In this document: piece after piece, positions 1 to 64,000 of the stretch
Layout: every line of letters begins with the position of its first letter
How positions within the stretch are numbered: position 1 is the first letter of the stretch
Source of the DNA: Leisingera sp. NJS204
GTDB taxonomy: Bacteria > Pseudomonadota > Alphaproteobacteria > Rhodobacterales > Rhodobacteraceae
Direction of reading: 5' to 3'
Assembly (NCBI RefSeq): GCF_004123675.1
Contig: NZ_CP035417.1
Location: 1,541,501 to 1,605,500, forward strand
DNA: 64,000 nucleotides
Made by a program: the position numbers and the translations under genes
The notes under the pieces: generated by a model
Database searches by the model: none
What the model was told of the DNA's origin: nothing
Seen by the model: the letters and a program-made list of their open reading frames with translations, nothing else

Positions 1-1224
1 GTAGGTGGGGTAGTCGGCGGCCCCTAGGATCAACCCGGTGCTGACCTTGACCGGCCCTGCTTTCTGACCAAAGGTATAGCCGACCCTGAGTGTTGCTGAT
101 TTCGTGGTGGAGCTGTCGCTTTCCGCTTGGGTATCGCGAAGGCCAAGTGTGACGCTCAGGTTGTCACCATTGGCCAGTTTCCGGGAGAGCGAGGCGCCTA
201 AGCCAAACACATCCGCATCCAAAGAAGCATACCGAGGATTCAGGCGGTGTTCGGCGCTTCCATCAAGAGTGAAGCGCATCTGAGGTGATAGCGCCCAACT
301 GCGTGCAGCGGTCACCTTTGCCAGATCATAGTTCCGTTCCCCGCCATACCAGGAAGTTGCACTGGTTACGGAGATCCGGGCGCTGCCACCTTTCTTCCTG
401 GGACCAGCGGTAAAGGCATGGCTTAAGGTGATTTCACCATAAGTAGAGCCGAATTCGGAGTTGCGCGGCACCGTTGTACCAGTTTGCCCGGCCAATTCAG
501 CGGCCTTTGCCTTGGCGCTGGAGGACAGAGCCACACGCTGAATGTAAAGACGGCCGCTTAAGGAGGTCAGGCTTGTTTCGTTTTGCCTCAAGCGGCGGCT
601 GATGCCTGCGTCCAGCGTGCCGGTAATACCTGATAACGCAACGGCTCTTGGCCCAAGCCTGTTGACATGGGAGGAGAGACCGTCAATTTCCTGCGTGGCT
701 GCATCCGAACCGCCGTTGACATTATTTGATGGCTTCACCCCGCCGCTTAGCCGGAAGGACCACGGATTTATGCGCCGTAGGGTTTTGTAATCCTTGGCGA
801 TCAGGGTCTCGGCCTTGTCATCGGGGGCGAATACGGCAGTGCGGCGCAGCCAGTATTGCGACAGAGTCGGGCTGCCGCTCTGAAAAGCCAGGCGGGAAGC
901 AAGCTGCGCCATCTGGTACTTCGCAGCGCCGTCCGGTGCAAAGCGGAAGGCGCGTGCGGCGGATTTCCGGCCTTCGCCGGGGTGGCCGATTTTGGCATGG
1001 GCGGCTGCCTGCAGGTGCCAGGCGGCATGGTTTTTGCGGTCGGCCTGCAGCAAGGCGCTGGCGATCCGCAAAGCCAGCCGGGGGTTGCCGGAGTTCAGCG
1101 CATGCGCGCCTAAGGCGTGCCCTTGCTGGACCGACAGATGCATCTGCGGCGCTGGTGCTTCTTGCGCATGGGGCTGGGCCGTTGCCAGGGCCAGCCCAAA
1201 GAGAGCCGCGGTGGCCTTGCGCAT
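1..1224 (-). CDS. Surface lipoprotein assembly modifier (Slam, DUF560), 3' part beyond window
   Basis: Open on the minus strand from an ATG at 1224 to the window edge (408 codons seen, no stop). It starts with a signal peptide ending near PHAQ, then a helical TPR-like part (about residues 25-140). The rest is a beta-barrel-like stretch of alternating polar and hydrophobic residues beginning at NPWSFRLSGGVKPSNNVNGG, a segment typical of the DUF560 barrel. Slam proteins are outer-membrane translocators that move lipoproteins to the cell surface. The start lies 3 nt behind the stop of a TbpB-like lipoprotein gene, the classic arrangement of a Slam and its cargo, so the two are probably co-transcribed and coupled. 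The family is called from the layout and the barrel motif. The C-terminal strands that would confirm it lie outside the window. Confidence 0.8.
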   Translation of the reverse strand, partial: MRKATAALFGLALATAQPHAQEAPAPQMHLSVQQGHALGAHALNSGNPRLALRIASALLQADRKNHAAWHLQAAAHAKIGHPGEGRKSAARAFRFAPDGAAKYQMAQLASRLAFQSGSPTLSQYWLRRTAVFAPDDKAETLIAKDYKTLRRINPWSFRLSGGVKPSNNVNGGSDAATQEIDGLSSHVNRLGPRAVALSGITGTLDAGISRRLRQNETSLTSLSGRLYIQRVALSSSAKAKAAELAGQTGTTVPRNSEFGSTYGEITLSHAFTAGPRKKGGSARISVTSATSWYGGERNYDLAKVTAARSWALSPQMRFTLDGSAEHRLNPRYASLDADVFGLGASLSRKLANGDNLSVTLGLRDTQAESDSSTTKSATLRVGYTFGQKAGPVKVSTGLILGAADYPTY

Positions 1225-1227
1225 GGT

Positions 1228-2148
1228 TTAAGGGTCGGGCTGGTTGCAGACCGGGTCGGGACTGGCACCATCGCAAGAGCCGAGTACAAAGACCCCGTAC
1301 TCCTCGATTGGGGGAGTATTCCCCGCGAAGGCTTCAATATGGCTTGTCGCGTGGACCGAGCCTGCCACTGTTGCGGCATCCGTACCCGAAAAGACGCCGC
1401 CGTATTCGCCGACACTTGTGCCTCCAGCATTGACAGCGCCTGTAAACGAGCCGTCTGACGATATCGCCGTGTTCATGAGGGTCAGATCCTCGACGGCTGT
1501 TGCAGGCAGGTCGGTGATCCGGCGGTTGTAGATCCGGCCTTTGACTTCACTGTCTTGTGTGAAGTCGGCATTGATGAAGACATCACCGGTAACTTCTGCG
1601 GATTGGCCGGGGAGAATTGAAGGGTCGGTGCCGGGAGCGGGGGTAAGCAAGTCGCCGCCGTCGCCGTCAATGTTCAACAGACCCACATAGGTGCCGGCAT
1701 AGCTGACGATACCGCCGGCCCCCGCATCCGTATCGGGGGCGGTAAAGCTGCCGGTGCGCCCGTAGGTCGTGCCGCCCTGGTAAGTGCCGAACTGCCCGCC
1801 TGTCACAACGACAGCAGCGTAACCGCCTTCGGTTTGACGCACATAGGCAGTCGAGTGCTCGGTCAGTGCGTTGTCTTGAACGGCATAGGCCTCATAGCCA
1901 TTGCGGTCCAAAGCGGGCTTGCGGATATAAGTCGCGGTAAAGGGCGTTTCATCCAAGCCGACACCAGTAACAGTCAGTGTTTGGTTGCCTGGGTCATAAT
2001 CGACGCTCTCAAGGTCATTTGCCAGAGCTTCGGGGATGGTGGTGGTCGGATCATCTGTGGGGTCATCCGTCGTTGTGGTAAACGGATTGCCCCCGCCGCA
2101 TGCGGACAGCACGGACGCTGCCGCGAGCCCTAGCCAATAGCGCCTCAT
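1228..2148 (-). CDS. TbpB-like surface lipoprotein, probable Slam cargo
   Basis: 306 residues. The signal peptide ends in the lipobox LSAC, so Cys17 should be lipidated, followed by a flexible Gly/Thr/Asp-rich linker (GGGNPFTTTT, DDPTDDPTT). The second half resembles the beta-barrel domain of transferrin-binding protein B: a stretch naming VFINADF, VKGRIYNR, then a strand-turn pattern ending in GEYGGVFSGTDAATVAGSVHA. In that family such modules are 8-stranded barrels on the cell surface. The Slam gene follows after 3 nt. The ligand cannot be read from sequence. TbpB-like barrels bind host iron proteins in pathogens, but in a marine bacterium other ligands (haem, siderophore, adhesion targets) are as likely. 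The start is ATG, with a GGTAGAG Shine-Dalgarno-like stretch just before it. Confidence 0.75.
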   Translation of the reverse strand: MRRYWLGLAAASVLSACGGGNPFTTTTDDPTDDPTTTIPEALANDLESVDYDPGNQTLTVTGVGLDETPFTATYIRKPALDRNGYEAYAVQDNALTEHSTAYVRQTEGGYAAVVVTGGQFGTYQGGTTYGRTGSFTAPDTDAGAGGIVSYAGTYVGLLNIDGDGGDLLTPAPGTDPSILPGQSAEVTGDVFINADFTQDSEVKGRIYNRRITDLPATAVEDLTLMNTAISSDGSFTGAVNAGGTSVGEYGGVFSGTDAATVAGSVHATSHIEAFAGNTPPIEEYGVFVLGSCDGASPDPVCNQPDP

Positions 2149-2563
2149 CTGTCTCTACCTCAATTTGTTTTATCGTTTTGCGCCACCTTCGGTCCAGGCT
2201 GGCCTGTTGTCAATTGAGCCGTTGGCATTTGGACGCAACCGTGGCGGATACGCTACCTGCATGTAGCTTCAATTCAAGCCACGCTGCGCATATGTTGTAT
2301 GAAAGGAACGGCGCGGAGGTGTTTTTGATCTTGGCGCTTGATGGCGCAGCCGATATGCCGGGGCGTGAATTCCGGGTGCAAATCGAGGCAAGCAGCCATG
2401 CATCGGTATCTGGGCTGGTGCCGCGGCTTTCTGTTTCACAAAGCGTTGTGGAACGTTCTTGGGACAGAAGAATGAGCTATCGCCTTGCACGTGTTATTCA
2501 TTATGATTGAAAAGGCCTGCTGCGCAGGTTTCTGTTGATAGCAAAAGATGTGGAGACAGAGGC
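2149..2563. other. Intergenic region between lipoprotein and thyA pseudogene
   Basis: About 415 bp upstream of two divergent units. The left part should hold the promoter of the lipoprotein-Slam pair. From about 2470 the sequence begins to resemble the region upstream of intact thyA (a shared CATTATGATTGA and nearby matches), so the right part belongs to the duplicated segment. I see no convincing gene here. Confidence 0.5.
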
Positions 2564-3180
2564 ATGCGGCACCCGGAATAACAGTATCTGGACCTGATCG
2601 AACGAGCCCTTGAATACGGGGACGAGCGGGTTGACAGAACAGGGGTCGGCACCAGCTCGCTGTTCGACGCCATGGTTCGCTTTGATCTATCGGATGGCAC
2701 TGCGCCTATTCTGACGACCAAGCGTGTCTATTGGAAAACCGCAATCAAGGAGATGCTCTGGTTTCTGACCAGGGGCACCAATATTAAGCCGCTGCTGCGG
2801 GAAAATGTGCGGATCTGGACAGACTGGCCGCCTATCGCCGCGAGACAGGCGAAGGCATCACGCAACAGGACATTGAGCGCAGAATTACCGGGGACAACGG
2901 CTTTGCCGCCCGATGGGGGGGGCTTGGCCCTGTAAACGGGAAACAGTGGCGGCGCTGGATGGGATCAGATGGCCGCGAACATGACCAGATCGGGACGCTG
3001 ATCCCCTCGCTGCGCGAACCCCCTGCGAGCCGGCGCCTGCTGTTTCACGGCTGGAACGTTGCGGAACTGGGGGAGATGGCGCTGCCGCCCAGTGATATGG
3101 TCTATCAGTATCACGTGACCTCTGACGGGCGCCTGAATTGCCATTTGTTCCAGAGATCGGCCGATTTGCTGCTGGGGCGC
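2564..3180 (+). pseudogene. Decayed thymidylate synthase duplicate
   Basis: Reads as a close relative of the intact thyA 813 bp downstream but is broken in several ways. There is a TAA stop at codon 6 (MRHPE then stop), a frameshift after RENVRIWTDWP, and loss of the 3' third: similarity ends at about 3180 after DLLLG. The catalytic Cys of the LPPCH motif is replaced (LPPSD, about 3088-3102), so even a repaired product would be inactive. Long conserved stretches remain (RVYWKTAIKEMLWFLT, LLFHGWNVAELGEMALPP). The upstream region also matches that of thyA, so this is a tandem segmental duplication, or two imported alleles side by side, with the first copy decayed. Confidence 0.88.
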
Positions 3181-3376
3181 CGTTCTTTTTCGGCATGGCG
3201 GAGGTCGCGACCCGCTTGTTGTTGAGCTTTTTCAGGCCCTTGCGCGCAACCGTGGCTTAATAGCGCTATTGTGGCCGAATGAGCTGTAACCCCGCGCGCG
3301 CTTTGCATTATGATTGAGGAAAGTGGCCGCAGTTATTAGCTGGCGGCGGTAAAGAAACGTTTGTGGAGGCAGAGTT

Positions 3377-4273
3377 ATGCGGCATCCGGAGTATCAGTAT
3401 CTGGACCTGATGGAGCAGGTTCTAGAGCGCGGGGACGAACGCATTGATAGAACCGGCGTTGGAACGCGGTCACTGTTCGGCGCGATGGTCCGGTTTGACC
3501 TGTCGGATGGAAGTGCGCCGATTCTGACGACCAAGCGCGTCTATTGGAAGACCGCCATCAAGGAAATGCTCTGGTTCTTAACTGGTGGAACGAACATTCA
3601 GCCACTACTGCGGGAAAATGTACGGATTTGGACAGATTGGCCGCTTGCAGTCTATCGCCGCGAGACCGGTGAGCAAGTAACGCAAGCGGAATTTGAGCGA
3701 AGGGTTGTTCAAGACGATAGCTTTGCAGCTCAATGGGGTGAACTCGGCCCCGTCTATGGGAAACAGTGGCGGCGCTGGATGGGGGCTGACGGGCGTGAGC
3801 ATGACCAGATTGAGATGCTGATCCGGTCGCTGCGGGAAACTCCGGCAAGCCGCCGTATGCTCTTTCATGGCTGGAATGTCGCCGAACTAGGAGAGATGGC
3901 ATTGCCGCCTTGTCATATGGTATACCAGTACCATGTGACGTCTGACGGGCGGTTGGATTGCATTTTATTCCAGAGGTCAGTCGATTTGCTGCTGGGCGCC
4001 GCCTTCAACTACGTAGGGGCTTCAGCACTCCTGCTCATGCTTGCGCAACAGGCGGATCTTCAACCGGGCGAACTGGTCTGGTTTGGTGGTGATGTGCATC
4101 TATATCTCAATCATATTGAACAGGCCCGCGAGCAGCTGAAGCGCGAACCTCGACCCTTGCCCAAAATTTCTCTGACTAGGCGCGCTGCTAGTATTGATGA
4201 CTATCAGATTGAGGACTTTAAAGTGGAGGGATACGATCCCCATCCCCACATAAAGGCTGAAGTGGCGGTGTAG
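3377..4273 (+). CDS. thyA: Thymidylate synthase
   Basis: 298 residues. Converts dUMP and methylene-tetrahydrofolate to dTMP and dihydrofolate in the cytoplasm. The catalytic cysteine is Cys179 in ALPPCHMVYQYHV. The folate/dUMP-binding stretches FQRSVDLLLGAAFN and GDVHLYLNH are present, as is the N-terminal R-T-G-V-G-T phosphate loop. Length is normal for the longer bacterial ThyA type. GGAGG lies about 10 nt before the ATG. A small gene follows after 7 nt and may be co-transcribed. A decayed tandem copy lies upstream and an IS cluster starts 270 bp downstream, so the locus sits in an accessory region. Many alphaproteobacteria use ThyX instead; whether this strain has thyX elsewhere cannot be seen. 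Confidence 0.95.
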   Translation: MRHPEYQYLDLMEQVLERGDERIDRTGVGTRSLFGAMVRFDLSDGSAPILTTKRVYWKTAIKEMLWFLTGGTNIQPLLRENVRIWTDWPLAVYRRETGEQVTQAEFERRVVQDDSFAAQWGELGPVYGKQWRRWMGADGREHDQIEMLIRSLRETPASRRMLFHGWNVAELGEMALPPCHMVYQYHVTSDGRLDCILFQRSVDLLLGAAFNYVGASALLLMLAQQADLQPGELVWFGGDVHLYLNHIEQAREQLKREPRPLPKISLTRRAASIDDYQIEDFKVEGYDPHPHIKAEVAV

Positions 4274-4280
4274 GCTTAGA

Positions 4281-4505
4281 ATGTCTGCAGAGGCTGATTA
4301 TCAGTCCGGCTGTGTCGTAGAGTCACGAGGCGGCAAAATCAGCCGTAGTCACTATGCCAATGTACTTGGGTGTTCCAGGGCAGCATTTTGGCATTTTCTT
4401 TTTGTCTTCGATGAGATTGAGCAAAAGTTCAGTCTGAAAGTTGGAGAAATGCGTTTTTCGGCTACAGAGCGAAAGCTCCGTAACCTTCTTGAACAGGACT
4501 GCTAA
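4281..4505 (+). CDS. Small protein with HTH-like N-terminus, unknown function
   Basis: 74 codons starting 7 nt after the thyA stop, so probably translated from the same message. No clear Shine-Dalgarno sequence is visible, which suggests coupling. The segment GGKISRSHYANVLGCSRAAF (residues 17-36) looks like a helix-turn-helix, of the kind found at the N-terminus of some site-specific recombinase-associated proteins. The C-terminal half is helical and charged (SATERKLRNLLEQ). It ends 37 bp before the inverted repeat of the IS5-like element, so it may be the remnant of a longer gene displaced by the insertion. The HTH reading is inference from pattern only; I recognise no family. Confidence 0.45.
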   Translation: MSAEADYQSGCVVESRGGKISRSHYANVLGCSRAAFWHFLFVFDEIEQKFSLKVGEMRFSATERKLRNLLEQDC

Positions 4506-4980
4506 GCTGGAAGAATTGTACCTTCTAGAGGCGGAAAGATTAGGCTCAGGACTCCTAGCCAGTAGATGACGAGCGCGGCCAGCGCGGTTGCGGATAGAAA
4601 GACCTTGGGGCATCTATCGTATCGGGTTGCCACCCGTCGCCAATCTCTTAGCCTTCCGAACATGATCTCAATCCGGTTGCGCCGTTTGTAGCAACGCTTG
4701 TCGTACTTGACGGGTTTCTTCCGCCGCTTCCGACCTGGGATGCATGGGCGGATCCCCTTGTCTTGCAGCGCTTCTCTGAACCAGTCCGCGTCATCCCCAC
4801 GGTCTCCGAGCAACCAATCGACCTTCGGCAGACTGCCGAGCAACGCCCTTGCGCCGATGTAGTCGCTGACCTGACCAGCCGTCACGAACAGGTTCAGCGG
4901 GCGGCCCTGGCTGTCACAAACGGCGTGCAATTTGGTATTCATGCCGCCTTTGGTCCTGCCAATCAGGCGTCCACGCCCCC

Positions 4981-5026
4981 GTTCTGTGGGCAATTGATCC
5001 CCCGGATCAATTCCTGGCCCGCTTCA
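4981..5026. repeat. 46 bp hairpin insert in IS5 transposase
   Basis: The transposase coding sequence is continuous if 46 bp are removed (VK joined to GRGRLIG). The insert centres on a perfect 9-bp stem, AATTGATCC and GGATCAATT, with a CCC loop, flanked by GGGC and GCCC that can extend pairing with a bulge. It is unrelated in sequence to the 37-43 bp mini-element 50 bp away. No second copy was noticed in the window. Confidence 0.7.
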
Positions 5027-5077
5027 CTTGACGCCCATGCTGGTCGCCGTTCGATGTGTCTTCAGATAGGTCGCGTC

Positions 5078-5118
5078 CGCTGCCCGGCAGGGCATTGCGC
5101 AGCAATGTCCCGAAAGGG
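5078..5118 (-). repeat. Palindromic mini-element, copy 1 (41 bp)
   Basis: Reading on the minus strand it starts CCCTTTCGGGACATTGC, has a central hairpin CATTGC-TGC-GCAATG, and ends in the palindrome CTGCCGGGCAG plus CG. It is inserted in the IS5 transposase directly before the codon of the first catalytic Asp and shifts the frame. The right flank is GACG. Confidence 0.85.
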
Positions 5119-5644
5119 GATCATTACAGTCTTTGACTTGCCCTGATCGGCAGCCAGACCGACCATCATCTGCGCGAAGATGCCTTTATCGCTCCAGCGC
5201 TGCCAACGGTTGTGCAAGGTCTTATGCGGGCCGTTTTCCTTTGGCGCACCCCGCCAGCGCAAGCCATTGCGATTGATGAAGATAATCCCGCTCAGGACGC
5301 GCCGGTCATCGACCCGAGGCTTGCCATGGGACTTTGGGAGATAGGGCTCCAGTCGCGCCATCTGCGCATCGGTCAGCCAAAAGAGATCAGACATGTCACC
5401 GCTCAATTTTTGACCGGTGAATCATGACGGTCAACCGAAATCAATGGGTCCTGACCCTTCTGTATCTCCGGTTTGCTATGTTGCCCCCGTCAGTCGCCTT
5501 GGCCGAGGTTGCTGACGGGGCGGTGTATGGCGTCTGAACCTTGTGGGTTTGACCACGTTTCCTAGCGAGCCAGCCCCGTCTCTCTTCATCGTCTCGAACA
5601 GTTGAATGTGGCCGCATCGGACCACGGAGCAGAAGGAAGAGGGT

Positions 5645-6646
5645 ATGAACACGATAACACCGGAACGGATCATTGGCATAGATGTCAGCCGGGACTGGCT
5701 CGACATTCATTGTCTTCCGTGCGGCCATCGGCAGCGATTGCCAAATACGCGCAGAGGGCATTCAGACGTTGTCGATTTGGCAATGTCGCGAGGTGTATTG
5801 GTATGCTTTGAGGCCACAGGCGGGCAAGAATGACGGCTGTGGGCCGCTTTCGATGCAGCCGGCGTTACGACACGACAATTGCCACCTGCTCAAATAAAGG
5901 CCTTTGCTGCCAGCCAGGGCACTCAGGCGAAGACAGACCGGATAGATGCGGAGCTCATTGCGAGGTTCATGCATTGCCCGGCAGGCGATTTGCGGGGCAA
6001 ATCTGCCGGGAGGGGCATTCAGGCCTGATGCCGCGCGCTGTCTGCCGCATCAAAAGCTAGTCTTCTCAGAGCCTTGGTTTCGAAACGCGGGCAACTCCTC
6101 GAAACGCGCAAACGTCTTTTAGCGCAGATAAAGGCGCATCGGAAACTGGGAACGGCGGAAATATTCGCAGACACGGACGCCGAACTAAAGGCTCTGCTGG
6201 ATCGTCTGCTCACGGCGTTGGAGTTTCAGATCGAATCCGCCATCGCCACCAATGAGGATCTGCATGAGGCGGCTGAAATACTGCGATCCGTTCCGGGGAT
6301 CGGGCCTGTCGCCAGTTCCATGCTAATCGCTGAAATGCCCGAACTGGGCCAACTGCCGGGAGGACAGGCAGCAGCTCTGGCCGGTCTGGCCCCTATTGCA
6401 CATGACAGCGGCGCGATGCAAGGAAAACGCACAATTGCAGGTGGACGACGGTTGCTGCGGCACGTCATGTTCCAGGCTGCTCTCGTCGCCAGCCATCACA
6501 ATCCGGTTCTCAAAACCTTTGCAGAACGCCTTCGATCCGCTGGAAAACCGCACAAAGTCATCATCACTGCGGTCGCCCGAAAGCTGGTTGCAATCGCAAA
6601 CGCACTCGTCAAAGCGCGTCAGAAATGGTCCCCTCAGTTCACCTGA
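5645..6646 (+). pseudogene. IS110-family transposase, nonsense mutation plus mini-element insert
   Basis: DEDD-type IS110 transposase. The N-terminus has GIDVSRDWLDIHCLP (first Asp) and VCFEATGGQE (Glu), then a TGA where Trp is expected (about 5831). The frame goes on through QIKAFAASQ and KTDRIDAELIARFM (last Asp pair). The 43 bp mini-element at 5972-6014 interrupts it eight codons after that Asp pair. The C-terminal domain from about 6060 is clear: a coiled region, then SVPGIGPVASSMLIAEMP and GGRRLLRHVMFQAALVASHHNP, ending at 6646. IS110 elements lack terminal inverted repeats, so element ends were not assigned. GGAAGAGG precedes the ATG at 5645. Confidence 0.85.
5972..6014 (-). repeat. Palindromic mini-element, copy 2 (43 bp)
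   Basis: On the minus strand: CCCTCCCGGCAG, then stem GATTTGC-CCC-GCAAATC, then the conserved CTGCCGGGCA end followed by ATG. The stem differs in sequence from copy 1 but is still fully paired. It sits in reverse orientation within the IS110-like transposase gene. Confidence 0.82.
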
Positions 6647-6758
6647 GAAATACAGTTGCTAGGGTGAAGAATTGGTCCTCCTGCTGGAAGTGCAAGTGGA
6701 GCAATTTCCGAAGATGCTCTGAGCTACTCCCCAATGTTTGGACAGGTTTTGACGTAGG

Positions 6759-7671
6759 TTAAGCTACTCTCTGCTCCTGCTGATCGGTTTGGGTTTCTTC
6801 TTTTCTCAGCCAAAAGACCACGGCTGGGGGTTTGCCGCCAAGGGCGGAGTGTGGGCGTTTCCGGTTGTAGAAATCGATCCATTTCCCAACGCCCGCCTTC
6901 GCCTCTGATCCGGTCTCCCAGGCGTGCAGGCAGACGCATTCGTATTTCAACGACCGCCAGAGCCGCTCGACGAAGATGTTATCGAGGAAGCGCCCCTTGC
7001 CATCCATCCGCTGCCCGGCAGCGCATGTGTGCATGCGCGAGAGGGGAGATCCGCACGCCGGATCGGCGCAATCTGCTCGTCCAGGCAAAAGATGTGAACT
7101 GGCTGCCCTGATCCGTATTCATGATTTCCGGCGGGCCAAACCTGGCGATGGCCTCGTTCAGTGCCTCGACGCAGAAGTCTGCTTCCAGCGTGTTCGAAAG
7201 GCGCCAGGCCAGCACCTTTCGGGTGTGCCAATCCATGATCGCCGCCAGATACAGAAAGCCCCTGCGCATTGGCAGATACGTGATGTCGGCACACCACACC
7301 TGATTGGGACGCTCCAGGCGTAGACCACGCAACAGATAGGGATAGGTCTTGTGCCCTTTCGCTGCTTTGCTGGTGTTTGGTTTCTGATAGACCGGCATCA
7401 AGCCCATCAGCCGCATCAAGCGTCGGATGCGCTTCTCGTTCACAAGGTGCCCGTCGTTTCGGAGGTGCCAAGTCTTCTGGCGGACACCAAAGAACGGCGT
7501 TTCCAGGAACTGTTCCTCGATCCGGCGCATCAACATCAGGTTCATCGCCGTCTCGCCCTTGGGCGTGCAGTAAAACGACGACCGCGAGATCGACAGCAGC
7601 TTGCACTGCTTGCCAATCGACAGGTTGGCATTGGCAGGCTCAACCATCTTGCGCCTCACTTGCCGGTCCAC
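6759..7671 (-). pseudogene. IS3-family transposase OrfB, interrupted by mini-element
   Basis: OrfB with an HTH_21-like N-terminus (LSISRSSFYCTPKGE) and the rve integrase core: first Asp in VWCADITYLPM, second in NTDQGSQFTSFAW, third acidic residue in NIFVERLWRSLKYE. The 37 bp mini-element at 7009-7045 lies 22 codons after the second Asp (after SGVRIS) and shifts the frame, so the C-terminal part from MDGKGRF is read in another frame. The 5' end overlaps orfA (7656-7949), as expected for the programmed -1 frameshift of this family. Confidence 0.88.
7009..7045 (-). repeat. Palindromic mini-element, copy 3 (37 bp)
   Basis: Minus-strand reading: CCCTCTCG, stem GCGCATG-CACA-CATGCGC, overlapping the conserved end CTGCCGGGCAGCG. 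It is the shortest copy. The stem sequence is unlike those of the other copies but perfectly paired. The right flank is GATG. Confidence 0.82.
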
Positions 7672-7949
7672 GGCTTGAGCTTTCGTGACAAAAAATCGTT
7701 GGCGACAGCCAGCTTCCCGATCTTCGCGTGCAGTTCTTTGACCTGCTCCTCGTCGATCTCTGGGGACTTCTTTCCGCCGTGTTCAAACACGCCGGACGCG
7801 CCTTCCAGCAGAGCGCGTTTCCAGCTGTGGATCATCGTGGGATGGACGCCGAATTGGCTGGCAAGCTCAGCCGCAGTTCGCTCACCCTTCAAAGCCTCAA
7901 GCGCGGCTTTCGCCTTGAACTCGGGCGAGTGGTTCTTCCGTTTCGACAT
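7656..7949 (-). CDS. IS3-family transposase OrfA
   Basis: 97 residues, intact. N-terminal helix-turn-helix of the HTH_Tnp_1 type (KRKNHSPEFKAKAALEALKG, then TAAELASQFGVHPTMIHSWK), followed by a leucine-zipper-like helix (EEQVKELHAKIGKLAVANDFL). In the family, OrfA binds the IS ends, and an OrfAB fusion made by frameshifting is the transposase. OrfB here is interrupted, so OrfA alone would act at most as a repressor of related elements. OrfA and OrfB overlap by 16 nt. Confidence 0.88.
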   Translation of the reverse strand: MSKRKNHSPEFKAKAALEALKGERTAAELASQFGVHPTMIHSWKRALLEGASGVFEHGGKKSPEIDEEQVKELHAKIGKLAVANDFLSRKLKPWTGK

Positions 7950-8029
7950 CTCTGATCTCCTCTTCGTCGAAGACCAGCAGACAACAAATCATAGCTTACG
8001 TCAGTGTCCGAAATTCAGGGGGCAGCTCA

Positions 8030-8340
8030 ATGTTTCTTCCCCGGAGGTACTCATCGTCTTCGGCAGCGCTCTCATGCTGCAGTTCACACACGAACCTGGC
8101 ACGCACCATTGCACCAAATTCATTTTGTGCATCCACGCACCCATCTGACATGTAGCGCCATCGTCCCATTGATGCCCTGCGCCAACCACCAAAATCAGCG
8201 GTGGACAGGCTGGTAAGGCGGTTTGAAATGAGCCTTTGGCAAATCGTCGAGGCATGGAATGGGCGTTGATGATGTGACCGACCCCGACGGCATCACTTTG
8301 CCAAGGTGGGCCTGCAGCGATCCACAAAGGAGAGCGGTCA
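8030..8340. other. Non-coding 5' region of the second IS110-like element
   Basis: About 310 bp between the IS3 end and the IS110 transposase start. In IS110-group elements the non-coding end upstream of the transposase encodes a bridge RNA that pairs with target and donor. This stretch is in the right place and of plausible size. I did not work out target- or donor-binding loops, so the RNA is only a candidate. An in-frame extension of the transposase up to 8259 is probably not translated, because the good Shine-Dalgarno belongs to 8341. Confidence 0.35.
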
Positions 8341-9410
8341 TGTCAGAGATTTTCACGGCCGGGCTCGATCTGGGGAAGAATGTGTTTCAGGCTCACGGGG
8401 CAGATGCAGCGGGGCAGCCTGTTCTGCGCAAGAAGCTGCGGAGGGGTCAGGTGCCGGCCTTCTTCAGCGGGTTGCAGCCCTGTGTTGTCGCGATGGAAGC
8501 CTGTGGCGGCGCTCATTTCTGGGGCCGTGAGATCAGCAAACTGGGCTGTGATGTACGGCTCATCCCTCCCGCCTATGTGATTCCCTTTGTCAAACGCCAG
8601 AAGAATGATGCAGCCGATGCCGAAGCGACCTGCGAGGCCGCGCTGTGTCCGGCAATGCGCTTTGTACCAATAAAGAGCGAAGAGACACAGCGCGCGGCTA
8701 TGGTGTTTCGCGTGCGCGAGCTTCTGATCCGGCAGCGGACCCAGGCCATCAATGCACTGCGAGGGCTTTTGAGCGGGTTCGGACAGGTCGCACCGCAAGG
8801 GGCGGCCAACGCGTCGAAGCTGATTGCAATCGTCGATGACCCGGAAAGCGGCTTGCCAGCCGATGCCGCCTCCACACTCAAGGTGCTGATCACGGCCCTG
8901 ACCAAGTTGGAGGCAGAGATTGTCAAACTCGATGCCGGGATCGCCCGCCGGGCCAAGGAAAACGACGTGGCGCGCCGCCTGATGACGGTGCCGGGCATCG
9001 GCCCGCTGATCGCTACGGCCATCGCGACCCTTGCTCCGCCACCCGAGACGTTCCGCAAGGCCCGGGACTTTGCGGCATGGCTCGACCTCACGCCCCGCCA
9101 GCATTCGACAGGCGGCAAACAGCGGCTCGGGGCCGCAACGACCCTCCCGGGACATTGCGTGTCGCAATGCCCTGCCGGGCAGCGGATGGGCGAGCGGTCC
9201 CTGAGGCGCCTGCTGATCATTGGCGCCAACAGCGTCATCATCAAGCGTCACGTCCATGCCGAGGCCAAGCCAGGCACGTGGCTGGGCGGGATGTTGTCAC
9301 GCAAGCCACCAATGCTGGTGCGCGTTGCGCTGGCGAATAAAATGGCGCGGATCGTCTGGGCCTTGATAGCCCGGGGTGGCGTCTACCAGTCTCCGGCCAC
9401 GGTGGCATGA
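8341..9410 (+). CDS. IS110-family transposase with in-frame mini-element insert
   Basis: 356 residues from the ATG at 8341, preceded by AAAGGAG. The DEDD RuvC-like domain is complete: Asp in TAGLDLGKNVFQ, Glu in VAMEACGGAHFWGREI, Asp-Asp in KNDAADAEA. The C-terminal Transposase_20 domain has VPGIGPLIATAIATL and, at HSTGGKQRLG, the probable active-site serine region. The 43 bp mini-element (9142-9184) replaces one Lys codon with about 15 residues (TLPGHCVSQCPAGQR) and keeps the frame, so the ORF stays open to a normal C-terminus (MGERSLRRLLIIGANSV). Whether the protein still works is unknown, since the insert lies about 11 codons after the serine. It is the only one of the five transposases here not obviously broken. 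Confidence 0.88.
9142..9184 (+). repeat. Palindromic mini-element, copy 4 (43 bp, in frame)
   Basis: Plus-strand reading: CCCTCCCGGGACATTGCG-TGT-CGCAATGCC then CTGCCGGGCAGCG. The stem CATTGCG/CGCAATG is extended by further G-C pairs around an A-C mismatch. It is inserted just before ATGGGCGAG in the IS110 transposase and leaves the frame open. The right flank is GATG. Confidence 0.85.
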
Positions 9411-9709
9411 GCCAGCGGTAGGCCGCGAGGACGTTGGAGCACAAGAGGGCAAGGAGCAGTTTGGCGCAACAGTCGTGAGACGGGATCGGAAGAACCAGCC
9501 TGCAACAAAGTGCCTGTGAGCACGCGGCGTTGATTTGGGGGCTGATCCGCGAACACCATACGGGTCCTGCGGCATGTGTGACGCCGCATACATGTCAGCA
9601 CCCGATGACGCGCCAAAATCAGCTTAGAAAATACTTCTTGCGCAAGGGGCGGTTATACATGTTGCAGAATTCGTCGTCGGGACGCGCTTCCCCCCTTTCC
9701 CCTATGAAG

Positions 9710-10686
9710 TCAGGCCACGCGTTTGATCTCGGCTTGGCCGAGTGCATTGAAGCGGTTCATGAGGGCAATGCGGATGTGGATTTCGGCGGTCTGCCGGTTG
9801 GGGTCTCGTGAAGCGATCCTCTCTCCGAAGGGTTTGAGACTGCGCATCCATTGCCCGGCAGTGCATTGTGCAGAAATGTCACGAGAGGGTCGCCTCGATC
9901 CGACTTCGGACGTGATAGCCTGGCCAGCGTTTCCAGATCGTCCGCGCAAGGCGCCGGGTCGCCTTGAGAATGTCATTGCGGGCGCTTGCTGCGGGGCAAT
10001 CCTCTTTCCACGCGCGCCCGTTCTTGCGGATGGGTATGATGGCGGTGCCGCAGCGCTTAAGGATTGCGGAGTGGCATCTGCGGGTGTCGAAAGCCCCATC
10101 GCCGGTCACGGTGCCGATCAGTTGATCCGGTGGGATCTGGTCGAGCAGGTCAGGAAGGACGGGACTGTCGCCCTCACGGCTTGAGGTGAATTCCACGGCC
10201 CGGATGTCGCCGGTGCGCATGTCCATCGCAACATGAACCTTGCGGTATTGGCGCCTGCGCCGGGTGCCGTGCTTCCGGGCCAGCCATTCGCGATCACCAA
10301 GAAACTTGATCCCTGTGCTGTCCACTAGCTGGTTGAGGGTGGGCGTCCGACGGCTCGAGATTCTGATGGTGATGTTCTTCTGTCTGCGGCCAGGGTGGAA
10401 AAGTCGGGAACCGGTCAATCCAGACCAGCCATATGCAGAATGCTCGACGCCATCCCGGTCGTTTGCCGGAGCGGCAGGCCGAACAGCACTTTCACCATCA
10501 GGCGAACAGGATCGCCGCACCGGAGAACACCGGCGGCCGCCCTGGGCGTCCGGCCTTAGGGGCATGCCATACCATGTCCTGGTCTAGCCAGATCAACAGA
10601 GAACCACGCCGTTTCAGGGCCTTGTTATAGGACTTCCAGTTCGTAGTGCGATAGCGGGCAGGTTCAGGTTTGCTCATACCGAGCAA
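9710..10686 (-). pseudogene. IS5-family transposase, frameshifted and interrupted by mini-element
   Basis: The N-terminus from 10686 (SKPEPARYRTTNWKSYNKAL, LIWLDQDMVWHAP, GRPGRPPVFSGAA) runs into a TGA through a small deletion near 10500. The middle continues in another frame: LVDSTGIKFLGDREW with the first Asp, VTGDGAFDTRRCH with the second, SRIEA with the Glu. Directly after SRIEA the 41 bp mini-element (9849-9889) gives a stop. The C-terminus (MRSLKPFGERIASRDPNRQ to IALMNRFNALGQAEI) is in a third reading. No functional protein is expected. Confidence 0.86.
9849..9889 (-). repeat. Palindromic mini-element, copy 5 (41 bp)
   Basis: Minus-strand reading: CCCTCTCGTGACATT, loop TCTGCAC, AATGCAC, then TGCCGGGCAATG. 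The stem GTG(A)CATT/AATGCAC has one bulge. It is inserted right after the SRIEA motif (third catalytic acidic residue). The right flank is GATG. Confidence 0.82.
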
Positions 10687-10886
10687 TTTAACTTACCGGA
10701 TTCGCAACGTGAATCCCTACACCAAGGAGTTCTGCAACAACGCCGAGTGGGCGCCAAATCTGGTTTTTCAGTAAACACAGGGCTTCCTTGACGCACCCGA
10801 AGGCCTCGTTCAAGTTTCCCCTGTGTTCACCATTCCAATTAAATGCGATCCCCCCAGCCCCAGTTCCGCCGGTTCGTCGTCAGGCG

Positions 10887-11651
10887 TCAGCTTTGCTGGT
10901 CGCGGATTTCAGCCACTATGATTTCCATCTGGTCGGCGGGCAGGTAGCCGCGCAGCAGTTCATTGCCAAGCACAAAGGTCGGGGTGCCGGAGATTGCCAT
11001 CTTCTGTGCCAGCGCGCGGGTCTGGCGCAGCTCGGCCGTCACCTCTTCGCTGTCCATCTTGGCAAAGATCGCATCGCCATCCAATGACAGCCCGTCCGCG
11101 ATCCGGCGCAAAGCCACCTCGTTCGGCTCGCTGCCGAATTCAATCAGCGCATCATGCACTTGCTTATAGGCGTCATTCCCCGCAACCAGTTTGGTTGCCA
11201 CGGCAAAGCGCGACGACAGCACCGAGGCTTCGCCCAGGATCGGGAACTCCTTGATCACCAGGCGGATATTACCGTCGCCTTTCACCAGCTTTTCCACCTC
11301 GGGGGCTGCCCGGCGGCAGTAGCCGCAGCGGTAGTCCATGAACTCAACCAGGGTGATGTCGCCATCCGGGTTGCCGCCGACCCAGGAATAACCATCGTTC
11401 TGCAGCTCTGCCAGATTGTCTGTGACCAGCGTGTCATCGCGGACAGCCTCGGCCTGCTGCTGGCGCTGTTCCAGCAGATCAACCGCTTCCAGGATCAGCT
11501 CGGGGTTCTCCAGCAGATAGGCACGGATCTGTTCGCCAAAAGCCTCACGTTCGGCTTCTGACATATTGCTGAGGTCCAGCGCCTGCGCCGGGGTGCTCAG
11601 CAGGGCGAGGGCAGTGGCTGCCGCCGTGGCAGCGCGGGTAAAGGGTTTCAT
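10887..11651 (-). CDS. DsbA-like periplasmic thiol oxidoreductase (Com1/ScsC type)
   Basis: 254 residues. Sec signal peptide to about residue 24 (ends STPAQA). An N-terminal helical segment of about 60 residues resembles the oligomerisation region of Com1/ScsC-type proteins, followed by a thioredoxin fold with an inserted helical domain. The active site is Cys109-Gly-Tyr-Cys112 and the cis-Pro loop is SGTPTFV. It should oxidise or isomerise disulfides of exported proteins. The start codon overlaps the stop of the upstream M48 protease gene by 4 nt (ATGA), so the two are translationally coupled, which points to joint work in envelope protein quality control. Confidence 0.88.
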   Translation of the reverse strand: MKPFTRAATAAATALALLSTPAQALDLSNMSEAEREAFGEQIRAYLLENPELILEAVDLLEQRQQQAEAVRDDTLVTDNLAELQNDGYSWVGGNPDGDITLVEFMDYRCGYCRRAAPEVEKLVKGDGNIRLVIKEFPILGEASVLSSRFAVATKLVAGNDAYKQVHDALIEFGSEPNEVALRRIADGLSLDGDAIFAKMDSEEVTAELRQTRALAQKMAISGTPTFVLGNELLRGYLPADQMEIIVAEIRDQQS

Positions 11652-13003
11652 TTTCGTCTTTTCCTTTTCTGAGCTTGTTCATAGGCCGCCAGCACATCCT
11701 GTGCCCGCCGCGCGGCGGCGGATCCTGCAGGCAGCTGGGCGACGGCCCGTTTGGCATGAATTCCGGCGTCATCCAGACGCCCTTGCAAGGCATAGCGTTC
11801 GGCGGTGACCAGCGCCGCCAGGCCGCGCTGGCCGGTCTTGGCATAGGCCAGCGACATGTCGCGCAGCAGCACCTGGTTGCGGAAATCGATGGCGCGGGCG
11901 CGTTCCATGGATTGCAGCGCCGCTTTCGGCTGGCCCGCGGCCAGCTGCGCACGCCCGTAACCGGAAAGGATCAGCGGGTCCTTGGGGGCCAGTTTCACCG
12001 CCTTGCCATAGGCCGCCAATGCGGCGCCCCATTGCCGGTTCTCTATCAGGATCTGTCCCTTCAGCTCATGATAGAAGGGATCGGAGGGCCGGATCGCCAG
12101 CGCGCCATTCACCGCCTTCAGGGCCTTCTTTAAATTCCTCTGCCGGTGATAGGCGGCGGCCTCGCGCATCAGGCGCACGTCTTTGTACTGTTCCTCGCGC
12201 ACCCGGCGCAGGGTCCATTTCGGGGCACGGGTAAACCCCGACAGCTTGCCGCGCACCCGGGCGAACCAGTATTGCGCCTCGGCACTGGTCTGCCCCTTGT
12301 CGCCATGCGCCGCGAGATAGGCCTGGGCGGCGCGGATACGGTCGCGGCTTAAGGGATGCGAGCGGGTATAGGGGTCCTGGCTGCCGGCACTCAACACTTC
12401 CTGACCGGCAAAGGCGCGGTGCAGATCAACCAGCCCCTGCGGGCTGATGCCGGCACGGTTGAGGTAATCCGCGGCAGAACGGTCGGCCGAGCTTTCTTCG
12501 GCGCGGGTATGGGACAGAAACCTGCGCAGCGCGGAATTCTGCGTGCCGATGGCAATGCCGCCCGCGGCGTCGCCCGCACCCGCAGCCGCGGCCAGAACCG
12601 CAAGCGCCACGCCTAAACCGGCAGCGCTGCTGGCCGAGCGCAGGTTCTGCATCCGCCGCGCCAGGTGGCCATTGGTGATATGGGCGGCCTCATGGGCGAT
12701 CACCGCCTGCAGCATCTCGGGGGAGGTCACCTTGAGGATCAGCCCGTAATTCACGAATATCGTTCGCGAATCCAAGACAAAGGCATTGAAGGCGGAATCG
12801 TTGACCAGCAGAATCCGGACCCGGTTCGCATTCAACCCCGCGGCCCGCAGCACTGGTGCCGCCAGCTTGTTCAGACCGTGTTCCACGTCCGGGTCACGCA
12901 ACAGCGAGATCGACGCCGCCTGCGCCGCCGCTGCAAATTGAAACAGCGCGCAAAGCACAAGAGCCGGGATTGACGCCAGCCGGAAGAAACGGTCAAAACT
13001 CAT
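11648..13003 (-). CDS. BepA-like M48 metalloprotease with TPR domain
   Basis: 451 residues from the ATG at 13003. The signal peptide is MSFDRFFRLASIPALVLC followed by an Ala-rich end. The zinc protease domain has HEAAH at residues 104-108 (HExxH) and a downstream Glu region RAEESSADRSAADYL supplying the third ligand. The second half is TPR repeats (for example AIRPSDPFYHELKGQILIEN, AYGKAVKLAPKDPLILSGYG). This is the layout of BepA/YfgC, a periplasmic chaperone-protease for outer-membrane protein assembly. A longer reading (to 13198) would overlap the divergent aminotransferase gene and has no signal peptide, so I chose 13003. It is coupled to the DsbA-like gene downstream. Confidence 0.9.
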   Translation of the reverse strand: MSFDRFFRLASIPALVLCALFQFAAAAQAASISLLRDPDVEHGLNKLAAPVLRAAGLNANRVRILLVNDSAFNAFVLDSRTIFVNYGLILKVTSPEMLQAVIAHEAAHITNGHLARRMQNLRSASSAAGLGVALAVLAAAAGAGDAAGGIAIGTQNSALRRFLSHTRAEESSADRSAADYLNRAGISPQGLVDLHRAFAGQEVLSAGSQDPYTRSHPLSRDRIRAAQAYLAAHGDKGQTSAEAQYWFARVRGKLSGFTRAPKWTLRRVREEQYKDVRLMREAAAYHRQRNLKKALKAVNGALAIRPSDPFYHELKGQILIENRQWGAALAAYGKAVKLAPKDPLILSGYGRAQLAAGQPKAALQSMERARAIDFRNQVLLRDMSLAYAKTGQRGLAALVTAERYALQGRLDDAGIHAKRAVAQLPAGSAAARRAQDVLAAYEQAQKRKRRK

Positions 13004-13025
13004 GCGCGCACCATGGGAGATCAGA

Positions 13026-14171
13026 ATGCGAAACTCAAGCCGATCCAGCGTTGATCCGTTTATTGTGATGGACGTGATGGAGGCCGCCCGCAAGGCCGAG
13101 GAAGCCGGCCGCCATATCATCCATATGGAGGTGGGCCAGCCATCGACGGGGGCGCCCTCCGGTGCGCTGAAGGCGCTGGGGAATGCGCTGGAAAACAATG
13201 CTTTGGGCTATACTGTTGCACTGGGTCTGCCGGAGCTGCGCCAGCGCATCGCGCGGCTGTACGGCGATTGGTATAATGTTGATCTCAATCCGGATCGGGT
13301 GATCGTGACGCCGGGCTCCTCCGGCGCCTTTCTGCTGAGTTTCACCGCGCTGTTCGACAGCGGCGACCGGGTGGGGATTGGCGCGCCGGGCTACCCGTCC
13401 TACCGGCAGATTCTGAAGGCGCTGGGGCTGACGCCGGTGGACATTCAGACCGCACCGGAAAACCGGCTGCAGCCAGTGGCCGAGGATTTGAAGGGGCAGG
13501 ATCTGGCGGGCCTCATGGTGGCCTCGCCCGCCAATCCATCCGGCACCATGCTGGACCGTACCGCGATGGGCGATCTGATCGACGCGGCGCGGGGTGAGGG
13601 CGCCAGTTTCATCTCCGACGAGATCTATCACGGGCTGGAGTATGAGGCGAAGGCGGTCACCGCGCTGGAGCTGACGGATGAATGCTATGTGATCAACTCT
13701 TTCTCCAAGTTCTTCTCGATGACCGGCTGGCGGGTGGGCTGGATGGTGGTGCCCGAGGATCACGTGCGGGTGGTGGAACGCATAGCCCAGAACATGTTTA
13801 TCTGCGCCCCGCACGCCAGTCAGGTGGCGGCACTGGCGGCGCTTGATTGCGAGGATGAGATGCGCGAAAACCTGGCCGTCTACGCAAAGAACCGCCAGCT
13901 GATGCTGGACGGGCTGCCTAAGGCCGGTTTCACCAAAATCGCGCCGCCGGACGGGGCGTTTTATGTCTATGCCGATGTGTCGGACCTGACCGCGGACAGC
14001 CGCAGCTTTGCCGCGGAAATCCTTGATAGTGCGGGTGTTGCAGTGACGCCGGGGCTGGATTTTGACCTTGTTCGTGGCGCCACCACACTGCGGTTCTCCT
14101 ATGCGCGATCGACGGCGGATATTGAAGAAGGGCTGGCGCGGCTGGAAAAATTCATGGCCGCGCGCGGCTGA
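13026..14171 (+). CDS. PLP-dependent class I/II aminotransferase
   Basis: 381 residues; start chosen at the ATG with GGGAGA before it. Fold-type I aminotransferase with the usual order: HMEVGQPSTGAP (substrate loop), PGSSGAFLLSFTAL (PLP phosphate cup), ASPANPSGTM with the conserved Asn, SDEIYHGLEYE with Asp/Tyr, NSFSKFFSMTGWRVGW with the Schiff-base lysine (about Lys228), and a C-terminal RFSYA Arg for the substrate carboxylate. The donor/acceptor pair is not readable. Relatives are usually annotated as aspartate/alanine-type or unspecified aminotransferases. It is transcribed away from the M48 gene with only 22 bp between start codons, so the two promoters overlap the opposite coding regions. 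Confidence 0.9.
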   Translation: MRNSSRSSVDPFIVMDVMEAARKAEEAGRHIIHMEVGQPSTGAPSGALKALGNALENNALGYTVALGLPELRQRIARLYGDWYNVDLNPDRVIVTPGSSGAFLLSFTALFDSGDRVGIGAPGYPSYRQILKALGLTPVDIQTAPENRLQPVAEDLKGQDLAGLMVASPANPSGTMLDRTAMGDLIDAARGEGASFISDEIYHGLEYEAKAVTALELTDECYVINSFSKFFSMTGWRVGWMVVPEDHVRVVERIAQNMFICAPHASQVAALAALDCEDEMRENLAVYAKNRQLMLDGLPKAGFTKIAPPDGAFYVYADVSDLTADSRSFAAEILDSAGVAVTPGLDFDLVRGATTLRFSYARSTADIEEGLARLEKFMAARG

Positions 14172-14244
14172 CCACAGAAGGCGGATTTTCAATCCGGGCG
14201 GAATTGCCTAGTCTGCGCCGAAAACCAAGAACCGGGGTTCAGGC

Positions 14245-15474
14245 ATGGGCAGACTGCTTTCCTTCATAACGCTGATCTGGCTGCTGGCAGCGGGGACTGA
14301 GACCGGGGCCTGGGCGCAAGGCTTCAGCGGGCTGGCGCGCGTTGATGCGGAGGCCAGCCACACCCGCGATGCCGGACGGGGCGCCGAGATCACGCTGGGC
14401 CTTAGCCAGGGGGTTCCGTACCGGCTGTTCACCCTGGCTGAGCCGCCACGGCTGGTGCTGGATTTCCAGGAGGTCGATTGGACCGGGCTGACGGCGGAGA
14501 CATTGCTGCAGAGCGAGCAGATCACCGCGGCGCAATTCGGCACCTATGTGCCAGGCTGGTCGCGTTTGGTTTTGCAGCTGGCAGAGCCGATGAAGGTTTC
14601 CACGGCAGCTATGACTGTGGACCAGGTGACCGCCGCCGCCCGGCTGGCAGTATCGCTTGCGCCTGCCACGGCGGAAGAGTTTGCCGCCAGCGCCGGCGCC
14701 CCGCAGGATCCGCGCTGGGATCTGCCTGCGCCGCAATCCATGCCGGGCAAGGGCGCGCGCGATGAAAATGCACCGCTCCTGGTGATGCTTGATCCCGGAC
14801 ATGGCGGCATTGACCCAGGGGCGGAGACCGAGGTGGTCATTGAGAAACATCTGATGCTGCAATTCGCGCGGGAGCTGGGCGAAGCGCTGCTTCGGTCCGG
14901 CCAGTTCACTGTGCTGTTGACCCGGGATGACGATTACTTTGTCTCGCTGGAACGCCGCATTGCCATGGCGCATCAGGCTGGGGCGGATGTGTTCATCTCG
15001 CTGCATGCCGATACGATTTCCGAGGGCCGGGCGCATGGTTCTACCGTTTATACCCTTTCCAAGGAAGCCTCCGACGTGGCCTCGGCCAAGCTGGCAGAGC
15101 GGCACCTGCGCGGCGACCTGCTGTCCGGCACCGACCTGAGCGAAGCGGACGACAAGGTGACGGCGGTGATGCTGGATCTGGCCCGGCAAGAGACCCAGCC
15201 GCGTAGCGATGCCTTGGCGGTGGCGCTGATTGACGGGCTGCGGGGGCAGGGGCGGCCGATCAACAACCGGCCGCTGCGCTCGGCCGGGTTTTCGGTGCTG
15301 AAGTCGGCTGATATCCCTTCGGTACTGGTTGAGATCGGCTTTCTGTCCAGCAAGCGGGACCTTGAGAACCTGGTGGATCCGGATTGGCGGGCCCAGGCCG
15401 CGCGCGGCATTCTGAACGGGCTGATTACCTGGCGCGCGCAGGACGACGCCCGCCGCACGCTGGTGCGGCAATAG
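14245..15474 (+). CDS. amiC: N-acetylmuramoyl-L-alanine amidase, AMIN plus Amidase_3
   Basis: 409 residues. Signal peptide (SFITLIWLLAAG, cleavage near AWAQ), an AMIN domain (about residues 30-130, VPYRLFTLAEPPRLVLDFQ) that localises to peptidoglycan or septum, and an Amidase_3 zinc domain from about residue 180. Zn ligands are seen in MLDPGHGGIDPGAE (His), the following VIEKHLML (Glu), and ISLHADT (His). The catalytic Glu is in VLVEIGFLSSKRD. It cleaves the amide between MurNAc and the peptide stem during daughter-cell separation in the periplasm. The phosphoesterase gene follows after 9 nt, so they form an operon. The symbol follows the AmiC/AmiA layout; the exact paralogue is uncertain. 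Confidence 0.92.
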   Translation: MGRLLSFITLIWLLAAGTETGAWAQGFSGLARVDAEASHTRDAGRGAEITLGLSQGVPYRLFTLAEPPRLVLDFQEVDWTGLTAETLLQSEQITAAQFGTYVPGWSRLVLQLAEPMKVSTAAMTVDQVTAAARLAVSLAPATAEEFAASAGAPQDPRWDLPAPQSMPGKGARDENAPLLVMLDPGHGGIDPGAETEVVIEKHLMLQFARELGEALLRSGQFTVLLTRDDDYFVSLERRIAMAHQAGADVFISLHADTISEGRAHGSTVYTLSKEASDVASAKLAERHLRGDLLSGTDLSEADDKVTAVMLDLARQETQPRSDALAVALIDGLRGQGRPINNRPLRSAGFSVLKSADIPSVLVEIGFLSSKRDLENLVDPDWRAQAARGILNGLITWRAQDDARRTLVRQ

Positions 15475-15483
15475 GGGGCAGCG

Positions 15484-16272
15484 ATGAAACTCATCTGGAT
15501 GTCGGATCTGCATTTCGAGGCTGAGGGGCTGGTGCTGGGGCATGACCCGCGTTTGCGGCTGCAGGCTGCGGTTGGTTTTATCGCCAAGCACCATCCTGAT
15601 GCCTCCGCCTGTCTGATCACCGGCGACCTGGTGGAAACCGGAACGACGCAGAATTACAAGGCGTTGAAGGGGTTTCTTGACAGCTTGCCGATGCCGGTTC
15701 TGCCAATGACCGGCAATCATGATGACCGGGCGGCGCTGCGTGCGGTGCTGCCGTTGCCGGGAACCGCAATGCCCGGGTTTATCCAGTACCGGTGCGATTT
15801 CGGGGATCTTTCTGTGCTGTGCCTGGATACGCTGATTCCGGGCGCGGCTGCGGGTGTTCTCTGCGCAGAGCGGATGCGCTGGCTGAAGACAGAGCTGGAC
15901 GCGCTGAACGGGCGGCCCGCCATCGTGGCCATGCATCACCCGCCGATGATGCTGGGACTGCCGATGCTGGATCCGGACAATCTGCGAAACGGGGACGCGC
16001 TGCTGACGTTGCTTTCCGGTTACTCCAACGTGCTGCATCTGCTGGCGGGGCATGTGCACCGGCCCTGCTCCGGAACAGCGCGGGGCATTTCCTTTACCAC
16101 TGCAAAATCAGTACTTTACCAGGCGCCACCACCGTGCCCTGATTGGGGCTGGAGCAGCTTCAGACCTGCCGCCGAGGCCCCGGCGCTGACGGTGCTGGAG
16201 CACAGCCCAGGCGGGCTGACCCTGCAGCAACTCCAGTTCTGTGACTACGGCTTGGGTGCTCCCGTCACGTAA
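15484..16272 (+). CDS. Calcineurin-type metallophosphoesterase (CpdA/GpdQ-like)
   Basis: 262 residues, no signal peptide. The metallophosphatase signature is complete: D-x-H (MSDLHFEAEG), GD (LITGDLVE), GNHD (PMTGNHDDR), a single His (AMHHPP) and GHVHR. This is the class III cyclic-nucleotide phosphodiesterase or glycerophosphodiesterase layout. The substrate could be cAMP or another phosphodiester, and sequence alone does not decide. It sits 9 nt downstream of the amidase gene and shares its transcript. Confidence 0.85.
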   Translation: MKLIWMSDLHFEAEGLVLGHDPRLRLQAAVGFIAKHHPDASACLITGDLVETGTTQNYKALKGFLDSLPMPVLPMTGNHDDRAALRAVLPLPGTAMPGFIQYRCDFGDLSVLCLDTLIPGAAAGVLCAERMRWLKTELDALNGRPAIVAMHHPPMMLGLPMLDPDNLRNGDALLTLLSGYSNVLHLLAGHVHRPCSGTARGISFTTAKSVLYQAPPPCPDWGWSSFRPAAEAPALTVLEHSPGGLTLQQLQFCDYGLGAPVT

Positions 16273-16401
16273 GACACCGCACAGGGCGGGGAATTGTGCT
16301 AGAATTCTCCCATCTCTCTGGCATATATCCGCTGTTTCCTGTTTTGACCCGGGGGACTGCCGCACCTATATAGGCGGCACCTCGCGAGAAAGGCCAAACC
16401 C

Positions 16402-18903
16402 GTGCTTAGGTTCATACTCTCCTTCTTTGGTTCCATCTTCAGCACCCTCACCCTTGGGGTGGCGATGGTGGCGCTGACCATTGGCGCGGTGTTCTGGATC
16501 TACGGTCGCGATCTGCCAAGCCACGACTCGCTGTCGCAGTATCAGCCGCCGACCATCAGCCGGATTTATTCCGGCGAAGGCCACATGATCGACGAATTCG
16601 CCAAGGAGCGGCGCCTGTTCACACCGTCGGCGGACATTCCGGATCTGGTGAAACAGGCCTTTATCTCGGCGGAGGATAAGAATTTTTACAGCCACGGCGG
16701 CTATGATGCCCGCGGTATTGCTGCGGCAGCGATTGAGGCGGTGCGCTCGCGCGGGGCGAATGTGCGCGGCGCCTCAACCATCACCCAGCAGGTGATGAAG
16801 AACTTCCTGCTGTCCGGCGACCGCCGCGCCGAGCGCAAGATCAAGGAGATCATCCTTGCCACCCGGCTGGAGGAGACGCTTAATAAGGAGCGGATCCTGG
16901 AGCTGTATCTGAACGAGATTTTCCTGGGCCAGAACTCTTATGGCGTGACGGCGGCGGCGCAGACCTATTTCAACAAGACCCTTGGCGAGCTGGCCCCGCA
17001 TGAGGCGGCAACGCTGGCTGCAATGCCCAAGGCGCCGTCGGATTACCACCCGGTGCGCCAAAAGGAACGGCTGCTGGCGCGGCGCAACTATGTGCTGCGG
17101 GAGATGCGCGAGAACGGTTATATCTCGCGGGATGTCTACGGCGTCGAGGTGGCACAGCCGCTGCGTTCGGTGCAGAACGGCGATTTCGAGGGCTTCCGCA
17201 CTGCGCTGCCGCCGCGCGACTACTTTACCGATGAAATCCGCCGCCAGTTGACACAGGACTTTGGCGAGGGCGAGTTTTTTACCGGCGGCTTTACCGTGCG
17301 TGCCACCATCGACCACGAAATGCAGGCCGAGGCGGCGCTGGCGATGCGCGGCGGTTTGCAGAAGTACGACCGCTCGCGCGGGAAATGGCGCGGTACCGGC
17401 GTGACGCTGGAGGAGGCGCAGCTGGCTGATGAGGCCAGCTGGCGTGCCGCACTGGCCAGTGCCGACGTGTCCCGGGACATTGAACTGGGCGGCAAATGGT
17501 ACCCGGCCGTGGTGCTGGACGTTGGTGATAAATCTCTGACCGTCGGTGTCGAAGACAATGAGGGCACGGGCACGGTGCCGCGTTCTGACATCAAATGGAT
17601 GCAGGGCAGCTTTGCCGCGAATTTCACCCGCGGCGATGTGGTGCTGGTCCGGGCCGAGGAAAAAGATGGCACGTTCAGCCATTGGTCGCTGCGTCAGGTG
17701 CCGGAAGTGCAGGGCGGCTTTGTCGCGATGGACGTGAACACCGGCCGGGTTCTGGCGATGCAGGGGGGCTTTTCCTACCAGCATTCTGTGTTCAACCGCG
17801 CGACCCAGGCGCTGCGCCAGCCCGGCTCCAGCTTTAAGCCGTTTGTTTATGCGGCGGCGCTGGACAGCGGTTACAGCCCGGCGACCATCGTGGTGGACGC
17901 CCCGATTGAGATCAACACGCCGCAGGGTCTGTGGCGGCCCAAGAACTCGTCGAACAAATTCTATGGCCCGACGCCGCTGCGGACGGGCATTGAGATGAGC
18001 CGGAACCTGATGACCATCCGCCTGGCACAGGAGGTCGGTATGCCGGTTGTCGCGGGATACGCGGAACGCTTTGGCGTTTATGACAACATGGGCGCCTTCC
18101 TGGCCAACTCGCTGGGGTCCGAGGAAACCACGCTTTACAAGATGGTCGCGGCCTATGCGATGTTCGCCAACGGCGGTGAGCGGGTGCAGCCCACATTGGT
18201 GGATCGGGTGCAGGACCGTTTCGGGCGCACCATCTACCGGCATGACGACCGTGACTGTGTCGAATGCGCAGACCCGGATCTGGCCCCCGGCCAGGCGCCG
18301 CGGATTGTCACCGACCGCGAACAGGTGATGGATCCGATCACTGCCTATCAGCTGACCTCGATGATGCGGGGCGTGGTGGACCGGGGCACCGCGTCGAGCG
18401 TGATCAACCTGCCGGTGCCCACTGCGGGCAAGACCGGCACCACCAATGATTCCCGCGATGTCTGGTTTGTCGGCTTCACCTCCAACATCGTGGCCGGCTG
18501 CTACATGGGTTTTGACCAGCCCCGTCCGATGGGCCGCGGCGCCTATGGCGGCACCATGTGCGGCCCGGTGTTCCAGCAGTTCATGAAAAAGGCCACCGAG
18601 AAGTTTGGCGGCGGCCCGTTCGACGTGCCGGAAGGCGGCCATTTCATCAAGATCGACCGCTATACCGGCGCACGGCTGCCCGACAATGCGTCAGGCGCCT
18701 ATGTGGTGGCCGAGTATTTCCGCGACGGCGCCGAGCCGATCTTCGGCCTGACCTATGATGGCGGCTTTGCGATGGGATCGAACCTGCCGCTGATCGAAGA
18801 GGTGCAGGAATCGGGGCGCAAAGTGACCACCTCCAGCGGCGGCACCGCCGTGCTGGGGCCCAAGGCGACCTTTGGCACTATCAGTTCCGGCGGGCTTTAC
18901 TGA
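16402..18903 (+). CDS. mrcA: Penicillin-binding protein 1A
   Basis: 833 residues; GTG start with AAAGG before it. One N-terminal membrane anchor (SFFGSIFSTLTLGVAMVALT). The GT51 glycosyltransferase domain has the motif EDKNFYSHGGYDARGIAAA and STITQQVMKNFLL. An inserted OB-like region follows (ODP domain, about residues 310-430). The transpeptidase has SxxK in GSSFKPF (Ser about 477), SxN in MSRNLM (about 533) and KTG in GKTGTTND (about 677). It polymerises and cross-links peptidoglycan in the periplasm. About 130 bp upstream are free for a promoter. The 3' end overlaps the convergent RTX-Hint gene by 7 bp. Confidence 0.96.
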   Translation: MLRFILSFFGSIFSTLTLGVAMVALTIGAVFWIYGRDLPSHDSLSQYQPPTISRIYSGEGHMIDEFAKERRLFTPSADIPDLVKQAFISAEDKNFYSHGGYDARGIAAAAIEAVRSRGANVRGASTITQQVMKNFLLSGDRRAERKIKEIILATRLEETLNKERILELYLNEIFLGQNSYGVTAAAQTYFNKTLGELAPHEAATLAAMPKAPSDYHPVRQKERLLARRNYVLREMRENGYISRDVYGVEVAQPLRSVQNGDFEGFRTALPPRDYFTDEIRRQLTQDFGEGEFFTGGFTVRATIDHEMQAEAALAMRGGLQKYDRSRGKWRGTGVTLEEAQLADEASWRAALASADVSRDIELGGKWYPAVVLDVGDKSLTVGVEDNEGTGTVPRSDIKWMQGSFAANFTRGDVVLVRAEEKDGTFSHWSLRQVPEVQGGFVAMDVNTGRVLAMQGGFSYQHSVFNRATQALRQPGSSFKPFVYAAALDSGYSPATIVVDAPIEINTPQGLWRPKNSSNKFYGPTPLRTGIEMSRNLMTIRLAQEVGMPVVAGYAERFGVYDNMGAFLANSLGSEETTLYKMVAAYAMFANGGERVQPTLVDRVQDRFGRTIYRHDDRDCVECADPDLAPGQAPRIVTDREQVMDPITAYQLTSMMRGVVDRGTASSVINLPVPTAGKTGTTNDSRDVWFVGFTSNIVAGCYMGFDQPRPMGRGAYGGTMCGPVFQQFMKKATEKFGGGPFDVPEGGHFIKIDRYTGARLPDNASGAYVVAEYFRDGAEPIFGLTYDGGFAMGSNLPLIEEVQESGRKVTTSSGGTAVLGPKATFGTISSGGLY

Positions 18904-21359
18904 AACAAAAGCGCTGCCTCGTGACGCGCTGCAACCTGGCGCGCGGTGGCGCCATAACTTCCCGTGTTCCAGCGCAGATCGGGCATGATCCGGAACAGTT
19001 CCTCGCGCACCGGATCGTCCAGGGTTGAGACGGCCTGGGCGCCGGGATGGAAGCTTTCCGAGGGCGCGCCTTCGGCATAGATGATTTCGTGCTGGTCGAA
19101 CAACAGGTGCACATAGGTGACTGTGCCGCCGGTTTCCTGCCGGACAGTGCGGCCGTTGACCAGATGCAGCGCCGGGACCAGAACCTCGTTTTCGTCAAAC
19201 AGCAAAGTTGAAGCAGCGCCGCAAAACAGCATCCGGTGCTGCGGTGACACCAGCAGGTCGCGTTCAGCGCCGAAACACCCGGCCGGGATCCGCACCGGGG
19301 CCAGGTTACCCGTCGCAGGGACAGTGGACTGGCTGACCCAGCGCACAGGCTGCAAACCATTGTCGCGGGTGATCACCTGATCGCCCGGTTGCAGCGTTTC
19401 GATGGCGCGCAGGCCTGCGGTGGTGGCAATTCTGGTTCCGGCTGCGAAGCAGATTATGTTCTCGATACCCGAGAAGCTGACCACACTGCCATCCAGAAGT
19501 GTTGCCGTGCCGGTCAGGCTGCCGCCGGTGTTGTCGGTTATGTTCAGCGTGCCCTTGTCAAGCTGGCCGTTGAAATCCAGCGTGTCGCCGGTGGTTTGCC
19601 CGGTGTTGCCACCGGTGACGGTCAGGTTGTTGCTGCCGCTGTCGCCGGTGTCGACTATGGTGAAATAATCGTCGCCGTCACCGCCCGAGGCTGTGTCGCC
19701 CTCACCGATGATCAGGCTGTCATCACCGGAACCACCGTCGATGGAGTCGGCTCCGGCGTTGCCTTCCAGTGTATCACCGCCGCCTTCACCCAGAAGGGTG
19801 TCGCTGCCGCTGCCGCCGGTCAGACTGTTGTCGCCTGCGGCCCCTTTGACCCAGATATCCGAGGTTCCGATGGACGCATTGAGCGTATCGTCACCGGAAT
19901 GCAGGTAGTAGCGTTCGAACTCCGAGAAAGTGACGCTATCCCCGCCGACGGAGAAAGAGCCTGCTTCATCACCCGTGAAGGTGATGTTTATACCGGTGCC
20001 GTCGCCATAGAGCTCCAGCATGTCGCCGGAGGTTTCATCGGTTTCGCCGCCCACCAGGGTTTCGCCATCAGGATTTGCCCAAACTGCAACCCAGTCGTCC
20101 CCGCCTTCGCCATAGAAGGTATCGTTACCCTCGTCCGTGTCATAGAGGTCGTTGCCATCCCCGCCATAGACAAGGTCATCTCCGGTTCCCGCCCAAAGCG
20201 TGTCGTTGCCGCTGCCGCCATAAAGCGTATCATTTCCCGCGCCGCCGGAGATTGTGTCGCTTCCCCCCTGGCCATAGATCAGATCATCGCCGCCGCCGCC
20301 GGAAATACTGTCATCACCATCAGCGGGGTCCTCCGGCGGCACCGTGAATGTGATGTTCGAGATCGTGTAGTCGGACCCGTCGGTGCCATCGGTTTGCAGG
20401 TTGGCCGACAGGACCAGCTGGTCAAAAGCGCCATAACCGTTGATGTCGACGGTCCCGGTGCCTGTTCCGGCCACATCTTCGGTGAAATCCCCCTGGGCGA
20501 CCAGGACGCCATCTTTGTAGACCGCCCAATGGCCTTCTTCACCGTGACTATCGGAAAACAGGTGCTTGAAGGTGAAGCTGGCGTCGGTTGTATCCTGATC
20601 GAAGTCGACGATCAGCTCTTCGGAAATGCCTGATGCTTTGTCATATCCAATCTGCGCGTCAACGCCGCTGTCGGAATCGGAGATGGCCCCGGCAACGCCA
20701 AATGCACCATCGTAATAGTCAATATTGGCCGCATTGGCAGTGCCCGACAGGTCCTTGGCCGTGACCGTGAAGCCGCTGCTGGTGTCGGTGACATTGGAGT
20801 CATCGATGCTTTCCTGGGTCTCTGCCAGCCCGGCCTCAGAACTGCTGTCGCCATAGATCGTGTCATCGCCTGCGCCGCCTTCCAGGCTGTCATCGCCGTC
20901 ACCGCCGAACACCATGTCGTCGTCCGCACCGGCATCAACGGTATCATCGCCGGCGCCGGCCTCAACCGTGTCCTGATTGCCCGAGGCGCCGCCGCCGCTG
21001 CCATTGTCGATCTGATCGCCATCGCTGTCGGTGTAGCTGCTGTCGATGTTATCTGCGCCGCTGGTGCCCTCGACCGGGCCATCGGTGTCTGTATAGGCGG
21101 GCGGGCTGTCTGCACTGGCCGAACTGAAGGAGTCAGGCGGGCCCAGATCCGGCACAAAATAAACGTTGCCGTCAGCGCCGAGATAATAAACCCCGCTTTC
21201 AATCTCATTGGTGTAAGGCGTGCCGCCGTGCGAGCCGGTCCAGCTCCAATTGCCGGCGCCCAGGTTTTGGTCCGTGGTGAAGGAGGAATAGGTGGACGTG
21301 ATCGTATCGCCGTGATCGAGCGATCCGTCTCCAAGCTGGACAAGATACCCGCTGGGCAT
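18897..21359 (-). CDS. RTX-repeat protein with C-terminal Hint domain
   Basis: 820 residues. The N-terminus ([16 protein letters not shown]) lacks a Sec signal. The middle is acidic and holds clusters of calcium-binding RTX nonapeptides ([30 protein letters not shown] and more) around a non-repetitive beta-rich section (about residues 190-320). The C-terminal 180 residues form a Hint_2 domain: it starts with the junction [14 protein letters not shown], then [16 protein letters not shown] and [22 protein letters not shown]. Such Hint domains can autocleave before the Cys. The design suggests type I secretion and self-processing, but no transporter genes are near. It is convergent with mrcA (7 bp overlap). 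Composition is very Asp/Gly-rich, as usual for RTX. Confidence 0.88.
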
Positions 21360-21583
21360 GGTCCCAATTCCTCAAATTCGCAGCGGGCAGGCTGCTCGCG
21401 CGTTCCAGATCCCAAAGTCAAGCAGGCCGCGTTAATTCCGCGTATTTCCGGCTTTGGAAAACGCGCGGCATTTTAGTTGGTTTTTCCGCAGCGGCTGGCG
21501 GGCCGGTGCAGGGTCTGGCCGCTTGCCCGCGGCGCAAGGGTGGTTTATCACGCAAGCCTGATCTTAGATTGCAAGGACCTCCC

Positions 21584-22711
21584 ATGCGCGCGGAAACCCA
21601 GAACATCGTGGCGGACATCGAGAAATCGCTTGAGCTGCTGGCCCAGCGGTTGAATTGGGAAACCGCCGAATTCCGGCTGGAGGAATTCAACGCGCGGGTT
21701 GAGGACCCTAACCTGTGGGACGATCCGGACGCGGCCCAGAAGCTGATGCGCGAACGCCAGGCGCTGGTGGATGCGATCAATACCTACAAGGGCATCAAGC
21801 AAGACCTTTCCGACAATATCGAGCTGATCGAGCTGGGCGAGATGGAAGAGGACGAAGAGGTCATCAAGGATGCCGAGGCCGCGCTGAGCGCGCTGAAGGA
21901 CAAGGCTGCCGAGAAGGAACTGGAAGCGCTGCTGGACGGCGAGGCCGATGCCAATGACACCTTCCTGGAAATCAATGCAGGCGCGGGCGGCACCGAAAGC
22001 TGCGACTGGGCCTCGATGCTGGCGCGGATGTATGTCCGCTGGGCCGAGAAGAAGGGTTACAAGGTCGAGCTGCAATCCGAAAGCGCAGGCGACGAGGCGG
22101 GCATCAAATCCGCCGCCTACAAGATTTCCGGCCACAACGCCTATGGCTGGCTGAAATCCGAGAGCGGCGTGCACCGGCTGGTGCGGATCTCGCCATATGA
22201 CTCGGCGGCCAAGCGGCACACCTCGTTCAGCTCGGTCTGGGTCTACCCGGTGGTGGACGACAATATCGAGATCGACGTGAACCCTTCTGATATCCGGGTC
22301 GATACCTACCGCTCCTCGGGGGCGGGCGGCCAGCACGTGAACACCACCGACTCGGCGGTGCGGATTACCCACATCCCGACCGGCATTGTCGTGACCTCCT
22401 CTGAGAAATCGCAGCACCAAAACCGCGACATTGCCATGAAGGCGCTGAAATCGCGTCTGTATCAGCAGGAGCTGGACCGCCGCAACGAGGCGATCAACGC
22501 CGCCCACGAGGCCAAAGGCGATGCAGGCTGGGGCAACCAGATCCGCTCTTACGTGCTGCAGCCCTACCAGATGGTGAAGGATCTGCGCACCAGCCACGAG
22601 ACCTCGGATACCAAGGGTGTTCTGGATGGCGATCTGGACGGGTTTATGGGCGCAACGCTGGCGATGAATGTCGCCGGTAAAAGCCGCTCGGAGGCGCAGG
22701 GCGAGGACTGA
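21584..22711 (+). CDS. prfB: Peptide chain release factor 2
   Basis: 375 residues. Recognises UGA and UAA stop codons on the ribosome and triggers peptide release through the GGQ loop, seen as [18 protein letters not shown] (about residue 247). The codon-recognition tripeptide reads SPY (VRISPYDSA, about residue 203) where E. coli has SPF; I believe this variant is usual in alphaproteobacteria. The start is the ATG at 21584 behind AAGGAC; a longer in-frame reading upstream has no ribosome site. There is no in-frame UGA with a +1 slippery site, so the autoregulatory frameshift of E. coli prfB is absent. A strong terminator follows. Confidence 0.96.
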
Positions 22712-22753
22712 TCCGGCGTCGCGCTGCAAACGGCGCGCCAGCTGCAGAATGAA

Positions 22754-22787
22754 AGAGCCTCAGGGTGCCCGCCCCGAGGCTCTTTTT
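22754..22787 (+). terminator. Rho-independent terminator of prfB
   Basis: Perfect 8-bp stem AGAGCCTC / GAGGCTCT with a GC-rich loop, followed by TTTT, starting 43 nt after the prfB stop. Confidence 0.9.
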
Positions 22788-22908
22788 CCGTGCGCGTTCA
22801 TTTTATTGTCAACTCATGATACACTAAACCCTGGGGGTTCCGGGCATTGTTTCCGGTAGTGAAACCCCGTTTTAACAATTTCAGCTATTTAACGAGGAGG
22901 ACTTTGCC

Positions 22909-24318
22909 ATGGCCACGGTAGAGTTGAATCTGACCTTTGACGGTGAAACTATGATCCCCCGGCTTGAAGGTCAAAGTGAGGTCGAATGGTTCGACCGGTT
23001 CATGAACACCTACAATGTCTTTGAGAGCGACCCTGAAAACCGCCTTGTCGCGAACCTTGATCTTACCGGCGAGGACTGGACGGCCAAGATCGTCCGGTTT
23101 GGTAATGCCGCCGAGGACAACCTGACGACGATCACTGATATGGACAGCGGCGCAGGCCGCCGGATTGATTATCTGGAAGTCGGGTACAATTCCGTGGTGG
23201 AACTGGACTCCACCCGCATACGCCAGATCAACGGCTGGGACGGAGGGAAGCACGAGGTCAAACTGGGCAACAATCAGGACGGCAGCACGTTCTCCATCAT
23301 TCTGTTTGCTGAGGAAAACATCGTAAAAACCGGAAATGCCTTTGTGTTCAACATCGAAACCGGCCTGGGCAGCAGTGATGCGGATCGGGCTAAGGGGGAT
23401 GTGATCACCATTGGCACCGGCGGGGCGGGCACCGTGCGCACGGGAGCCGGCGATGACAAGGTGGTGGTCCGCAAGGGGTTTGCCGAATATGTCAGCACCT
23501 CTGGCGGCGATGATACGGTGGTGATCGGTGCCAGCGGCGCCGGCATCGTCCGTACCGGGGATGGCAAGGACAGTGTCCGCACCGGCAAGGAGTGGGTTGA
23601 GCTGATCTCAACCGGCGACGGCAAGGATACGGTCGAAATCGGCTCTGGCGGCGCTGGCATGGTTCGGCTGGGCGAAGGAAGGGACGTCGTGAAAGTCTCG
23701 GAGACGGATCCCGGTTTCGGACTGAACATTCAGGGCGGCGGCGGCAGAGACACTGTTGATTTCTCGAATTTCGCAACCGGTGTGCAGTTTACGCTCGACT
23801 CCGGTGGCGCCTGGCAGAACCCGGGAGCGCCGGGCGGCGATTTGGATGCGGAGGGCGCTGGGTTCTTTCAGGAAACCAGCATCGAAAACCTGACCGGCAC
23901 CTCGAAGGGCGACAGGCTGTCGGGGGATGGCGGGGCCAATCTGCTTGCCGGCAAGGGCGGCAATGACCGGCTTTTTGGTTTGGCTGGCGGTGATACGCTG
24001 AACGGCGGCGGCGGTGCGGACAGGCTGATCGGCGGCGGCGGTGCGGATACGTTGAACGGCGGCGGCGGCAATGACACGCTGAAGGGCGGCGGCGGCGCCG
24101 ACACATTTGTATTTGCGCCAGGCAGCGGCGATGATCTGGTCAGGGACTTCATGGATGGCACCGATATCCTGCAAATCAGGGGGCACAGCGGCGGCCTTGG
24201 CAGCCTTGTTATCGAGGATGACGGCGGCGACCGTCTGATCACCCATGATGGCGGAACTATCCGGCTGCACGGCGAGGCCGGGCTTGGCCTGACCGCTGAT
24301 GATTTCATGTTTGTCTGA
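22909..24318 (+). CDS. RTX calcium-binding protein with 38-residue tandem repeats
   Basis: 469 residues, with a very strong ribosome site (AACGAGGAGG) before the ATG. The N-terminal 150 residues are non-repetitive (MATVELNLTFDGETMIPRL), with no Sec signal. From about residue 165 there are tandem units of about 38 residues, each with the core GAG(T/I/M)VRTG and a D(T/K)V end, two full and one partial. Then come classical RTX nonapeptides (about residues 345-405: LAGKGGNDRLFGLAGGDTLN and five more rows), a C-terminal beta segment GADTFVFAPGSGDDL and RDFMDGTD, as in type I-secreted proteins. Family members are secreted calcium-folded proteins; the role here is unknown. It lies downstream of the prfB terminator as its own unit. 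Confidence 0.85.
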   Translation: MATVELNLTFDGETMIPRLEGQSEVEWFDRFMNTYNVFESDPENRLVANLDLTGEDWTAKIVRFGNAAEDNLTTITDMDSGAGRRIDYLEVGYNSVVELDSTRIRQINGWDGGKHEVKLGNNQDGSTFSIILFAEENIVKTGNAFVFNIETGLGSSDADRAKGDVITIGTGGAGTVRTGAGDDKVVVRKGFAEYVSTSGGDDTVVIGASGAGIVRTGDGKDSVRTGKEWVELISTGDGKDTVEIGSGGAGMVRLGEGRDVVKVSETDPGFGLNIQGGGGRDTVDFSNFATGVQFTLDSGGAWQNPGAPGGDLDAEGAGFFQETSIENLTGTSKGDRLSGDGGANLLAGKGGNDRLFGLAGGDTLNGGGGADRLIGGGGADTLNGGGGNDTLKGGGGADTFVFAPGSGDDLVRDFMDGTDILQIRGHSGGLGSLVIEDDGGDRLITHDGGTIRLHGEAGLGLTADDFMFV

Positions 24319-24516
24319 CTGCAAACTGAATTTTCCGGGACAGAAGGCGGACCGGAAGGCCCGTCTTTGCTCTGCACGGGATCCGGGCAGGACCTGACAG
24401 GCCAGGCCGCAACGCTGATCCCGCAGGGTAATTGATAATATACATCCGGAAGGCATTTTTTAACACCGGGATCGCGGCTAGGCTGGCAAAAACACCAAAT
24501 GGGAGGACAGACCGCG

Positions 24517-25287
24517 ATGACCACCGAAAAGCCCTTTGGGGTGCCGCCGCTGCGGCCGATTTCGACGCAGATGCTGTTTGAGGCACTGCGCCGGGGCTGG
24601 GCGGACTTCCGGGCGAAACCTGTTTACGGGCTGTTTTTTGCGGGCTTTTATGTGCTGGCAGGCTGGGCCATGGCCTGGACCACGGTTCAGACCGGTACCA
24701 CTTTTTGGCTGGTTCTTGCGGCGATCGGCTTTCCGCTGATCGGTCCCTTTGCAGCGGTGGGCCTATATGAGGTCTCGCACCGCCTGGAGCAGGGCAGAGG
24801 GATAGCGGTTGGCAGGATCCTGGGCGTGGTTCTGCAGCAAAGCCGCCGTCAGCTGCCGTCTATCTGCGCCATCATCATTGTGGTGTTCCTGTTCTGGTTT
24901 TTCCTTGGCCATATGATTTTCGCCCTGTTCATGGGCCATGCCACAATGACCAATATCTCCAGTTCAGCCGAGGTTTTCCTGACCGCCAACGGGCTGGCCA
25001 TGTTGGCCGTCGGCACCGCAGTCGGCGCGCTGTTTGCGTTGCTGCTTTACATGATCACGGTGATTTCACTGCCGCTGCTGTTGGACCGCGAGGTGGATTT
25101 TGTCACCGCGATGATCACAAGTTTTCAATATGTGCAGCAGAATTTTCTGGTGATGATGATCTGGGCCGGTCTGATTGCGGCCGCGACCTTTGCCGCGCTG
25201 CTGCCGTGGTTCCTGGGGCTGTTTCTGGTGCTGCCGCTGCTTGGTCACGCCACCTGGCACATCTACCGCCAGGCTGCTGCTGAATAG
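24517..25287 (+). CDS. DUF2189 integral membrane protein
   Basis: 256 residues from the ATG that follows GGGAGGACAG. A short cytosolic N-terminus with the family-typical start ([24 protein letters not shown]) precedes about six hydrophobic helices (for example [57 protein letters not shown]). DUF2189 proteins are common in Rhodobacterales and sometimes sit near cytochrome oxidase genes. The function is not known. It is convergent with the XRE regulator gene, leaving 2 bp between the two stops. Confidence 0.85.
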
Positions 25288-25289
25288 GG

Positions 25290-26090
25290 TCAGCAGAAAG
25301 GCTGGCCGGTGTGCAGCAGCCGCTGGTGAAAGGGCAGCAGCTCTGCCTCATTGGCGAACCCTGCGCTGCGGGCGGCAGCCAGCACCTGATTGGTGTCCCG
25401 GCCAAGATGTTCATAGACCATCCGCGTCACCCGTTCGCCGGTTTCGTTTTCCCGGACGGTGCGGGCGACGTAACCGGACCAGAAGTTGTTCTCCAGCGAG
25501 GCCACCCGGGCCAGATAGTTGAAGGAATAGGTCATGGCATTGCGGCGGGCGATGACAAAGGCGACACCGTCCTCGTGGCCGCTGATGTAGCCGCGGAATT
25601 CGCGGACACCGGGACTGTCGGGCAGGCCTTGGCTGCGCATCGCCTCCTTGGCTTCAAAGCCCTTTATGTATGTCACGCCTGCGTCGCGGAAAACATAGAC
25701 CAGGCCAATGACGAATTTTTCATCATTGATGAAACTGCGGCGGGTGAAGCGGTAGAACCCGGACGGGAAAAACTCTTCCCTCAGCTGCAGCACACCGCGG
25801 CCCAGGAAATCGGCGAGAAAGGCACCGTTGATGACCTGGCCGGTTTTTGACAGTTTTTCCACCGGGTCGAGCAGAATGCGGGCATCCACTTCGAAAAACT
25901 GGCAGATGCGGTCCAGCACATCCGGGCGCGGAAAGCTCTCGCCGGACAGATACCGGTTGAATTGGGTCCGGTTGATCCCCAGCTGCCGTGACAGTTCCGA
26001 AATCGACGGATATTGCCGTGACAATTGACGCAAATTGGCGCCAAACATGTTTCTCAGGTCGGCGGGGGATCGTGTGTGGCTGGTCATCAT
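25290..26090 (-). CDS. XRE-family transcriptional regulator
   Basis: 266 residues. N-terminal helix-turn-helix of the Cro/CI type (residues about 14-70): GANLRQLSRQYPSISELSRQ, then LGINRTQFNRYLSGESFPRP, then LDRICQFFEVDARILLDP. The remaining 190 residues form a single domain of unknown class with aromatic-rich strands (FFPSGFYRFTRRSFINDEKF, VIGLVYVFRDAGVTYIKGFE), possibly a ligand-sensing part. Its target is unknown. About 230 bp separate it from the next divergent gene, room for its own promoter. Two ATGs in tandem (26090 and 26087) are equally possible starts. Confidence 0.85.
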   Translation of the reverse strand: MMTSHTRSPADLRNMFGANLRQLSRQYPSISELSRQLGINRTQFNRYLSGESFPRPDVLDRICQFFEVDARILLDPVEKLSKTGQVINGAFLADFLGRGVLQLREEFFPSGFYRFTRRSFINDEKFVIGLVYVFRDAGVTYIKGFEAKEAMRSQGLPDSPGVREFRGYISGHEDGVAFVIARRNAMTYSFNYLARVASLENNFWSGYVARTVRENETGERVTRMVYEHLGRDTNQVLAAARSAGFANEAELLPFHQRLLHTGQPFC

Positions 26091-26322
26091 TGCCCCTGAT
26101 GGCGTGGCTGATTTTGGTATTTAGCACTATCTGGCAGCGCTTTACGCAAGAAATTGCCGGAGAAGTACGCGCCGCTGAACCCGATCAGCGTCACGCCTGT
26201 TGCTAATTCACGTCACCAGGCTAGTCAAGCCGACACAAAATGCAATAGGGCAGCGCGTATTTTAGCATGTTGGCGTCACCTCAATTGTTCCAGAATTGGA
26301 ATGCGGCAATGCGAGGACTGGT

Positions 26323-26679
26323 ATGATTGGAGTCATCTTATGGAGTGATGAATCCCTGAACAAAGCCGTTATTTGGTGCGATGATCAGGGTGACCTGGCT
26401 TTTTACACTAAAAAGCCAGGGGAAGACTTCCAGGAACTGAATCCGGGCGATTGGGTTGAGTTTGAACTAACTTTGAGCGGCAATTGCAGGATTGCGGAAA
26501 ATCTCGCGGTATTGCTGGAACAGGGCAGCCCGGGCCTGGCAGATCGGCTGTGCGCGGCAGCGGAACGCGGCGCCGAAACGGCGGCGGCAGGGCAGGATAT
26601 AGGAATCGTGGTGCCCTTTCCGCAGCATTCCGTAAAAAAGCGGCGCGTTGCGGCGCCGCTTCATGTAGGCCGGGGCTGA
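26323..26679 (+). CDS. Small conserved protein, cold-shock-fold-like
   Basis: 118 residues; ATG with GAGG nine nt upstream. The first 55 residues (MIGVILWSDESLNKAVIWCD, then GDLAFY and LNPGDWVEFEL) look like a small five-stranded OB or cold-shock-like fold: a Gly-Val-Ile start, and the pattern G-D-W-V-E-F that ends CSP-like domains. The aromatic RNA-binding motifs of true CspA (FGF, FVHF) are absent, so function is open. The last 20 codons overlap an ilvH terminator hairpin on the other strand, so the C-terminus is constrained by that structure. Confidence 0.6.
   Translation: MIGVILWSDESLNKAVIWCDDQGDLAFYTKKPGEDFQELNPGDWVEFELTLSGNCRIAENLAVLLEQGSPGLADRLCAAAERGAETAAAGQDIGIVVPFPQHSVKKRRVAAPLHVGRG
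26634..26661 (-). terminator. Terminator of ilvBH, inside the 3' end of the opposite gene
   Basis: Minus-strand hairpin AAGCGGCGC / GCGCCGCTT (9 bp, 6-nt loop) followed by TTTTTT, 52 nt after the ilvH stop. On the plus strand the same bases are codons of the small cold-shock-like ORF. Confidence 0.88.
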
Positions 26680-26712
26680 GACTGCCGGCCCGTGCGCGGG
26701 CCGGCTGCAGGG

Positions 26713-27273
26713 TCAAATTCCACGCAGCAGCGCAGCGACACCGGTGCGGGCAATCTCGGACAGGCCAAGCGGACGCATCAGATCGGCAAAGGCGTCGATC
26801 TTTTCCGGCGCGCCGGTGATCTCGAAAACAAAGCTGTTCAGCGTGCTGTCAACCACATTGGCACGGAAGATATCCGCCAGCCGCAGCGCCTCGACGCGTT
26901 TTTCGCCTTCACCGGCGACCTTGAGGATCGCCAGCTCGCGCTCTACGGCCACGCCTTCGACGGTCAGGTCATGCACGTCGCGCACCGAAACGATCCGGCC
27001 CAGCTGGGCCTTGATCTGTTCAATCACCTGCGGGGTGCCGGTGGTGACGATGGTGATGCGCGATAGATGGCCGGTATGATCAACTTCGGCCACGGTCAGG
27101 CTTTCAATGTTGTAACCGCGGCCCGAGAACAGCCCGATGACACGGGCGAGAACACCGGGTTCGTTTTCCACCAGAACCGCAATTGTGTGCCGCTCCTGCA
27201 CATCCGAAAACGTCGGGCGCAGGTTATAGGCGGAATGGCGGGTGGAGCCTTTTTTAATATGCAGGGCAGACAT
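26713..27273 (-). CDS. ilvH: Acetolactate synthase small (regulatory) subunit
   Basis: 186 residues from the ATG at 27273. An N-terminal ACT domain (HTIAVLVENEPGVLARVIGL, then FSGRGYNIESLTVAEVDHTG) binds valine for feedback control; the C-terminal ALS_ss_C domain contains VERELAILKV and AFADLMRPLGLSEIARTG. It activates IlvB and gives it valine sensitivity in branched-chain amino acid synthesis. It lies 86 nt behind ilvB, with two overlapping palindromes in between, and is followed by a strong terminator. Confidence 0.95.
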   Translation of the reverse strand: MSALHIKKGSTRHSAYNLRPTFSDVQERHTIAVLVENEPGVLARVIGLFSGRGYNIESLTVAEVDHTGHLSRITIVTTGTPQVIEQIKAQLGRIVSVRDVHDLTVEGVAVERELAILKVAGEGEKRVEALRLADIFRANVVDSTLNSFVFEITGAPEKIDAFADLMRPLGLSEIARTGVAALLRGI

Positions 27274-27298
27274 GTCGTGCCTTTCTCTCGTATGTCGC

Positions 27299-27347
27299 TG
27301 CCAGGAAAATTCGAATTTTCCTGGCAAATTTCTTCGAAGAAATTTGC
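27299..27347. repeat. Two overlapping perfect palindromes between ilvB and ilvH
   Basis: A 28-bp palindrome (27299-27326, arms TGCCAGGAAAATTC / GAATTTTCCTGGCA) overlaps a 24-bp palindrome (27324-27347, arms GCAAATTTCTTC / GAAGAAATTTGC). Both are perfect and AT-rich in a GC-rich genome. Transcribed, they would form stable hairpins in the ilvB-ilvH spacer. Confidence 0.85.
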
Positions 27348-27359
27348 GGCGCTGCCGCG

Positions 27360-29111
27360 TTACACCAGCACTGCGCCGCCGGCCTGGATAACGCCTTGCG
27401 TATCGGCCTCGCCCAGCAGCATCTCATTATGCGCCTTGCCTGACGGGATCATCGGGAAGCAGTTCTCGTGCTTTTCCACCAGGCAATCAAAGATCACCGG
27501 CCCGTCGAATTCGATCATTTCCATGATCGCATCATCCAGGTCCTTGGGATCGCTGACACAGATGCCCTTGGCGCCGAAAGCCTCGGCGAGTTTCACAAAA
27601 TCGGGCAGCGATTCCGACCAGCTGTGCGAGTAGCGCTCGCCGTGCAGCAGTTCCTGCCACTGGCGCACCATGCCCAGGCGCTCGTTGTTGAGGATGAATT
27701 GTTTCACCGGCAGGCGGAACTGCATCGCGGTGCCCATCTCCTGCATGTTCATCAGCCAGGAGGCTTCGCCCGCGACGTTGATCACCAGCGCGTCCGGATG
27801 CGCCATCTGGGCGCCGATCGAGGCCGGAAAACCATAACCCATGGTGCCAAGCCCGCCCGAGGTCATCCAGCGGTTCGGATCCTCGAAATTCAGGTATTGC
27901 GCCGCCCACATCTGGTGCTGACCGACCTCGGTGGTGATGTAGCGGTCATGGCCCTTGGTCAGCTCTTCCAGGCGCTGCAGCGCATATTGCGGTTTGATGG
28001 TCTTTTCCGAATTCCTGAAGTCCAGGCAGTTCACCGCGCGCCATTCGTCGATCTGTTTGTGCCATTTGGCCAGCGCCTCGCGGTTCACCTTGCGGCCGCG
28101 CGACTTCCAGACCTTCAGGATGTCTTCCAGAACATGCGCCACATCGCCCACGATCGGGATATCGACCCGGATCACCTTGTTGATCGAGGAGGGGTCGATA
28201 TCGATATGCGCCTTCTTCGAGTTCGGGCTGAAGGCGTCGATCTTGCCGGTAATGCGGTCGTCAAAGCGGGCGCCGATATTGATCATCAGATCACAGCCGT
28301 GCATCGCCATGTTGGCCTCATACAGCCCGTGCATCCCCAGCATTCCCAGCCAGTTTTTGCCCGAGGCCGGATAGGCGCCCAGCCCCATCAGGGTTGAGGT
28401 CACCGGGATGCCGGTACCGTCCACCAGTTCGCGCAGCAATTGGCTGGCGGCATTGCCGGAGTTGATCACGCCGCCGCCGGTATAGAACACTGGGCGTTCA
28501 GCGGTCTCAAGGGCTGCAACCAGTTCAGTGATCTCCTCCATGTCGCCTTTGACTTGCGGCTGATAATGGGAGGCGGCGGGTTTAGGCCCGTTATAAGTGC
28601 CGTTTGCAAACTGCACGTCTTTGGGAATGTCGACCAGAACCGGACCGGGACGGCCCGAGGTGGCGACATGAAAGGCTTCGTGCAGGGTGCCGGCCAGCGC
28701 ATCGGTGTCCTTGACCAGCCAGTTGTGCTTGGTGCAAGGGCGGGTGATGCCGACGGTATCGGCTTCCTGAAAGGCGTCCGAGCCGATCATGAAGGTCGGC
28801 ACCTGGCCGGTCAGAACCACCAGCGGGATGGAATCAAGCAAGGCGTCCGTCAAGCCGGTCACCGCATTGGTGGCACCGGGGCCCGAGGTCACCAGCACAA
28901 CGCCGGGTTTGCCGGTGGAGCGGGCATAGCCCTCGGCGGCGTGCACCGCGCCCTGTTCGTGGCGCACCAGCACGTGGCGGATGTCGTTTTGCAGAAAGAT
29001 CTCGTCATAGATCGGCAGCACGGCGCCGCCTGGGTATCCGAAGACTACATCCACACCCTGATCCTTCAGGGCTTGGACAACCATCTTTGCGCCGGTCATT
29101 TCACGTGTCAT
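27360..29111 (-). CDS. ilvB: Acetolactate synthase large (catalytic) subunit
   Basis: 583 residues. ThDP-dependent: condenses two pyruvates to acetolactate, or pyruvate with 2-oxobutyrate, in the valine/leucine/isoleucine pathway. The catalytic Glu that activates ThDP is in VRHEQGAVHAAEGYARSTG. The central FAD-binding domain has VTSTLMGLGAYP and MHGLYEANMAMHGCDL. The ThDP/Mg motif reads NVAGEASWLMNMQEMGTA with GE where most family members have GD, then FILNNERLGMVRQWQ. The operon is ilvB-ilvH behind an attenuator leader. Confidence 0.96.
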   Translation of the reverse strand: MTREMTGAKMVVQALKDQGVDVVFGYPGGAVLPIYDEIFLQNDIRHVLVRHEQGAVHAAEGYARSTGKPGVVLVTSGPGATNAVTGLTDALLDSIPLVVLTGQVPTFMIGSDAFQEADTVGITRPCTKHNWLVKDTDALAGTLHEAFHVATSGRPGPVLVDIPKDVQFANGTYNGPKPAASHYQPQVKGDMEEITELVAALETAERPVFYTGGGVINSGNAASQLLRELVDGTGIPVTSTLMGLGAYPASGKNWLGMLGMHGLYEANMAMHGCDLMINIGARFDDRITGKIDAFSPNSKKAHIDIDPSSINKVIRVDIPIVGDVAHVLEDILKVWKSRGRKVNREALAKWHKQIDEWRAVNCLDFRNSEKTIKPQYALQRLEELTKGHDRYITTEVGQHQMWAAQYLNFEDPNRWMTSGGLGTMGYGFPASIGAQMAHPDALVINVAGEASWLMNMQEMGTAMQFRLPVKQFILNNERLGMVRQWQELLHGERYSHSWSESLPDFVKLAEAFGAKGICVSDPKDLDDAIMEMIEFDGPVIFDCLVEKHENCFPMIPSGKAHNEMLLGEADTQGVIQAGGAVLV

Positions 29112-29151
29112 CTGCTTTTTGCTCCAATTGGCGGCATCGTCCGTTACGCAT

Positions 29152-29181
29152 AAAAAAAGCCCCCGATTTCAAGTCGGAGGC
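29152..29181 (-). terminator. ilvBH attenuator terminator
   Basis: Minus-strand hairpin GCCTCCGA / TCGGGGGC (8 pairs, one G-U) with loop CTTGAAA, followed by seven T. It lies between the leader peptide and ilvB. A competing 9-bp pairing exists between GCGCATGGG near the leader stop (29222-29214) and CCCATGCGC (29188-29180), which overlaps the terminator's first arm and would act as antiterminator when ribosomes stall on the leader. Confidence 0.85.
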
Positions 29182-29206
29182 GCATGGGTTCGATTATGGT
29201 TTACCG

Positions 29207-29254
29207 TTACCGGCCCATGCGCTTGGTTCCTACGATTACGACTAGGGTGGTCAC
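29207..29254 (-). CDS. ilvL: ilvBH leader peptide
   Basis: 15-residue peptide MTTLVVIVGTKRMGR started by GTG (29254) behind AAGGAG with 9-nt spacing; a second GTG six nt earlier would add VA. It carries one Leu, three Val and one Ile in a row, the amino acids whose synthesis the operon serves. The codons for KRMGR contain the arm that pairs to form the antiterminator. Starvation for Val/Ile/Leu should stall the ribosome upstream of that arm and let the antiterminator form; normal translation to the stop would cover it and allow termination. The peptide is too short for standard gene callers. Start codon choice is inferred. Confidence 0.82.
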   Translation of the reverse strand: MTTLVVIVGTKRMGR

Positions 29255-29514
29255 GGCCACAGGCTCCTTCTTGCGTTGCGGGCGACATTATGGGCGCTGG
29301 ACAGGGGCGTCAACCGCCAAAGGTATCAAAAAAGCGCTGTGCGGGGACATTTTCTTGCTTGAGGCCTGGGTGCAGCGACATTTCCGCGAAGGCAGAGGGG
29401 CGCAGTGATGCGGAATCGTTCAAAACCGGCACGCCGGTGTCCCGTTTTTGCAAGATCAGCAGATTTTCCGCGGGCAGGCTTAACTCAAAAGAGCGCACAG
29501 GGAAGGATGCGAAA

Positions 29515-30366
29515 ATGGTTCAACTTTCTGATCTGGTCGATTTGGGGCGTTATCCGATCGACCGGCCCGGCTCCGAAGCTTTTGCGCGGCTGATTGCGGA
29601 TCTGCAGCGCGATCTGGGGGCGGATGGCTGTGCGGTGCTGCCGGGATTTGTGCATCAGGACGGTATTGCCATGCTGGCTGCTGAAGCCGATGCGGTGGCG
29701 GAGAACGGCCACAAATCTTTCAGCCGCACCAATGCCTATTTCTCCAAAGACGACCCGGCGCTGCCGGAAACCCACCCGGTGCGCCAATTTTATGACCGCT
29801 CCAACGCCTTTATTCCGGCGGATAACTTCGGTGCGGACAGCCCGCTGCGCGCCATTTATGAGTTTTCCGGTTTCATGCCCTTCATCCGCACCGCTCTGGG
29901 GGAGCCAGAGGACCGGTTTTTCCGCTATGACGATCCGCTGGCCGATGTGATCATCAACATGGTCGAGGAGGGGCAGGGCTTTCCCTGGCATTTCGACACC
30001 AACAATTACACGGTGACACTGGCGATCCAAAACGGCGAGGCGGGCGGCGATTTCGAATATGCTCCGATGCTGCGCACCCCAGCGGATGAGAATTATGACG
30101 GCGTGGCGCGGGTGCTGGCGGGCGGTTCGCCGCTGGTGCGCAAACTGGTGCTGCAGCCCGGAGACTTGCAGATTTTCCGCGGCCGCTATTCGCTGCACCG
30201 GGTCGCCCCTGTCGAGGGTCCGCGCAGGCGCTTTGTCGGTATCTTCTCCTTTGTCGAAAAGGAAGGCATGTGCGGCGGGGTTGAGCGCACCAAGCAGCTT
30301 TATGGCCGGGTACTGCCGCGGCATTACGAACGTGAAGGCCTGCGCGCTGACGCGTTGCGGGATTGA
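29515..30366 (+). CDS. Non-haem Fe(II)/2-oxoglutarate oxygenase (HalD/BesD-like family, hydroxylase-type)
   Basis: 283 residues; ATG with GGAAGG before it. The facial triad is visible: H159-F-D161 in FPWHFDTNNYTVTL and His228 in GRYSLHRVAPVEG, followed by an Arg-rich strand RRRFVGIFSF for 2-oxoglutarate. The fold and spacing resemble the HalD/BesD-type amino-acid halogenases, but those have Gly in place of the Asp; with HxD intact this protein should hydroxylate or desaturate rather than halogenate. The substrate (perhaps a free amino acid or small amine) is not readable. The gene stands alone, downstream of the divergent ilv leader region. A long upstream in-frame extension is not supported by a ribosome site. 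Confidence 0.8.
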   Translation: MVQLSDLVDLGRYPIDRPGSEAFARLIADLQRDLGADGCAVLPGFVHQDGIAMLAAEADAVAENGHKSFSRTNAYFSKDDPALPETHPVRQFYDRSNAFIPADNFGADSPLRAIYEFSGFMPFIRTALGEPEDRFFRYDDPLADVIINMVEEGQGFPWHFDTNNYTVTLAIQNGEAGGDFEYAPMLRTPADENYDGVARVLAGGSPLVRKLVLQPGDLQIFRGRYSLHRVAPVEGPRRRFVGIFSFVEKEGMCGGVERTKQLYGRVLPRHYEREGLRADALRD

Positions 30367-30559
30367 TTGCTGCTTGACCCTTTGGCGGCAAGGGCACCTT
30401 GAACCCATGGGGATCCGCAGTTTGAGCGCGATTGGCAGCCGCCCGTTCCGCACAGACATGGTTCCGCTCCAATACGCCAAGCGTTTCTAAGGGCGGCTGC
30501 AGCAGAATTTCAAGGATCAGCGGCGGTTCCGCCATCGGCAGGAGCGGGAACGGGCAAGC

Positions 30560-30914
30560 CTTCCGGCAAGTGCGGTCGCGGTCTTTTCCAGGGCAGCAAC
30601 CCGCATGAGACCGGCACCACGCGGTTCAGCGGCATCGCCATCCTGCAAGACGTTCTGAAGGCTTCCTGCACCACACGTCGGCCATTATTAACGGCGCTTC
30701 GGACCTTCACCACATGGCGGAGACCGTCACCCGGCCGGGGCAGTTTGATGCCGCGCTGGAACGCGCATTGGGCCGCACCGGCGGATATGCGCAAGTTACG
30801 ACCTGGAACTTCCGGGACAATTGCCTGCAGATCGGCGCGTCGGATCTTGAACAGAAGATCTGGGAAATCTATGCCCAGACAGGTTTCCCGCAGCGGCGGT
30901 TTTTATCCAGGTGA
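30560..30914 (+). pseudogene. Remnant of an unknown gene
   Basis: Two coherent coding stretches lie in different frames: GRGLFQGSNPHETGTTRFSG, then IAILQDVLK, and after a shift near 30650 GFLHHTSAIINGASDLHHMA running through WNFRDNCLQIGASDLEQK to RRFLSR and a stop at 30914. The join reads like one protein with a frameshift. No family was recognised. The region from 30367 to about 30560 has no convincing gene; it may hold the decayed 5' part. Confidence 0.4.
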
Positions 30915-30996
30915 TCCGGCAATGGGCCGATGCCGGGCGCCCTGGGGGAGGGCACCCGGCCAGCCGGGCACAACATTGTTGCAGCAATGCCGAGGA

Positions 30997-31986
30997 TTAC
31001 TCCGTCAGCGCGTTGTGCCCGAAATAGAGGAACTCCTTATCCATCCCCTGAACATCCGCGGCGGCCAGCGACAGCGACGCATTGTCCAGCATCTTAAAGC
31101 TTTTCTGATCCTTCACCCAGGCATCCGCCGGTTGCAGGGTCGACAGCGTATAGGTCGTGGTCTCCGACAAGTAGTGGGTGGGGATCACCACCTTGGGCTG
31201 GATCCGCTCAACCAGTGCATTGGCTTGGGCATAGGACAGGATGTGTTCGGAGCCATCCACTGGCAGGGTCAGCACATCAATCCGGCCAATGGCATCCCAG
31301 AACCCGTCTGCCGGGTCAGGCCGGTTGTCGCCCCAGATCAGCGTGCGGATGCCGCCGGTTTCCACCACGTAGGTCACCATATCCATATGGCCCGGGTTAT
31401 TGGGCGGGCAGGCCTCAACCCCGAATTCGGCCAGCGCATCAGTCCACGGATACCAGCCCGGCGCCACGCAGGCGTGTTTGTCGGCGTAGCCGGTGATCTT
31501 CATGTCGGCGAACTCGAATGTGCCTACCATCCGGTCCAGCACCATGGTTGATTGCGGCCGGTCAATGGCGTCGTGATCAAAATGGGTGTGGGTGGACATG
31601 GTGATGTCAACCAGTGTCTCCGGGAATTTCTGCTTGAACCACAGCCCCCACGCGCCCGACGGATCATCGCGCCACGGGTCGAACAGGATCGAGGTGCCGC
31701 CGGGTGAGGTGATCTTAAAGGCGCAATGGCCGTAGAAATCGATTTTGACCTCGCCATCGGTGAATGACCCTGCGTTCTGCAGGTCGATCACATGGTTGTT
31801 GTTGCCGGGCTGCAGCCAGTCGGTGGATTGCGCCTGGGCGCTGGTACTGCCCAGAAGGCTGGCGGCAGTGCCCACACCTGCGGCACCTGCCGCCGCAAAG
31901 AAACTGCGCCGCGACAGCCCCGGTGCCAGATCATCTTTGCGCCCGTCCAGCCTCACCGGATCGAGGTTTTTCCTTTGCTCATCCAT
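30997..31986 (-). CDS. Tat-exported metallo-beta-lactamase-fold hydrolase
   Basis: 329 residues from the ATG behind GGGAG. Twin-arginine signal SRRSFFAAAGAAGVG, cleavage probably after SAQAQ. Metallo-beta-lactamase fold with the metal motif THTHFDHDAI (H-x-H-x-D-H), YGHCAFKI near the start, and later His/Asp residues in GDNRPD and PTHYLSE. It resembles the UlaG-like/L-ascorbate lactonase-type MBL group more than RNase Z or glyoxalase II. The substrate is unknown; export folded by Tat suggests cofactor loading in the cytoplasm and action in the periplasm. Single-gene unit. Confidence 0.82.
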   Translation of the reverse strand: MDEQRKNLDPVRLDGRKDDLAPGLSRRSFFAAAGAAGVGTAASLLGSTSAQAQSTDWLQPGNNNHVIDLQNAGSFTDGEVKIDFYGHCAFKITSPGGTSILFDPWRDDPSGAWGLWFKQKFPETLVDITMSTHTHFDHDAIDRPQSTMVLDRMVGTFEFADMKITGYADKHACVAPGWYPWTDALAEFGVEACPPNNPGHMDMVTYVVETGGIRTLIWGDNRPDPADGFWDAIGRIDVLTLPVDGSEHILSYAQANALVERIQPKVVIPTHYLSETTTYTLSTLQPADAWVKDQKSFKMLDNASLSLAAADVQGMDKEFLYFGHNALTE

Positions 31987-32249
31987 TGGTTCTGTCTCCC
32001 TGGTGTTTTCCGGCCGCCGCATTGGTGCAGCGATGCAATCAGGCTAGACAGGGTTGGACGTCAGGGGTGCCCCGGAAGAATATGGGGTAAATATGGGGGG
32101 CGGCCCCATAACAAGCGGCCGGAGGCCTGTGGCGGGTCTTTGCTGCGGGGAAATCCGGGCCTTGGCGCCATCTCCGGATTCTGGCAGCTTGTCAGGAAAC
32201 AAGTCCGGCGCAACCGGGCTGTAAAACAAACATCGGAACGGGCAGCAGC

Positions 32250-33398
32250 ATGGATATCACACGGCGTCATTTTGGATTTGGTCTTGCGGCTTTCGGACTG
32301 ACCGCCTGCAGCAGTACGGTGCCGTCTGGCAGCGGCTCCAGCGGCGCAACCGGCCTGCCCGCAGACCTGCGCCCGGCGCCCAATGCGGGCTATGATGCCT
32401 GGGTTGCTGCCTTTCGCATCCGGGCAGAAGCGCGCGGCATTTCCCAATCTACCCTGCGCGCAGCGTTCCGCGGTGCGGGCTACCTGCCCGGCGTTGTCAA
32501 ACGCGACCGCAACCAGACCGAATTCAAGCGCACGCTGGAGGATTACCTTTCTATCGCCGTTTCGGACGAGCGCCTGTCCAAAGGCCGCGCCGCCTTTGCC
32601 CGGCATCAGTCCACCTTGCGGGCGCTGGAGCGCGCTTACGGCGTTGATGCGGAAATCATCTGCGCAATCTGGGGGCTGGAGAGTTTTTACGGTGAGCGCC
32701 GCGGCAATGTGCCGGTGATCTCGGCCACGTCAACGCTGGCCTATGACGGACGCCGCGGAGCGTTCTTTGAAAAACAGCTGATTGCAGCGCTGAAGATCCT
32801 GCAAAACGGCGATACCACGCCTGCGCGGATGACCGGCAGCTGGGCTGGCGCGATGGGGCATACCCAGTTCATCCCGACATCTTATCAGGCCTTTGCGGTT
32901 GATTTCACTGGTGACGGACGCCGCGACATCTGGTCCGAGGATCCCAGCGACGCGCTGGCCTCCACCGCGGCCTATCTGCAGCGCAATGGCTGGACCCGCG
33001 GGCAGAAATGGGGCGGCGAGGCCGGGGCGCCGGGAACCCCCGCAGGCCGAACCCTGCAGCCGCAGGCGGGCGGACCGAAGTTCCTGGTCACTGGAAACTT
33101 TAATGCGATCAAGCGCTACAACAACTCGGATTCCTATGCGATCGGGGTGGGCCATCTGGCTGACCGTATCGCAGGCGGGGGCCCGCTGCGCGCCAGTTTC
33201 CCGCCGGACCGATACGGGCTGACCAAGGATGACCGCATCCTGCTGCAAAAACGCCTGACGGCCAAAGGGTTCGATACCGGCGGCGCCGACGGTGTGCTGG
33301 GACCGAAAAGCCGTGCTGCCATCAGCGGCTTTCAGTCCAGCCGCGGATTGCCCGCAACAGGTGATCCGTCGCAGGCGCTGCTCAGCCGCCTCAGATAA
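32250..33398 (+). CDS. Lytic murein transglycosylase B-type lipoprotein with peptidoglycan-binding domain
   Basis: 382 residues. The N-terminus has a twin-Arg and a lipobox (LTAC, Cys20), so membrane-anchored. The SLT_2/MltB catalytic domain covers about residues 45-310; the catalytic Glu is in AIWGLESFYGERRGNVPVIS, and MGHTQFIPTSYQAFAVDF is the family signature. The C-terminal PG_binding_1 domain (about residues 320-382) has LTAKGFDTGGADGVLGPKSR and AAISGFQSSRGLPATG. It cleaves the MurNAc-GlcNAc bond leaving 1,6-anhydroMurNAc, during wall turnover. It stands alone, convergent with the GAF-LuxR gene (5 bp between stops). Confidence 0.93.
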   Translation: MDITRRHFGFGLAAFGLTACSSTVPSGSGSSGATGLPADLRPAPNAGYDAWVAAFRIRAEARGISQSTLRAAFRGAGYLPGVVKRDRNQTEFKRTLEDYLSIAVSDERLSKGRAAFARHQSTLRALERAYGVDAEIICAIWGLESFYGERRGNVPVISATSTLAYDGRRGAFFEKQLIAALKILQNGDTTPARMTGSWAGAMGHTQFIPTSYQAFAVDFTGDGRRDIWSEDPSDALASTAAYLQRNGWTRGQKWGGEAGAPGTPAGRTLQPQAGGPKFLVTGNFNAIKRYNNSDSYAIGVGHLADRIAGGGPLRASFPPDRYGLTKDDRILLQKRLTAKGFDTGGADGVLGPKSRAAISGFQSSRGLPATGDPSQALLSRLR

Positions 33399-33403
33399 CC
33401 GGG

Positions 33404-34372
33404 CTACCCGGCAGAATTCAGCGCGATCAGGTGCTGGCGCAGGTTCTCGCGCCGGCTGAGGCCCAGCTTCTGGCGGATGTTGTTGCGGTGAAAGTCGATG
33501 GTGCTGGTCTCGCGGCCCAGGGTGGCCGCGATCTCCTTGGTGGTGCGGCCCATCATGATCAGCTGCATGATCTCAGTCTCCGCAGGTGTCAGTTGCTCCA
33601 GCGTTTCCGCCAGCTTGGAGGACAGGCTTGAGGTGATGTTCTTCAGATTATCCTCGACCATCTGCAAATAGGCGCTTTGCAACTCCCGGTCCGCATCCAG
33701 ATGCCGCAGCTTGGCCACATAGGGCAGCACCATGCCCTTAATCTGCTGCTCGATCTGCTGCTCACTCTCTTGGCGCGAGGCCTCCACATTGTCGATCAGC
33801 ACCCGCAATGCGGTATTGGCATCCTCCAATGCTTTGGTGCGGCGTTTGATGGTGTCTTCGCGCGCCCGCACGGTCTCACGCAGCTCGGCCTGGGCCTGTT
33901 TGCGCTGGGCGACCTCCAGCAGCAGCGCCAGATCGCCCTCGACCACCCGGCAGAATTCCTGCAGGCCTTTGCGGAACATCAGGGCGCGTTTGTTGCGGCG
34001 GGTGTCGAGCACGCAGATGGTGCCGTAAACCTCGCCGTCCGGCCATTTGATCGGATAGCCGATGTAGAAGGACATGGCGTGCTCCATGTCCTCGTTGTCC
34101 TGCCAGCGGGGATCGCATCGGGCGTCCTCAACCACCAGTTCGCCGTCGGTCTCAAACACGCCGAAACAATAGAGTTTTTCATTCAGGTGGTACTTGCGGC
34201 CGGGGTAATAGGGATTGTTTTCCGCCGCGTTCGAGACTTTGACCCGGTGATCCAGATCCACGGTTGCCATGATCAATGCGGCGGGCACATCGGTCAGCTC
34301 GGCCACCAGATCCACCACCCGCTGCCATTTGGCCTGGGTTTCAGGTGTGATCGGGGGTTTGTCCGTCGTCAT
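33404..34372 (-). CDS. GAF-domain LuxR-type regulator
   Basis: 322 residues; AAGGAG before the ATG. GAF domain (residues about 15-160: DVPAALIMATVDLDHRVKVS, YCFGVFETDGELVVEDAR, GYPIKWPDGEVYGTICVLD), then a long coiled coil (about 165-240, QKQAQAELRETVRAREDTI and on), then a GerE/LuxR helix-turn-helix at the C-terminus (LTPAETEIMQLIMMGRTTKE, HRNNIRQKLGLSRREN). It is downstream of the NarL-type response regulator and sensor kinase, in the same direction, so it likely belongs to the control circuit for the TRAP transporter; what GAF binds is unknown. Confidence 0.85.
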   Translation of the reverse strand: MTTDKPPITPETQAKWQRVVDLVAELTDVPAALIMATVDLDHRVKVSNAAENNPYYPGRKYHLNEKLYCFGVFETDGELVVEDARCDPRWQDNEDMEHAMSFYIGYPIKWPDGEVYGTICVLDTRRNKRALMFRKGLQEFCRVVEGDLALLLEVAQRKQAQAELRETVRAREDTIKRRTKALEDANTALRVLIDNVEASRQESEQQIEQQIKGMVLPYVAKLRHLDADRELQSAYLQMVEDNLKNITSSLSSKLAETLEQLTPAETEIMQLIMMGRTTKEIAATLGRETSTIDFHRNNIRQKLGLSRRENLRQHLIALNSAG

Positions 34373-34442
34373 AGCGCGTCTCCTTAGCCCGGGAGGCTAG
34401 GGCAGGGGCGGCACATCACAAAGGCAAAATTGCGGGAGAGGA

Positions 34443-35087
34443 TCAGAACCCGGCCCCGGTCCCCTGCAGCACGCCATGCTCCAGCGCGTATCGCGTCAAG
34501 CCGGCGGTGGAGGAAATGCCCAGCTTGCGTTTGATGTTCTTGCGGTGCGTCTCAACGGTTCTGACCGAGATATCAAGCGCTTGGGCGACTTCCTTGTTGG
34601 ACTTCCCCTGTGCCAGCTCCAGCAGGATGGTCTGTTCCCGGCCCGTGAGCGCTTCGCGGCTGTCGCCGCCCTTGGGCTTCAGCGAACCCGCGGCCCCGGT
34701 GCAAAGATAGGTCTGCCCCTTCATCACCGCATCAACGGCCTGTTTGATCTCTTCTGTGGGCACATCCTTGAGCACATACCCCATGGCGCCATGGCTGAGC
34801 GCGGTGGAGATATATTCGGCGCTGTCATGCATCGACAGGATCAGGATGCGGGTGCCGGGGTGTTGTTCCAGAATGATCTCGGTCGCGCTCAGCCCGCCAA
34901 GATTGGGCATGTTCAGATCCATCAGCACCACATCCGGCGCCAAAGTGCCCATCTGTTCCACCGCGTCGCGCCCGTCAGTCAATGAGCCGACGACCTCGAT
35001 ATCATCATAGCTTTCCAGGATCGACTGGATGCCCTCGGCGACCATCGGGTGGTCATCCACGATCAGAACTTTCACAGGATCAGCCAT
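34443..35087 (-). CDS. NarL/FixJ-family response regulator
   Basis: 214 residues. Receiver domain with the acidic pair VDDHP and phosphoacceptor Asp57 in VVLMDLNMPNLGG, Thr/Ser near ILILSMHDS and Lys in YVLKDVP. C-terminal LuxR HTH (LTGREQTILLELAQGKSNKE, TVETHRKNIKRKLGISS). It is the partner of the histidine kinase 63 nt upstream. Two ATGs in tandem (35090, 35087) are possible starts. As it faces away from the TRAP genes, the shared intergenic region at 36579-36862 is the obvious target. Confidence 0.92.
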   Translation of the reverse strand: MADPVKVLIVDDHPMVAEGIQSILESYDDIEVVGSLTDGRDAVEQMGTLAPDVVLMDLNMPNLGGLSATEIILEQHPGTRILILSMHDSAEYISTALSHGAMGYVLKDVPTEEIKQAVDAVMKGQTYLCTGAAGSLKPKGGDSREALTGREQTILLELAQGKSNKEVAQALDISVRTVETHRKNIKRKLGISSTAGLTRYALEHGVLQGTGAGF

Positions 35088-35150
35088 CATCCCCCACAAG
35101 GCAGCTTTCCATCAATTGAGAGGCCCGCAAGCCGCCGCTCCTCCCCAGGT

Positions 35151-36578
35151 CTACGGCAATTGCACAGGCGTGCCCTCTTCACCCGGCGGCAGCAGATGGC
35201 TCAGAGGCAGGCTTGCCTCAATCACCGTGCCGCTTTGGGTGCCTCGTGATGACAGAATGCGCAAGGCCCCGTCAAGCTGCTCAATCCGTTCTTGCATGTT
35301 GCGCAGGCCAATGCCCGGCCCGCTGCGCGCATCGCGCGGCGGCAATCCGCGGCCATTGTCGGTGATCCGCATGGTGGCGCCTTTGGTGTGGCCGCGCAGG
35401 TCGATGCTGACCCTGCTGGCTTCGGCATGGCGTTCGATATTGGTCAGCGCTTCCTGCGCAATCCGGTACAGCGCGATCTTGGCATCCTGATCCAGCCGGT
35501 TGCGGAACACCACAGTGGAAAATTCTGTCTCAATGCCGGTACGGGCGGCAAAATCATCCGTCAACGCCTTCAGCGCCGGGCCAAGGCCCAGATCGTCCAG
35601 CACACCGGGACGCAGGTCGCGGCTGATACGGCGCACTTCGGTGATTGCAGTCAGCAGGTTATCGGCGCCTTTCTCCAACGGTGCCGCAGCACCGTCGCTG
35701 TCACCGCGGGACAGCCGCCGGCGGGTGTTGTCCAGCGCATAGCGCACCCCGACCAAAAGCTGGCTGATGCCGTCATGCAGCTCCCGCGCCACCCGGCCGC
35801 GCTCTTCTTCCTGGGCATCGAACACCCGCTGGGTCAACTCCTTCAGCTTGGCATCCGCCAGCCGCCGCTCACGCAGGTTCAGGAACATGCCGGAAGCAAA
35901 GACCAGCACCAGAGAAACCAGAGTGATACCGCCGATATAGAAGAATGTACGCTGCACCCGGGCCTCAACCTCGGCCCGCGACGCGGCAACCGAAGCCAGC
36001 ACATCGTCAATGAATACGCCGGTGCCGATCGCCCACTGCCAATCCTGCAGCCCCAGCACATAGGCGATCATCTGCGCCTCTTCCCCGGTTGAGGGCTTCT
36101 CCCAGGTGAAGCTGTGCCAGCCCGCACCGATCCGGGCCAGGCGGATGAATTCATCCACCACCGGCACCCCGGTGCTGTCGGTCAGCCCAGCCCAATTGCG
36201 GTTGATAAATTCAGTCTGCCGCGGGCTGACCAGATTGGTGCCGTCGTAGTCGTAGACAAAAAAGAACCCGTCCTTGCCGTAGATCATCGCGCTGAGGATC
36301 TGGGTGACCCGCTCTTTGGCTTCGGCATCATCGGGGGCGGCCAGCCCGTAGATATGGGCGAAGCCATTGCGCGCCTGGGTCACGTAATTGCGCAGCTCGG
36401 CCTTCTTGGCCTCCAGCAGCTGCAGTTCCAGCGCTTGAATTTCACGTTCGGCCAGGCTGCGCGACTGATAGCCCACCAGCACAGCAATCGCGGTGCCCGC
36501 CACAATCAGCGGCAGGGTCATCAACAGCGACAGCTTCTGCGCATAGGTGGGGCGCAGAATGGATTGGAACAGGCGCAT
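35151..36578 (-). CDS. Cache-domain sensor histidine kinase (NarX/DegS-type HisKA_3)
   Basis: 475 residues. A first membrane segment (LMTLPLIVAGTAIAVLVGYQ) and a second near residue 215 (TFFYIGGITLVSLVLVFASG) enclose a periplasmic single Cache domain (GKDGFFFVYDYDGTNLVSPR, DWQWAIGTGVFIDDV) that binds small organic acids in relatives. The cytosolic part has HisKA_3 with the phosphoacceptor His in RVARELHDGISQLLVGVRYA and an HATPase with ITDNGRGLPP and GPGIGLRNMQER. Its position, divergent to a TRAP operon with a Cache sensor, suggests it senses the TRAP substrate or a related acid. First gene of a three-gene regulatory unit. Confidence 0.92.
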   Translation of the reverse strand: MRLFQSILRPTYAQKLSLLMTLPLIVAGTAIAVLVGYQSRSLAEREIQALELQLLEAKKAELRNYVTQARNGFAHIYGLAAPDDAEAKERVTQILSAMIYGKDGFFFVYDYDGTNLVSPRQTEFINRNWAGLTDSTGVPVVDEFIRLARIGAGWHSFTWEKPSTGEEAQMIAYVLGLQDWQWAIGTGVFIDDVLASVAASRAEVEARVQRTFFYIGGITLVSLVLVFASGMFLNLRERRLADAKLKELTQRVFDAQEEERGRVARELHDGISQLLVGVRYALDNTRRRLSRGDSDGAAAPLEKGADNLLTAITEVRRISRDLRPGVLDDLGLGPALKALTDDFAARTGIETEFSTVVFRNRLDQDAKIALYRIAQEALTNIERHAEASRVSIDLRGHTKGATMRITDNGRGLPPRDARSGPGIGLRNMQERIEQLDGALRILSSRGTQSGTVIEASLPLSHLLPPGEEGTPVQLP

Positions 36579-36862
36579 CAGCAGGGCCCCCGGAATTGGT
36601 CAGATTCTTGTACCGAATCATTTTGCAGCCGCCCAGAGGAATCACATGGGCAGGAGGTATTTGCTCTTAGGGCGGGAGTGGTCCCCTGGGGATTCGCGCC
36701 GGGAATGCAGGAACTTTCCAGCGAATGCCCTCAAAAACGTGCCGTTCTACGCAGTACTAGGTATTCACATAAAATTCATCGCCGCTAGGCTGGCCGCACT
36801 CGAACCGATCCGCCCGGGGGGACCTTCCGGGCAATCCGAAGAATAAATGGGAGGAATAATTA
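36579..36862. promoter_or_regulatory. Divergent regulatory region between sensor kinase and TRAP operon
   Basis: 284 bp without a gene between the start of the kinase and the start of dctP; it must hold both promoters. A strong ribosome site (GGGAGGAATAATTA) precedes dctP. I could not identify a specific palindrome for the response regulator. Confidence 0.5.
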
Positions 36863-37945
36863 ATGGATCGCCGTTCTTTTTTGAGAACTTCCGCGCTGGG
36901 CGGGACTGCCGCAGCAGCCGGCACGCTGGCTGCACCGGCCTATGCCCAGGGCAAGCGCACCCTGACCATGGTCACCACCTGGGGCCGCGGCCTGGCGGGT
37001 GTGCATGATTCCGCGCAGTATGTTGCCGACGCCATCACCGCCATGTCCGGTGGCGACCTGACCGTTGAGGTGAAAGCCGCAGGCGAGCTGGTCGGCGCGT
37101 TCGAAGTGTTCGACGCCGTGACCGCAGGCCAGGCCGACATGTACCATGGTGCCGACTATTATTTCACCGGCCAGCACCCGGGCTACGCTTATTTCACCGC
37201 CGTGCCCTTTGGCATGACCCCGCAGGAACTGACCAACTGGTACTACCACGGCGAAGGCCATGCGCTGCATGACGAGCTGGGCCAGATTTTCGGCCTCAAG
37301 TCCTTCATCGGCGGCAACACCGGCCCGCAGGCCGGCGGCTGGTACAACAAGGAAATCAAAGGCCCCGAAGATTTCAACGGCCTGAAATTCCGGATGCCGG
37401 GCCTGGGCGGCAAGGCGCTGGGCAAACTGGGCGCCTCGGTGCAGAACATCCCCGGTTCCGAAGTCTATCAGGCGCTGTCCTCCGGCGCGATCGACGGCAC
37501 CGAGTGGATCGGTCCTTGGGCGGACGAGAAGGCCGGCTTCCAGGAAATCACCAAGACCTACTACACCGCAGGTTTCCACGAGCCGGGCGCGGCGCTGTCG
37601 GTTGCCACCAACCGCGATGTGTTCGAAGGCCTGTCGCCTGCGCACCAGAAGGTCATTGAAATGGCGTCCGCCGCCGGCCACCAGTGGAGCCTGGCGCAGT
37701 TCATGAACAACAACGGTGCGGCGCTGCAGCGCCTGCAGTCCGGCGGCGTTAAAACCCTGGAGTTCCCGGACAGCGTCTGGGATGCCTTCGGGTCCGCCAC
37801 CAAGGACACCCTTGACGAGTTCATGGGCGACGAATTGTTTGCAAAAATCCGCAGCAGCGTCGAAGCCTCGATGAAGGCCTCCTCGGGCTGGATCACCAAA
37901 TCCGAAGGCGCCTACCGCGTTCAGCGCGACCGCGTCCTGGGCTAA
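36863..37945 (+). CDS. dctP: TRAP transporter substrate-binding protein (2-oxoacid type)
   Basis: 360 residues. Tat-like signal MDRRSFLRTSALGGTAAAAG, cleaved near AYAQG. DctP fold: HDSAQYVADAITAMSGGDLT, AAGELVGAFEVFDAVTAGQA, GGNTGPQAGGWYNKEIKGPE, LKFRMPGLGGKALGKLGA with the substrate-carboxylate Arg, IDGTEWIGPWADEK. The order and wording resemble TakP of Rhodobacter sphaeroides, a dimeric 2-oxoacid binder, so a 2-oxo- or other monocarboxylic acid is the likely ligand. First gene of the TRAP operon; a hairpin in the 140-bp spacer after it would let it be made in excess over the permeases. Confidence 0.9.
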   Translation: MDRRSFLRTSALGGTAAAAGTLAAPAYAQGKRTLTMVTTWGRGLAGVHDSAQYVADAITAMSGGDLTVEVKAAGELVGAFEVFDAVTAGQADMYHGADYYFTGQHPGYAYFTAVPFGMTPQELTNWYYHGEGHALHDELGQIFGLKSFIGGNTGPQAGGWYNKEIKGPEDFNGLKFRMPGLGGKALGKLGASVQNIPGSEVYQALSSGAIDGTEWIGPWADEKAGFQEITKTYYTAGFHEPGAALSVATNRDVFEGLSPAHQKVIEMASAAGHQWSLAQFMNNNGAALQRLQSGGVKTLEFPDSVWDAFGSATKDTLDEFMGDELFAKIRSSVEASMKASSGWITKSEGAYRVQRDRVLG

Positions 37946-37966
37946 TCTGCCTGAAAGGCATCAATC

Positions 37967-37994
37967 GGATCCTCCGCCGCCGCGCGGGGGATCC
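37967..37994 (+). other. Intercistronic hairpin between dctP and dctQ
   Basis: Stem GGATCCTCCGC / GCGGGGGATCC (11 pairs, one G-U) with loop CGCCGC, no U-run. Such hairpins usually protect the upstream part of the mRNA from 3' exonucleases, giving excess binding protein. Confidence 0.7.
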
Positions 37995-38085
37995 ACATGC
38001 AGTTGCTGAAACTGCGGGACGGCCGGCAGACGCCGCGCGCCCAACCCGCTAGCGGCAGCTTCGCAGCAATCTTCCCGGGGGAAAC

Positions 38086-39012
38086 ATGCAGGAAGAGAGT
38101 GGCATCACCTTCTTTGGCGCAATCTGGGGCGGGCTTGTCTGGCTGATCCAGAACATCGCCGGCGCCTTTTACAATTTCGGCTACGCCGTCACCCATCCGC
38201 AGCTGTGGCTTGACTGGTCCGACAAGGCCTCGGTCATGCGCTTTGTCTACTACGGCGGCTCGGTCGAGTTTTTCTTTGTCGTATTCACCGCCTTCCTGGT
38301 GCTGACCGCTATCGGCCTGTACTTTCGCAATGTCATGTGGGGCATGGTGCGCGGGCTGGAAGGGCTGGCCAACACCGTGGGCCGCTTCTTTGCCTGGGCC
38401 GGCCTTTTGATGGTCTTGCAACAGATCATCATTGTCTTCATGCAGCGCGTGTTTGCCCGGCCTGATATCAGTTTCGGCTTTGGCATCCCGTTTTCGCAGG
38501 ACATCAGCTGGTTTGCTGAAGAACTGAAGCTTTACAATGCCTTGGTTGTCTGTCTTTGCGTGACTTACACATTTGTGCAGGGCGGCCATGTGCGGGTGGA
38601 CCTGATCTATTCCGGCATTAGTTTCCGCGCCAAGCGGGTGGTCGACATGCTCGGCTCGCTTTTGTTCATGATGCCCACGGCAGTGCTGACCTGGATGTAC
38701 GGCTGGTTCTTCCTGTGGCGCCACCTGATCGTGCCGAAACCCTCGGCCTCGGACAGCCTGGACCGGCTGGTGATGAAATCCCGCGCCCTGCGCTGGAATG
38801 TGGAGACCATCGGGTTCAGCCCCAACGGGTTCAATGCCTACTTCCTGTTCAAGATCCTGCTGGTGCTGTTTGCGGGCCTCGTGTTCCTGCACGCCATTGC
38901 CTTCTTCTACCGCTCTTATCTTGAGTTCGTCGAAGGCCGAGGCAGCGAAAACAAATACCTCGACAAGGACAGCCTTGGAGAGGGTGAAGAAGCCTACGAA
39001 GGCACGCACTAA
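38086..39012 (+). CDS. dctQ: TRAP transporter small permease, enlarged DctQ
   Basis: 308 residues, against the usual 160-220. About five or six hydrophobic segments are seen: LVWLIQNIAGAFYNFGYAV, FFFVVFTAFLVLTAIGLYF, WAGLLMVLQQIIIVFMQRVF, ELKLYNALVVCLCVTYTFVQ with GGHVRVDLIY, VVDMLGSLLFMMPTAVLTWM, FKILLVLFAGLVFLHAIAFF. The core DctQ motif GGHVRVDLIYSGIS matches the family's Gly-His-Val-Arg-Val-Asp. The C-terminal tail is charged. Extra helices lie at the N-terminus. The spacing to dctM is 15 nt. Confidence 0.88.
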   Translation: MQEESGITFFGAIWGGLVWLIQNIAGAFYNFGYAVTHPQLWLDWSDKASVMRFVYYGGSVEFFFVVFTAFLVLTAIGLYFRNVMWGMVRGLEGLANTVGRFFAWAGLLMVLQQIIIVFMQRVFARPDISFGFGIPFSQDISWFAEELKLYNALVVCLCVTYTFVQGGHVRVDLIYSGISFRAKRVVDMLGSLLFMMPTAVLTWMYGWFFLWRHLIVPKPSASDSLDRLVMKSRALRWNVETIGFSPNGFNAYFLFKILLVLFAGLVFLHAIAFFYRSYLEFVEGRGSENKYLDKDSLGEGEEAYEGTH

Positions 39013-39027
39013 AGGGACGTCAGAAAC

Positions 39028-41382
39028 ATGTTATTTGGACTTGATGGCGTCGAAATCGGCCTGCTCATCGTATTCATGTGCCTCTTCGGGGGCATCCTCT
39101 CCGGCTTTCCGGTGGCCTTTGCCATCGGCGGTGCCGGGATCATCTCCTTCGGGATTATTGCGGCGCTGGACAGCTCCGGTATCCTGATCCACCAGGCCAT
39201 CGACACCTCGTCGCAGGCCTACCGCGATCTGGTGAATTCCGGCATCCGGCCGGATAAGGTTTCGGTCTTCCGATACCCGGACCTGCCAACATTGGCGGAA
39301 CCTGTGTTCACACAAGGCTGGGAAGTGGCGCTCGACCGCAATGTCTCCTTCATCGTCAACCGGATGAATGAGAGGGTTCTGGCCGGTGCCTCGATTGAAA
39401 CCCTGCTGGCAGTTCTAATGTTTGTTCTGATGGGCATCACCCTGGAACGTTCCAAGATCGCCAACGATCTCTTGACCACCATGGCGCGCGTCTTTGGTCC
39501 GCTGCCCGGCGGTCTGGCGGTGTCGATTGTGGTTGTGGGGGCCTTCCTTGCGGCCTCCACCGGTATTGTCGGCGCCACCGTGGTGACCATGGGTCTCTTG
39601 GCGCTGCCCACCATGCTGCGCAACAACTACTCGCCGGAACTGGCAACCGGCGTGATTGCGGCGTCCGGCACCCTGGGCCAGATCATCCCGCCGTCCATCG
39701 TGATTGTTCTACTGGGCACGCTCGCGGGCGACCTGTATTCCACCGCGCAGGAAACCCGCGCGATGGAGGCGGGCTGTTCCGACGCGCTGACTTATCTGGG
39801 CGAGCCTGCGGTGGTATCGGTCGGCACCTTGTTCCAGGCGGCGCTGCTGCCGGGTATCCTGCTGGCGCTGCTTTATGCAACTTACGCCTTTGGCTATGCG
39901 CTGCTGAACCCGCACAAGGCACCTGCCGTGGCGATGGAGCCCGGCACTGGCGAGGTGATCACCCGCGGTGAAGGCCTGACCTGGTTCCTGGCGGTTCCGG
40001 CGGCCTTGGTCGGCGGTGCCATCCTGCTGGGCAGCTTCAACGTGATCGGCAGCCAGAACATCACCGTTTCGACATTCTCGGACGCGGGCGAGACAGCCTC
40101 CCTGCGCACCAATGTCGGTGCCGAGTGCAAGGCCGCGATGATCGACCTGCACGGGCAGGAGGATTGGGACGCCGCTGTTGCCGAACAGGAGGCCATCGAG
40201 GCTGCTGGCGGTGTGACCCTGTCAGAACGGCTGAGCGAGGATGAAATCATCGCCGCCCGTGATGCCAAGATCGCCGCCGCCGCGCCGATCGGCACCGGCA
40301 TTTCGGTGATCATGATCCTGCTGGGGCTGGTGCTGGCCTTTGGCCGCGGTGTGGCGCCGTCGCGCGATGCCAAGCCGCTGATCCTGGGCGCCATCGGCGT
40401 GCTGCTGGTTGCGCTGGTGGATCTGGTGGCAATTGCACCCACAACCTCGGCCGGTGCCACTGTGCTGTGGATTGCACTGCCGCTGCTGCTGGCGCTTTGG
40501 GGCTGCCGCGAGGCCGCTGCGCGCTGCGCCGGAAACGATCTGATCCGGGTGGTGTTCCCGCCGCTGGTGCTGATTGTTGCGGTGCTTGGGTCGATCCTGG
40601 GCGGCATCACCAACCCGACGCCCGCTGCGGCGCTGGGGGCAGGCGGTGCCATCATGCTGGCGGCCTACCGCAAGCTGCAGGATCAGGGCCGGTCCGGCAA
40701 GATTATCATCTGGTCCACCTTTGCCGTCATGCTGTGCATCCTGGTTGGCATGAATTTTGACCTGCGGGTGAACCAGGGCGGCGTTTCCCTGGAAAGCTGG
40801 ATTGCATTCTTTGTGGCCTACGGCGCCTATCTGTTTGCGCTGTTCGGGCTGCTTTACGGCTGCTGGGTGCTGTTCAAGTCCGGCGTGCTGTCACCGATTG
40901 TGCGGGAGACCGCCAAGGTGACCTCAATGGTGTTCACCATCCTGATCGGCTCGCAGCTGTTGAACCTGGTGGTGATCTCCTTTGGCGGCGAACACTATAT
41001 CCAGCAGTTCCTGAAGAGCTTTGACAACGAGATGACGGTCTTTTTGATCGTGATGCTGGTGCTGTTCTTCCTGGGTTTTGTGCTGGACTTCCTGGAGATC
41101 ATCTACATCGTGATCCCCATCGTCGGACCGGTGATCTATGGCGGTTCGTTTGATCCGAAATGGGTCACCATTATGGTGGCGGTGAACCTGCAGACCTCGT
41201 TCCTGACACCGCCCTTCGGTTTTGCGCTGTTTTATTTGCGCGGGGTTGCGCCCAAGGAGGTGACAACGGCCCATATCTACCGCGGGGTTGCGCCGTTTGT
41301 GCTGATCCAGGTGGTGGGCATCGGCATCTTGTGGGCCTTCCCGGCGATTGTGACCATCGTGCCGGCGCTGATTCCGAACTGA
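39028..41382 (+). CDS. dctM: TRAP transporter large permease, enlarged DctM
   Basis: 784 residues, nearly double the usual 430. N-terminal DctM start (LLIVFMCLFGGILSGFPVAF), family motif region STGIVGATVVTMGLLALPTM and GTLGQIIPPSIVIVLLG, C-terminal DFLEIIYIVIPIVGPVIYGG, VNLQTSFLTPPFGFALFYLR. Two insertions: about 60 residues near position 60-110 (YRDLVNSGIRPDKVSVFRYP), and a large central block (about residues 300-560) with a hydrophilic stretch (ADVS-free, Glu/Ala-rich: VAEQEAIEAAGGVTLSERLS) and several extra helices. The reading frame and composition are continuous, so this is a genuine enlarged subtype. Na+-driven uptake with DctP and DctQ. Confidence 0.9.
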   Translation: MLFGLDGVEIGLLIVFMCLFGGILSGFPVAFAIGGAGIISFGIIAALDSSGILIHQAIDTSSQAYRDLVNSGIRPDKVSVFRYPDLPTLAEPVFTQGWEVALDRNVSFIVNRMNERVLAGASIETLLAVLMFVLMGITLERSKIANDLLTTMARVFGPLPGGLAVSIVVVGAFLAASTGIVGATVVTMGLLALPTMLRNNYSPELATGVIAASGTLGQIIPPSIVIVLLGTLAGDLYSTAQETRAMEAGCSDALTYLGEPAVVSVGTLFQAALLPGILLALLYATYAFGYALLNPHKAPAVAMEPGTGEVITRGEGLTWFLAVPAALVGGAILLGSFNVIGSQNITVSTFSDAGETASLRTNVGAECKAAMIDLHGQEDWDAAVAEQEAIEAAGGVTLSERLSEDEIIAARDAKIAAAAPIGTGISVIMILLGLVLAFGRGVAPSRDAKPLILGAIGVLLVALVDLVAIAPTTSAGATVLWIALPLLLALWGCREAAARCAGNDLIRVVFPPLVLIVAVLGSILGGITNPTPAAALGAGGAIMLAAYRKLQDQGRSGKIIIWSTFAVMLCILVGMNFDLRVNQGGVSLESWIAFFVAYGAYLFALFGLLYGCWVLFKSGVLSPIVRETAKVTSMVFTILIGSQLLNLVVISFGGEHYIQQFLKSFDNEMTVFLIVMLVLFFLGFVLDFLEIIYIVIPIVGPVIYGGSFDPKWVTIMVAVNLQTSFLTPPFGFALFYLRGVAPKEVTTAHIYRGVAPFVLIQVVGIGILWAFPAIVTIVPALIPN

Positions 41383-41407
41383 CCAGGGCAACAGGAAAAG
41401 TTAAACG

Positions 41408-41434
41408 AAAAAGGGGCCCAATGCGGGCCCCTTT
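41408..41434 (+). terminator. Terminator of the TRAP operon
   Basis: Perfect stem AAAGGGGCCC / GGGCCCCTTT with loop AATGC, followed by TGCTTTT, starting 26 nt after the dctM stop. Downstream at about 41441-41515 lies a short GC-rich motif ending CCCCGGAGTATTTGCAGAAA, of a kind I believe is common between Rhodobacterales genes. Confidence 0.85.
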
Positions 41435-41525
41435 GCTTTTACGGGGGAGGGGCGCTGCCCCTCTGCGCCTGTGGCGCATTCACCCCGGAGTATTTGCAGA
41501 AAGATGAAACAAGGCGGCGCCGGTT

Positions 41526-41909
41526 TCAGGCGAACTGGATCAGGTCCCAGCGGTTGCCGAAAGGATCGCGCCAGACCGCAACGGTGCCATAGGGTTCATG
41601 GCGCGGCTGTTCCTCGAACATGACGCCCTGAGCCTGCATCGCCGCGTGGTCGCGGGCAAAGTCATCTGAGGCCAGGAACAACCCGACACGGCCGCCGAAC
41701 TGGCTGCCGATGGCAGCCTCCTGTTCCGGTCCTTCGGCACGGGCCAGGATCAAGCTGCCCTGGCTGGCGCCCGGCGGCAGGATACGGACCCAGCGTTTGC
41801 TGCCCTGATCGATATCCTCGGCCAGCTGCCAGCCAAGCCGGCCGCAGTAAAATGCAATTGCGGCGTCGTAATCCGGCACCAGCAGTGAAACGGCGTGAAT
41901 ATGCTGCAT
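41526..41909 (-). CDS. VOC-family (glyoxalase-like) protein
   Basis: 127 residues, one VOC module pair of beta-alpha-beta-beta-beta units: HIHAVSLLVPDYDAAIAFYC, GRLGWQLAEDI, RVGLFLASDDFARDHAAMQA, YGTVAVWRDPFGNRWDLIQF. Possible metal ligands are His at the first strand and Asp/Glu late, but the class-defining set is incomplete, so the activity (lyase, isomerase or resistance) is not known. The ATG overlaps the bpt stop (TGATG), so translation is coupled to it. Confidence 0.82.
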   Translation of the reverse strand: MQHIHAVSLLVPDYDAAIAFYCGRLGWQLAEDIDQGSKRWVRILPPGASQGSLILARAEGPEQEAAIGSQFGGRVGLFLASDDFARDHAAMQAQGVMFEEQPRHEPYGTVAVWRDPFGNRWDLIQFA

Positions 41910-42733
41910 CAGCGGCTTCGATGGATAGGCTGTTCAGGCAACTGGATATTGGCGACCTGTTCGGCAATCGGATCGGTGGACAGCGGATGGCCGGCGGCTT
42001 CGAACTCAGACGGGTCGGACATCTTTTTCCATTCGCTGCGGTGATAAATTTCCAGGCCTGCGAACTTGGCCTTGTAGCTCATCTTCTGGCTGCCGGGCAC
42101 CCAGTAGCCGAGGTAGACATAAGGCAGCCCGGCCTCGCGGGCGATGGCGATATGGTCGAGGATCATAAACGTGCCCAGCGAATTCTGCGGCTGGTCCGGG
42201 GCGTAGAAGGAATAGACCATGCTGAGCCCATCCTCCAGCACGTCGGTCAGTGATACCGCCGTCAGCTTGTTGGATCCGGCCTCGCCATATTCGACAACCC
42301 GGCTGCGCACCGGGGTTTCCTCGATCATAGCAGCGTACTCAAAGACATCCATATCCGCCATGCCGCCATCGGCATGGCGGCTGTCGAGATAGCTGCGGAA
42401 CAGCGAAAACTGGTCTTCGGTTGCCCAGGGCGAGGTTGCACGCCGTTCCAGATGCGCATTGCGTTTAAGCGTGCGTTTCTGGCTGCGGGTGGCAGTAAAG
42501 GCCGCCACATCGATCCGCGCCGACAGGCAGGCGGAACATTCCGAACAGGACGGCCGGTAAAGCACGTTCTGCGAGCGTCTGAAACCCTGTTGGCTAAGGC
42601 TGTTGTTCAGTTGCTCCACCCCGTCGCCCTGCAGCGCGGTGAACAGCTTGCGCTCCATCCGGCCCTCCAGATACGGGCAGGGCTGCGGCGCCGTCACATA
42701 AAACTGCGGTGCAATAGGAAGGGTATGGCGCAT
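41909..42733 (-). CDS. bpt: Aspartate/glutamate leucyltransferase (Bpt)
   Basis: 274 residues. Transfers Leu from Leu-tRNA to N-terminal Asp or Glu of proteins, marking them for ClpS/ClpAP (bacterial N-degron pathway); GNAT-like fold, cytosolic. Seen: the N-terminal cysteine-rich region [32 protein letters not shown], the R/K-rich [49 protein letters not shown], which is the family's most conserved block. The VOC gene is coupled downstream. Normal length for the family. Confidence 0.93.
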
Positions 42734-43281
42734 CAGAACTCTTCAGCAGTTTCACAGGACAGACGGAACGGTTCGCAACGTGGTCCCATGATGATAGCAA
42801 CGCGGTTCCAGTGCGCCAAGTGGACTTGTGGAAAATGGTTTAACAGGCTCTTGCGTTGGAAGGCGGGCAGACAGCGCCGATTGTTCAATATCTGTCAGAA
42901 GTTGCGCCGCTGAAAGCTTCGGCAAGAGCACTTCCGCAGACCGCCGCGCCTTTGCGCGCTTATGTTCGCATCCGGGCTTGCCTGATCTTTCTGCGTCATC
43001 CGGTGCTGCATTTCTGCCCTTTTGCATGCCTTGCAGCGTTTCCAGTAGTTTGGTTTGCGGGCTATGCCTTACGGTCAGGTTTCCAAGATGCGTTTGTTCA
43101 AACTGCCCATCTAACGCGGCTTGGATGCTTGTGCATGAGATCGCCTGGGATATTGAAGATTCGGGAACGGGGTCAGGCAGGTCCTCAGGCGTATGTGTCC
43201 TGAAAACTGGTACTCCCGGTTGGACGCAAGGCAGCTTAGCATAGCCTTGCCCCTGTGTGTTCCGGAGCAGGCCGGGGTCCG
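42734..43281. other. Gene-free region upstream of bpt
   Basis: About 550 bp between the bpt start and the RDD gene stop. Short ORFs on both strands have no ribosome sites and no recognisable domain. The part next to 42733 should hold the bpt promoter. I see no RNA gene. Confidence 0.5.
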
Positions 43282-43713
43282 TTACACCCGGCGGTTCAGC
43301 ATTGCGGTGCCGAGGAAGTGGTCAGTCAAGCCTTGGCCGCGCGAGGAGGTCAGCATCAGGATGACCGAGATCACCTGCAGAACCGGCAGCGCCAGCGACA
43401 GCGAGTAGCCTGCGGTGTGCAGCGCGGCCAAACTGCTGTCGAGCCGCTGGCCGGAGCCGTCGCGCAGTTCAATCCCGGCAAAGCGCATGCCCCAGGTGGC
43501 AGAGCCATTGGCAATGGTCACGGTCCGGTAGGCAAACCCCGCAGCCAGATACAAAAGCGGCCAGATCAGCAGCCCGGTAAAGGCCGTCAGCACCACTGCG
43601 GCGGCGCTGATCGCAAAGATCAGAATGCTGTCGATGATCCAGGCGATCAGCCGTTTGGCGGGCACGGATGTATAAAATTCTGCCTGGTAATCGGGGTCGG
43701 GCAGGGCGGTCAT
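43282..43713 (-). CDS. RDD-family membrane protein
   Basis: 143 residues. RDD domain: the Arg in VPAKRLIAWIIDSILIFAIS followed by a paired hydrophobic segment, a second helix pair (AAVVLTAFTGLLIWPLLYLA), the conserved GSATWGMRFAGIELRDGSGQ, and a third helix (LALPVLQVISVILMLTS) with the terminal DHFLGTAMLNRR. Function of the family is largely unknown; some members are small-molecule or Na+ transporters. Separated by 111 bp from the DUF2852 gene in the same direction. Confidence 0.85.
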   Translation of the reverse strand: MTALPDPDYQAEFYTSVPAKRLIAWIIDSILIFAISAAAVVLTAFTGLLIWPLLYLAAGFAYRTVTIANGSATWGMRFAGIELRDGSGQRLDSSLAALHTAGYSLSLALPVLQVISVILMLTSSRGQGLTDHFLGTAMLNRRV

Positions 43714-43824
43714 ATGCAGAAGTCCTTTGCGCTGCAGGGGCTAAGCGGGGGGGCGGAGATGGGCCGAACCGTTTCCCCGCCCGGTCAGGGGCGGGGCAGC
43801 CGGAGCCTTTGCGTGCCGGGCAGA

Positions 43825-44280
43825 TCAGTGGCTCTTGGGGCCGCCGTTGCCGGTTTCATCTTCCGGATCATCACTGCGGGCGGCGGTTTGCGCGCGCTCA
43901 TCCATGAACTCGTCAAATTCGGCTTTGTCCTTGGCTTCGCGCAGGCGCTGCAGGAAGGCGTCAAAGTCGTGCTGCTCCTGCTCCAAGCGGTTCAGCGTGT
44001 CTGCCTTGTAGGCATCAAAGGCACTGTTGCCCGAGGGCTGCATAGCGGAATATCCGTGGCGCGCCCATGACTTGCGGTGGCGGCAGGAGGATTTGCTGAA
44101 CATGCGTTTGCTCCAGATCATGTAAAAGAGAAGGGCCAGGCCCACTGGCCAGAAGAACACGAAGCCCAAGACCATGGCGGCAATCCAAGCGCCTTTGCCC
44201 TTGCTGTCCAGCCAGGCTTCGCTGCGGGAAAACCAGCCCTGCACGGGTGTATGGGGGGCGGTAGGGGTGAAACTCGTCAT
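43825..44280 (-). CDS. DUF2852 membrane protein
   Basis: 151 residues. One or two hydrophobic helices (KGAWIAAMVLGFVFFWPVGL, ALLFYMIWSKRMF), then a basic patch (CRHRKSWARHG) and a coiled-coil half ending in the family's AFDAYKADTLNRLEQEQHDF and LREAKDKAEFDEFMDER. Found mainly in Rhodobacterales and relatives; function unknown. The upstream 120 bp contain an inverted repeat and, beyond it, the predicted end of the Mu-like prophage, so the phage inserted just behind this gene's control region. Confidence 0.85.
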   Translation of the reverse strand: MTSFTPTAPHTPVQGWFSRSEAWLDSKGKGAWIAAMVLGFVFFWPVGLALLFYMIWSKRMFSKSSCRHRKSWARHGYSAMQPSGNSAFDAYKADTLNRLEQEQHDFDAFLQRLREAKDKAEFDEFMDERAQTAARSDDPEDETGNGGPKSH

Positions 44281-44299
44281 CAGGGTCCTCCTGGTTGCG

Positions 44300-44384
44300 G
44301 TGAATGTAAATTCTTTTCACATCATTGCATATCGGAACCCGGCGGTCTGAGTTCAAGGGGGATGTGAAAACATTTTACATTCAC
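44300..44384. promoter_or_regulatory. Inverted repeat upstream of the DUF2852 gene
   Basis: Two 24-bp sites in opposite orientation, GTGAATGTAAA(T/A)T at 44300-44323 and its mirror at 44361-44384, with 37 bp between. Each is itself a partial palindrome (GTGAA, 10-12 nt, TTCAC), as expected of an operator for a dimeric regulator. The sites sit 20 and 80 bp before the DUF2852 start codon. Confidence 0.6.
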
Positions 44385-44399
44385 GCATTCGGGCGGCGG

Positions 44400-44603
44400 T
44401 GTAGCGGGTGTAGCGGGACTGTAGCGGGACACTTCGCGTTGCAGTGCGGGACACTTCCCGTTGCAGCAACTCATTTTTGCGAATTCCCTGATTTTTAGCC
44501 CTAAAACCGCCGTTTATCCAGTCCGGAAATCCGCCGGTCCCGCGATTTGACGCCAGGATTTTGGGACACTTCCCATTGCAGTACGGGACACTTCCCGTTG
44601 CAA
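44400..44603. repeat. Transposase-site-like repeats at predicted right end of Mu-like prophage
   Basis: Four direct repeats of consensus CGGGACACTTCCCGTTGCAG lie at 44425-44444, 44447-44466, 44562-44581 and 44584-44603: two tandem pairs, each with 22-bp spacing, 115 bp apart. A degenerate lead (TGTAGCGGGTGTAGCGGGAC) starts at 44400. Mu-type phages carry 22-bp transposase sites at both ends and end in 5'-TG, so I place the prophage end at about 44400. The other end lies outside the window, so the 5-bp target duplication could not be tested. Confidence 0.65.
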
Positions 44604-44630
44604 TACCCGGCAATCCGCCGCCCGAACCGT

Positions 44631-44650
44631 AAAAAAACGCCGGGCGGCGG
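44631..44650 (-). terminator. Terminator after the ABC-GNAT gene
   Basis: Minus-strand short GC stem (CGCC / GGCG) followed by seven T, 58 nt behind the ABC-GNAT stop and just before the end repeats. Confidence 0.6.
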
Positions 44651-44707
44651 AGGGTTTTAAAGGGTGCTTAAAGGGGGGCTTTATGGTTTTTGAAGGTTCG
44701 AGGCGCC

Positions 44708-45793
44708 TCAACAGCCCTCAATGTAGCGAAACCCCTGCAGCGCCCGAAGGTGGCCCGCCATTCGGGTCATGATGCGGTTGCAATCAATCTTCGCCTTCCC
44801 GCCGTAGAGTGAAGCGGAAACCTGGTGCCAATGCGGGTGCTTTCTGAAGGACGCAATCAGCCCCGGATGGCTCGTATTGACCAAGGTTGGCATTGGCCGG
44901 TCATACCGGTTCTGCCCCCTGCGCCAAAGTGCTGCGACCTCAGACACAAACCGCAGCCCCAGGCCCAGGCCTTGCCACTCAGGCATGATCACAATCCGGC
45001 AGGCCTTAGCTTCAGATAGTCCAGGCCTCGGGGAAAAGCAGACGTGGGCGACGGGTTCAGCATTGACGAACCCGACGTAGTAGTCTGCCGCAATCGGCCG
45101 GTTGGCTTTCAAGTAGTGATGCGGCTCAAACAGGGGCCAGTAGGAACCGTCGGTCTTGTGAATGTCCATTGCGATGCTTGGCGGCCGTCGAAGACGCCTC
45201 CATTTAAGCTCGGCACTACGCGTATCAATCACCCAGTCAGGCTGCAGCCACTTGGCTACGTCGTCGTGGCAAGTGATGCCGACGAATTGGCCGGTGCCCC
45301 GCCGCCAGGCTTTGGATAAGGCGGCGGCGCCGATTCTGGCAACCTGCCGGTCGATTGTTGACGTGAATTCATCCACGACGGCCAGGGCGGGGCGCTCGCA
45401 CAGCAGCCGGGCCAGATTGGCGCGGAACTGTTCCCCGTTGGAAAGGTGCCGCCAGGGCCGCAGCCAGCTCGGCACACTGCCCAAGCCTACAGCGGCGAGC
45501 GCGCCCGTGACCTGGTCCATTTCGCTATCCGGGGCGATTGCATCAATGACGGCCGCATTGCCGGGCCATTTGGGGGCGGCGTCTGCGCCCCGGCCGAACA
45601 GCGCCCGGCCGAGAGAGGACTTGCCGGAACCGGACGGGCCAATGATCAGGCCGATCTGCCAGGGGCGGGCGCCCAGGTCGGCGTCCAGCTCAAAGCGGAA
45701 GTCGGCATCGCCCTCCACGTTGAACATGCTGGACACGCGGGCCGCGCGGTAGGTTTCGGGGATGGGGGATTTGTGGTGGATGGTGAGCCTCAT
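44708..45793 (-). CDS. ABC-ATPase/GNAT fusion protein in the phage mom position
   Basis: 361 residues from the ATG at 45793. Residues 1-200 are an ABC-type ATPase: Walker A GPSGSGKSS (52-60), signature LSNGEQ (117-122), Walker B ALAVVDE (136-142), switch His176 in GITCHDD. Residues about 215-345 look like a GNAT acyltransferase: DYYVGFVNAEPVAHVCFSPR, then motif A RIVIMPEWQGLGLGLRF with the acyl-CoA loop QGLGLG (274-279). No membrane helices, so not a transporter. In Mu the gene behind com is mom, a GNAT-fold enzyme that modifies adenine in phage DNA. I infer a DNA-modification or anti-restriction role, with the ATPase as motor or loader. The start codon overlaps the stop of the preceding gene and lies in a hairpin loop. 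Confidence 0.8.
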   Translation of the reverse strand: MRLTIHHKSPIPETYRAARVSSMFNVEGDADFRFELDADLGARPWQIGLIIGPSGSGKSSLGRALFGRGADAAPKWPGNAAVIDAIAPDSEMDQVTGALAAVGLGSVPSWLRPWRHLSNGEQFRANLARLLCERPALAVVDEFTSTIDRQVARIGAAALSKAWRRGTGQFVGITCHDDVAKWLQPDWVIDTRSAELKWRRLRRPPSIAMDIHKTDGSYWPLFEPHHYLKANRPIAADYYVGFVNAEPVAHVCFSPRPGLSEAKACRIVIMPEWQGLGLGLRFVSEVAALWRRGQNRYDRPMPTLVNTSHPGLIASFRKHPHWHQVSASLYGGKAKIDCNRIMTRMAGHLRALQGFRYIEGC

Positions 45794-45805
45794 GTGTTCA
45801 CCACC
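45778..45805 (-). promoter_or_regulatory. Hairpin enclosing the ABC-GNAT start codon
   Basis: On the minus strand TGGTGA and TCACCA pair perfectly around an 11-nt loop containing the ATG of the ABC-GNAT gene, and two further G-C pairs extend the stem past a one-base bulge. In Mu a similar structure hides the mom start until Com binds. By analogy this is a candidate Com-controlled switch. Confidence 0.5.
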
Positions 45806-45972
45806 TTGCACTTGCGCCCCTGGGCCTTCAGCTCCTCAAAGAGCGCTTTCTGGGCCGGTTCGTCCGGCACCAGGACAATAACGCCGAACTGGCGCTTATA
45901 GCGGTTCCCTTTCGGTTTCCCGTGGGTTCCTGGCGGCAGCGGGGGTAGATTGATCTCGGACGACTTGGGCAT
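45790..45972 (-). CDS. 60-residue phage accessory protein
   Basis: 60 residues from the ATG behind AAGGAAGG. The N-terminus is Pro/Lys-rich (PPLPPGTHGKPKGNRYKR); the C-terminal half reads QFGVIVLVPDEPAQKALFEE and LKAQGRKCKVVNT. I recall the same pattern (Gly-Val-Ile-Val, acidic, then K-V-V-x-T end) in small proteins of phages and parB-like loci, without a known function. Its 5' part overlaps the 3' end of com by 77 nt in another frame, and its stop overlaps the ABC-GNAT start (ATGA), so com, this gene and ABC-GNAT form one coupled cassette. Confidence 0.7.
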   Translation of the reverse strand: MPKSSEINLPPLPPGTHGKPKGNRYKRQFGVIVLVPDEPAQKALFEELKAQGRKCKVVNT

Positions 45973-46159
45973 TCTGCCCTTCCTTTCCATCGCGCTCATT
46001 GGATTGAACCGGGCGCTTTGGTGAAGGGCTCTGCGGCCTCAGGGAATTATGTGCCTTGCATCTTGGGCACTTGATGGCGAGCGTGCCGCTGAGGGCGCCA
46101 GGCTCGATTTTAAATAACAATCTGCGGCATTCACCGCAACGCTGGTCTTGCAGCTTCAA
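45896..46159 (-). CDS. com: Com-like zinc-finger translational activator
   Basis: 87 residues; TTG start behind GGAG with 9-nt spacing. One four-Cys zinc ribbon: Cys8-x-x-Cys11 (RCGECRRLLFKIE) and Cys31-x-x-Cys34 (IKCPRCKAHNSLRP), the spacing and wording of phage Mu Com, an RNA-binding protein that opens the mom translation start. The C-terminal 45 residues are hydrophilic and disordered-looking (KRPVQSNERDGKEGQ). It heads the cassette that ends in ABC-GNAT, as com precedes mom in Mu. Expression is probably late, from its own promoter in the 150 bp upstream, since strong hairpins separate it from the tail operon. Confidence 0.85.
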   Translation of the reverse strand: MKLQDQRCGECRRLLFKIEPGALSGTLAIKCPRCKAHNSLRPQSPSPKRPVQSNERDGKEGQNAQVVRDQSTPAAARNPRETEREPL

Positions 46160-46258
46160 GTGGAATCACTCCAAAGAGGCCGGGTCCTCGAGGACAGGGA
46201 GCGGCCAGGAGTTTGTAGTGGTCGGCGGGGTCAGGTGTGAGAACTATGGCCCCGTGTT

Positions 46259-46300
46259 AAGGGGTGGTGATACACCCCTTGGCCTCCCGTTACCGGGAGG
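46259..46300 (-). terminator. Double hairpin ending the tail operon
   Basis: Minus strand, 10 nt after the last tail gene: hairpin CCTCCCG / CGGGAGG with a 4-nt loop, then AAGGGGTG / CACCCCTT with a 6-nt loop. There is no long U-run, so termination may be Rho-assisted; it separates the tail genes from the com cassette. Confidence 0.65.
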
Positions 46301-46309
46301 CGGGTTGTT

Positions 46310-46732
46310 TCAGGTTTCAGCCGCAGGGGCTGCCGGAGCGGCGGTAAATGCGGCCGACACATCAAACCCGGCCAGCTCCGCATCGTTGAGTGCGGTGATC
46401 TGCGCCTCCACGGCTTCTTCCGCATCAAAGCAACCCTGCACATGGGCTGCGACGGCGGCGGTGATCTGCTCCAGATCTGCGCGCGTCAGCTTGATCCAGC
46501 CATCGGGGGCCTTCCAGGAGAACGGCTCGCTTTTGATGCCCAGTTGCAGAGCGCTCAAGGCTTCGGTGAGGTCGGCGCGGGTTGTGCGGTCTGTGCGGGC
46601 GTGGAAGCCGCTGGGCAGGGTGATGCCGCCGTTTTGGATCTTCCACCGGGTGTCGGCCAGATCGGCCAGGAGTGCCGTGCGGGCCGCCGCTGCGACCTGC
46701 TCGGAGGTGGTGATTTTCAGGGAAAACGTCAT
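46310..46732 (-). CDS. DUF4376-like phage tail protein
   Basis: 140 residues. Begins with a short beta strand (MTFSLKITTSEQVAAAART) and carries the DUF4376 pattern: DTRWKIQNGGITLPSGFHAR, then ADLTEALSALQLGIKSEPFS, KAPDGWIKLTRADLEQITAA. Such proteins are usually next to tail fibre genes and are thought to assist fibre assembly or be fused to fibres. An Ala-rich C-terminus (FTAAPAAPAAET). It overlaps the upstream gene by 4 nt (ATGA). Confidence 0.75.
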   Translation of the reverse strand: MTFSLKITTSEQVAAAARTALLADLADTRWKIQNGGITLPSGFHARTDRTTRADLTEALSALQLGIKSEPFSWKAPDGWIKLTRADLEQITAAVAAHVQGCFDAEEAVEAQITALNDAELAGFDVSAAFTAAPAAPAAET

Positions 46733-47061
46733 GCTGCTGCCTCGCTGGCCAGGGGTTTGCGGACAATCGGGTCAGGCACCTCTCCGATGATGACCATGAA
46801 CACAGGCTGGACAGCGGGCTGATCCGGCTCTGCGGTTGCGTCTGAATAGATCCAGCGCAGTTGCACACGCAGCCCGCCATCGATCCGCTCGATGCGTCCT
46901 ATGAAAGGGTGGTTGTCGCCCCCCGGTTCGGCAAAGCCGCCATCAGGCACGGCGGAAAGGTCATAGGGCACGCCGTCCACAGTGATCACATCGCCGTTTA
47001 CGCTGGCGCTTGTTTCAGGCTGGCCGGGCAGACCGGCGACACAGATGCAGATTACTTTCAT
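46729..47061 (-). CDS. Small phage protein in the fibre region
   Basis: 110 residues from the ATG with AAAGGAG before it. Beta-rich and without known motif: MKVICICVAGLPGQPETSAS, GDVITVDGVPYDLSAVPDGG, RIERIDGGLRVQLRWIYSDA. The stretch VDGVPYDLSAVPDGG is seen in tail-fibre-adjacent proteins. Probably a fibre-associated or chaperone protein; the exact role is unknown. Between the fibre gene and the DUF4376-like gene. Confidence 0.6.
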   Translation of the reverse strand: MKVICICVAGLPGQPETSASVNGDVITVDGVPYDLSAVPDGGFAEPGGDNHPFIGRIERIDGGLRVQLRWIYSDATAEPDQPAVQPVFMVIIGEVPDPIVRKPLASEAAA

Positions 47062-47072
47062 GATGATCTCCT

Positions 47073-48134
47073 TTAATACCAGCGGCCGATTGCGATCAGG
47101 CTGACGGCACCGCCAACACGCGCACCGCTGGTGTTCCAATGGTTAAAATCGACGTTTGAATTTGTGGGCGGGCGTGCTGAAACAAAGCTGGCGTCCGAAC
47201 TCGTCCGGCCTGCGCCGGCCACGACAAGACCAGAGGCCGTTGCGAACACAGCCGGGAAGGTCCAGGTGCTGTCCGCAGAAGTGCCGGGCGCAACGGTATC
47301 GGTGCAGATCTGCGTGCCGTCAGCAAAGCGCACATACTCGCCATTGGTATTACTGCCGCGCTCGGGGTCCATCCGCCGCCAAGTCCCGAAGGAGACCGGA
47401 CCCGCCCCGTCCTGAACGCGGATCCACATCTCGCCGTTGTTGCCGAACGCAATCTGAACCATGCCACCGGCAGCGCTGCTGGGGATCCGGTTCAGATGCA
47501 TCAGTACGCCCGCGGTGCTGGGCGCATCGGTGTGCGTGCTGGCATACCGGTAAAGGCCGGTGACAGTGATCGCGGAAAGCTCTGTGCCCGCAGCCGAGTT
47601 TGCCGATCCGTTCGCGGCATCGTGCCCCCAGCCGAAAGCCCCGGCCGTCAACAGCTTTCCAATTGCCGCATCAAGCCAATGGTCCTGCACCGCCGCGCCG
47701 CTGGCAGCACCTTCCTTGAGGCGGAGCTGCCAGTCACCCCCGGCTTTCAGCGCCACCTCATTGCTGGACGGCCAGCCGAGGCCGGTGTCTTCATCGCCCA
47801 GCTTGACCACATCGGTGCTGAACTTGCCCTGTCCGGGGCCGTCCGCAACGGCTTGAAACGTGCCGGCCAGCGCCTGCACGCTGGCCACCACATCATGCGC
47901 CAGCGACATAGTGGGGAACAGCGCATAGATCTGCCCGGCCGCCGTTGCGCCCTGGTACACAGGGGTGATTGTCAAAACCGTGCCGCTGCTGACCGCCAGT
48001 ACCTCGTAGACCCGCCCGTCCGGGCCGACAAAGCCCCAGCCCGCCTGCGCGCTGCCAAAGAAGCTGGTGCCGGTTCCGGTGACGATTGCGCTGCCGTTCA
48101 CAACGCTGACTGTTCCTGCCTTTGGCCATGCCAT
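47073..48134 (-). CDS. Phage tail fibre-like protein
   Basis: 353 residues. The N-terminus MAWPKAGTVSVVNGSAIVTG with FVGPDGRVYEVLAVSSGTVL is an OB-like attachment module common in short fibres of siphophages. The centre is a linker, then a beta-rich part (LYRYASTHTDAPSTAGVLMH, EMWIRVQDGAGPVSFGTWRR) like the stem repeats of fibres, and a C-terminal tip (FNHWNTSGARVGGAVSLIAI). It should bind host surface structures. Directly downstream of the tail tip gene (13 nt). Confidence 0.78.
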   Translation of the reverse strand: MAWPKAGTVSVVNGSAIVTGTGTSFFGSAQAGWGFVGPDGRVYEVLAVSSGTVLTITPVYQGATAAGQIYALFPTMSLAHDVVASVQALAGTFQAVADGPGQGKFSTDVVKLGDEDTGLGWPSSNEVALKAGGDWQLRLKEGAASGAAVQDHWLDAAIGKLLTAGAFGWGHDAANGSANSAAGTELSAITVTGLYRYASTHTDAPSTAGVLMHLNRIPSSAAGGMVQIAFGNNGEMWIRVQDGAGPVSFGTWRRMDPERGSNTNGEYVRFADGTQICTDTVAPGTSADSTWTFPAVFATASGLVVAGAGRTSSDASFVSARPPTNSNVDFNHWNTSGARVGGAVSLIAIGRWY

Positions 48135-48147
48135 AGGGCTGCTCTCC

Positions 48148-51100
48148 TTATGTTACCTGGAACACTGTCCATTCGATTTTCGGGTTGTTGAAATAGACGC
48201 CGCCCTGGGCCTCCAGATCGATTGCGAGGAACACCCGCTGATCGCTGCCGCTGGCCCAATGCGGATCCACCAGGGCGGAAGGGTCCTTGCTCCAAGACGC
48301 TGCCGGAGCGGGGTTGGCGCCGCCGAAGCCATTCCAGCGCGCGCCGGGCTGGATCGATGTATTGAGCGTCCAGAATGTGTTGTTGGGGTCCATGCCGCCC
48401 GGTGCGGTGCCGGTGGTGGTGACCGATGCGGCAGCGGCCAGGGCAAACCGCTGCGCCTGCCAGACGTCCAGTTTTCCAACCCGGATGCCGGTATTCACAA
48501 AGGCCCAGCGGGCGCCGTTGCTGATTGCCCCCGTAGCCGTGAACGATCCCTGCGCCAGAACCATGGGCCGGGACAGAACCATCCCCGCCGCCTTGATCTG
48601 CCCGGTGTTAAAGTTGATCTTTATTCCGGCGGTTGGAATGCCGTTGCCGTCTTGCGCGTAATCGTCGCTCTTGATCACATCCGCGATTTCAGCGCGCCCG
48701 ATGGATGCCGCCCCAAGTGAGACGTTCTCCATGTAGACGTTCGCCGGATACACCCGGCCATTGATCGTGCGGTCCTCAGTATAGACCACAAACGGGCTGC
48801 GTTTCTGCGCGCCATCAGGTGAGACGATTGCAAACTTGTCCGCCTGAAACGCAATCTCGGATGCGGGTTCTCCTTCGTCATCCAGATCAGACCGCACCAC
48901 CATGCCCGCCACATGGCCGTTATTGTCGATGCGCAGGGTGTATTCCCCCATCACCCCGTCCACAGTCTGCATGGTCTGCTGAATGCTGGTGCTGTTGTCG
49001 CCAACATCCGATTGCAACTGAGTGATCGCCGTGGCCTGGCTGGACACATTCCCCTCGGCATCGCTGACGCGGGTGTCCAACTGGCTGAGGGCCGTGGCCT
49101 GTCCGGCAGCATTGCCCTCGGCATCATCCAGACGGCTGTCCAGGCTGATGAGGCTCTGGCCGTGGCTGGTGATCACGCTTTCCGCACTTGTGACCCGCGC
49201 ATCCAGTTGCGATTGCGCCGTGGCCTGGCCGGAAATACCCCCTTCCGCGTCGTCCAGGCGGGCTTCAAGGCTGATCAGGCTTTGACTGTGGCTGGTGATT
49301 GCACCTTCTGCGGTGCTGACACGGGTTGTCAGCGCGCTGGAAGCAGAGGCCTGGGCAGCAATGTCGCCATCCAGACGGACTTCCAAAGCATCAATGCTGC
49401 TGGCCAGTGCCGCATCGCCGCTGGCGCGCACCAGCTTTTCCGATTCAATCAGCGCCACGCTGTTTTCAATCGCCACACCAAGGCTTGCAGTGATGGCCGC
49501 TGTTGCGTTGCGGTCATCATCCACCCGCGCCCGGATATCCTGAGTGGCATAGGCAATCTGGGTTTTCAGGGCTTCGCGTTGCTCATAGGCCAGCAGCAAT
49601 TGCTCAAGGGTGGCAACATCCTGCAGCGCCATCTGATCATGCAGGGTCCGCACGTCGCTTACCGACTGGGTGATTGCCGGGCCGTCCAGAGTGCTGATCT
49701 GCACCTGCACCGAGGACAGGCGGCTTTCGGCGTCGTCAAAATCCGCCTGATCCACCTTCAGGGTGATGGCCTCTTGGGCGGCGTCGATATCCACTTCTGC
49801 CGAACTCAGGCGGGCGTCCATCCCGTCCACTTCGGTTTGCGTGGCCTTCAGGGCGATGGCCGCCTCCGCCGCGTCCAGATCTGCCTCAACCTGATTGATC
49901 CGCACCTGCAGGTCGCCCACCACAGGGATCTGACTGGGGTCCAGAACCGCATTGGATATCTGCTGATTGACCCAGGCTTGCGTGGCCGACAGCGTGATAG
50001 AGGCTTCCGCGGCAGACAGCCGGATTTCCGCCTCGCTGATCCGTTCGGCTTCCGCCTCCACGCCGTAGATCCGCACCGTGCCGGTGTCCGGGTCCTGATA
50101 GATCCCGGCATCGGCCATGCGCCCGTCGATTTCGGACAGCTTGGTCAGCATCCAAAGCACTTTGTCCCCGATGACCCCCAGCGCCTCTGCCGCATGGAAG
50201 CTCTGCACATCGCGGATTTCCAGATCCCGCTGCACCGCGCCTTCCAGCGGCGCGATCTTGTCCAGGACAAGCTGGTCATCCAGCGCGGCAGCGGCGGCAT
50301 TGGCATCATCGGAAATTGCCTGCCAGGTCTCATCTGCCAGCATGTCCGGCTGCAGCTTGAACGCGGGCGTGGTGACCGGCAGCCAGGCGGTCCACTTGGT
50401 GTCCCTGGTCTTTGAGATTGCCTTGGCGCGGGCCTCGTATTCGGTGCTGCCCTGCATCGGCTCCAGGCGGAAGGTGCCCAGCTCCAGATCGGCGGTGCTG
50501 GCGCTGAAGCGCTCGTCGTCGCCGTCCTTGACGCGGACCTGGAAAGAAACGCCATCCGCCGTGAAGGCAAGGGAAGGGGTCCAAACTGCCCGGATGCCTA
50601 CGCCGCGGATAATGCCGTTTGCGTCCTTGATCTCGATACCGGAGACGCCAAAGCCCGGCACCCCGGCGTCCTGGGTGACGATGGGCGCGGTGACCTGCGG
50701 CAGGCCCGGAGTTTCAAGCGCCAGGTCCGGATCAAAGTCGCTGTGATCCCACTCCCGCAGGCTGACAGAGACATTCAGCTTCAGCAGGTCAAAGGCCATC
50801 TCGGTGATGGTGAAGGTCTTGCTGCTGTAGCCGTACCAGGCGGACGTGAAGCGGGTCTTCAGCAGAGGCCGCAGATTGGAATACTCAGGCGGCAGCGGCA
50901 GCCGGTGTGTTCTGAAACGGCGGTTTTCCTTCAGCAGCGCATTGCCGATCTGGCGCGCTTGCGGGGTATTGAACACCATCGGCAGCTTCAGGTCGAACAC
51001 ACGCTCGCCGCCGTCTTCTGCTTCCCACTCCGGCTTGGTCAGGGTGATCGGGGCGGATGGGTTCCACAGTGCGTTCGGGGAAGGGTGCGTGATGGTGACG

Positions 51101-52248
51101 GCGTTGAACGCCTTTTCCAGACCGGGGAAGGGATCGTGCTTCCAGCCTTCAGAGACCAGCAGATCGTCTTCGGTCAGGTCGGCCGCATAGGTGTCAACAG
51201 ACCCCACCAGCGGATACCAATAGCCGCCCAGCTCGACAATCTCGGCATTTGCGGAGGCAAAGACCTCCTCAAGGAAATCAACCGGCGGTTCTTCAAAGCG
51301 GATCTCCATGCCGCCGCGGAACTGAGGCCGGTTGTTGTTGCCCACGCCCAGATCGCAGGCATCCAGTGCCGCCGCCCATTCGGTGTAAGGCATGTCCTCA
51401 GCCGGAAAGCCGCCGCCCCAGACAGAGCCGCAGGGCAGGGTGATGCCGCGCATGATGGTATAGGCCATGGCCATCAGGTTTTCGGTGGGCTGCCAGGTCG
51501 ATTGATCGTCCCAGCGCTGAGGCCCGTTGCCCCCGGCGGTGCTGTCCTGGCGCACATCATAAAAGCCCGGCCCGTCCAGTTCGAAGCGGACCTGCGGCCT
51601 GCCGTTCGGATACTGCTTGTCGCTGCGGTAAAAGGTCAGAACCGCGTAATTGAGGCCGGTCAGAATGTGATCGGTGGTCCAGGCCCGGTCGGGGTCCTCG
51701 CCATAGAGGTCGGCCAGGCGCGGATCCGCTGCCTGTTGGCTGCCGTCATAAAACCGGATCCAGCCGTATCCCCAGCCGTCATCCGCGACTTTGTTCAGGA
51801 TCTGGTAGCCGACGTTCGGGTCCCAGTCGGTGCCGATCTCCGAGTATTCGCCGTCGATGATCAGGCGGCGCAGGCTGGCGCCGGGGATATCGCCCAGCTC
51901 AATCACATGGGTGAGGTAAACGCGGTTGTCGCCGTGGCTGTTCTGATAGACCAGATGGCCTGCCGTGGCAAAGCGGCCGACAACAGAACCTTGCGGATCT
52001 GTCCCGCCGGTCGTGGTCGCCGAGGTCTGAATGCCGGGGCGGCGCTGCTTGCGCTTCTGGAACTTTTTCAGCAGCAGCGAAATGCCGGTGGATACCAGCG
52101 TCCGCAGGGCAAAGGCTGCGATTGCATTGGCGGCAACATAGGCCTTGAAGGCAGTGCCCAAGGCGACCAGAACTGCGCCGACACCGGCGGCTTCAGCGGG
52201 CTGGCACAGCACCAGCAGGAACAGCAGGGCATAAGACAGAAGCTTCAT
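48148..52248 (-). CDS. Tail tip attachment (host specificity) protein J-like
   Basis: 1366 residues. Starts with a signal-like hydrophobic segment (MKLLSYALLFLLVLCQPAEA) and a second one (AFALRTLVSTGISLLLKKFQ). Residues about 60-470 resemble the phage-tail/tip hub region of gpJ-like proteins (HVIELGDIPGASLRRLIIDG, FYRSDKQYPNGRPQVRFELD). Fibronectin-like part around 540-630. Residues about 700-1080 are a long coiled coil with near-identical repeats (LDSRLDDAEG, GQATALSQLDTRVSDAEG) reflected as DNA repeats at 49,020-49,330. The C-terminal 230 residues are a beta receptor-binding domain. It determines adsorption specificity. It overlaps the upstream gene by 4 nt. Confidence 0.82.
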   Translation of the reverse strand: MKLLSYALLFLLVLCQPAEAAGVGAVLVALGTAFKAYVAANAIAAFALRTLVSTGISLLLKKFQKRKQRRPGIQTSATTTGGTDPQGSVVGRFATAGHLVYQNSHGDNRVYLTHVIELGDIPGASLRRLIIDGEYSEIGTDWDPNVGYQILNKVADDGWGYGWIRFYDGSQQAADPRLADLYGEDPDRAWTTDHILTGLNYAVLTFYRSDKQYPNGRPQVRFELDGPGFYDVRQDSTAGGNGPQRWDDQSTWQPTENLMAMAYTIMRGITLPCGSVWGGGFPAEDMPYTEWAAALDACDLGVGNNNRPQFRGGMEIRFEEPPVDFLEEVFASANAEIVELGGYWYPLVGSVDTYAADLTEDDLLVSEGWKHDPFPGLEKAFNAVTITHPSPNALWNPSAPITLTKPEWEAEDGGERVFDLKLPMVFNTPQARQIGNALLKENRRFRTHRLPLPPEYSNLRPLLKTRFTSAWYGYSSKTFTITEMAFDLLKLNVSVSLREWDHSDFDPDLALETPGLPQVTAPIVTQDAGVPGFGVSGIEIKDANGIIRGVGIRAVWTPSLAFTADGVSFQVRVKDGDDERFSASTADLELGTFRLEPMQGSTEYEARAKAISKTRDTKWTAWLPVTTPAFKLQPDMLADETWQAISDDANAAAAALDDQLVLDKIAPLEGAVQRDLEIRDVQSFHAAEALGVIGDKVLWMLTKLSEIDGRMADAGIYQDPDTGTVRIYGVEAEAERISEAEIRLSAAEASITLSATQAWVNQQISNAVLDPSQIPVVGDLQVRINQVEADLDAAEAAIALKATQTEVDGMDARLSSAEVDIDAAQEAITLKVDQADFDDAESRLSSVQVQISTLDGPAITQSVSDVRTLHDQMALQDVATLEQLLLAYEQREALKTQIAYATQDIRARVDDDRNATAAITASLGVAIENSVALIESEKLVRASGDAALASSIDALEVRLDGDIAAQASASSALTTRVSTAEGAITSHSQSLISLEARLDDAEGGISGQATAQSQLDARVTSAESVITSHGQSLISLDSRLDDAEGNAAGQATALSQLDTRVSDAEGNVSSQATAITQLQSDVGDNSTSIQQTMQTVDGVMGEYTLRIDNNGHVAGMVVRSDLDDEGEPASEIAFQADKFAIVSPDGAQKRSPFVVYTEDRTINGRVYPANVYMENVSLGAASIGRAEIADVIKSDDYAQDGNGIPTAGIKINFNTGQIKAAGMVLSRPMVLAQGSFTATGAISNGARWAFVNTGIRVGKLDVWQAQRFALAAAASVTTTGTAPGGMDPNNTFWTLNTSIQPGARWNGFGGANPAPAASWSKDPSALVDPHWASGSDQRVFLAIDLEAQGGVYFNNPKIEWTVFQVT

Positions 52249-52649
52249 GGACGGAACACCCGTTCTGCGCGGTCCAAGTGGAGATAGTCCAGCTCTTTGA
52301 GGCCCAGAACATGGATCTGCGGGCCGCCGATGATCCCCAGTGCGGCGTGTCCGTCTTCGCGGAGCGCCGCGATATCGCCGGGCCGGGAACTGTCCCAGCC
52401 GTCGATTTCCATCAAGTGAGCGGCGGCAAGCCCGTCCAGATCCTGAAACCCGGCCTCCTTCAGCTTGGCGCGTCCTTCGTCCAGGCTGCGGTAGGTCCCG
52501 CGCCAGGCACTGGCCAGGTCAACGCCCGTGCAAGCCTTCACCCAGCCTGCCGCAAAGAAGGCGCAGTCAAACCGCGACGGCTTCAGCACGCGCTTGGCTG
52601 TCCGGATGCCGCTCAGATAATCCAGCAGGAGTTCCGCCCGGTTCTGCAT
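52245..52649 (-). CDS. DUF6950-like, NlpC/P60-type tail peptidase
   Basis: 134 residues. The position, between the distal tail proteins and the tip protein, is that of the tail cysteine peptidase in siphophages and gene transfer agents. Seen: FDCAFFAAGWVKACTGVDLA with the Cys nucleophile candidate in the F-D-C-A motif, ALREDGHAALGIIGGPQIHV with a His. Likely cuts peptidoglycan at DNA entry. The ATG overlaps the stop of the previous gene (TGATG). Confidence 0.7.
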   Translation of the reverse strand: MQNRAELLLDYLSGIRTAKRVLKPSRFDCAFFAAGWVKACTGVDLASAWRGTYRSLDEGRAKLKEAGFQDLDGLAAAHLMEIDGWDSSRPGDIAALREDGHAALGIIGGPQIHVLGLKELDYLHLDRAERVFRP

Positions 52650-53242
52650 CAGGTCCCCCATGGCACCGGCCATTCCCCGGCCACGTCGCTGTATTCGCGG
52701 CCCCGGTCATCTGCGTTGCGGCGCTGCAGTTCGGCGTTTGAGCGTTTCAGGGGCAGGCCCTGGGTCAGCTTGCGGGCGGGCGATACCAGCACAAGCTGGG
52801 TAAAGCTGGGCTTGCCCTTGCCGCCCAGCTCCTCCGGCGCCTCGTTTAAAACGCCCTTAAACATGCGTTTTACGGGGGGCATCAGATTGCCGGTGTCCAG
52901 GTCGAAGACGGCGGAATGGATCTGCACTTCGGCGTGGCGGGGGTCGTACTGCTGCAGGAGCTGTTTCACCTCGTCCAGCATCGGCGGCAGCTTGACCCGG
53001 TACTGGCGCACCTGAAACCCCGGCGCGGCGATGATGGGCGGAACATCGATCACGGCACCCGCGCCGTAGTAGGTGCGGATTTCGCCGTCGATCAGGAATT
53101 CCTGATGATCATCGCCGGTCCAGAACCCAAGGGTTTCCGGGGCGCCCGTGGTGCGGTTCCTGGCCTGGAACCACAACAGGACGCGGGCGTCTGTGCCGCG
53201 GCGTTCTGCGAGCTGCTGCTGTGCCTGTGCGGAATAGCTCAT
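52649..53242 (-). CDS. Phage distal tail protein
   Basis: 197 residues from an ATG behind GAGGTAA. Segments RRGTDARVLLWFQARNRTTG, ETLGFWTGDDHQEFLIDGEI, QYRVKLPPMLDEVKQLLQQY, QIHSAVFDLDTGNLMPPVKR resemble tail hub or distal tail proteins of siphophages. It lies downstream of a second distal tail gene, and both precede the peptidase. The exact role is inferred from position. Confidence 0.65.
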   Translation of the reverse strand: MSYSAQAQQQLAERRGTDARVLLWFQARNRTTGAPETLGFWTGDDHQEFLIDGEIRTYYGAGAVIDVPPIIAAPGFQVRQYRVKLPPMLDEVKQLLQQYDPRHAEVQIHSAVFDLDTGNLMPPVKRMFKGVLNEAPEELGGKGKPSFTQLVLVSPARKLTQGLPLKRSNAELQRRNADDRGREYSDVAGEWPVPWGT

Positions 53243-53244
53243 GG

Positions 53245-53898
53245 TTACCTCAGCGTCTGCAGCCAGTTGAACGAGCCGCCTTCGGTCACAGCCGAACGGC
53301 CCTCGCCGTATTGGGCGGTGGTGAGGGTGGCCTTCAGAACCGGGTTGCCCAGCGTGATCGCAGCACCAAGGGCAGCGCCCGGCCGGATGAACGGGGTGAC
53401 CTCGATGTCTGCGGCAACACCGGTACCTGAGGCCACCGCGCCGGTCGCAATGCGGTGGTAGGCGTAGCGGGTTGGATTGGCGCCATAGGTGAAGCCCAGC
53501 AGGTCGCCGCGGTTGAGGATGTAGCCCGCAGGCAGGCCGGAGATATCCAGCTCGCGGTTGTTCGGGTTCAGCGCTTCGATGACGGGGGCGGAGCTGCCAA
53601 GGATGAACTTTTCCGGGTCGGCCGCCGGGTGCGGCTGGCGGGTGTCCCACAGCAGGAAGGACGCGCCGGGTTCGTCCAGCAGGGACAGGCGCGCCTCGAT
53701 GGCGGCAATGGCGCTGTGGTGGTCCTTGTCCAGGACAATGCGCCCGCCCCACAGGCGGCTGCCGAGCCGGTGCTTGATCACGTCGCCGCCATGGGTTTCC
53801 GACGTGGTATTGGCAGCACCCGGCCGGGAGGTGATCCGGGCGATGGGCAGGGTGTCGAAGAATTCGCTGAGGGGGAGGGGCCAGGTCAGTGCCATCAT
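53245..53898 (-). CDS. Phage minor tail protein
   Basis: 217 residues starting in the TGATG overlap with the tape measure stop. Segments ALTWPLPLSEFFDTLPIARI, ETHGGDVIKHRLGSRLWGGR, LDKDHHSAIAAIEARLSLLD, NRELDISGLPAGYILNRGDL. The pattern is that of a distal tail/tail-tip component next to the tape measure protein, where the siphophage distal tail protein is encoded. No catalytic motif. Confidence 0.7.
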   Translation of the reverse strand: MMALTWPLPLSEFFDTLPIARITSRPGAANTTSETHGGDVIKHRLGSRLWGGRIVLDKDHHSAIAAIEARLSLLDEPGASFLLWDTRQPHPAADPEKFILGSSAPVIEALNPNNRELDISGLPAGYILNRGDLLGFTYGANPTRYAYHRIATGAVASGTGVAADIEVTPFIRPGAALGAAITLGNPVLKATLTTAQYGEGRSAVTEGGSFNWLQTLR

Positions 53899-56318
53899 CA
53901 AACCTTGTATGGATCTTCAAGAGTGTCTTTCACGGTCGAGCGGGCGGGGCCTTGGTCGTAGTCCCGGACCACTTCCACGCTGATTTCCGAGGCGCGTTCT
54001 TCCACCACCGCCTCGAACATCGGTGAAGGCAGAAGGCGGACTGTCATGGCCGGGCGGGGTTGCCCGGCCGCCGCTGCGGCTGACGGCGCACTGGCGGTGT
54101 CAGCGGGCACAAAGCCGCCTGCAAAGCCGGGGATTTCAACGCCGTCATTCATCGCCTGCAAAAGCGGCCGGTAGCGGCGGGTGGCCTTGGCGGTGATGAC
54201 GCTTTCACCGGCAGACAGCCAAGCCGGGACCTTGTCATCGCGATTGCCGCCATCGCCGTGGACCATGCCAACAGTGCCGTCGGCAAAGCCAAACAGCCCG
54301 GAGACAAAGTCGCCTAACAGGTCGGTTTCGCCCCCGGAGCCAGATCCGCCGCCAAACAGGCCGCTGCCAATGTTGAAAAGCTCGGCAAGAGGCCCTTTGC
54401 CAAAGAACACGGCCTCAGCAGCGGCGCGGAGGATTGCTTCCTTCACGCGGTCCCAGGCGTCTGCGGCGGCGTCGCCGCTGGACGTCAGCGCGTCGCCCAG
54501 ATCCTGGCCGGTTGCCTTCAGCCATTCGCCGGCCTCTTTGGTCTGCTTCAGCGCCTTTTCTTCTTCCAGCCGCTGACGGATGATATCCTCTACGGCCTCG
54601 CGCTCGGCGTCGGTGGCGCCAATCAAGGCTTCCCTGTGCCGGATCATTTCCTGCATAACCGGGTCGGTTTCTTTCAGGATATCCAGGCGCCGGTCTTCTG
54701 CTGCTATCAGCTTTTCAATAGCGTCGCGCTCTTTCTGGCTCTGGCTTTTTCCGCCGCCCCGTTTTTTTCGCGGGTTCGAAGGCAGATCCACGTCCGGCAG
54801 GCCCTGGTCGCGATAGATGTAATCCGGGTTTCCGGCGCCTGCGCTTTCGCCGCGCGGGTCGTTGAAATCGGGGTTGGCGCCGATCCGGCCCATGATCTCT
54901 TTGCCCTGGGCTGCCAGCAGGTTGGTTTTCAGGCGGTGGGCCTCATCGGCGGCCAGGGTGATATTGCCCGCCATGTCAGCGTCGGCCACCCCGTTGGCAG
55001 CATCCCAGGCTGCCATCAGCTCGATCTTCAGCTCCTCGGAAATCTCCTGCGCGTCAACCTGCTGCTGGTAGGCGCGCCGCTCGGCCTGAAGGCGCAGTTC
55101 CGCCGCCTGCAAGCTGCCGTCGCCATGCGTGGCGATGGCCTCCTGCAGGGCTTCTTCGGTCTGAAGCTGGGCAATTGTGTTGCGGGCGGCGGTCTCGATC
55201 TTCAGGCGCTCGTCCAGATAGCCCTTGGCCGAATTCTGCAGGTTCTGCCACAGCTCGCTGCCGGTGGCCTGAAGCTCCTGCCAGGGCGCCTGGACACGCC
55301 CGGCAAAGACTTCCAGATCTCGGATAACTGCTGCCAGGCCTTCATAGAATTCACGCTGGCTGGCGTTCAGCCCATCCAGGCCGCCAGCAGCCTCCAGCAG
55401 CATTTCCCGCACATCCAGCGCGGCGGCCAGCCGCTTGGCAGGATCTTCGCTGCTGTCCAGCAGTTCCAGATTACGGGCAAAAACATCGCTCAATTCCCGA
55501 TGCGTGGACAGCATCGAACTCAGGCCAAGGAAATCACGGGCCAGTCCACGGGAATTGCGCTCGTCCAAGAAAGAGGTTTCAAGAACCAGGTTGCGGACAC
55601 TCTCGGCGGTGGCGTCAATCGCCTTTTGCGCATCCAGTTTTGCCAGGGCCGCCATATCGGCCAGCACCAGGCGCAGTTCGGGGGAGGCCGAGCCGAATTC
55701 CTCGACCATTTCAGCAACGCTGAGACGGGTCTTTTGCGACTTGTCGCTGAACGCCTCGATGGCGTCCCCGGCCGCCTCAATCCGGTCTTCCAGAGTTTCG
55801 GCCGCCTCGGCGGAACCAGTCATCCATTGGATCATGGCTGCGCCCGCAGCAATGCCGCCGATGGTGATCAGGTTCAGCGGGCTGATCATGCGGGCCAGCG
55901 CCTGGCGTATCATGTTTGCCGCATTCGCCGCCCCGGAATTGCCGAACACCTGGGTGATTTGGGTGCCTTGCTGAATGGCGAGCTGAAGCGGGTTCTGGCC
56001 CGCAGCCAGCATCACGCCAATATCGTTGAACTGGGCTGTCAGGTTGCCCACCTGGCCCGCTGCAAGCTGGTGGCTGGTGCCGACAGTGACAGCGTCCCTG
56101 GCCACTGAGGCTTCCGCCGCGCTGAGGGCTTGCGTCCGGCTTGCGGCCGCGCCGGAGACGGTGCCGAGCTGCTTGATTTCCCGCGCGGCCTTGGCTTCCT
56201 CAAAGCTGAGGACTTTGGCGGATTTCCCGGCGGCGTCTTTTGCGCCCTTCAGCTCCTGCAGCTCCTGAATGCCCTGGGAGGCATCCATCAAGACTTTTCC
56301 GGAGAGGACGAAGGGCAT
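53898..56318 (-). CDS. Tail tape measure protein
   Basis: 806 residues, mostly helical. The N-terminus MPFVLSGKVLMDASQGIQEL and coiled-coil stretches up to about residue 130 precede the typical phage tail tape measure region LTAQFNDIGVMLAAGQNPLQ and IQQGTQITQVFGNSGAANAA. One hydrophobic segment MISPLNLITIGGIAAGAAMI. Long coiled coils over residues 370-620. The C-terminal part is low complexity (LFGGGSGSGGETDLLGDFVS). It sets tail length, and the gene length of about 2.4 kb suggests a tail near 120 nm by the usual 0.15 nm per residue rule. Overlaps the next gene by 1 nt. Confidence 0.88.
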   Translation of the reverse strand: MPFVLSGKVLMDASQGIQELQELKGAKDAAGKSAKVLSFEEAKAAREIKQLGTVSGAAASRTQALSAAEASVARDAVTVGTSHQLAAGQVGNLTAQFNDIGVMLAAGQNPLQLAIQQGTQITQVFGNSGAANAANMIRQALARMISPLNLITIGGIAAGAAMIQWMTGSAEAAETLEDRIEAAGDAIEAFSDKSQKTRLSVAEMVEEFGSASPELRLVLADMAALAKLDAQKAIDATAESVRNLVLETSFLDERNSRGLARDFLGLSSMLSTHRELSDVFARNLELLDSSEDPAKRLAAALDVREMLLEAAGGLDGLNASQREFYEGLAAVIRDLEVFAGRVQAPWQELQATGSELWQNLQNSAKGYLDERLKIETAARNTIAQLQTEEALQEAIATHGDGSLQAAELRLQAERRAYQQQVDAQEISEELKIELMAAWDAANGVADADMAGNITLAADEAHRLKTNLLAAQGKEIMGRIGANPDFNDPRGESAGAGNPDYIYRDQGLPDVDLPSNPRKKRGGGKSQSQKERDAIEKLIAAEDRRLDILKETDPVMQEMIRHREALIGATDAEREAVEDIIRQRLEEEKALKQTKEAGEWLKATGQDLGDALTSSGDAAADAWDRVKEAILRAAAEAVFFGKGPLAELFNIGSGLFGGGSGSGGETDLLGDFVSGLFGFADGTVGMVHGDGGNRDDKVPAWLSAGESVITAKATRRYRPLLQAMNDGVEIPGFAGGFVPADTASAPSAAAAAGQPRPAMTVRLLPSPMFEAVVEERASEISVEVVRDYDQGPARSTVKDTLEDPYKV

Positions 56319-56320
56319 GG

Positions 56321-56692
56321 TTAGTTTCCGCTGCTTTCGGCCAGAACGCCGCTTTCAATCATCTGGACCTTGGCAAACAGGTCCGGGGTCATTTCGGTGC
56401 CGCTGAATGCCCAGGCGGCCTGGGCGCCGGGGTAGTTCAATCCGGTGATGCGGCTGCTGCCGTCTGCCAGGGCGATCCGGTTCAACTGGGTGGCGGCGTC
56501 CAGGAAGGCTTCCACCGCCTCCGCGTTCTGCCGCCAGACGCCGTCCGGATCGGATTGGCCCGGCCGCCCTGCGGCCATCAGCTCTTTCGGGATGCCCAGG
56601 GTTTCGGCGTCTTCGTCTTCTTCGCACCGGGCGGGCGAGGTGCTGAACAATTTGCCCTGCACCCACGCCCGCCCGGCCCAGATCAGTTTCCC
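56321..56692 (-). CDS. Tail chaperone T extension (DUF1799), reached by -1 frameshift
   Basis: Open frame from the slippery site at 56692 to 56321. Translated as the T part of a GT fusion it begins GKLIWAGRAWVQGKLFSTSP and has the DUF1799 features GVWRQNAEAVEAFLDAATQL and GLNYPGAQAAWAFSG. A free-standing start at a GTG (56662) is possible but has no Shine-Dalgarno sequence. In lambda the G and GT chaperones are made by a -1 slip at the end of G, and the same layout is seen here, directly before the tape measure gene that they help assemble. Confidence 0.75.
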   Translation of the reverse strand, partial: GKLIWAGRAWVQGKLFSTSPARCEEDEDAETLGIPKELMAAGRPGQSDPDGVWRQNAEAVEAFLDAATQLNRIALADGSSRITGLNYPGAQAAWAFSGTEMTPDLFAKVQMIESGVLAESSGN

Positions 56693-57012
56693 GGCAGAAG
56701 ACCGTTCATGCCGGTGTGATAGGCCGCCATCAGGGCGATCCGGGCGTAGGGCTTGGAGAGGACGGCCTCGCGGGTATCTTCGCTGTATGGGATGGGCTTG
56801 CCGTTTTCCCCGGCCAGTTCATCCATCGTCAGAACAGCCCGGCGCAGGAACTCTTTGGTGCTGTCCGTATCAATCATGGACAACCCGTCGGTTTCGGCAT
56901 CGTCCAGGGCGTTGAAAGTGGCCTTAAATGTCTGTTCTTCGACACTGTCGCCCTTCGGTACCTGGACTTTCACCGGGCGGGTGAAGGTGGGGTTTTCAAG
57001 CACATTGAACAC
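56683..57012 (-). CDS. Phage tail assembly chaperone G-like
   Basis: 109 residues; GTG start at 57012 with AAAGGAG and a 9-nt spacer. It opens FNVLENPTFTRPVKVQVPKG, then EEQTFKATFNALDDAETDGL and ALMAAYHTGMNGLLPGN at the C-terminus. A longer upstream reading overlaps the tail tube gene and lacks a ribosome site. Located between tail tube and tape measure, as gpG of lambda-type phages. The last codons contain the slippery heptamer that would produce the GT form. Confidence 0.75.
   Translation of the reverse strand: MFNVLENPTFTRPVKVQVPKGDSVEEQTFKATFNALDDAETDGLSMIDTDSTKEFLRRAVLTMDELAGENGKPIPYSEDTREAVLSKPYARIALMAAYHTGMNGLLPGN
56686..56692 (-). promoter_or_regulatory. Slippery heptamer for -1 frameshift (G to GT)
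   Basis: GGGAAAC in register as G-GGA-AAC, immediately before the G stop TGA. A -1 slip re-pairs on GGG and AAA and continues CTG ATC into the DUF1799 frame, which is open. Lambda uses GGGAAAG at the same place. Confidence 0.75.
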
Positions 57013-57032
57013 TGGGGTTTGCTCCTTTGGGA

Positions 57033-57968
57033 TCAGGTGAGGGTCAGCGACCATTGGCTGTTCAGGGCGGCAGCGCGGGGCACCAGGCGCAGGGGCCATT
57101 CCTTGATGCCCTGAGATTGCGACAGCCCCGGCCGCTGCATCTGGGCGGTGGGCAGATTAAGGGTGGCGATTTTCCCGGCCTCGGTGCCGTGGGTCAGGGC
57201 CACGGCGGGCTGGTCCATGTTCATGGCCATCTGGAACGGGTTGAAACCGGCCAGCGGCTGGGCTTCCACGGTGGTTTCGAACAGCTCGGATTTGTCGGTG
57301 ATCAGCACCCGCTCGGCGCCGACCAGGAAGCGCGGTTCAACCTTGTTGCCCAGGGCCAGCTTGGCTGTCTTCATGACCAGGCTGGTGCCGCCGATGGTGA
57401 ACACCGGGGTGTTGTTGTGGCTGACAATTGTCGGCTCGGTCCAAGACGCCAGATCAACGGCAGGCGGGGCAGTATCGCTGGGCAGCGTGAACAGCCCGGT
57501 CAGGTCAAACTTGATCTTGGGCGTGGCTTGCGCATCCAGCATGAATTCCGCAGTGCCGCGGGTGCCGAGCATGACATAGCGGGTGCCGCCGATGCTGATA
57601 TGCACGGTTCCTGATTCCTGGCCGTCGACGATAGGGGTGTATTCAACGGAGGTGCCGGGGGTGATGGTTTCGGCGACGGCGCAGGCGCGCAGCAGCGGCC
57701 CCCAGGCCGGGGGCGTGCCCGCGGCACCGGAGGCGCTGAGGTCCACAGTCAAGGCCAGCTTGGCGTGAATATCCGTCGGGATGGTACCGTTGGCACTCAT
57801 GCCGGGCTGTTCCAGGTCGCGGTCCTGATCCTGGCCCTCCATCGGCTTGAAGGTCACATCAAAGCCTCGGATGGCATTGGCCGCCCCGGTCGGGGTGGCG
57901 TCGTCGCCATAGGTGCTTTCCAGCTTGAACAGGATGCGCTTGTCGCGCCAATATTTCGGGGCGGCCAT
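57033..57968 (-). CDS. Phage tail tube (major tail) protein
   Basis: 311 residues. Beta-sandwich tube protein: KRILFKLESTYGDDATPTGA, FDVTFKPMEGQDQDRDLEQP, AKLALTVDLSASGAAGTPPA with WGPLLRACAVAETI, FMLDAQATPKIKFDLTGLFT, ending SGLSQSQ-like SQGIKEWPLRLVPRAAALNS. The LRACA and GLF.LP blocks are typical of tail tube proteins in siphophage and GTA. It is upstream of G/GT. Confidence 0.8.
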   Translation of the reverse strand: MAAPKYWRDKRILFKLESTYGDDATPTGAANAIRGFDVTFKPMEGQDQDRDLEQPGMSANGTIPTDIHAKLALTVDLSASGAAGTPPAWGPLLRACAVAETITPGTSVEYTPIVDGQESGTVHISIGGTRYVMLGTRGTAEFMLDAQATPKIKFDLTGLFTLPSDTAPPAVDLASWTEPTIVSHNNTPVFTIGGTSLVMKTAKLALGNKVEPRFLVGAERVLITDKSELFETTVEAQPLAGFNPFQMAMNMDQPAVALTHGTEAGKIATLNLPTAQMQRPGLSQSQGIKEWPLRLVPRAAALNSQWSLTLT

Positions 57969-58109
57969 TTATGCCTCCTTTGCTTTGCGGGCGGGTTTCG
58001 CCGGGGTCTTCGGCTTTGGATCTGCAGCGGGCTTTTCAACCTGCTTCAGTTTGCCGTCAGGCTGGCGGGTGAAGCTGCCGCCGGATTGGGGCAGGGGAGG
58101 CTTGCTCAT
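57969..58109 (-). CDS. 46-residue basic phage protein
   Basis: Very short: MSKPPLPQSGGSFTRQPDGK, then LKQVEKPAADPKPKTPAKPA and RKAKEA. Its ATG overlaps the stop of the gp37-like gene by 4 nt, its stop meets the tail tube ATG, and AAAGGAG near its end serves the tube gene. The tight packing makes it a real gene. Probably disordered; function unknown. Confidence 0.65.
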   Translation of the reverse strand: MSKPPLPQSGGSFTRQPDGKLKQVEKPAADPKPKTPAKPARKAKEA

Positions 58110-58534
58110 GATGTGACCCTCAGTTCGGTGTCGATGGAAAAGACCAGCTCATAGAGGAGGCGGCCCCCGGTGATGGACAGCAGGCGGCCGCGGTCCACCT
58201 GAAACACACCCGGCCCGGAAACCGGCGCCCAGCCCGCCAGAGCAGAGGCCACGCTGGTAATGAGCGGGTCCACTGCTTCCAGCGCTTTGGCGCCGGTCTT
58301 GGACTGGCTGGGGGCGATCAGCAGCACGGAATAGGCACGGGCCAGCGGCTGGGTGAAAACCCCGGTGCCCGCCTCGGCTTTGCCGCCTTTCAGGCCCGCG
58401 GGGGAAACCGTCGCGGTGGCATTCTGCGGCAGGCGGCCGCTCCGGATCATTTCAACCAGGTCAGCAACAGGCTTTGCCCGGTTGGACAGCTCGGGCACCT
58501 GATCGTTCAAGCGGCTGACAATCGCGTCCAGCAT
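58106..58534 (-). CDS. Mu gp37-like (DUF1834) tail/connector protein
   Basis: 142 residues. MLDAIVSRLNDQVPELSNRA, then VADLVEMIRSGRLPQNATAT, RAYSVLLIAPSQSKTGAKAL, VDRGRLLSITGGRLLYELVF. This matches the family of Mu gp37, at the head-tail junction or tail terminator. The ATG overlaps the preceding stop by 1 nt. Confidence reflects gene order more than motif. Confidence 0.78.
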   Translation of the reverse strand: MLDAIVSRLNDQVPELSNRAKPVADLVEMIRSGRLPQNATATVSPAGLKGGKAEAGTGVFTQPLARAYSVLLIAPSQSKTGAKALEAVDPLITSVASALAGWAPVSGPGVFQVDRGRLLSITGGRLLYELVFSIDTELRVTS

Positions 58535-58962
58535 CAGATGAACCCTTTCAGGTTCTTGGCGGTCAGCGGGCGTTCCCGGTCGGTGACGCGCACGCCATTG
58601 CCGGGTTGGGTCGCGGGTTCCACACCGGCAACGGGCAGGCGGATCCTGCCGCTGGAAATCTTGTCCAGGGTCTCTTTGGCGTCCTTGTACTCGTCCTTGA
58701 TTTTGCCTTCGGGCGAGTAGGTGTGCAGCTTGTAGATAACGATGGCTTCCGCCAGCTCCTCGATGAGCGGCGGGGTCACACCCAGCGGCAGAACGTAGCG
58801 GCCCTGCAAATGGCCGTCGATCAGCGCATCGGCGCCGTCAATAGCGCCGACCACTACAGTGTCGTCAACCTGGCCGGTGGGTTCGTCTGCGCGGTCTGTC
58901 AGCTCAATCAGCAGGCTGTCGCCGTACCGTTTCGCCAGCTTGCCAAGCGTGGTGTAGGCCAT
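58534..58962 (-). CDS. Mu gp36-like (DUF1320) protein
   Basis: 142 residues. AYTTLGKLAKRYGDSLLIEL, TDRADEPTG, VVGAIDGADALIDGHLQGRY and PPLIEELAEAIVIYKLH are typical of DUF1320 (Mu gp36, a head completion protein). Gene order gp36-gp37 as in Mu. Confidence 0.85.
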   Translation of the reverse strand: MAYTTLGKLAKRYGDSLLIELTDRADEPTGQVDDTVVVGAIDGADALIDGHLQGRYVLPLGVTPPLIEELAEAIVIYKLHTYSPEGKIKDEYKDAKETLDKISSGRIRLPVAGVEPATQPGNGVRVTDRERPLTAKNLKGFI

Positions 58963-59027
58963 GGTGCCCTCGAATGATCACGAGAAGGGGAAAGGGTGGC
59001 AGCGCCGGTGGGGCGCTGCCGGGGGGC

Positions 59028-59468
59028 TTAACGGAAGGAAACGATCAGCTCCGGATCGGCTTCCAGCGCCGCCAGTTCCTCCCTGCTCAGGTCAGCGAGG
59101 GGGATTTCAACCGCTTCGCGGGTGAATTTCTTGCCGATGCGCCAGCGGCCTTGTTCCGGGCCTTTGACGACAACCAGGCTTTCCTTCTGCGCATCCTGGA
59201 TCACTGGGGGGACCACCTTTGCGGAAAGGGACTGAAAACTGGCGGCCAAAGCGCTACTGGCTTCACTGACCGGGGCGGCATTGGCCTCTGCCTTCGCCTT
59301 GGCCTCTGCTTCAGCTTTTTCCTCTGCTTCGGCCTTGGCTTTCGCTTCGGCCTCAGCCTTGGCTTCAGCTTCGGCAATCTTGGCCTTCAGCTTGTCATCG
59401 CCGATGTTCGGCGCGGGGGAGAGGCCCAGTTCTTTCGCACGGGCAAACAGTTGTTCACGTTCATTCAT
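59028..59468 (-). CDS. Phage protein with Ala/Glu/Lys-rich helix
   Basis: 146 residues. An N-terminal SAP-like stretch (REQLFARAKELGLSPAPNIG), then a long helix of (AEAKAEAEAK)n repeats (about residues 30-65), and a C-terminal part (FTREAVEIPLADLSREELAA). Between the major head and gp36 genes, where Mu-like and other phages often encode a small head protein with a helical repeat. Role unknown; the repeats make the helix prone to length variation. Confidence 0.65.
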   Translation of the reverse strand: MNEREQLFARAKELGLSPAPNIGDDKLKAKIAEAEAKAEAEAKAKAEAEEKAEAEAKAKAEANAAPVSEASSALAASFQSLSAKVVPPVIQDAQKESLVVVKGPEQGRWRIGKKFTREAVEIPLADLSREELAALEADPELIVSFR

Positions 59469-59480
59469 GGGATCTGCTCC

Positions 59481-60371
59481 TTAGGCCAGACGGGAGACCA
59501 TCAGCACCTCGGCGGTGCCTTTCCACTCGTTGTCCGAGCCGTCGATCTGGTCATTTTTCATCAGGCGGTTGGCGGCGCCTTCCAGTGCGGGCGGCACCAT
59601 CAGCACGTCCGGGGAGAGGTTAAGCGGCTCGCCGTAGTCCGCTTTCATGGACTGCACCGCGACCCGTGCGGCCTCATAGTTGGCAGCCGTCAGGGGTTGC
59701 CGGGAGACAAAGGCGGTCTGCCAGAAGCCAAAGCCCACATTGCAGCGCCCGTCCGTCCCGTACAGGAATTCCTTGTTCTTGAAGACATTCGCGTCGGTGG
59801 GATTGTCCAGCGCCACGAAGTCAAAGGCTTCGCGTTCCTGGTAGATGATCGGCTTGATCACTTCGCTGGTGCAAAGCAGATACCAGGGGGTGCCAGCGCC
59901 GCCGCCGTCATTGGAAACCGTATAGGTGTTGCCTTCAGCGTCCAGAACCGGGTGGTCGGTGTCAAAGAAGCTCTGCCCGTCATAACATTTCTGATTGGCA
60001 CCATCTTTCAGAAGGCCAAACACCAGCTTGTCAGGATGTGCGGCCACCTTGCGGCCAAAGCCTTCAAAGACGGGTTTATACACGCCGATGGTGTCGTCTT
60101 TGATTTTGTTCCGCTGGACGCCGATGGTCAGTTCGAAGTCTTTGTTCTTGATGGCGTAGTCGTGTTCTTTCAGGCCATGAACGTGGCGGTCGCCAATCCA
60201 TTCGCGCACCTCGGGCATTTCGCCGAGCCAGCCATAGGTTTCTTCGCCAGCGGTGGACAGGACGGTGGTTGCGATACGCTGGTAAAGCGTTTTCTCCTGG
60301 CCGATGCCGCTCTGAAAATGAGCCTTAAAGCCCTTGCGAAGCGCATTTAGTGCTGCGGTGGTAATAAGCAT
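59481..60371 (-). CDS. Mu-like major head subunit (gpT)
   Basis: 296 residues. The wording of Mu gpT-type capsid proteins: ALNALRKGFKAHFQSGIGQE, LYQRIATTVLSTAGEETYGW, LGEMPEVREWIGDRHVHGLK, HDYAIKNKDFELTIGVQRNK, FFDTDHPV, NFELP-region replaced by PWYLLCTSEVIKPIIYQERE. It forms the icosahedral shell. The gene is preceded by GGTTAAGGAACC. Confidence 0.92.
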   Translation of the reverse strand: MLITTAALNALRKGFKAHFQSGIGQEKTLYQRIATTVLSTAGEETYGWLGEMPEVREWIGDRHVHGLKEHDYAIKNKDFELTIGVQRNKIKDDTIGVYKPVFEGFGRKVAAHPDKLVFGLLKDGANQKCYDGQSFFDTDHPVLDAEGNTYTVSNDGGGAGTPWYLLCTSEVIKPIIYQEREAFDFVALDNPTDANVFKNKEFLYGTDGRCNVGFGFWQTAFVSRQPLTAANYEAARVAVQSMKADYGEPLNLSPDVLMVPPALEGAANRLMKNDQIDGSDNEWKGTAEVLMVSRLA

Positions 60372-60381
60372 GATGGGTTCC

Positions 60382-60813
60382 TTAACCTGCGTTGGTCAGC
60401 GCTTCGTCGAAGCGGACCCAGACGCCCTGGGCGTCCACGTTGTCGATAAAGCCCGCACGGGACCGGGTGCCGCCGCCGTCTGTTTTCGCGACGGTCTGGT
60501 CATCCGCCACAAAGGCGAGGCTGCCGATATCGGCGGCGGTGATTTCATCAGCACCGGCTGAATTGGCGTAGCGGAACAGGCCCGCATTGAACGGCACATC
60601 CAGATCGCCGTCAGCGCCCAGGCGGTTGTCCACCTGGTCATCCGCCCGGCCGACAGCGACCAGGCCGTTTGCGGTCTGGCCTTTGGTCAGCAGACCGGCG
60701 GCATTGCGCATGACAATGGCCCCGGCAAAGATCAGCACGCCTGCAACGGCTTTGCCGACCCGGTTGTCGCCCAGGGATTGCGGGGTGTTGCGGTCATTGG
60801 TCAAAGCGGTCAC
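60382..60813 (-). CDS. DUF2190-like capsid decoration/cement protein
   Basis: 143 residues with a GTG start that overlaps the protease stop (GTGA). RVGKAVAGVLIFAGAIVMRN, GLVAVGRADDQVDNRLGADG, NSAGADEITAADIGSLAFVA, DDQTVAKTDGG are typical of DUF2190 decorator proteins that sit next to the major head protein. No catalytic motif. Confidence 0.8.
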   Translation of the reverse strand: MTALTNDRNTPQSLGDNRVGKAVAGVLIFAGAIVMRNAAGLLTKGQTANGLVAVGRADDQVDNRLGADGDLDVPFNAGLFRYANSAGADEITAADIGSLAFVADDQTVAKTDGGGTRSRAGFIDNVDAQGVWVRFDEALTNAG

Positions 60814-61403
60814 TTGCCTGTCTCCTCTTCGCCTGCAAATTGTTCCGGAGACAAGCCCAGCAGAGTGGCCACGTTGGCTTCTTCGGCTTGCAAGGAAACC
60901 GCGCCGTCTTTGGTTTCCGGCGGCAGGATGGTGGTGGCGGTGGCATCCAGTTTCGGAAGGCCGGCAATAAGAGATGCAGTGCGTTCCGGGTTTTCCTGGT
61001 GCATGGCGATATAGTGGTCGCGATTGGGAGCAACACCGACGCGCATTTCCCGGATTGCCTGATCGATGGCGGCTTCGGATGCGGCCTTTTGGGTCGCGGC
61101 CTGGCTCGTGGTGACAGTCTCAGACAGCGCGGTCACCGTGCCTTGCAGAGCTGTAATGCTGGACTGCAGGGCGACGATCTGCTGATCCTTGCCTTCATCC
61201 GTGCCCGCATCTTTGGCGGCGGCCAGAATGTCGGGTGCAGCGGCACCTTGAGCGCAGCCCAGGGCAACGCCGATTTCACCCATCTGGGATTGCAGCGCGA
61301 CGGTGTCGCCCGGCTTCAGTGCGGCCAGCGCCTTGGTGATATCATCCTCGCTGGCACCGGCCGCAAGGCCCAGCATCTTGGCGAGGGTTTCCTGAAACGT
61401 CAT
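60810..61403 (-). CDS. Internal start: scaffold protein Z-like
   Basis: Same frame as the protease gene from an internal ATG at 61403 with a perfect AGGAG 9 nt upstream, giving 197 residues that start MTFQETLAKMLGLAAGASED. In Mu the scaffold gpZ is made just this way from within gene I. The ribosome site is stronger than that of the full-length protein, so excess scaffold is expected. Confidence 0.75.
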   Translation of the reverse strand: MTFQETLAKMLGLAAGASEDDITKALAALKPGDTVALQSQMGEIGVALGCAQGAAAPDILAAAKDAGTDEGKDQQIVALQSSITALQGTVTALSETVTTSQAATQKAASEAAIDQAIREMRVGVAPNRDHYIAMHQENPERTASLIAGLPKLDATATTILPPETKDGAVSLQAEEANVATLLGLSPEQFAGEEETGK

Positions 61404-61892
61404 GGTTTCATTCTCCTGTTGATTAAGGGCAGTCAGCCCGCGGAAATTCGGCTTGTTGACGAGGGACGCGCGGTGGATCGCCAGGATTTCGCGGCTGTTT
61501 GGTGCAGGCACACCGACAACCGGGGAAATGCGTGTGAAGGCACGGTCTTCGAGAAGGGCGCGGCCCGTGCCGGTCCATTCAACCCGGCCCCAGATGCCGT
61601 CTTCGCGGGCCTGCATTTCGGTGATCCAGCCGCGGGCCGGGGCAGGCAGCCCCTTCGGCGCGGCCAGGTCAGTGGCATGATTTTCGTCAATCACCAGCTT
61701 GTCCGTTCCAGCAAAGCTGGCGGCGATGATCTTCTCAGCGTCGGTTACATTGTACGGCCCCCGGCGGTCATTGGTTTGCACCAGGCCGGACGTGGTGGGC
61801 AGAAGATGCACCCAATCCGGCGCCCCGGCAGCCGCTGTGCCGGGGAGTTCGGAATGAAGCGCTAGAATGGCGGTCTGATGCGTGTTTCCCAT
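60810..61892 (-). CDS. Mu gpI-like head maturation protease with C-terminal scaffold
   Basis: 360 residues. The N-terminal protease part has IIAASFAGTDKLVIDENHAT with the His, and AFTRISPVVG with the Ser candidate. An open linker is followed by the helical scaffold (residues about 165-360), including a coiled coil (LQSSITALQGTVTALSETVT). In Mu, gpI is protease plus scaffold and gpZ is the scaffold alone. A separate start for the scaffold lies within (next entry). Upstream lies a 116-bp spacer with a hairpin. Confidence 0.85.
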   Translation of the reverse strand: MGNTHQTAILALHSELPGTAAAGAPDWVHLLPTTSGLVQTNDRRGPYNVTDAEKIIAASFAGTDKLVIDENHATDLAAPKGLPAPARGWITEMQAREDGIWGRVEWTGTGRALLEDRAFTRISPVVGVPAPNSREILAIHRASLVNKPNFRGLTALNQQENETMTFQETLAKMLGLAAGASEDDITKALAALKPGDTVALQSQMGEIGVALGCAQGAAAPDILAAAKDAGTDEGKDQQIVALQSSITALQGTVTALSETVTTSQAATQKAASEAAIDQAIREMRVGVAPNRDHYIAMHQENPERTASLIAGLPKLDATATTILPPETKDGAVSLQAEEANVATLLGLSPEQFAGEEETGK

Positions 61893-61927
61893 GCCAGCGA
61901 ATGTCGCAGGCGGACGCGCGCCGAAAT

Positions 61928-61947
61928 ACCCGCACCTATGTGCGGGT
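61928..61947 (-). other. Hairpin between gpG-like and protease genes
   Basis: ACCCGCAC / GTGCGGGT, 8 pairs with a 4-nt loop, in the only sizeable spacer of the head operon (116 bp). No U-run follows, so attenuation or mRNA processing is more likely than full termination. Confidence 0.55.
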
Positions 61948-62008
61948 CAATGCGGCGGGAGTGTTCGGGGGGCGGTTCGGGACAGGTTGGCGGGGCAGGG
62001 TTGCCAGG

Positions 62009-62500
62009 TCAACCCCGGCTGTTTGCCGCCGTTTCCAGCCACTCTTCCAGCTCAAGCACCATGTTGTCCTGGTCCTCGTCGGAAAGGCCGATGAATTCGC
62101 GGGCTGGTATGCCGCCCCAGGGAATTGAAGCCCCGTTTGAAGCGGTGCCAAAGGCGCCTTTGGCGGCACCAAACTGCATGACAGCGGCCTGGATGGCATT
62201 GGAGCCGTACTCCAGCCCGTCTTTGCTGGCCTCATAGAAGAGGCTGTTTCGCATGTCGCCTGATTGATTCAACGGCGCGCCATAGGACAGGCCCAGCTTG
62301 GCGTAGCGGTCGATTGTCGTCTGGGACCGCGGCGCAAATGGGCTGCCGTCGGGGTTTTCGCCCTTCAGCATCCGGTCCTGGGTGGAGTTGATCAGGTATT
62401 CGCCCAGGTCCGCCATCGCCTCGGAGGGATCGTCAAGCGCGTTCCGGAGCGCTTCCAGCATCGGGTCCAGGGTGTCCGTGTTGTAAACAAGTCCGCTCAT
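62009..62500 (-). CDS. Mu gpG-like virion morphogenesis protein
   Basis: 163 residues. Phage virion morphogenesis family: ALRNALDDPSEAMADLGEYL, INSTQDRMLKGENPDGSPFA, PLNQSGDMRNSLFYEASKDG, IPAREFIGLSDEDQDNMVLE. These match the tail completion/head-tail gpG group (Mu gpG and P2 gpS). It follows the MuF gene after 72 bp. Confidence 0.85.
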   Translation of the reverse strand: MSGLVYNTDTLDPMLEALRNALDDPSEAMADLGEYLINSTQDRMLKGENPDGSPFAPRSQTTIDRYAKLGLSYGAPLNQSGDMRNSLFYEASKDGLEYGSNAIQAAVMQFGAAKGAFGTASNGASIPWGGIPAREFIGLSDEDQDNMVLELEEWLETAANSRG

Positions 62501-62572
62501 GGCTATATTCTACCTGCTTTCGTTGGGGGCATCAGACCGCCAGGCTCATAACCTGGAACCGTGTTCGGGCGT

Positions 62573-63832
62573 TCAGGTCGGGGACCCTTCGGAAGCTCTT
62601 CTTCCCCACATGGATTGAACTGCCAGCATCCGGCGTTTTCTGCCGCGGATCTCCATGGCCACCGTGTAGGTGACGCCGCCAATCCGGCGCGTGAACCGGA
62701 CCACAGGCAATCCGGCCCGTGTCTCGCCCGCCTCCTCGATGACGTCCGGCTGGTTCAGAATTCGGGGCAGCAGCGCATAAGTTTCCGCACTGATGGGGAT
62801 CTGGCCGCGCAGGGCTTCAGCAGTGCCGCCGTGTCCCGAAAGGATGTGCCGCACTGCAGGCGCGTCCAGCGTGAAGTGATAGTTCTCCAGATCGCTGCCC
62901 AGCAAGTCATTCACCCGCTGGCGGTGCGCCTGGGTGAGGCGGCCCATGGTCCGCACCGGCTGCACGCTGCGGCCCTCCTGCACGGCCTTTGCATAGCGGC
63001 GCAGGTCGGTCATCAGCGACGGCAGGTTGCGGTAGGCGCTGGACAAGGCATCCTGTTGAACCGCCGGGAAATCGTCCAGATAGGCACGGGCAATTGAATA
63101 CGGCCAGTTTACCGTCTTCTTGGCCATGGCCTGCACCAGGTCGGCAACAGATGCGCCTGGCGCCTGGCCCCAGCCCTCATCTATGCCGGCGGGCGCGCCG
63201 GTTTCTGCCAGGGGAGCGTCCCAGCCGTCCCGGAGCTTTACACCCGGCTTGCCGCCGCGCCGGATCGCTCCGGCAATTGAGCGGGCGCCAAAGACATTGC
63301 AACTGCAGCCAAAGCCATTGGGCGGGAAAGCAAACGGCCAGAACGGATGATCGGCGGGAAGGATCAGCCCGTCCCAGGAGAGGTGCTGCAGGCGCGGTTC
63401 CAAGGATCCGCCGTGCCGGTATACCAGAAACGGAAAGTTGCCGTTGCGGAGCTGCGCCAGGCGCCCGGCCATGTAGCTGGTGCGCATATTGGTGCGGTAG
63501 ATGGTCCGCATCCGCCAGTTCCGGCCTTTTTCGCTGTCTTCGCCGGTCCAGCCGGTCCAGCCGCGCCGGGCTACAATGGCCCGGAAATCATCTTTGAACG
63601 CTTCAAAGCCGGTGCCTTCTACAATGGCTTTGTCCAGGGCGGCGGCCAGGTCTGCCAGCAGATCGGCCTTGGTGGCTCCGGCGACGGCAAGAGACCGGTC
63701 ATGAGCCGCGCCTTCCAGGTCATCCCACGCCACCGTGGGAACCAGGTCGCCGAGCCGCAGACGGAAGGCCGCAACCTGCTCCTTGAAAGGGCGGCGGAAG
63801 GTGGCCGCCAGCGCATCAGTCACCGGCTTCAT
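62573..63832 (-). CDS. MuF head morphogenesis protein with C-terminal PBECR-like nuclease domain
   Basis: 419 residues. Residues 1-240 are phage Mu F-like minor head protein: ATFRRPFKEQVAAFRLRLGD, WRMRTIYRTNMRTSYMAGRL, then the signature HPFWPFAFPPNGFGCSCNVF with its Cys pair. After a linker, residues about 310-410 look like the barnase/EndoU/colicin/RelE-type nuclease module found at the end of polyvalent MuF proteins: TLDAPAVRHILSGHGGTAEA with two His, ISAETYALLPRILNQPDVIE, VRFTRRIGGVTYTVAMEIRG. The domain would be injected with phage DNA; its target is unknown. The ATG lies within the end of the portal gene. Confidence 0.8.
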   Translation of the reverse strand: MKPVTDALAATFRRPFKEQVAAFRLRLGDLVPTVAWDDLEGAAHDRSLAVAGATKADLLADLAAALDKAIVEGTGFEAFKDDFRAIVARRGWTGWTGEDSEKGRNWRMRTIYRTNMRTSYMAGRLAQLRNGNFPFLVYRHGGSLEPRLQHLSWDGLILPADHPFWPFAFPPNGFGCSCNVFGARSIAGAIRRGGKPGVKLRDGWDAPLAETGAPAGIDEGWGQAPGASVADLVQAMAKKTVNWPYSIARAYLDDFPAVQQDALSSAYRNLPSLMTDLRRYAKAVQEGRSVQPVRTMGRLTQAHRQRVNDLLGSDLENYHFTLDAPAVRHILSGHGGTAEALRGQIPISAETYALLPRILNQPDVIEEAGETRAGLPVVRFTRRIGGVTYTVAMEIRGRKRRMLAVQSMWGRRASEGSPT

Positions 63833-64000
63833 CCTCTACAGCAGCCCGCCCGCCGGCCGCCGCCGCCAGGATGGCATCGGAAAGGGAAGCGGTCAGCCCG
63901 GACGCATCCAGGTCGGAAAAGGAGTTCAGCAGGATGTCCCGTAATTCCTCAAGGCTGGACGCCGCTTCAAACATGGCTTCAATCTGATCCAGCATCCCGT
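63816..64000 (-). CDS. Portal protein (Mu gp29/DUF935-like), C-terminal end only
   Basis: Last 61 codons of a gene running off the right edge: MLDQIEAMFEAASSLEELRD, ILLNSFSDLDASGLTASLSD, AILAAAAGGRAAVEDEAGD. The C-terminal pattern (helix, SLEELRD, DLD, helix, GR) is that of DUF935 portal proteins, which precede MuF in Mu-like phages. Its TGA lies 14 nt inside the MuF gene. Confidence 0.72.
   Translation of the reverse strand, partial: GMLDQIEAMFEAASSLEELRDILLNSFSDLDASGLTASLSDAILAAAAGGRAAVEDEAGD

Follow-up and report, generated by a model that had tools for sequence, protein, structure and literature searches.

Elements of the IS200/IS605 type (IS608, ISDra2) have hairpin ends, produce no target duplication and insert 3' of a short target that is retained outside them. 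Rickettsia palindromic elements (RPEs) are small palindromes that form translated insertions in ordinary protein genes, and mitochondrial byps and the T4 gene 60 bypass are short hairpin insertions in coding sequence. REP sequences are typically arranged as dimers, and Tobes and Pareja are said to have described them in 2006 as targets of insertion sequences. In a published account (PMC3733652), where RPEs are mentioned as well, REPs with GTAG or CGTC tags are palindromes of 20-40 bp with an unpaired end tag and variable stems, sometimes intragenic; the CGTC class has a terminal CGTC tag, a stem of 8-9 bp, a loop of 4-5 and a CCA tail, and is reported without a dedicated transposase.

Here we describe a hairpin element that shares features with each of these systems and differs from them in others. 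Its usual length is 41 bp, with the consensus C-R-Y-TGCCCGGCAG, a variable hairpin and then CGAGAGGG. The 5' tail, C-R-Y-T-G, leads into a CCC/GGG foot. Between this foot and the variable stem, which often contains a bulged T, is a 4x4 internal loop (GGCA/GAGA), and the helix base forms the 3' end. In the window, the 64-kb stretch of Leisingera sp. NJS204 that was analysed, the search pattern TGCCCGGCAG-N18-30-AGGG matched five times against 0.02 expected, and none of 100 shuffles reached five. A covariance model made from 19 elements recovered the same five copies and nothing else there (E 8.9e-13 to 1e-5). Both methods agree with the copies located in the preliminary description, and the ends given there proved exact, matching those obtained from empty sites elsewhere.

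The hairpin itself is under structural constraint, as the preliminary description had proposed from compensatory change. In 19 distinct 41-bp elements, 97.8% of the cells were paired, and both sides had changed in 7 of 12 pairs, all seven of them within the nine-pair inner, variable stem. The covariation score was 0.466, compared with 0.126 for shuffles and at most 0.090 for slid controls. The constant ends are invariant by construction because they belonged to the search pattern; the stem did not. Rfam gave no match in the 64-kb window, and over seven loci its four matches were rRNA, tRNA and a riboswitch in one locus (L001), with no family at the elements. No description of the element was found among open-licence PubMed Central papers.

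Like REPs, the element is a small palindrome whose stem varies and one end of which bears an unpaired tag. Unlike them, it has no internal GTAG or CGTC tag, lies chiefly within transposase genes rather than between genes, and inserts recurrently at fixed sites. The GTAG tetranucleotide of one REP class was not found at the hairpin foot, where the tail stands instead, nor was the linked RAYT (Y1) gene of that class a feature of the element; as for the CGTC class, C-R-T-C is here an external target, and loop and tail differ. It does not behave as a MITE either, for close empty sites show no duplication and the ends pair only over CCC/GGG. RPEs are likewise small palindromes inside protein genes, but our element is usually frame-shifting and sits mostly in transposases. 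With the byps and T4 gene 60 it shares the form of a short hairpin in coding sequence, but it occurs in both orientations and its hosts are often defective.

All five copies in the window lie in transposase genes, and profile matches bear out the families assigned to the hosts earlier (IS5, IS110, IS3, IS110 and IS5). Copy 1 (5078..5118, + strand; 41 bp, hairpin GGCATTGC/GCAATGTCC) is antisense in an IS5-family transposase (4502..5406, - strand), both halves of which match NCBIfam IS5_3 (profile positions 3-107 and 115-258). Relatives at the 79-82% level have the empty site GTC^GATC, and the position of this copy, IS5 site A, is read as immediately preceding the first catalytic Asp. Copy 2 (5972..6014, +; 43 bp, hairpin GGCGATTTGC/GCAAATCTGCC) lies in sense in an IS110-family transposase (5645..6646, +) that has two in-frame TGA stops and matches the IS110 profile in its downstream half. 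Copy 3 (7009..7045, +; 37 bp, hairpin CGCATG/CATGCG without bulge) is antisense in orfB of an IS3-family orfA/orfB pair (6759..7949, -; IS ends TGAGCTACTCCCC...AGCTCA). Both halves match the IS3 profile, relatives at 79-80% show the empty site ATC^GAGAT, and the hairpin is also present in eight further site-covering copies of the same IS. Copy 4 (9142..9184, -; 43 bp) is antisense in an IS110-family transposase (8259..9410, +) whose frame stays open across the element for 383 aa, with IS110 profile positions 1-341 in one ORF. Copy 5 (9849..9889, +; 41 bp, one non-standard stem pair) is antisense near the 3' end of an IS5-family transposase (9710..10565, -), with IS5_2 profile positions 89-255 on one side of the element and 255-289 on the other.

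The preliminary description saw no copies outside 5 kb. This holds for the rest of the window but not for the genome, where the covariance model gave 73 matches and the pattern 53, against 1 for a reversed control. Across 61 genomes, the pattern was found in 25 and the control pattern in none; the element is common within Rhodobacteraceae and rare beyond. Chance repetition or ordinary coding sequence is ruled out by the shuffles, the reversed-pattern controls and the element-free relatives; uninterrupted IS relatives, a check suggested earlier, lack the sequence. Nor were the elements spread mainly between genes, the outcome named beforehand as counting against an association with IS genes: at least 22 of 34 contexts in the genome of NJS204 lie inside transposase genes, 6 fitted no gene family, and 3, of a short-stem type, are apparently intergenic at conserved places. 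Flank fragments match transposases of IS3, IS5, IS1182, IS30, IS66, IS110, IS91 and IS256, and the majority of assigned hosts are transposase genes. An identical hairpin can be found at many unrelated sites. One context adjoins a match to a viral cytosine methyltransferase. Of 31 viral stretches that were matched, many have no hairpin and are due to chance. At two unrelated loci an IS110-family element is inserted within the hairpin, at one fixed point, so that nesting is three levels deep: an IS110-family element in a hairpin, and the hairpin in another IS. This recalls the REPs targeted by insertion sequences, except that here the hairpin is already nested in another IS.

The joints point to a target consensus. 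In the closest empty/filled pairs there is no target duplication, and the element stands after C-R-T-C and before G. Relatives of 95-97% identity show the clean empty sites CTCAAT^GCGG and GTC^GATC; in two close pairs the joint is off by one or a few bases. We counted 77 contexts, namely 93 flank contexts less 16 (8 viral ones without hairpin and 8 of the short-stem type). The left side reads C (0.65), A or G (0.83), T (0.62) and C (0.77), and the right side G (0.81). The GATG or GACG remarked upon 3' of the element is target sequence. The reported proximity of the copies to catalytic motifs may come partly from the target, as R-T-C^G, on the other strand C^GAY, matches the I-D codons of DDE motifs. 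The motif alone is insufficient for the four IS5 sites discussed below: among 1552 strand positions they come in at ranks 21-302 (top 1-20%). A role of the hairpin as a base-pairing guide to the flanks was rejected, since four comparisons, covering 75 sites, revealed no surplus of matches (p 0.36-0.92); two more short-stem contexts (L062) were left out of this test and of the IS5 ranking. Like IS200/IS605 elements, the element has a hairpin, makes no target duplication and appears to insert 3' of a short external target. Unlike them, it carries both of its ends on one hairpin, has a target of loose consensus (0.62-0.83 per position) and occurs in some genomes without a Y1 gene.

Within one IS5 family, only four used sites (A-D) were seen. 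A tree of 74 copies calls for 7 changes at site A, 7 at B, 3 at C and 8 at D, so each is gained repeatedly. Among 26 hand-collapsed entries, hairpin type and site are linked (p 0.0006), and orientation is fixed per site. The small number of sites and this tie between type and site are what one would expect if a rare insertion had been copied by recombination into the same site of homologous IS genes. We nevertheless hold such gene conversion to be very unlikely. Bearers of the same hairpin type had no excess flank similarity even within 15 nt, in the vicinity of the site two bearers resembled each other no more than did a bearer and an empty copy or two empty copies, and a shared patch sought in one close group was not found; moreover, identical hairpins occur at unrelated sites too. 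That one hairpin turns up at many unrelated sites, and that a given site is filled in divergent IS copies with no conversion of their flanks, shows that the element moves and picks its sites with precision. Vertical inheritance of old insertions, followed by repeated precise loss, would also account for site-linked types and fixed orientations, and for the close group in which copies are variously empty or filled at A, at D, or at both B and D. It would demand IS lineages that stayed active for long despite carrying as many as three interruptions, and about half of the bearers have further defects; we consider it improbable.

The state of the interrupted transposases was judged in ten element-bearing IS5 copies. 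By our reading, five are damaged at places other than the element, by stops, additional inserts or breaks of the frame, three, all with site D, show no in-frame rejoining at the joint, and two are ambiguous; none is clearly intact with flanks joined, compared with 37 of 51 element-free copies. The three commonest element lengths are frame-shifting, and most interrupted IS genes are probably disabled by the hairpin. Two IS3 types, with 37- and 41-bp frame-shifting hairpins, are awkward for simple transposase killing, since they multiplied with the hairpin in place: all nine site-covering copies of each bear it, no empty copy of either was found in the genome, and in three copies of the first (37-bp) type the ends of the IS are marked by clear 3-bp duplications. 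In IS5-type hosts cut at the D-S-T-G motif, the hairpin falls precisely between two codons of the flanking coding halves. These observations would suit a hairpin that is cut from the message like an intron or skipped by the ribosome, leaving a functional transposase. We give this little credence, because five of the ten IS5 bearers are defective elsewhere and the other five are out of frame at the joint or ambiguous, both orientations relative to the host gene occur, frame-keeping lengths in two hosts (copy 4 and the second element of L001) would be needless, and 41 nt is far below the size of known self-splicing introns.

A strong hairpin lying mostly within transposase genes, none of them clearly intact among the interrupted IS5 copies, could instead be a host device, retained for the benefit of silencing transposases by acting as a terminator, antisense or decoy RNA. 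This is hardly probable, given that the hairpin can point either way within the host gene, that the sources searched gave no Rfam family for the elements, and that one context is the viral one mentioned above.

No dedicated enzyme for the element was found in the genomes searched. Y1_Tnp occurred in 11 of 41 genomes, its count was not correlated with the elements, and it was absent from the hairpin-rich genomes G002 (44 pattern matches) and G019 (19). These counts tell against a Y1 transposase as partner, and the RAYT-like gene that the preliminary description proposed to look for is not required in present-day genomes. IS91 copy number roughly rises with element number in 21 genomes, a correlation that may reflect merely IS load; Y2 is missing in six element-bearing genomes (G004, G006, G011, G012, G016 and G020). 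Derivation of the element from IS91 was rejected for the one multi-copy IS91 subgroup that was delimited, which begins GCACTAAATCG and ends near CCTGCAGC, unlike the element. As to Y1, one such gene of the NJS204 genome is separated from an element by ~140 bp (C1:539775 and C1:539957), and another lies ~0.9 kb from one.

Overall, we put a probability of about 0.55 on the element being a non-autonomous mobile DNA hairpin of a single-strand type like REPs or IS200/IS605. It is best read as mobilised in trans and parasitic on insertion sequences. The covariation, the empty relatives and the transposase flanks uphold the initial proposal of a non-autonomous, structure-requiring element that accumulates in IS genes. 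The folded single-stranded DNA would be excised or copied by a putative enzyme supplied in trans and then joined 3' of the target tetranucleotide; most transposases so entered would be inactivated, and further spread would come from riding on IS copies. The bias towards IS genes may reflect insertion that is aimed there or the survival of insertions there. A bolder idea, which we think doubtful, is that the hairpin serves as an address, its types homing to different fixed transposase sites via a putative trans-acting enzyme, as 40-bp homing elements that silence mobile DNA.

Insertion sequences, usually regarded as parasites of genomes, here host a smaller parasite at repeated exact points of their transposases. 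Some "frameshifted transposases" annotated in this group are in fact interrupted by the hairpin. Should the element prove active, it would naturally restrain transposition in a marine group of ecological importance and offer a defined setting in which to look for a new enzyme that mobilises single-strand DNA.

The preliminary description had placed five copies of a palindromic element of about 40 bp inside transposase genes of the window, and all five were confirmed: 5078-5118 (IS5), 5972-6014 (IS110), 7009-7045 (IS3), 9142-9184 on the reverse strand (IS110) and 9849-9889 (IS5) are the only matches in 64 kb to the pattern TGCCCGGCAG-N18-30-AGGG, against 0.02 expected. A covariance model search likewise recovered these five and none besides. 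Across the 5.04-Mb genome itself, the pattern gave 53 matches versus 1 for the reversed control, and the covariance model gave 73 at E <= 0.01. Mapping 70 of the 76 listed places to DNA (six being left out) yielded 34 distinct flank contexts, with two entries visibly out of register. Among 61 scanned genomes, pattern matches occurred in 25 and control matches in none; all 25 were among the 37 genomes from the window's own family, and 0 of the 24 genomes outside it had a match. A broader sample of the class had a match in 9 of 289 genomes and a control match in 2; judged by eye, real hairpins there were confined to the own family and two further genomes, G293 and G215. Matches were present in 141 plasmid records when E-values up to 10 were allowed, and in 101 of these they spanned 80% or more of the query; the best were from Leisingera, Sulfitobacter, Roseivivax, Dinoroseobacter, Phaeobacter and related genera. 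The mobile family is real, and apparently undescribed in the literature searched.

Over 19 distinct 41-bp elements, 97.8% of cells were paired in the structure ....(((....(((((((((...)))))).)))....)))., and seven of nine inner-stem pairs had changed on both sides, slid controls being far lower. The ends TGCCCGGCAG and AGGG are constant by construction, both being in the search pattern. The common lengths among 77 contexts were 41 bp (n = 40), 37 bp (n = 12; stem without the bulge) and 43 bp (n = 8), each of which causes a frame shift. A frame-keeping element length was found in two hosts, those of the copy at 9142-9184 and of the second element of locus L001.

Insertion itself was borne out when joined element flanks were aligned to uninterrupted relatives among the fetched loci. 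Among the pairs listed, the alignments gave exact ends CRY-TGCC...AGGG and no target duplication at two site types, and the clean empty sites (^, joint) were CTCAAT^GCGG and GTC^GATC, with relatives 95.5-96.5% identical. At the joint, two more close pairs (contexts 48 and 71) showed a difference of one to a few bases. The target consensus of the 77 contexts is C-R-T-C^G. The GATG or GACG noted earlier beside the element holds as sequence, and is this same target read from the opposite strand.

About 75 of the 77 contexts are represented in the host scan, in which 137 of the 149 open fragments next to elements were searched; among the families listed (25 of 32 and 25 of 28), nearly all were transposases. 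Strong matches were to IS3, IS5, IS1182, IS30, IS66, IS110 and IS91, with IS256 added by further scans; weaker ones (e.g., IS481, IS21, IS630 and IS4) may be cross-matches. Non-transposase matches among the families listed were a tyrosine recombinase fragment (L036) and a cytosine methyltransferase on a viral contig (L078). The L078 element adjoins this cytosine DNA methyltransferase match, and L078 and another viral contig, L099, carry different hairpins at apparently one homologous site. Of the 34 own-genome contexts, 16 had a flank fragment that matched a transposase (weakly in one case, L042), 6 more lay in the same IS copy as a matched one or in a homologue, 1 lay in the tyrosine recombinase fragment, 1 beside an IS200-type gene (L206), and 1 was out of register; for another 6 (L007, L008, L032, L043, L208 and a single context of L033), none of the fragments tried matched any family. 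The remaining 3 are of a short-stem type and apparently intergenic. This type was found again at shared places in other genomes, one of them presumably between dnaN and recF. The short-stem version adjoins a repeated TTTCATCTTTCCAAAAATACTCCCG-like sequence at L051 (about 1501-1534) and at the similar loci L012, L057, L210 and L212, places shared across the genus. In the window, the IS cluster is directly adjoined by what we take to be the thymidylate synthase gene (3377-4273).

Insertion has recurred at fixed positions in IS5. The species-genome scan gave at least 80 proteins related to the IS5 protein of the window; the matches L300, L341 and L354 were left out of the site count because they hold no hairpin. 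Among the relatives listed, elements occupied only four places, sites A to D (A being that of the copy at 5078-5118), with one orientation at each. Twenty-two of the 74 copies placed in a quick tree carry elements; in this tree, which kept near-identical copies and had many open forks, sites A, B, C and D needed 7, 7, 3 and 8 changes, respectively. Hairpin type was associated with site (p = 0.0006; 26 entries, collapsed and typed by hand). Co-conversion was not seen, because bearers of one hairpin type were no more alike near the site than other pairs (6 of 74 rows left out). Under a motif model from 71 other contexts, applied to five empty copies, the four sites rank 21-302 of 1552 positions; therefore, insertion seems to be guided by something besides a short motif. 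A third, longer insert type of roughly 44 bp, ending near GCGCAAGT, was observed in L330, L332 and L354 at one place in the IS5 family, immediately past site A.

On our reading, both frames were open in 37 of 51 element-free IS5 copies, not open in 11 and ambiguous in 3. With L339 set aside (its element is interrupted), 0 of 10 bearers were clearly intact after joining the flanks: five were disrupted elsewhere than at the element, by stops, breaks or additional inserts (L321, L325, L330, L334 and L344), three had a mismatch at the joint, their flanks not rejoining in frame at site D (L324, L332 and L346), and two were ambiguous (L342 and L353). For the window's IS3, all nine copies covering the site bear the hairpin, one of them mutated, and no empty copy was found among matches in the own genome; three copies have clear 3-bp duplications. 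A second IS3 type likewise has nine copies, all hairpin-bearing and none empty. Multiplication of IS3 with the hairpin in place counts against simple killing of the host; such copies either moved in trans, or a working enzyme was somehow made.

The hairpin is also itself a target. The IS110-family element of L339 (about 1782-3050) is inserted after CCGAG within a hairpin that sits at IS5 site A. A related IS110 in L391, 77% identical over residues 128-309, occupies the same point of another hairpin, with one side only seen. REP sequences are reportedly IS targets, according to a work cited in PMC3733652, and the present hairpin, with its IS110-family insertions, is likewise one. Separately, an IS66 copy in L044 holds four elements of the present family and, near 2305 and 3113, two copies of a second palindrome family, approximately GTCRYGCC..AGGCGTGC-loop-GCACGACGCC, which has a relative in L072.

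The foot-ended hairpin with a short 5' tail, the duplication-free joint and the short 5' target all resemble the single-strand mobilisation of IS200/IS605 and REP elements, and the present element may be mobilised in such a manner. The co-occurring Y1 (IS200/RAYT-type transposase) gene envisaged in the preliminary description was missing from some hairpin-rich genomes. The IS91 ends seen, those of one delimited subgroup, did not match the element. Because of both results, we limit the claim to working like IS200/IS605 and REP, without membership. In the own genome, the element at C1:539775-539815 lies about 140 bp from a Y1 gene (539957-540316; L206), and that at C1:950385-950599 about 0.9 kb from another (949127-949486); these two neighbours are either a lead to the mobilising enzyme or a coincidence. 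The family is placed with REP-like palindromic mobile elements, as a variant of them whose unusual feature is its habit of nesting in IS elements.
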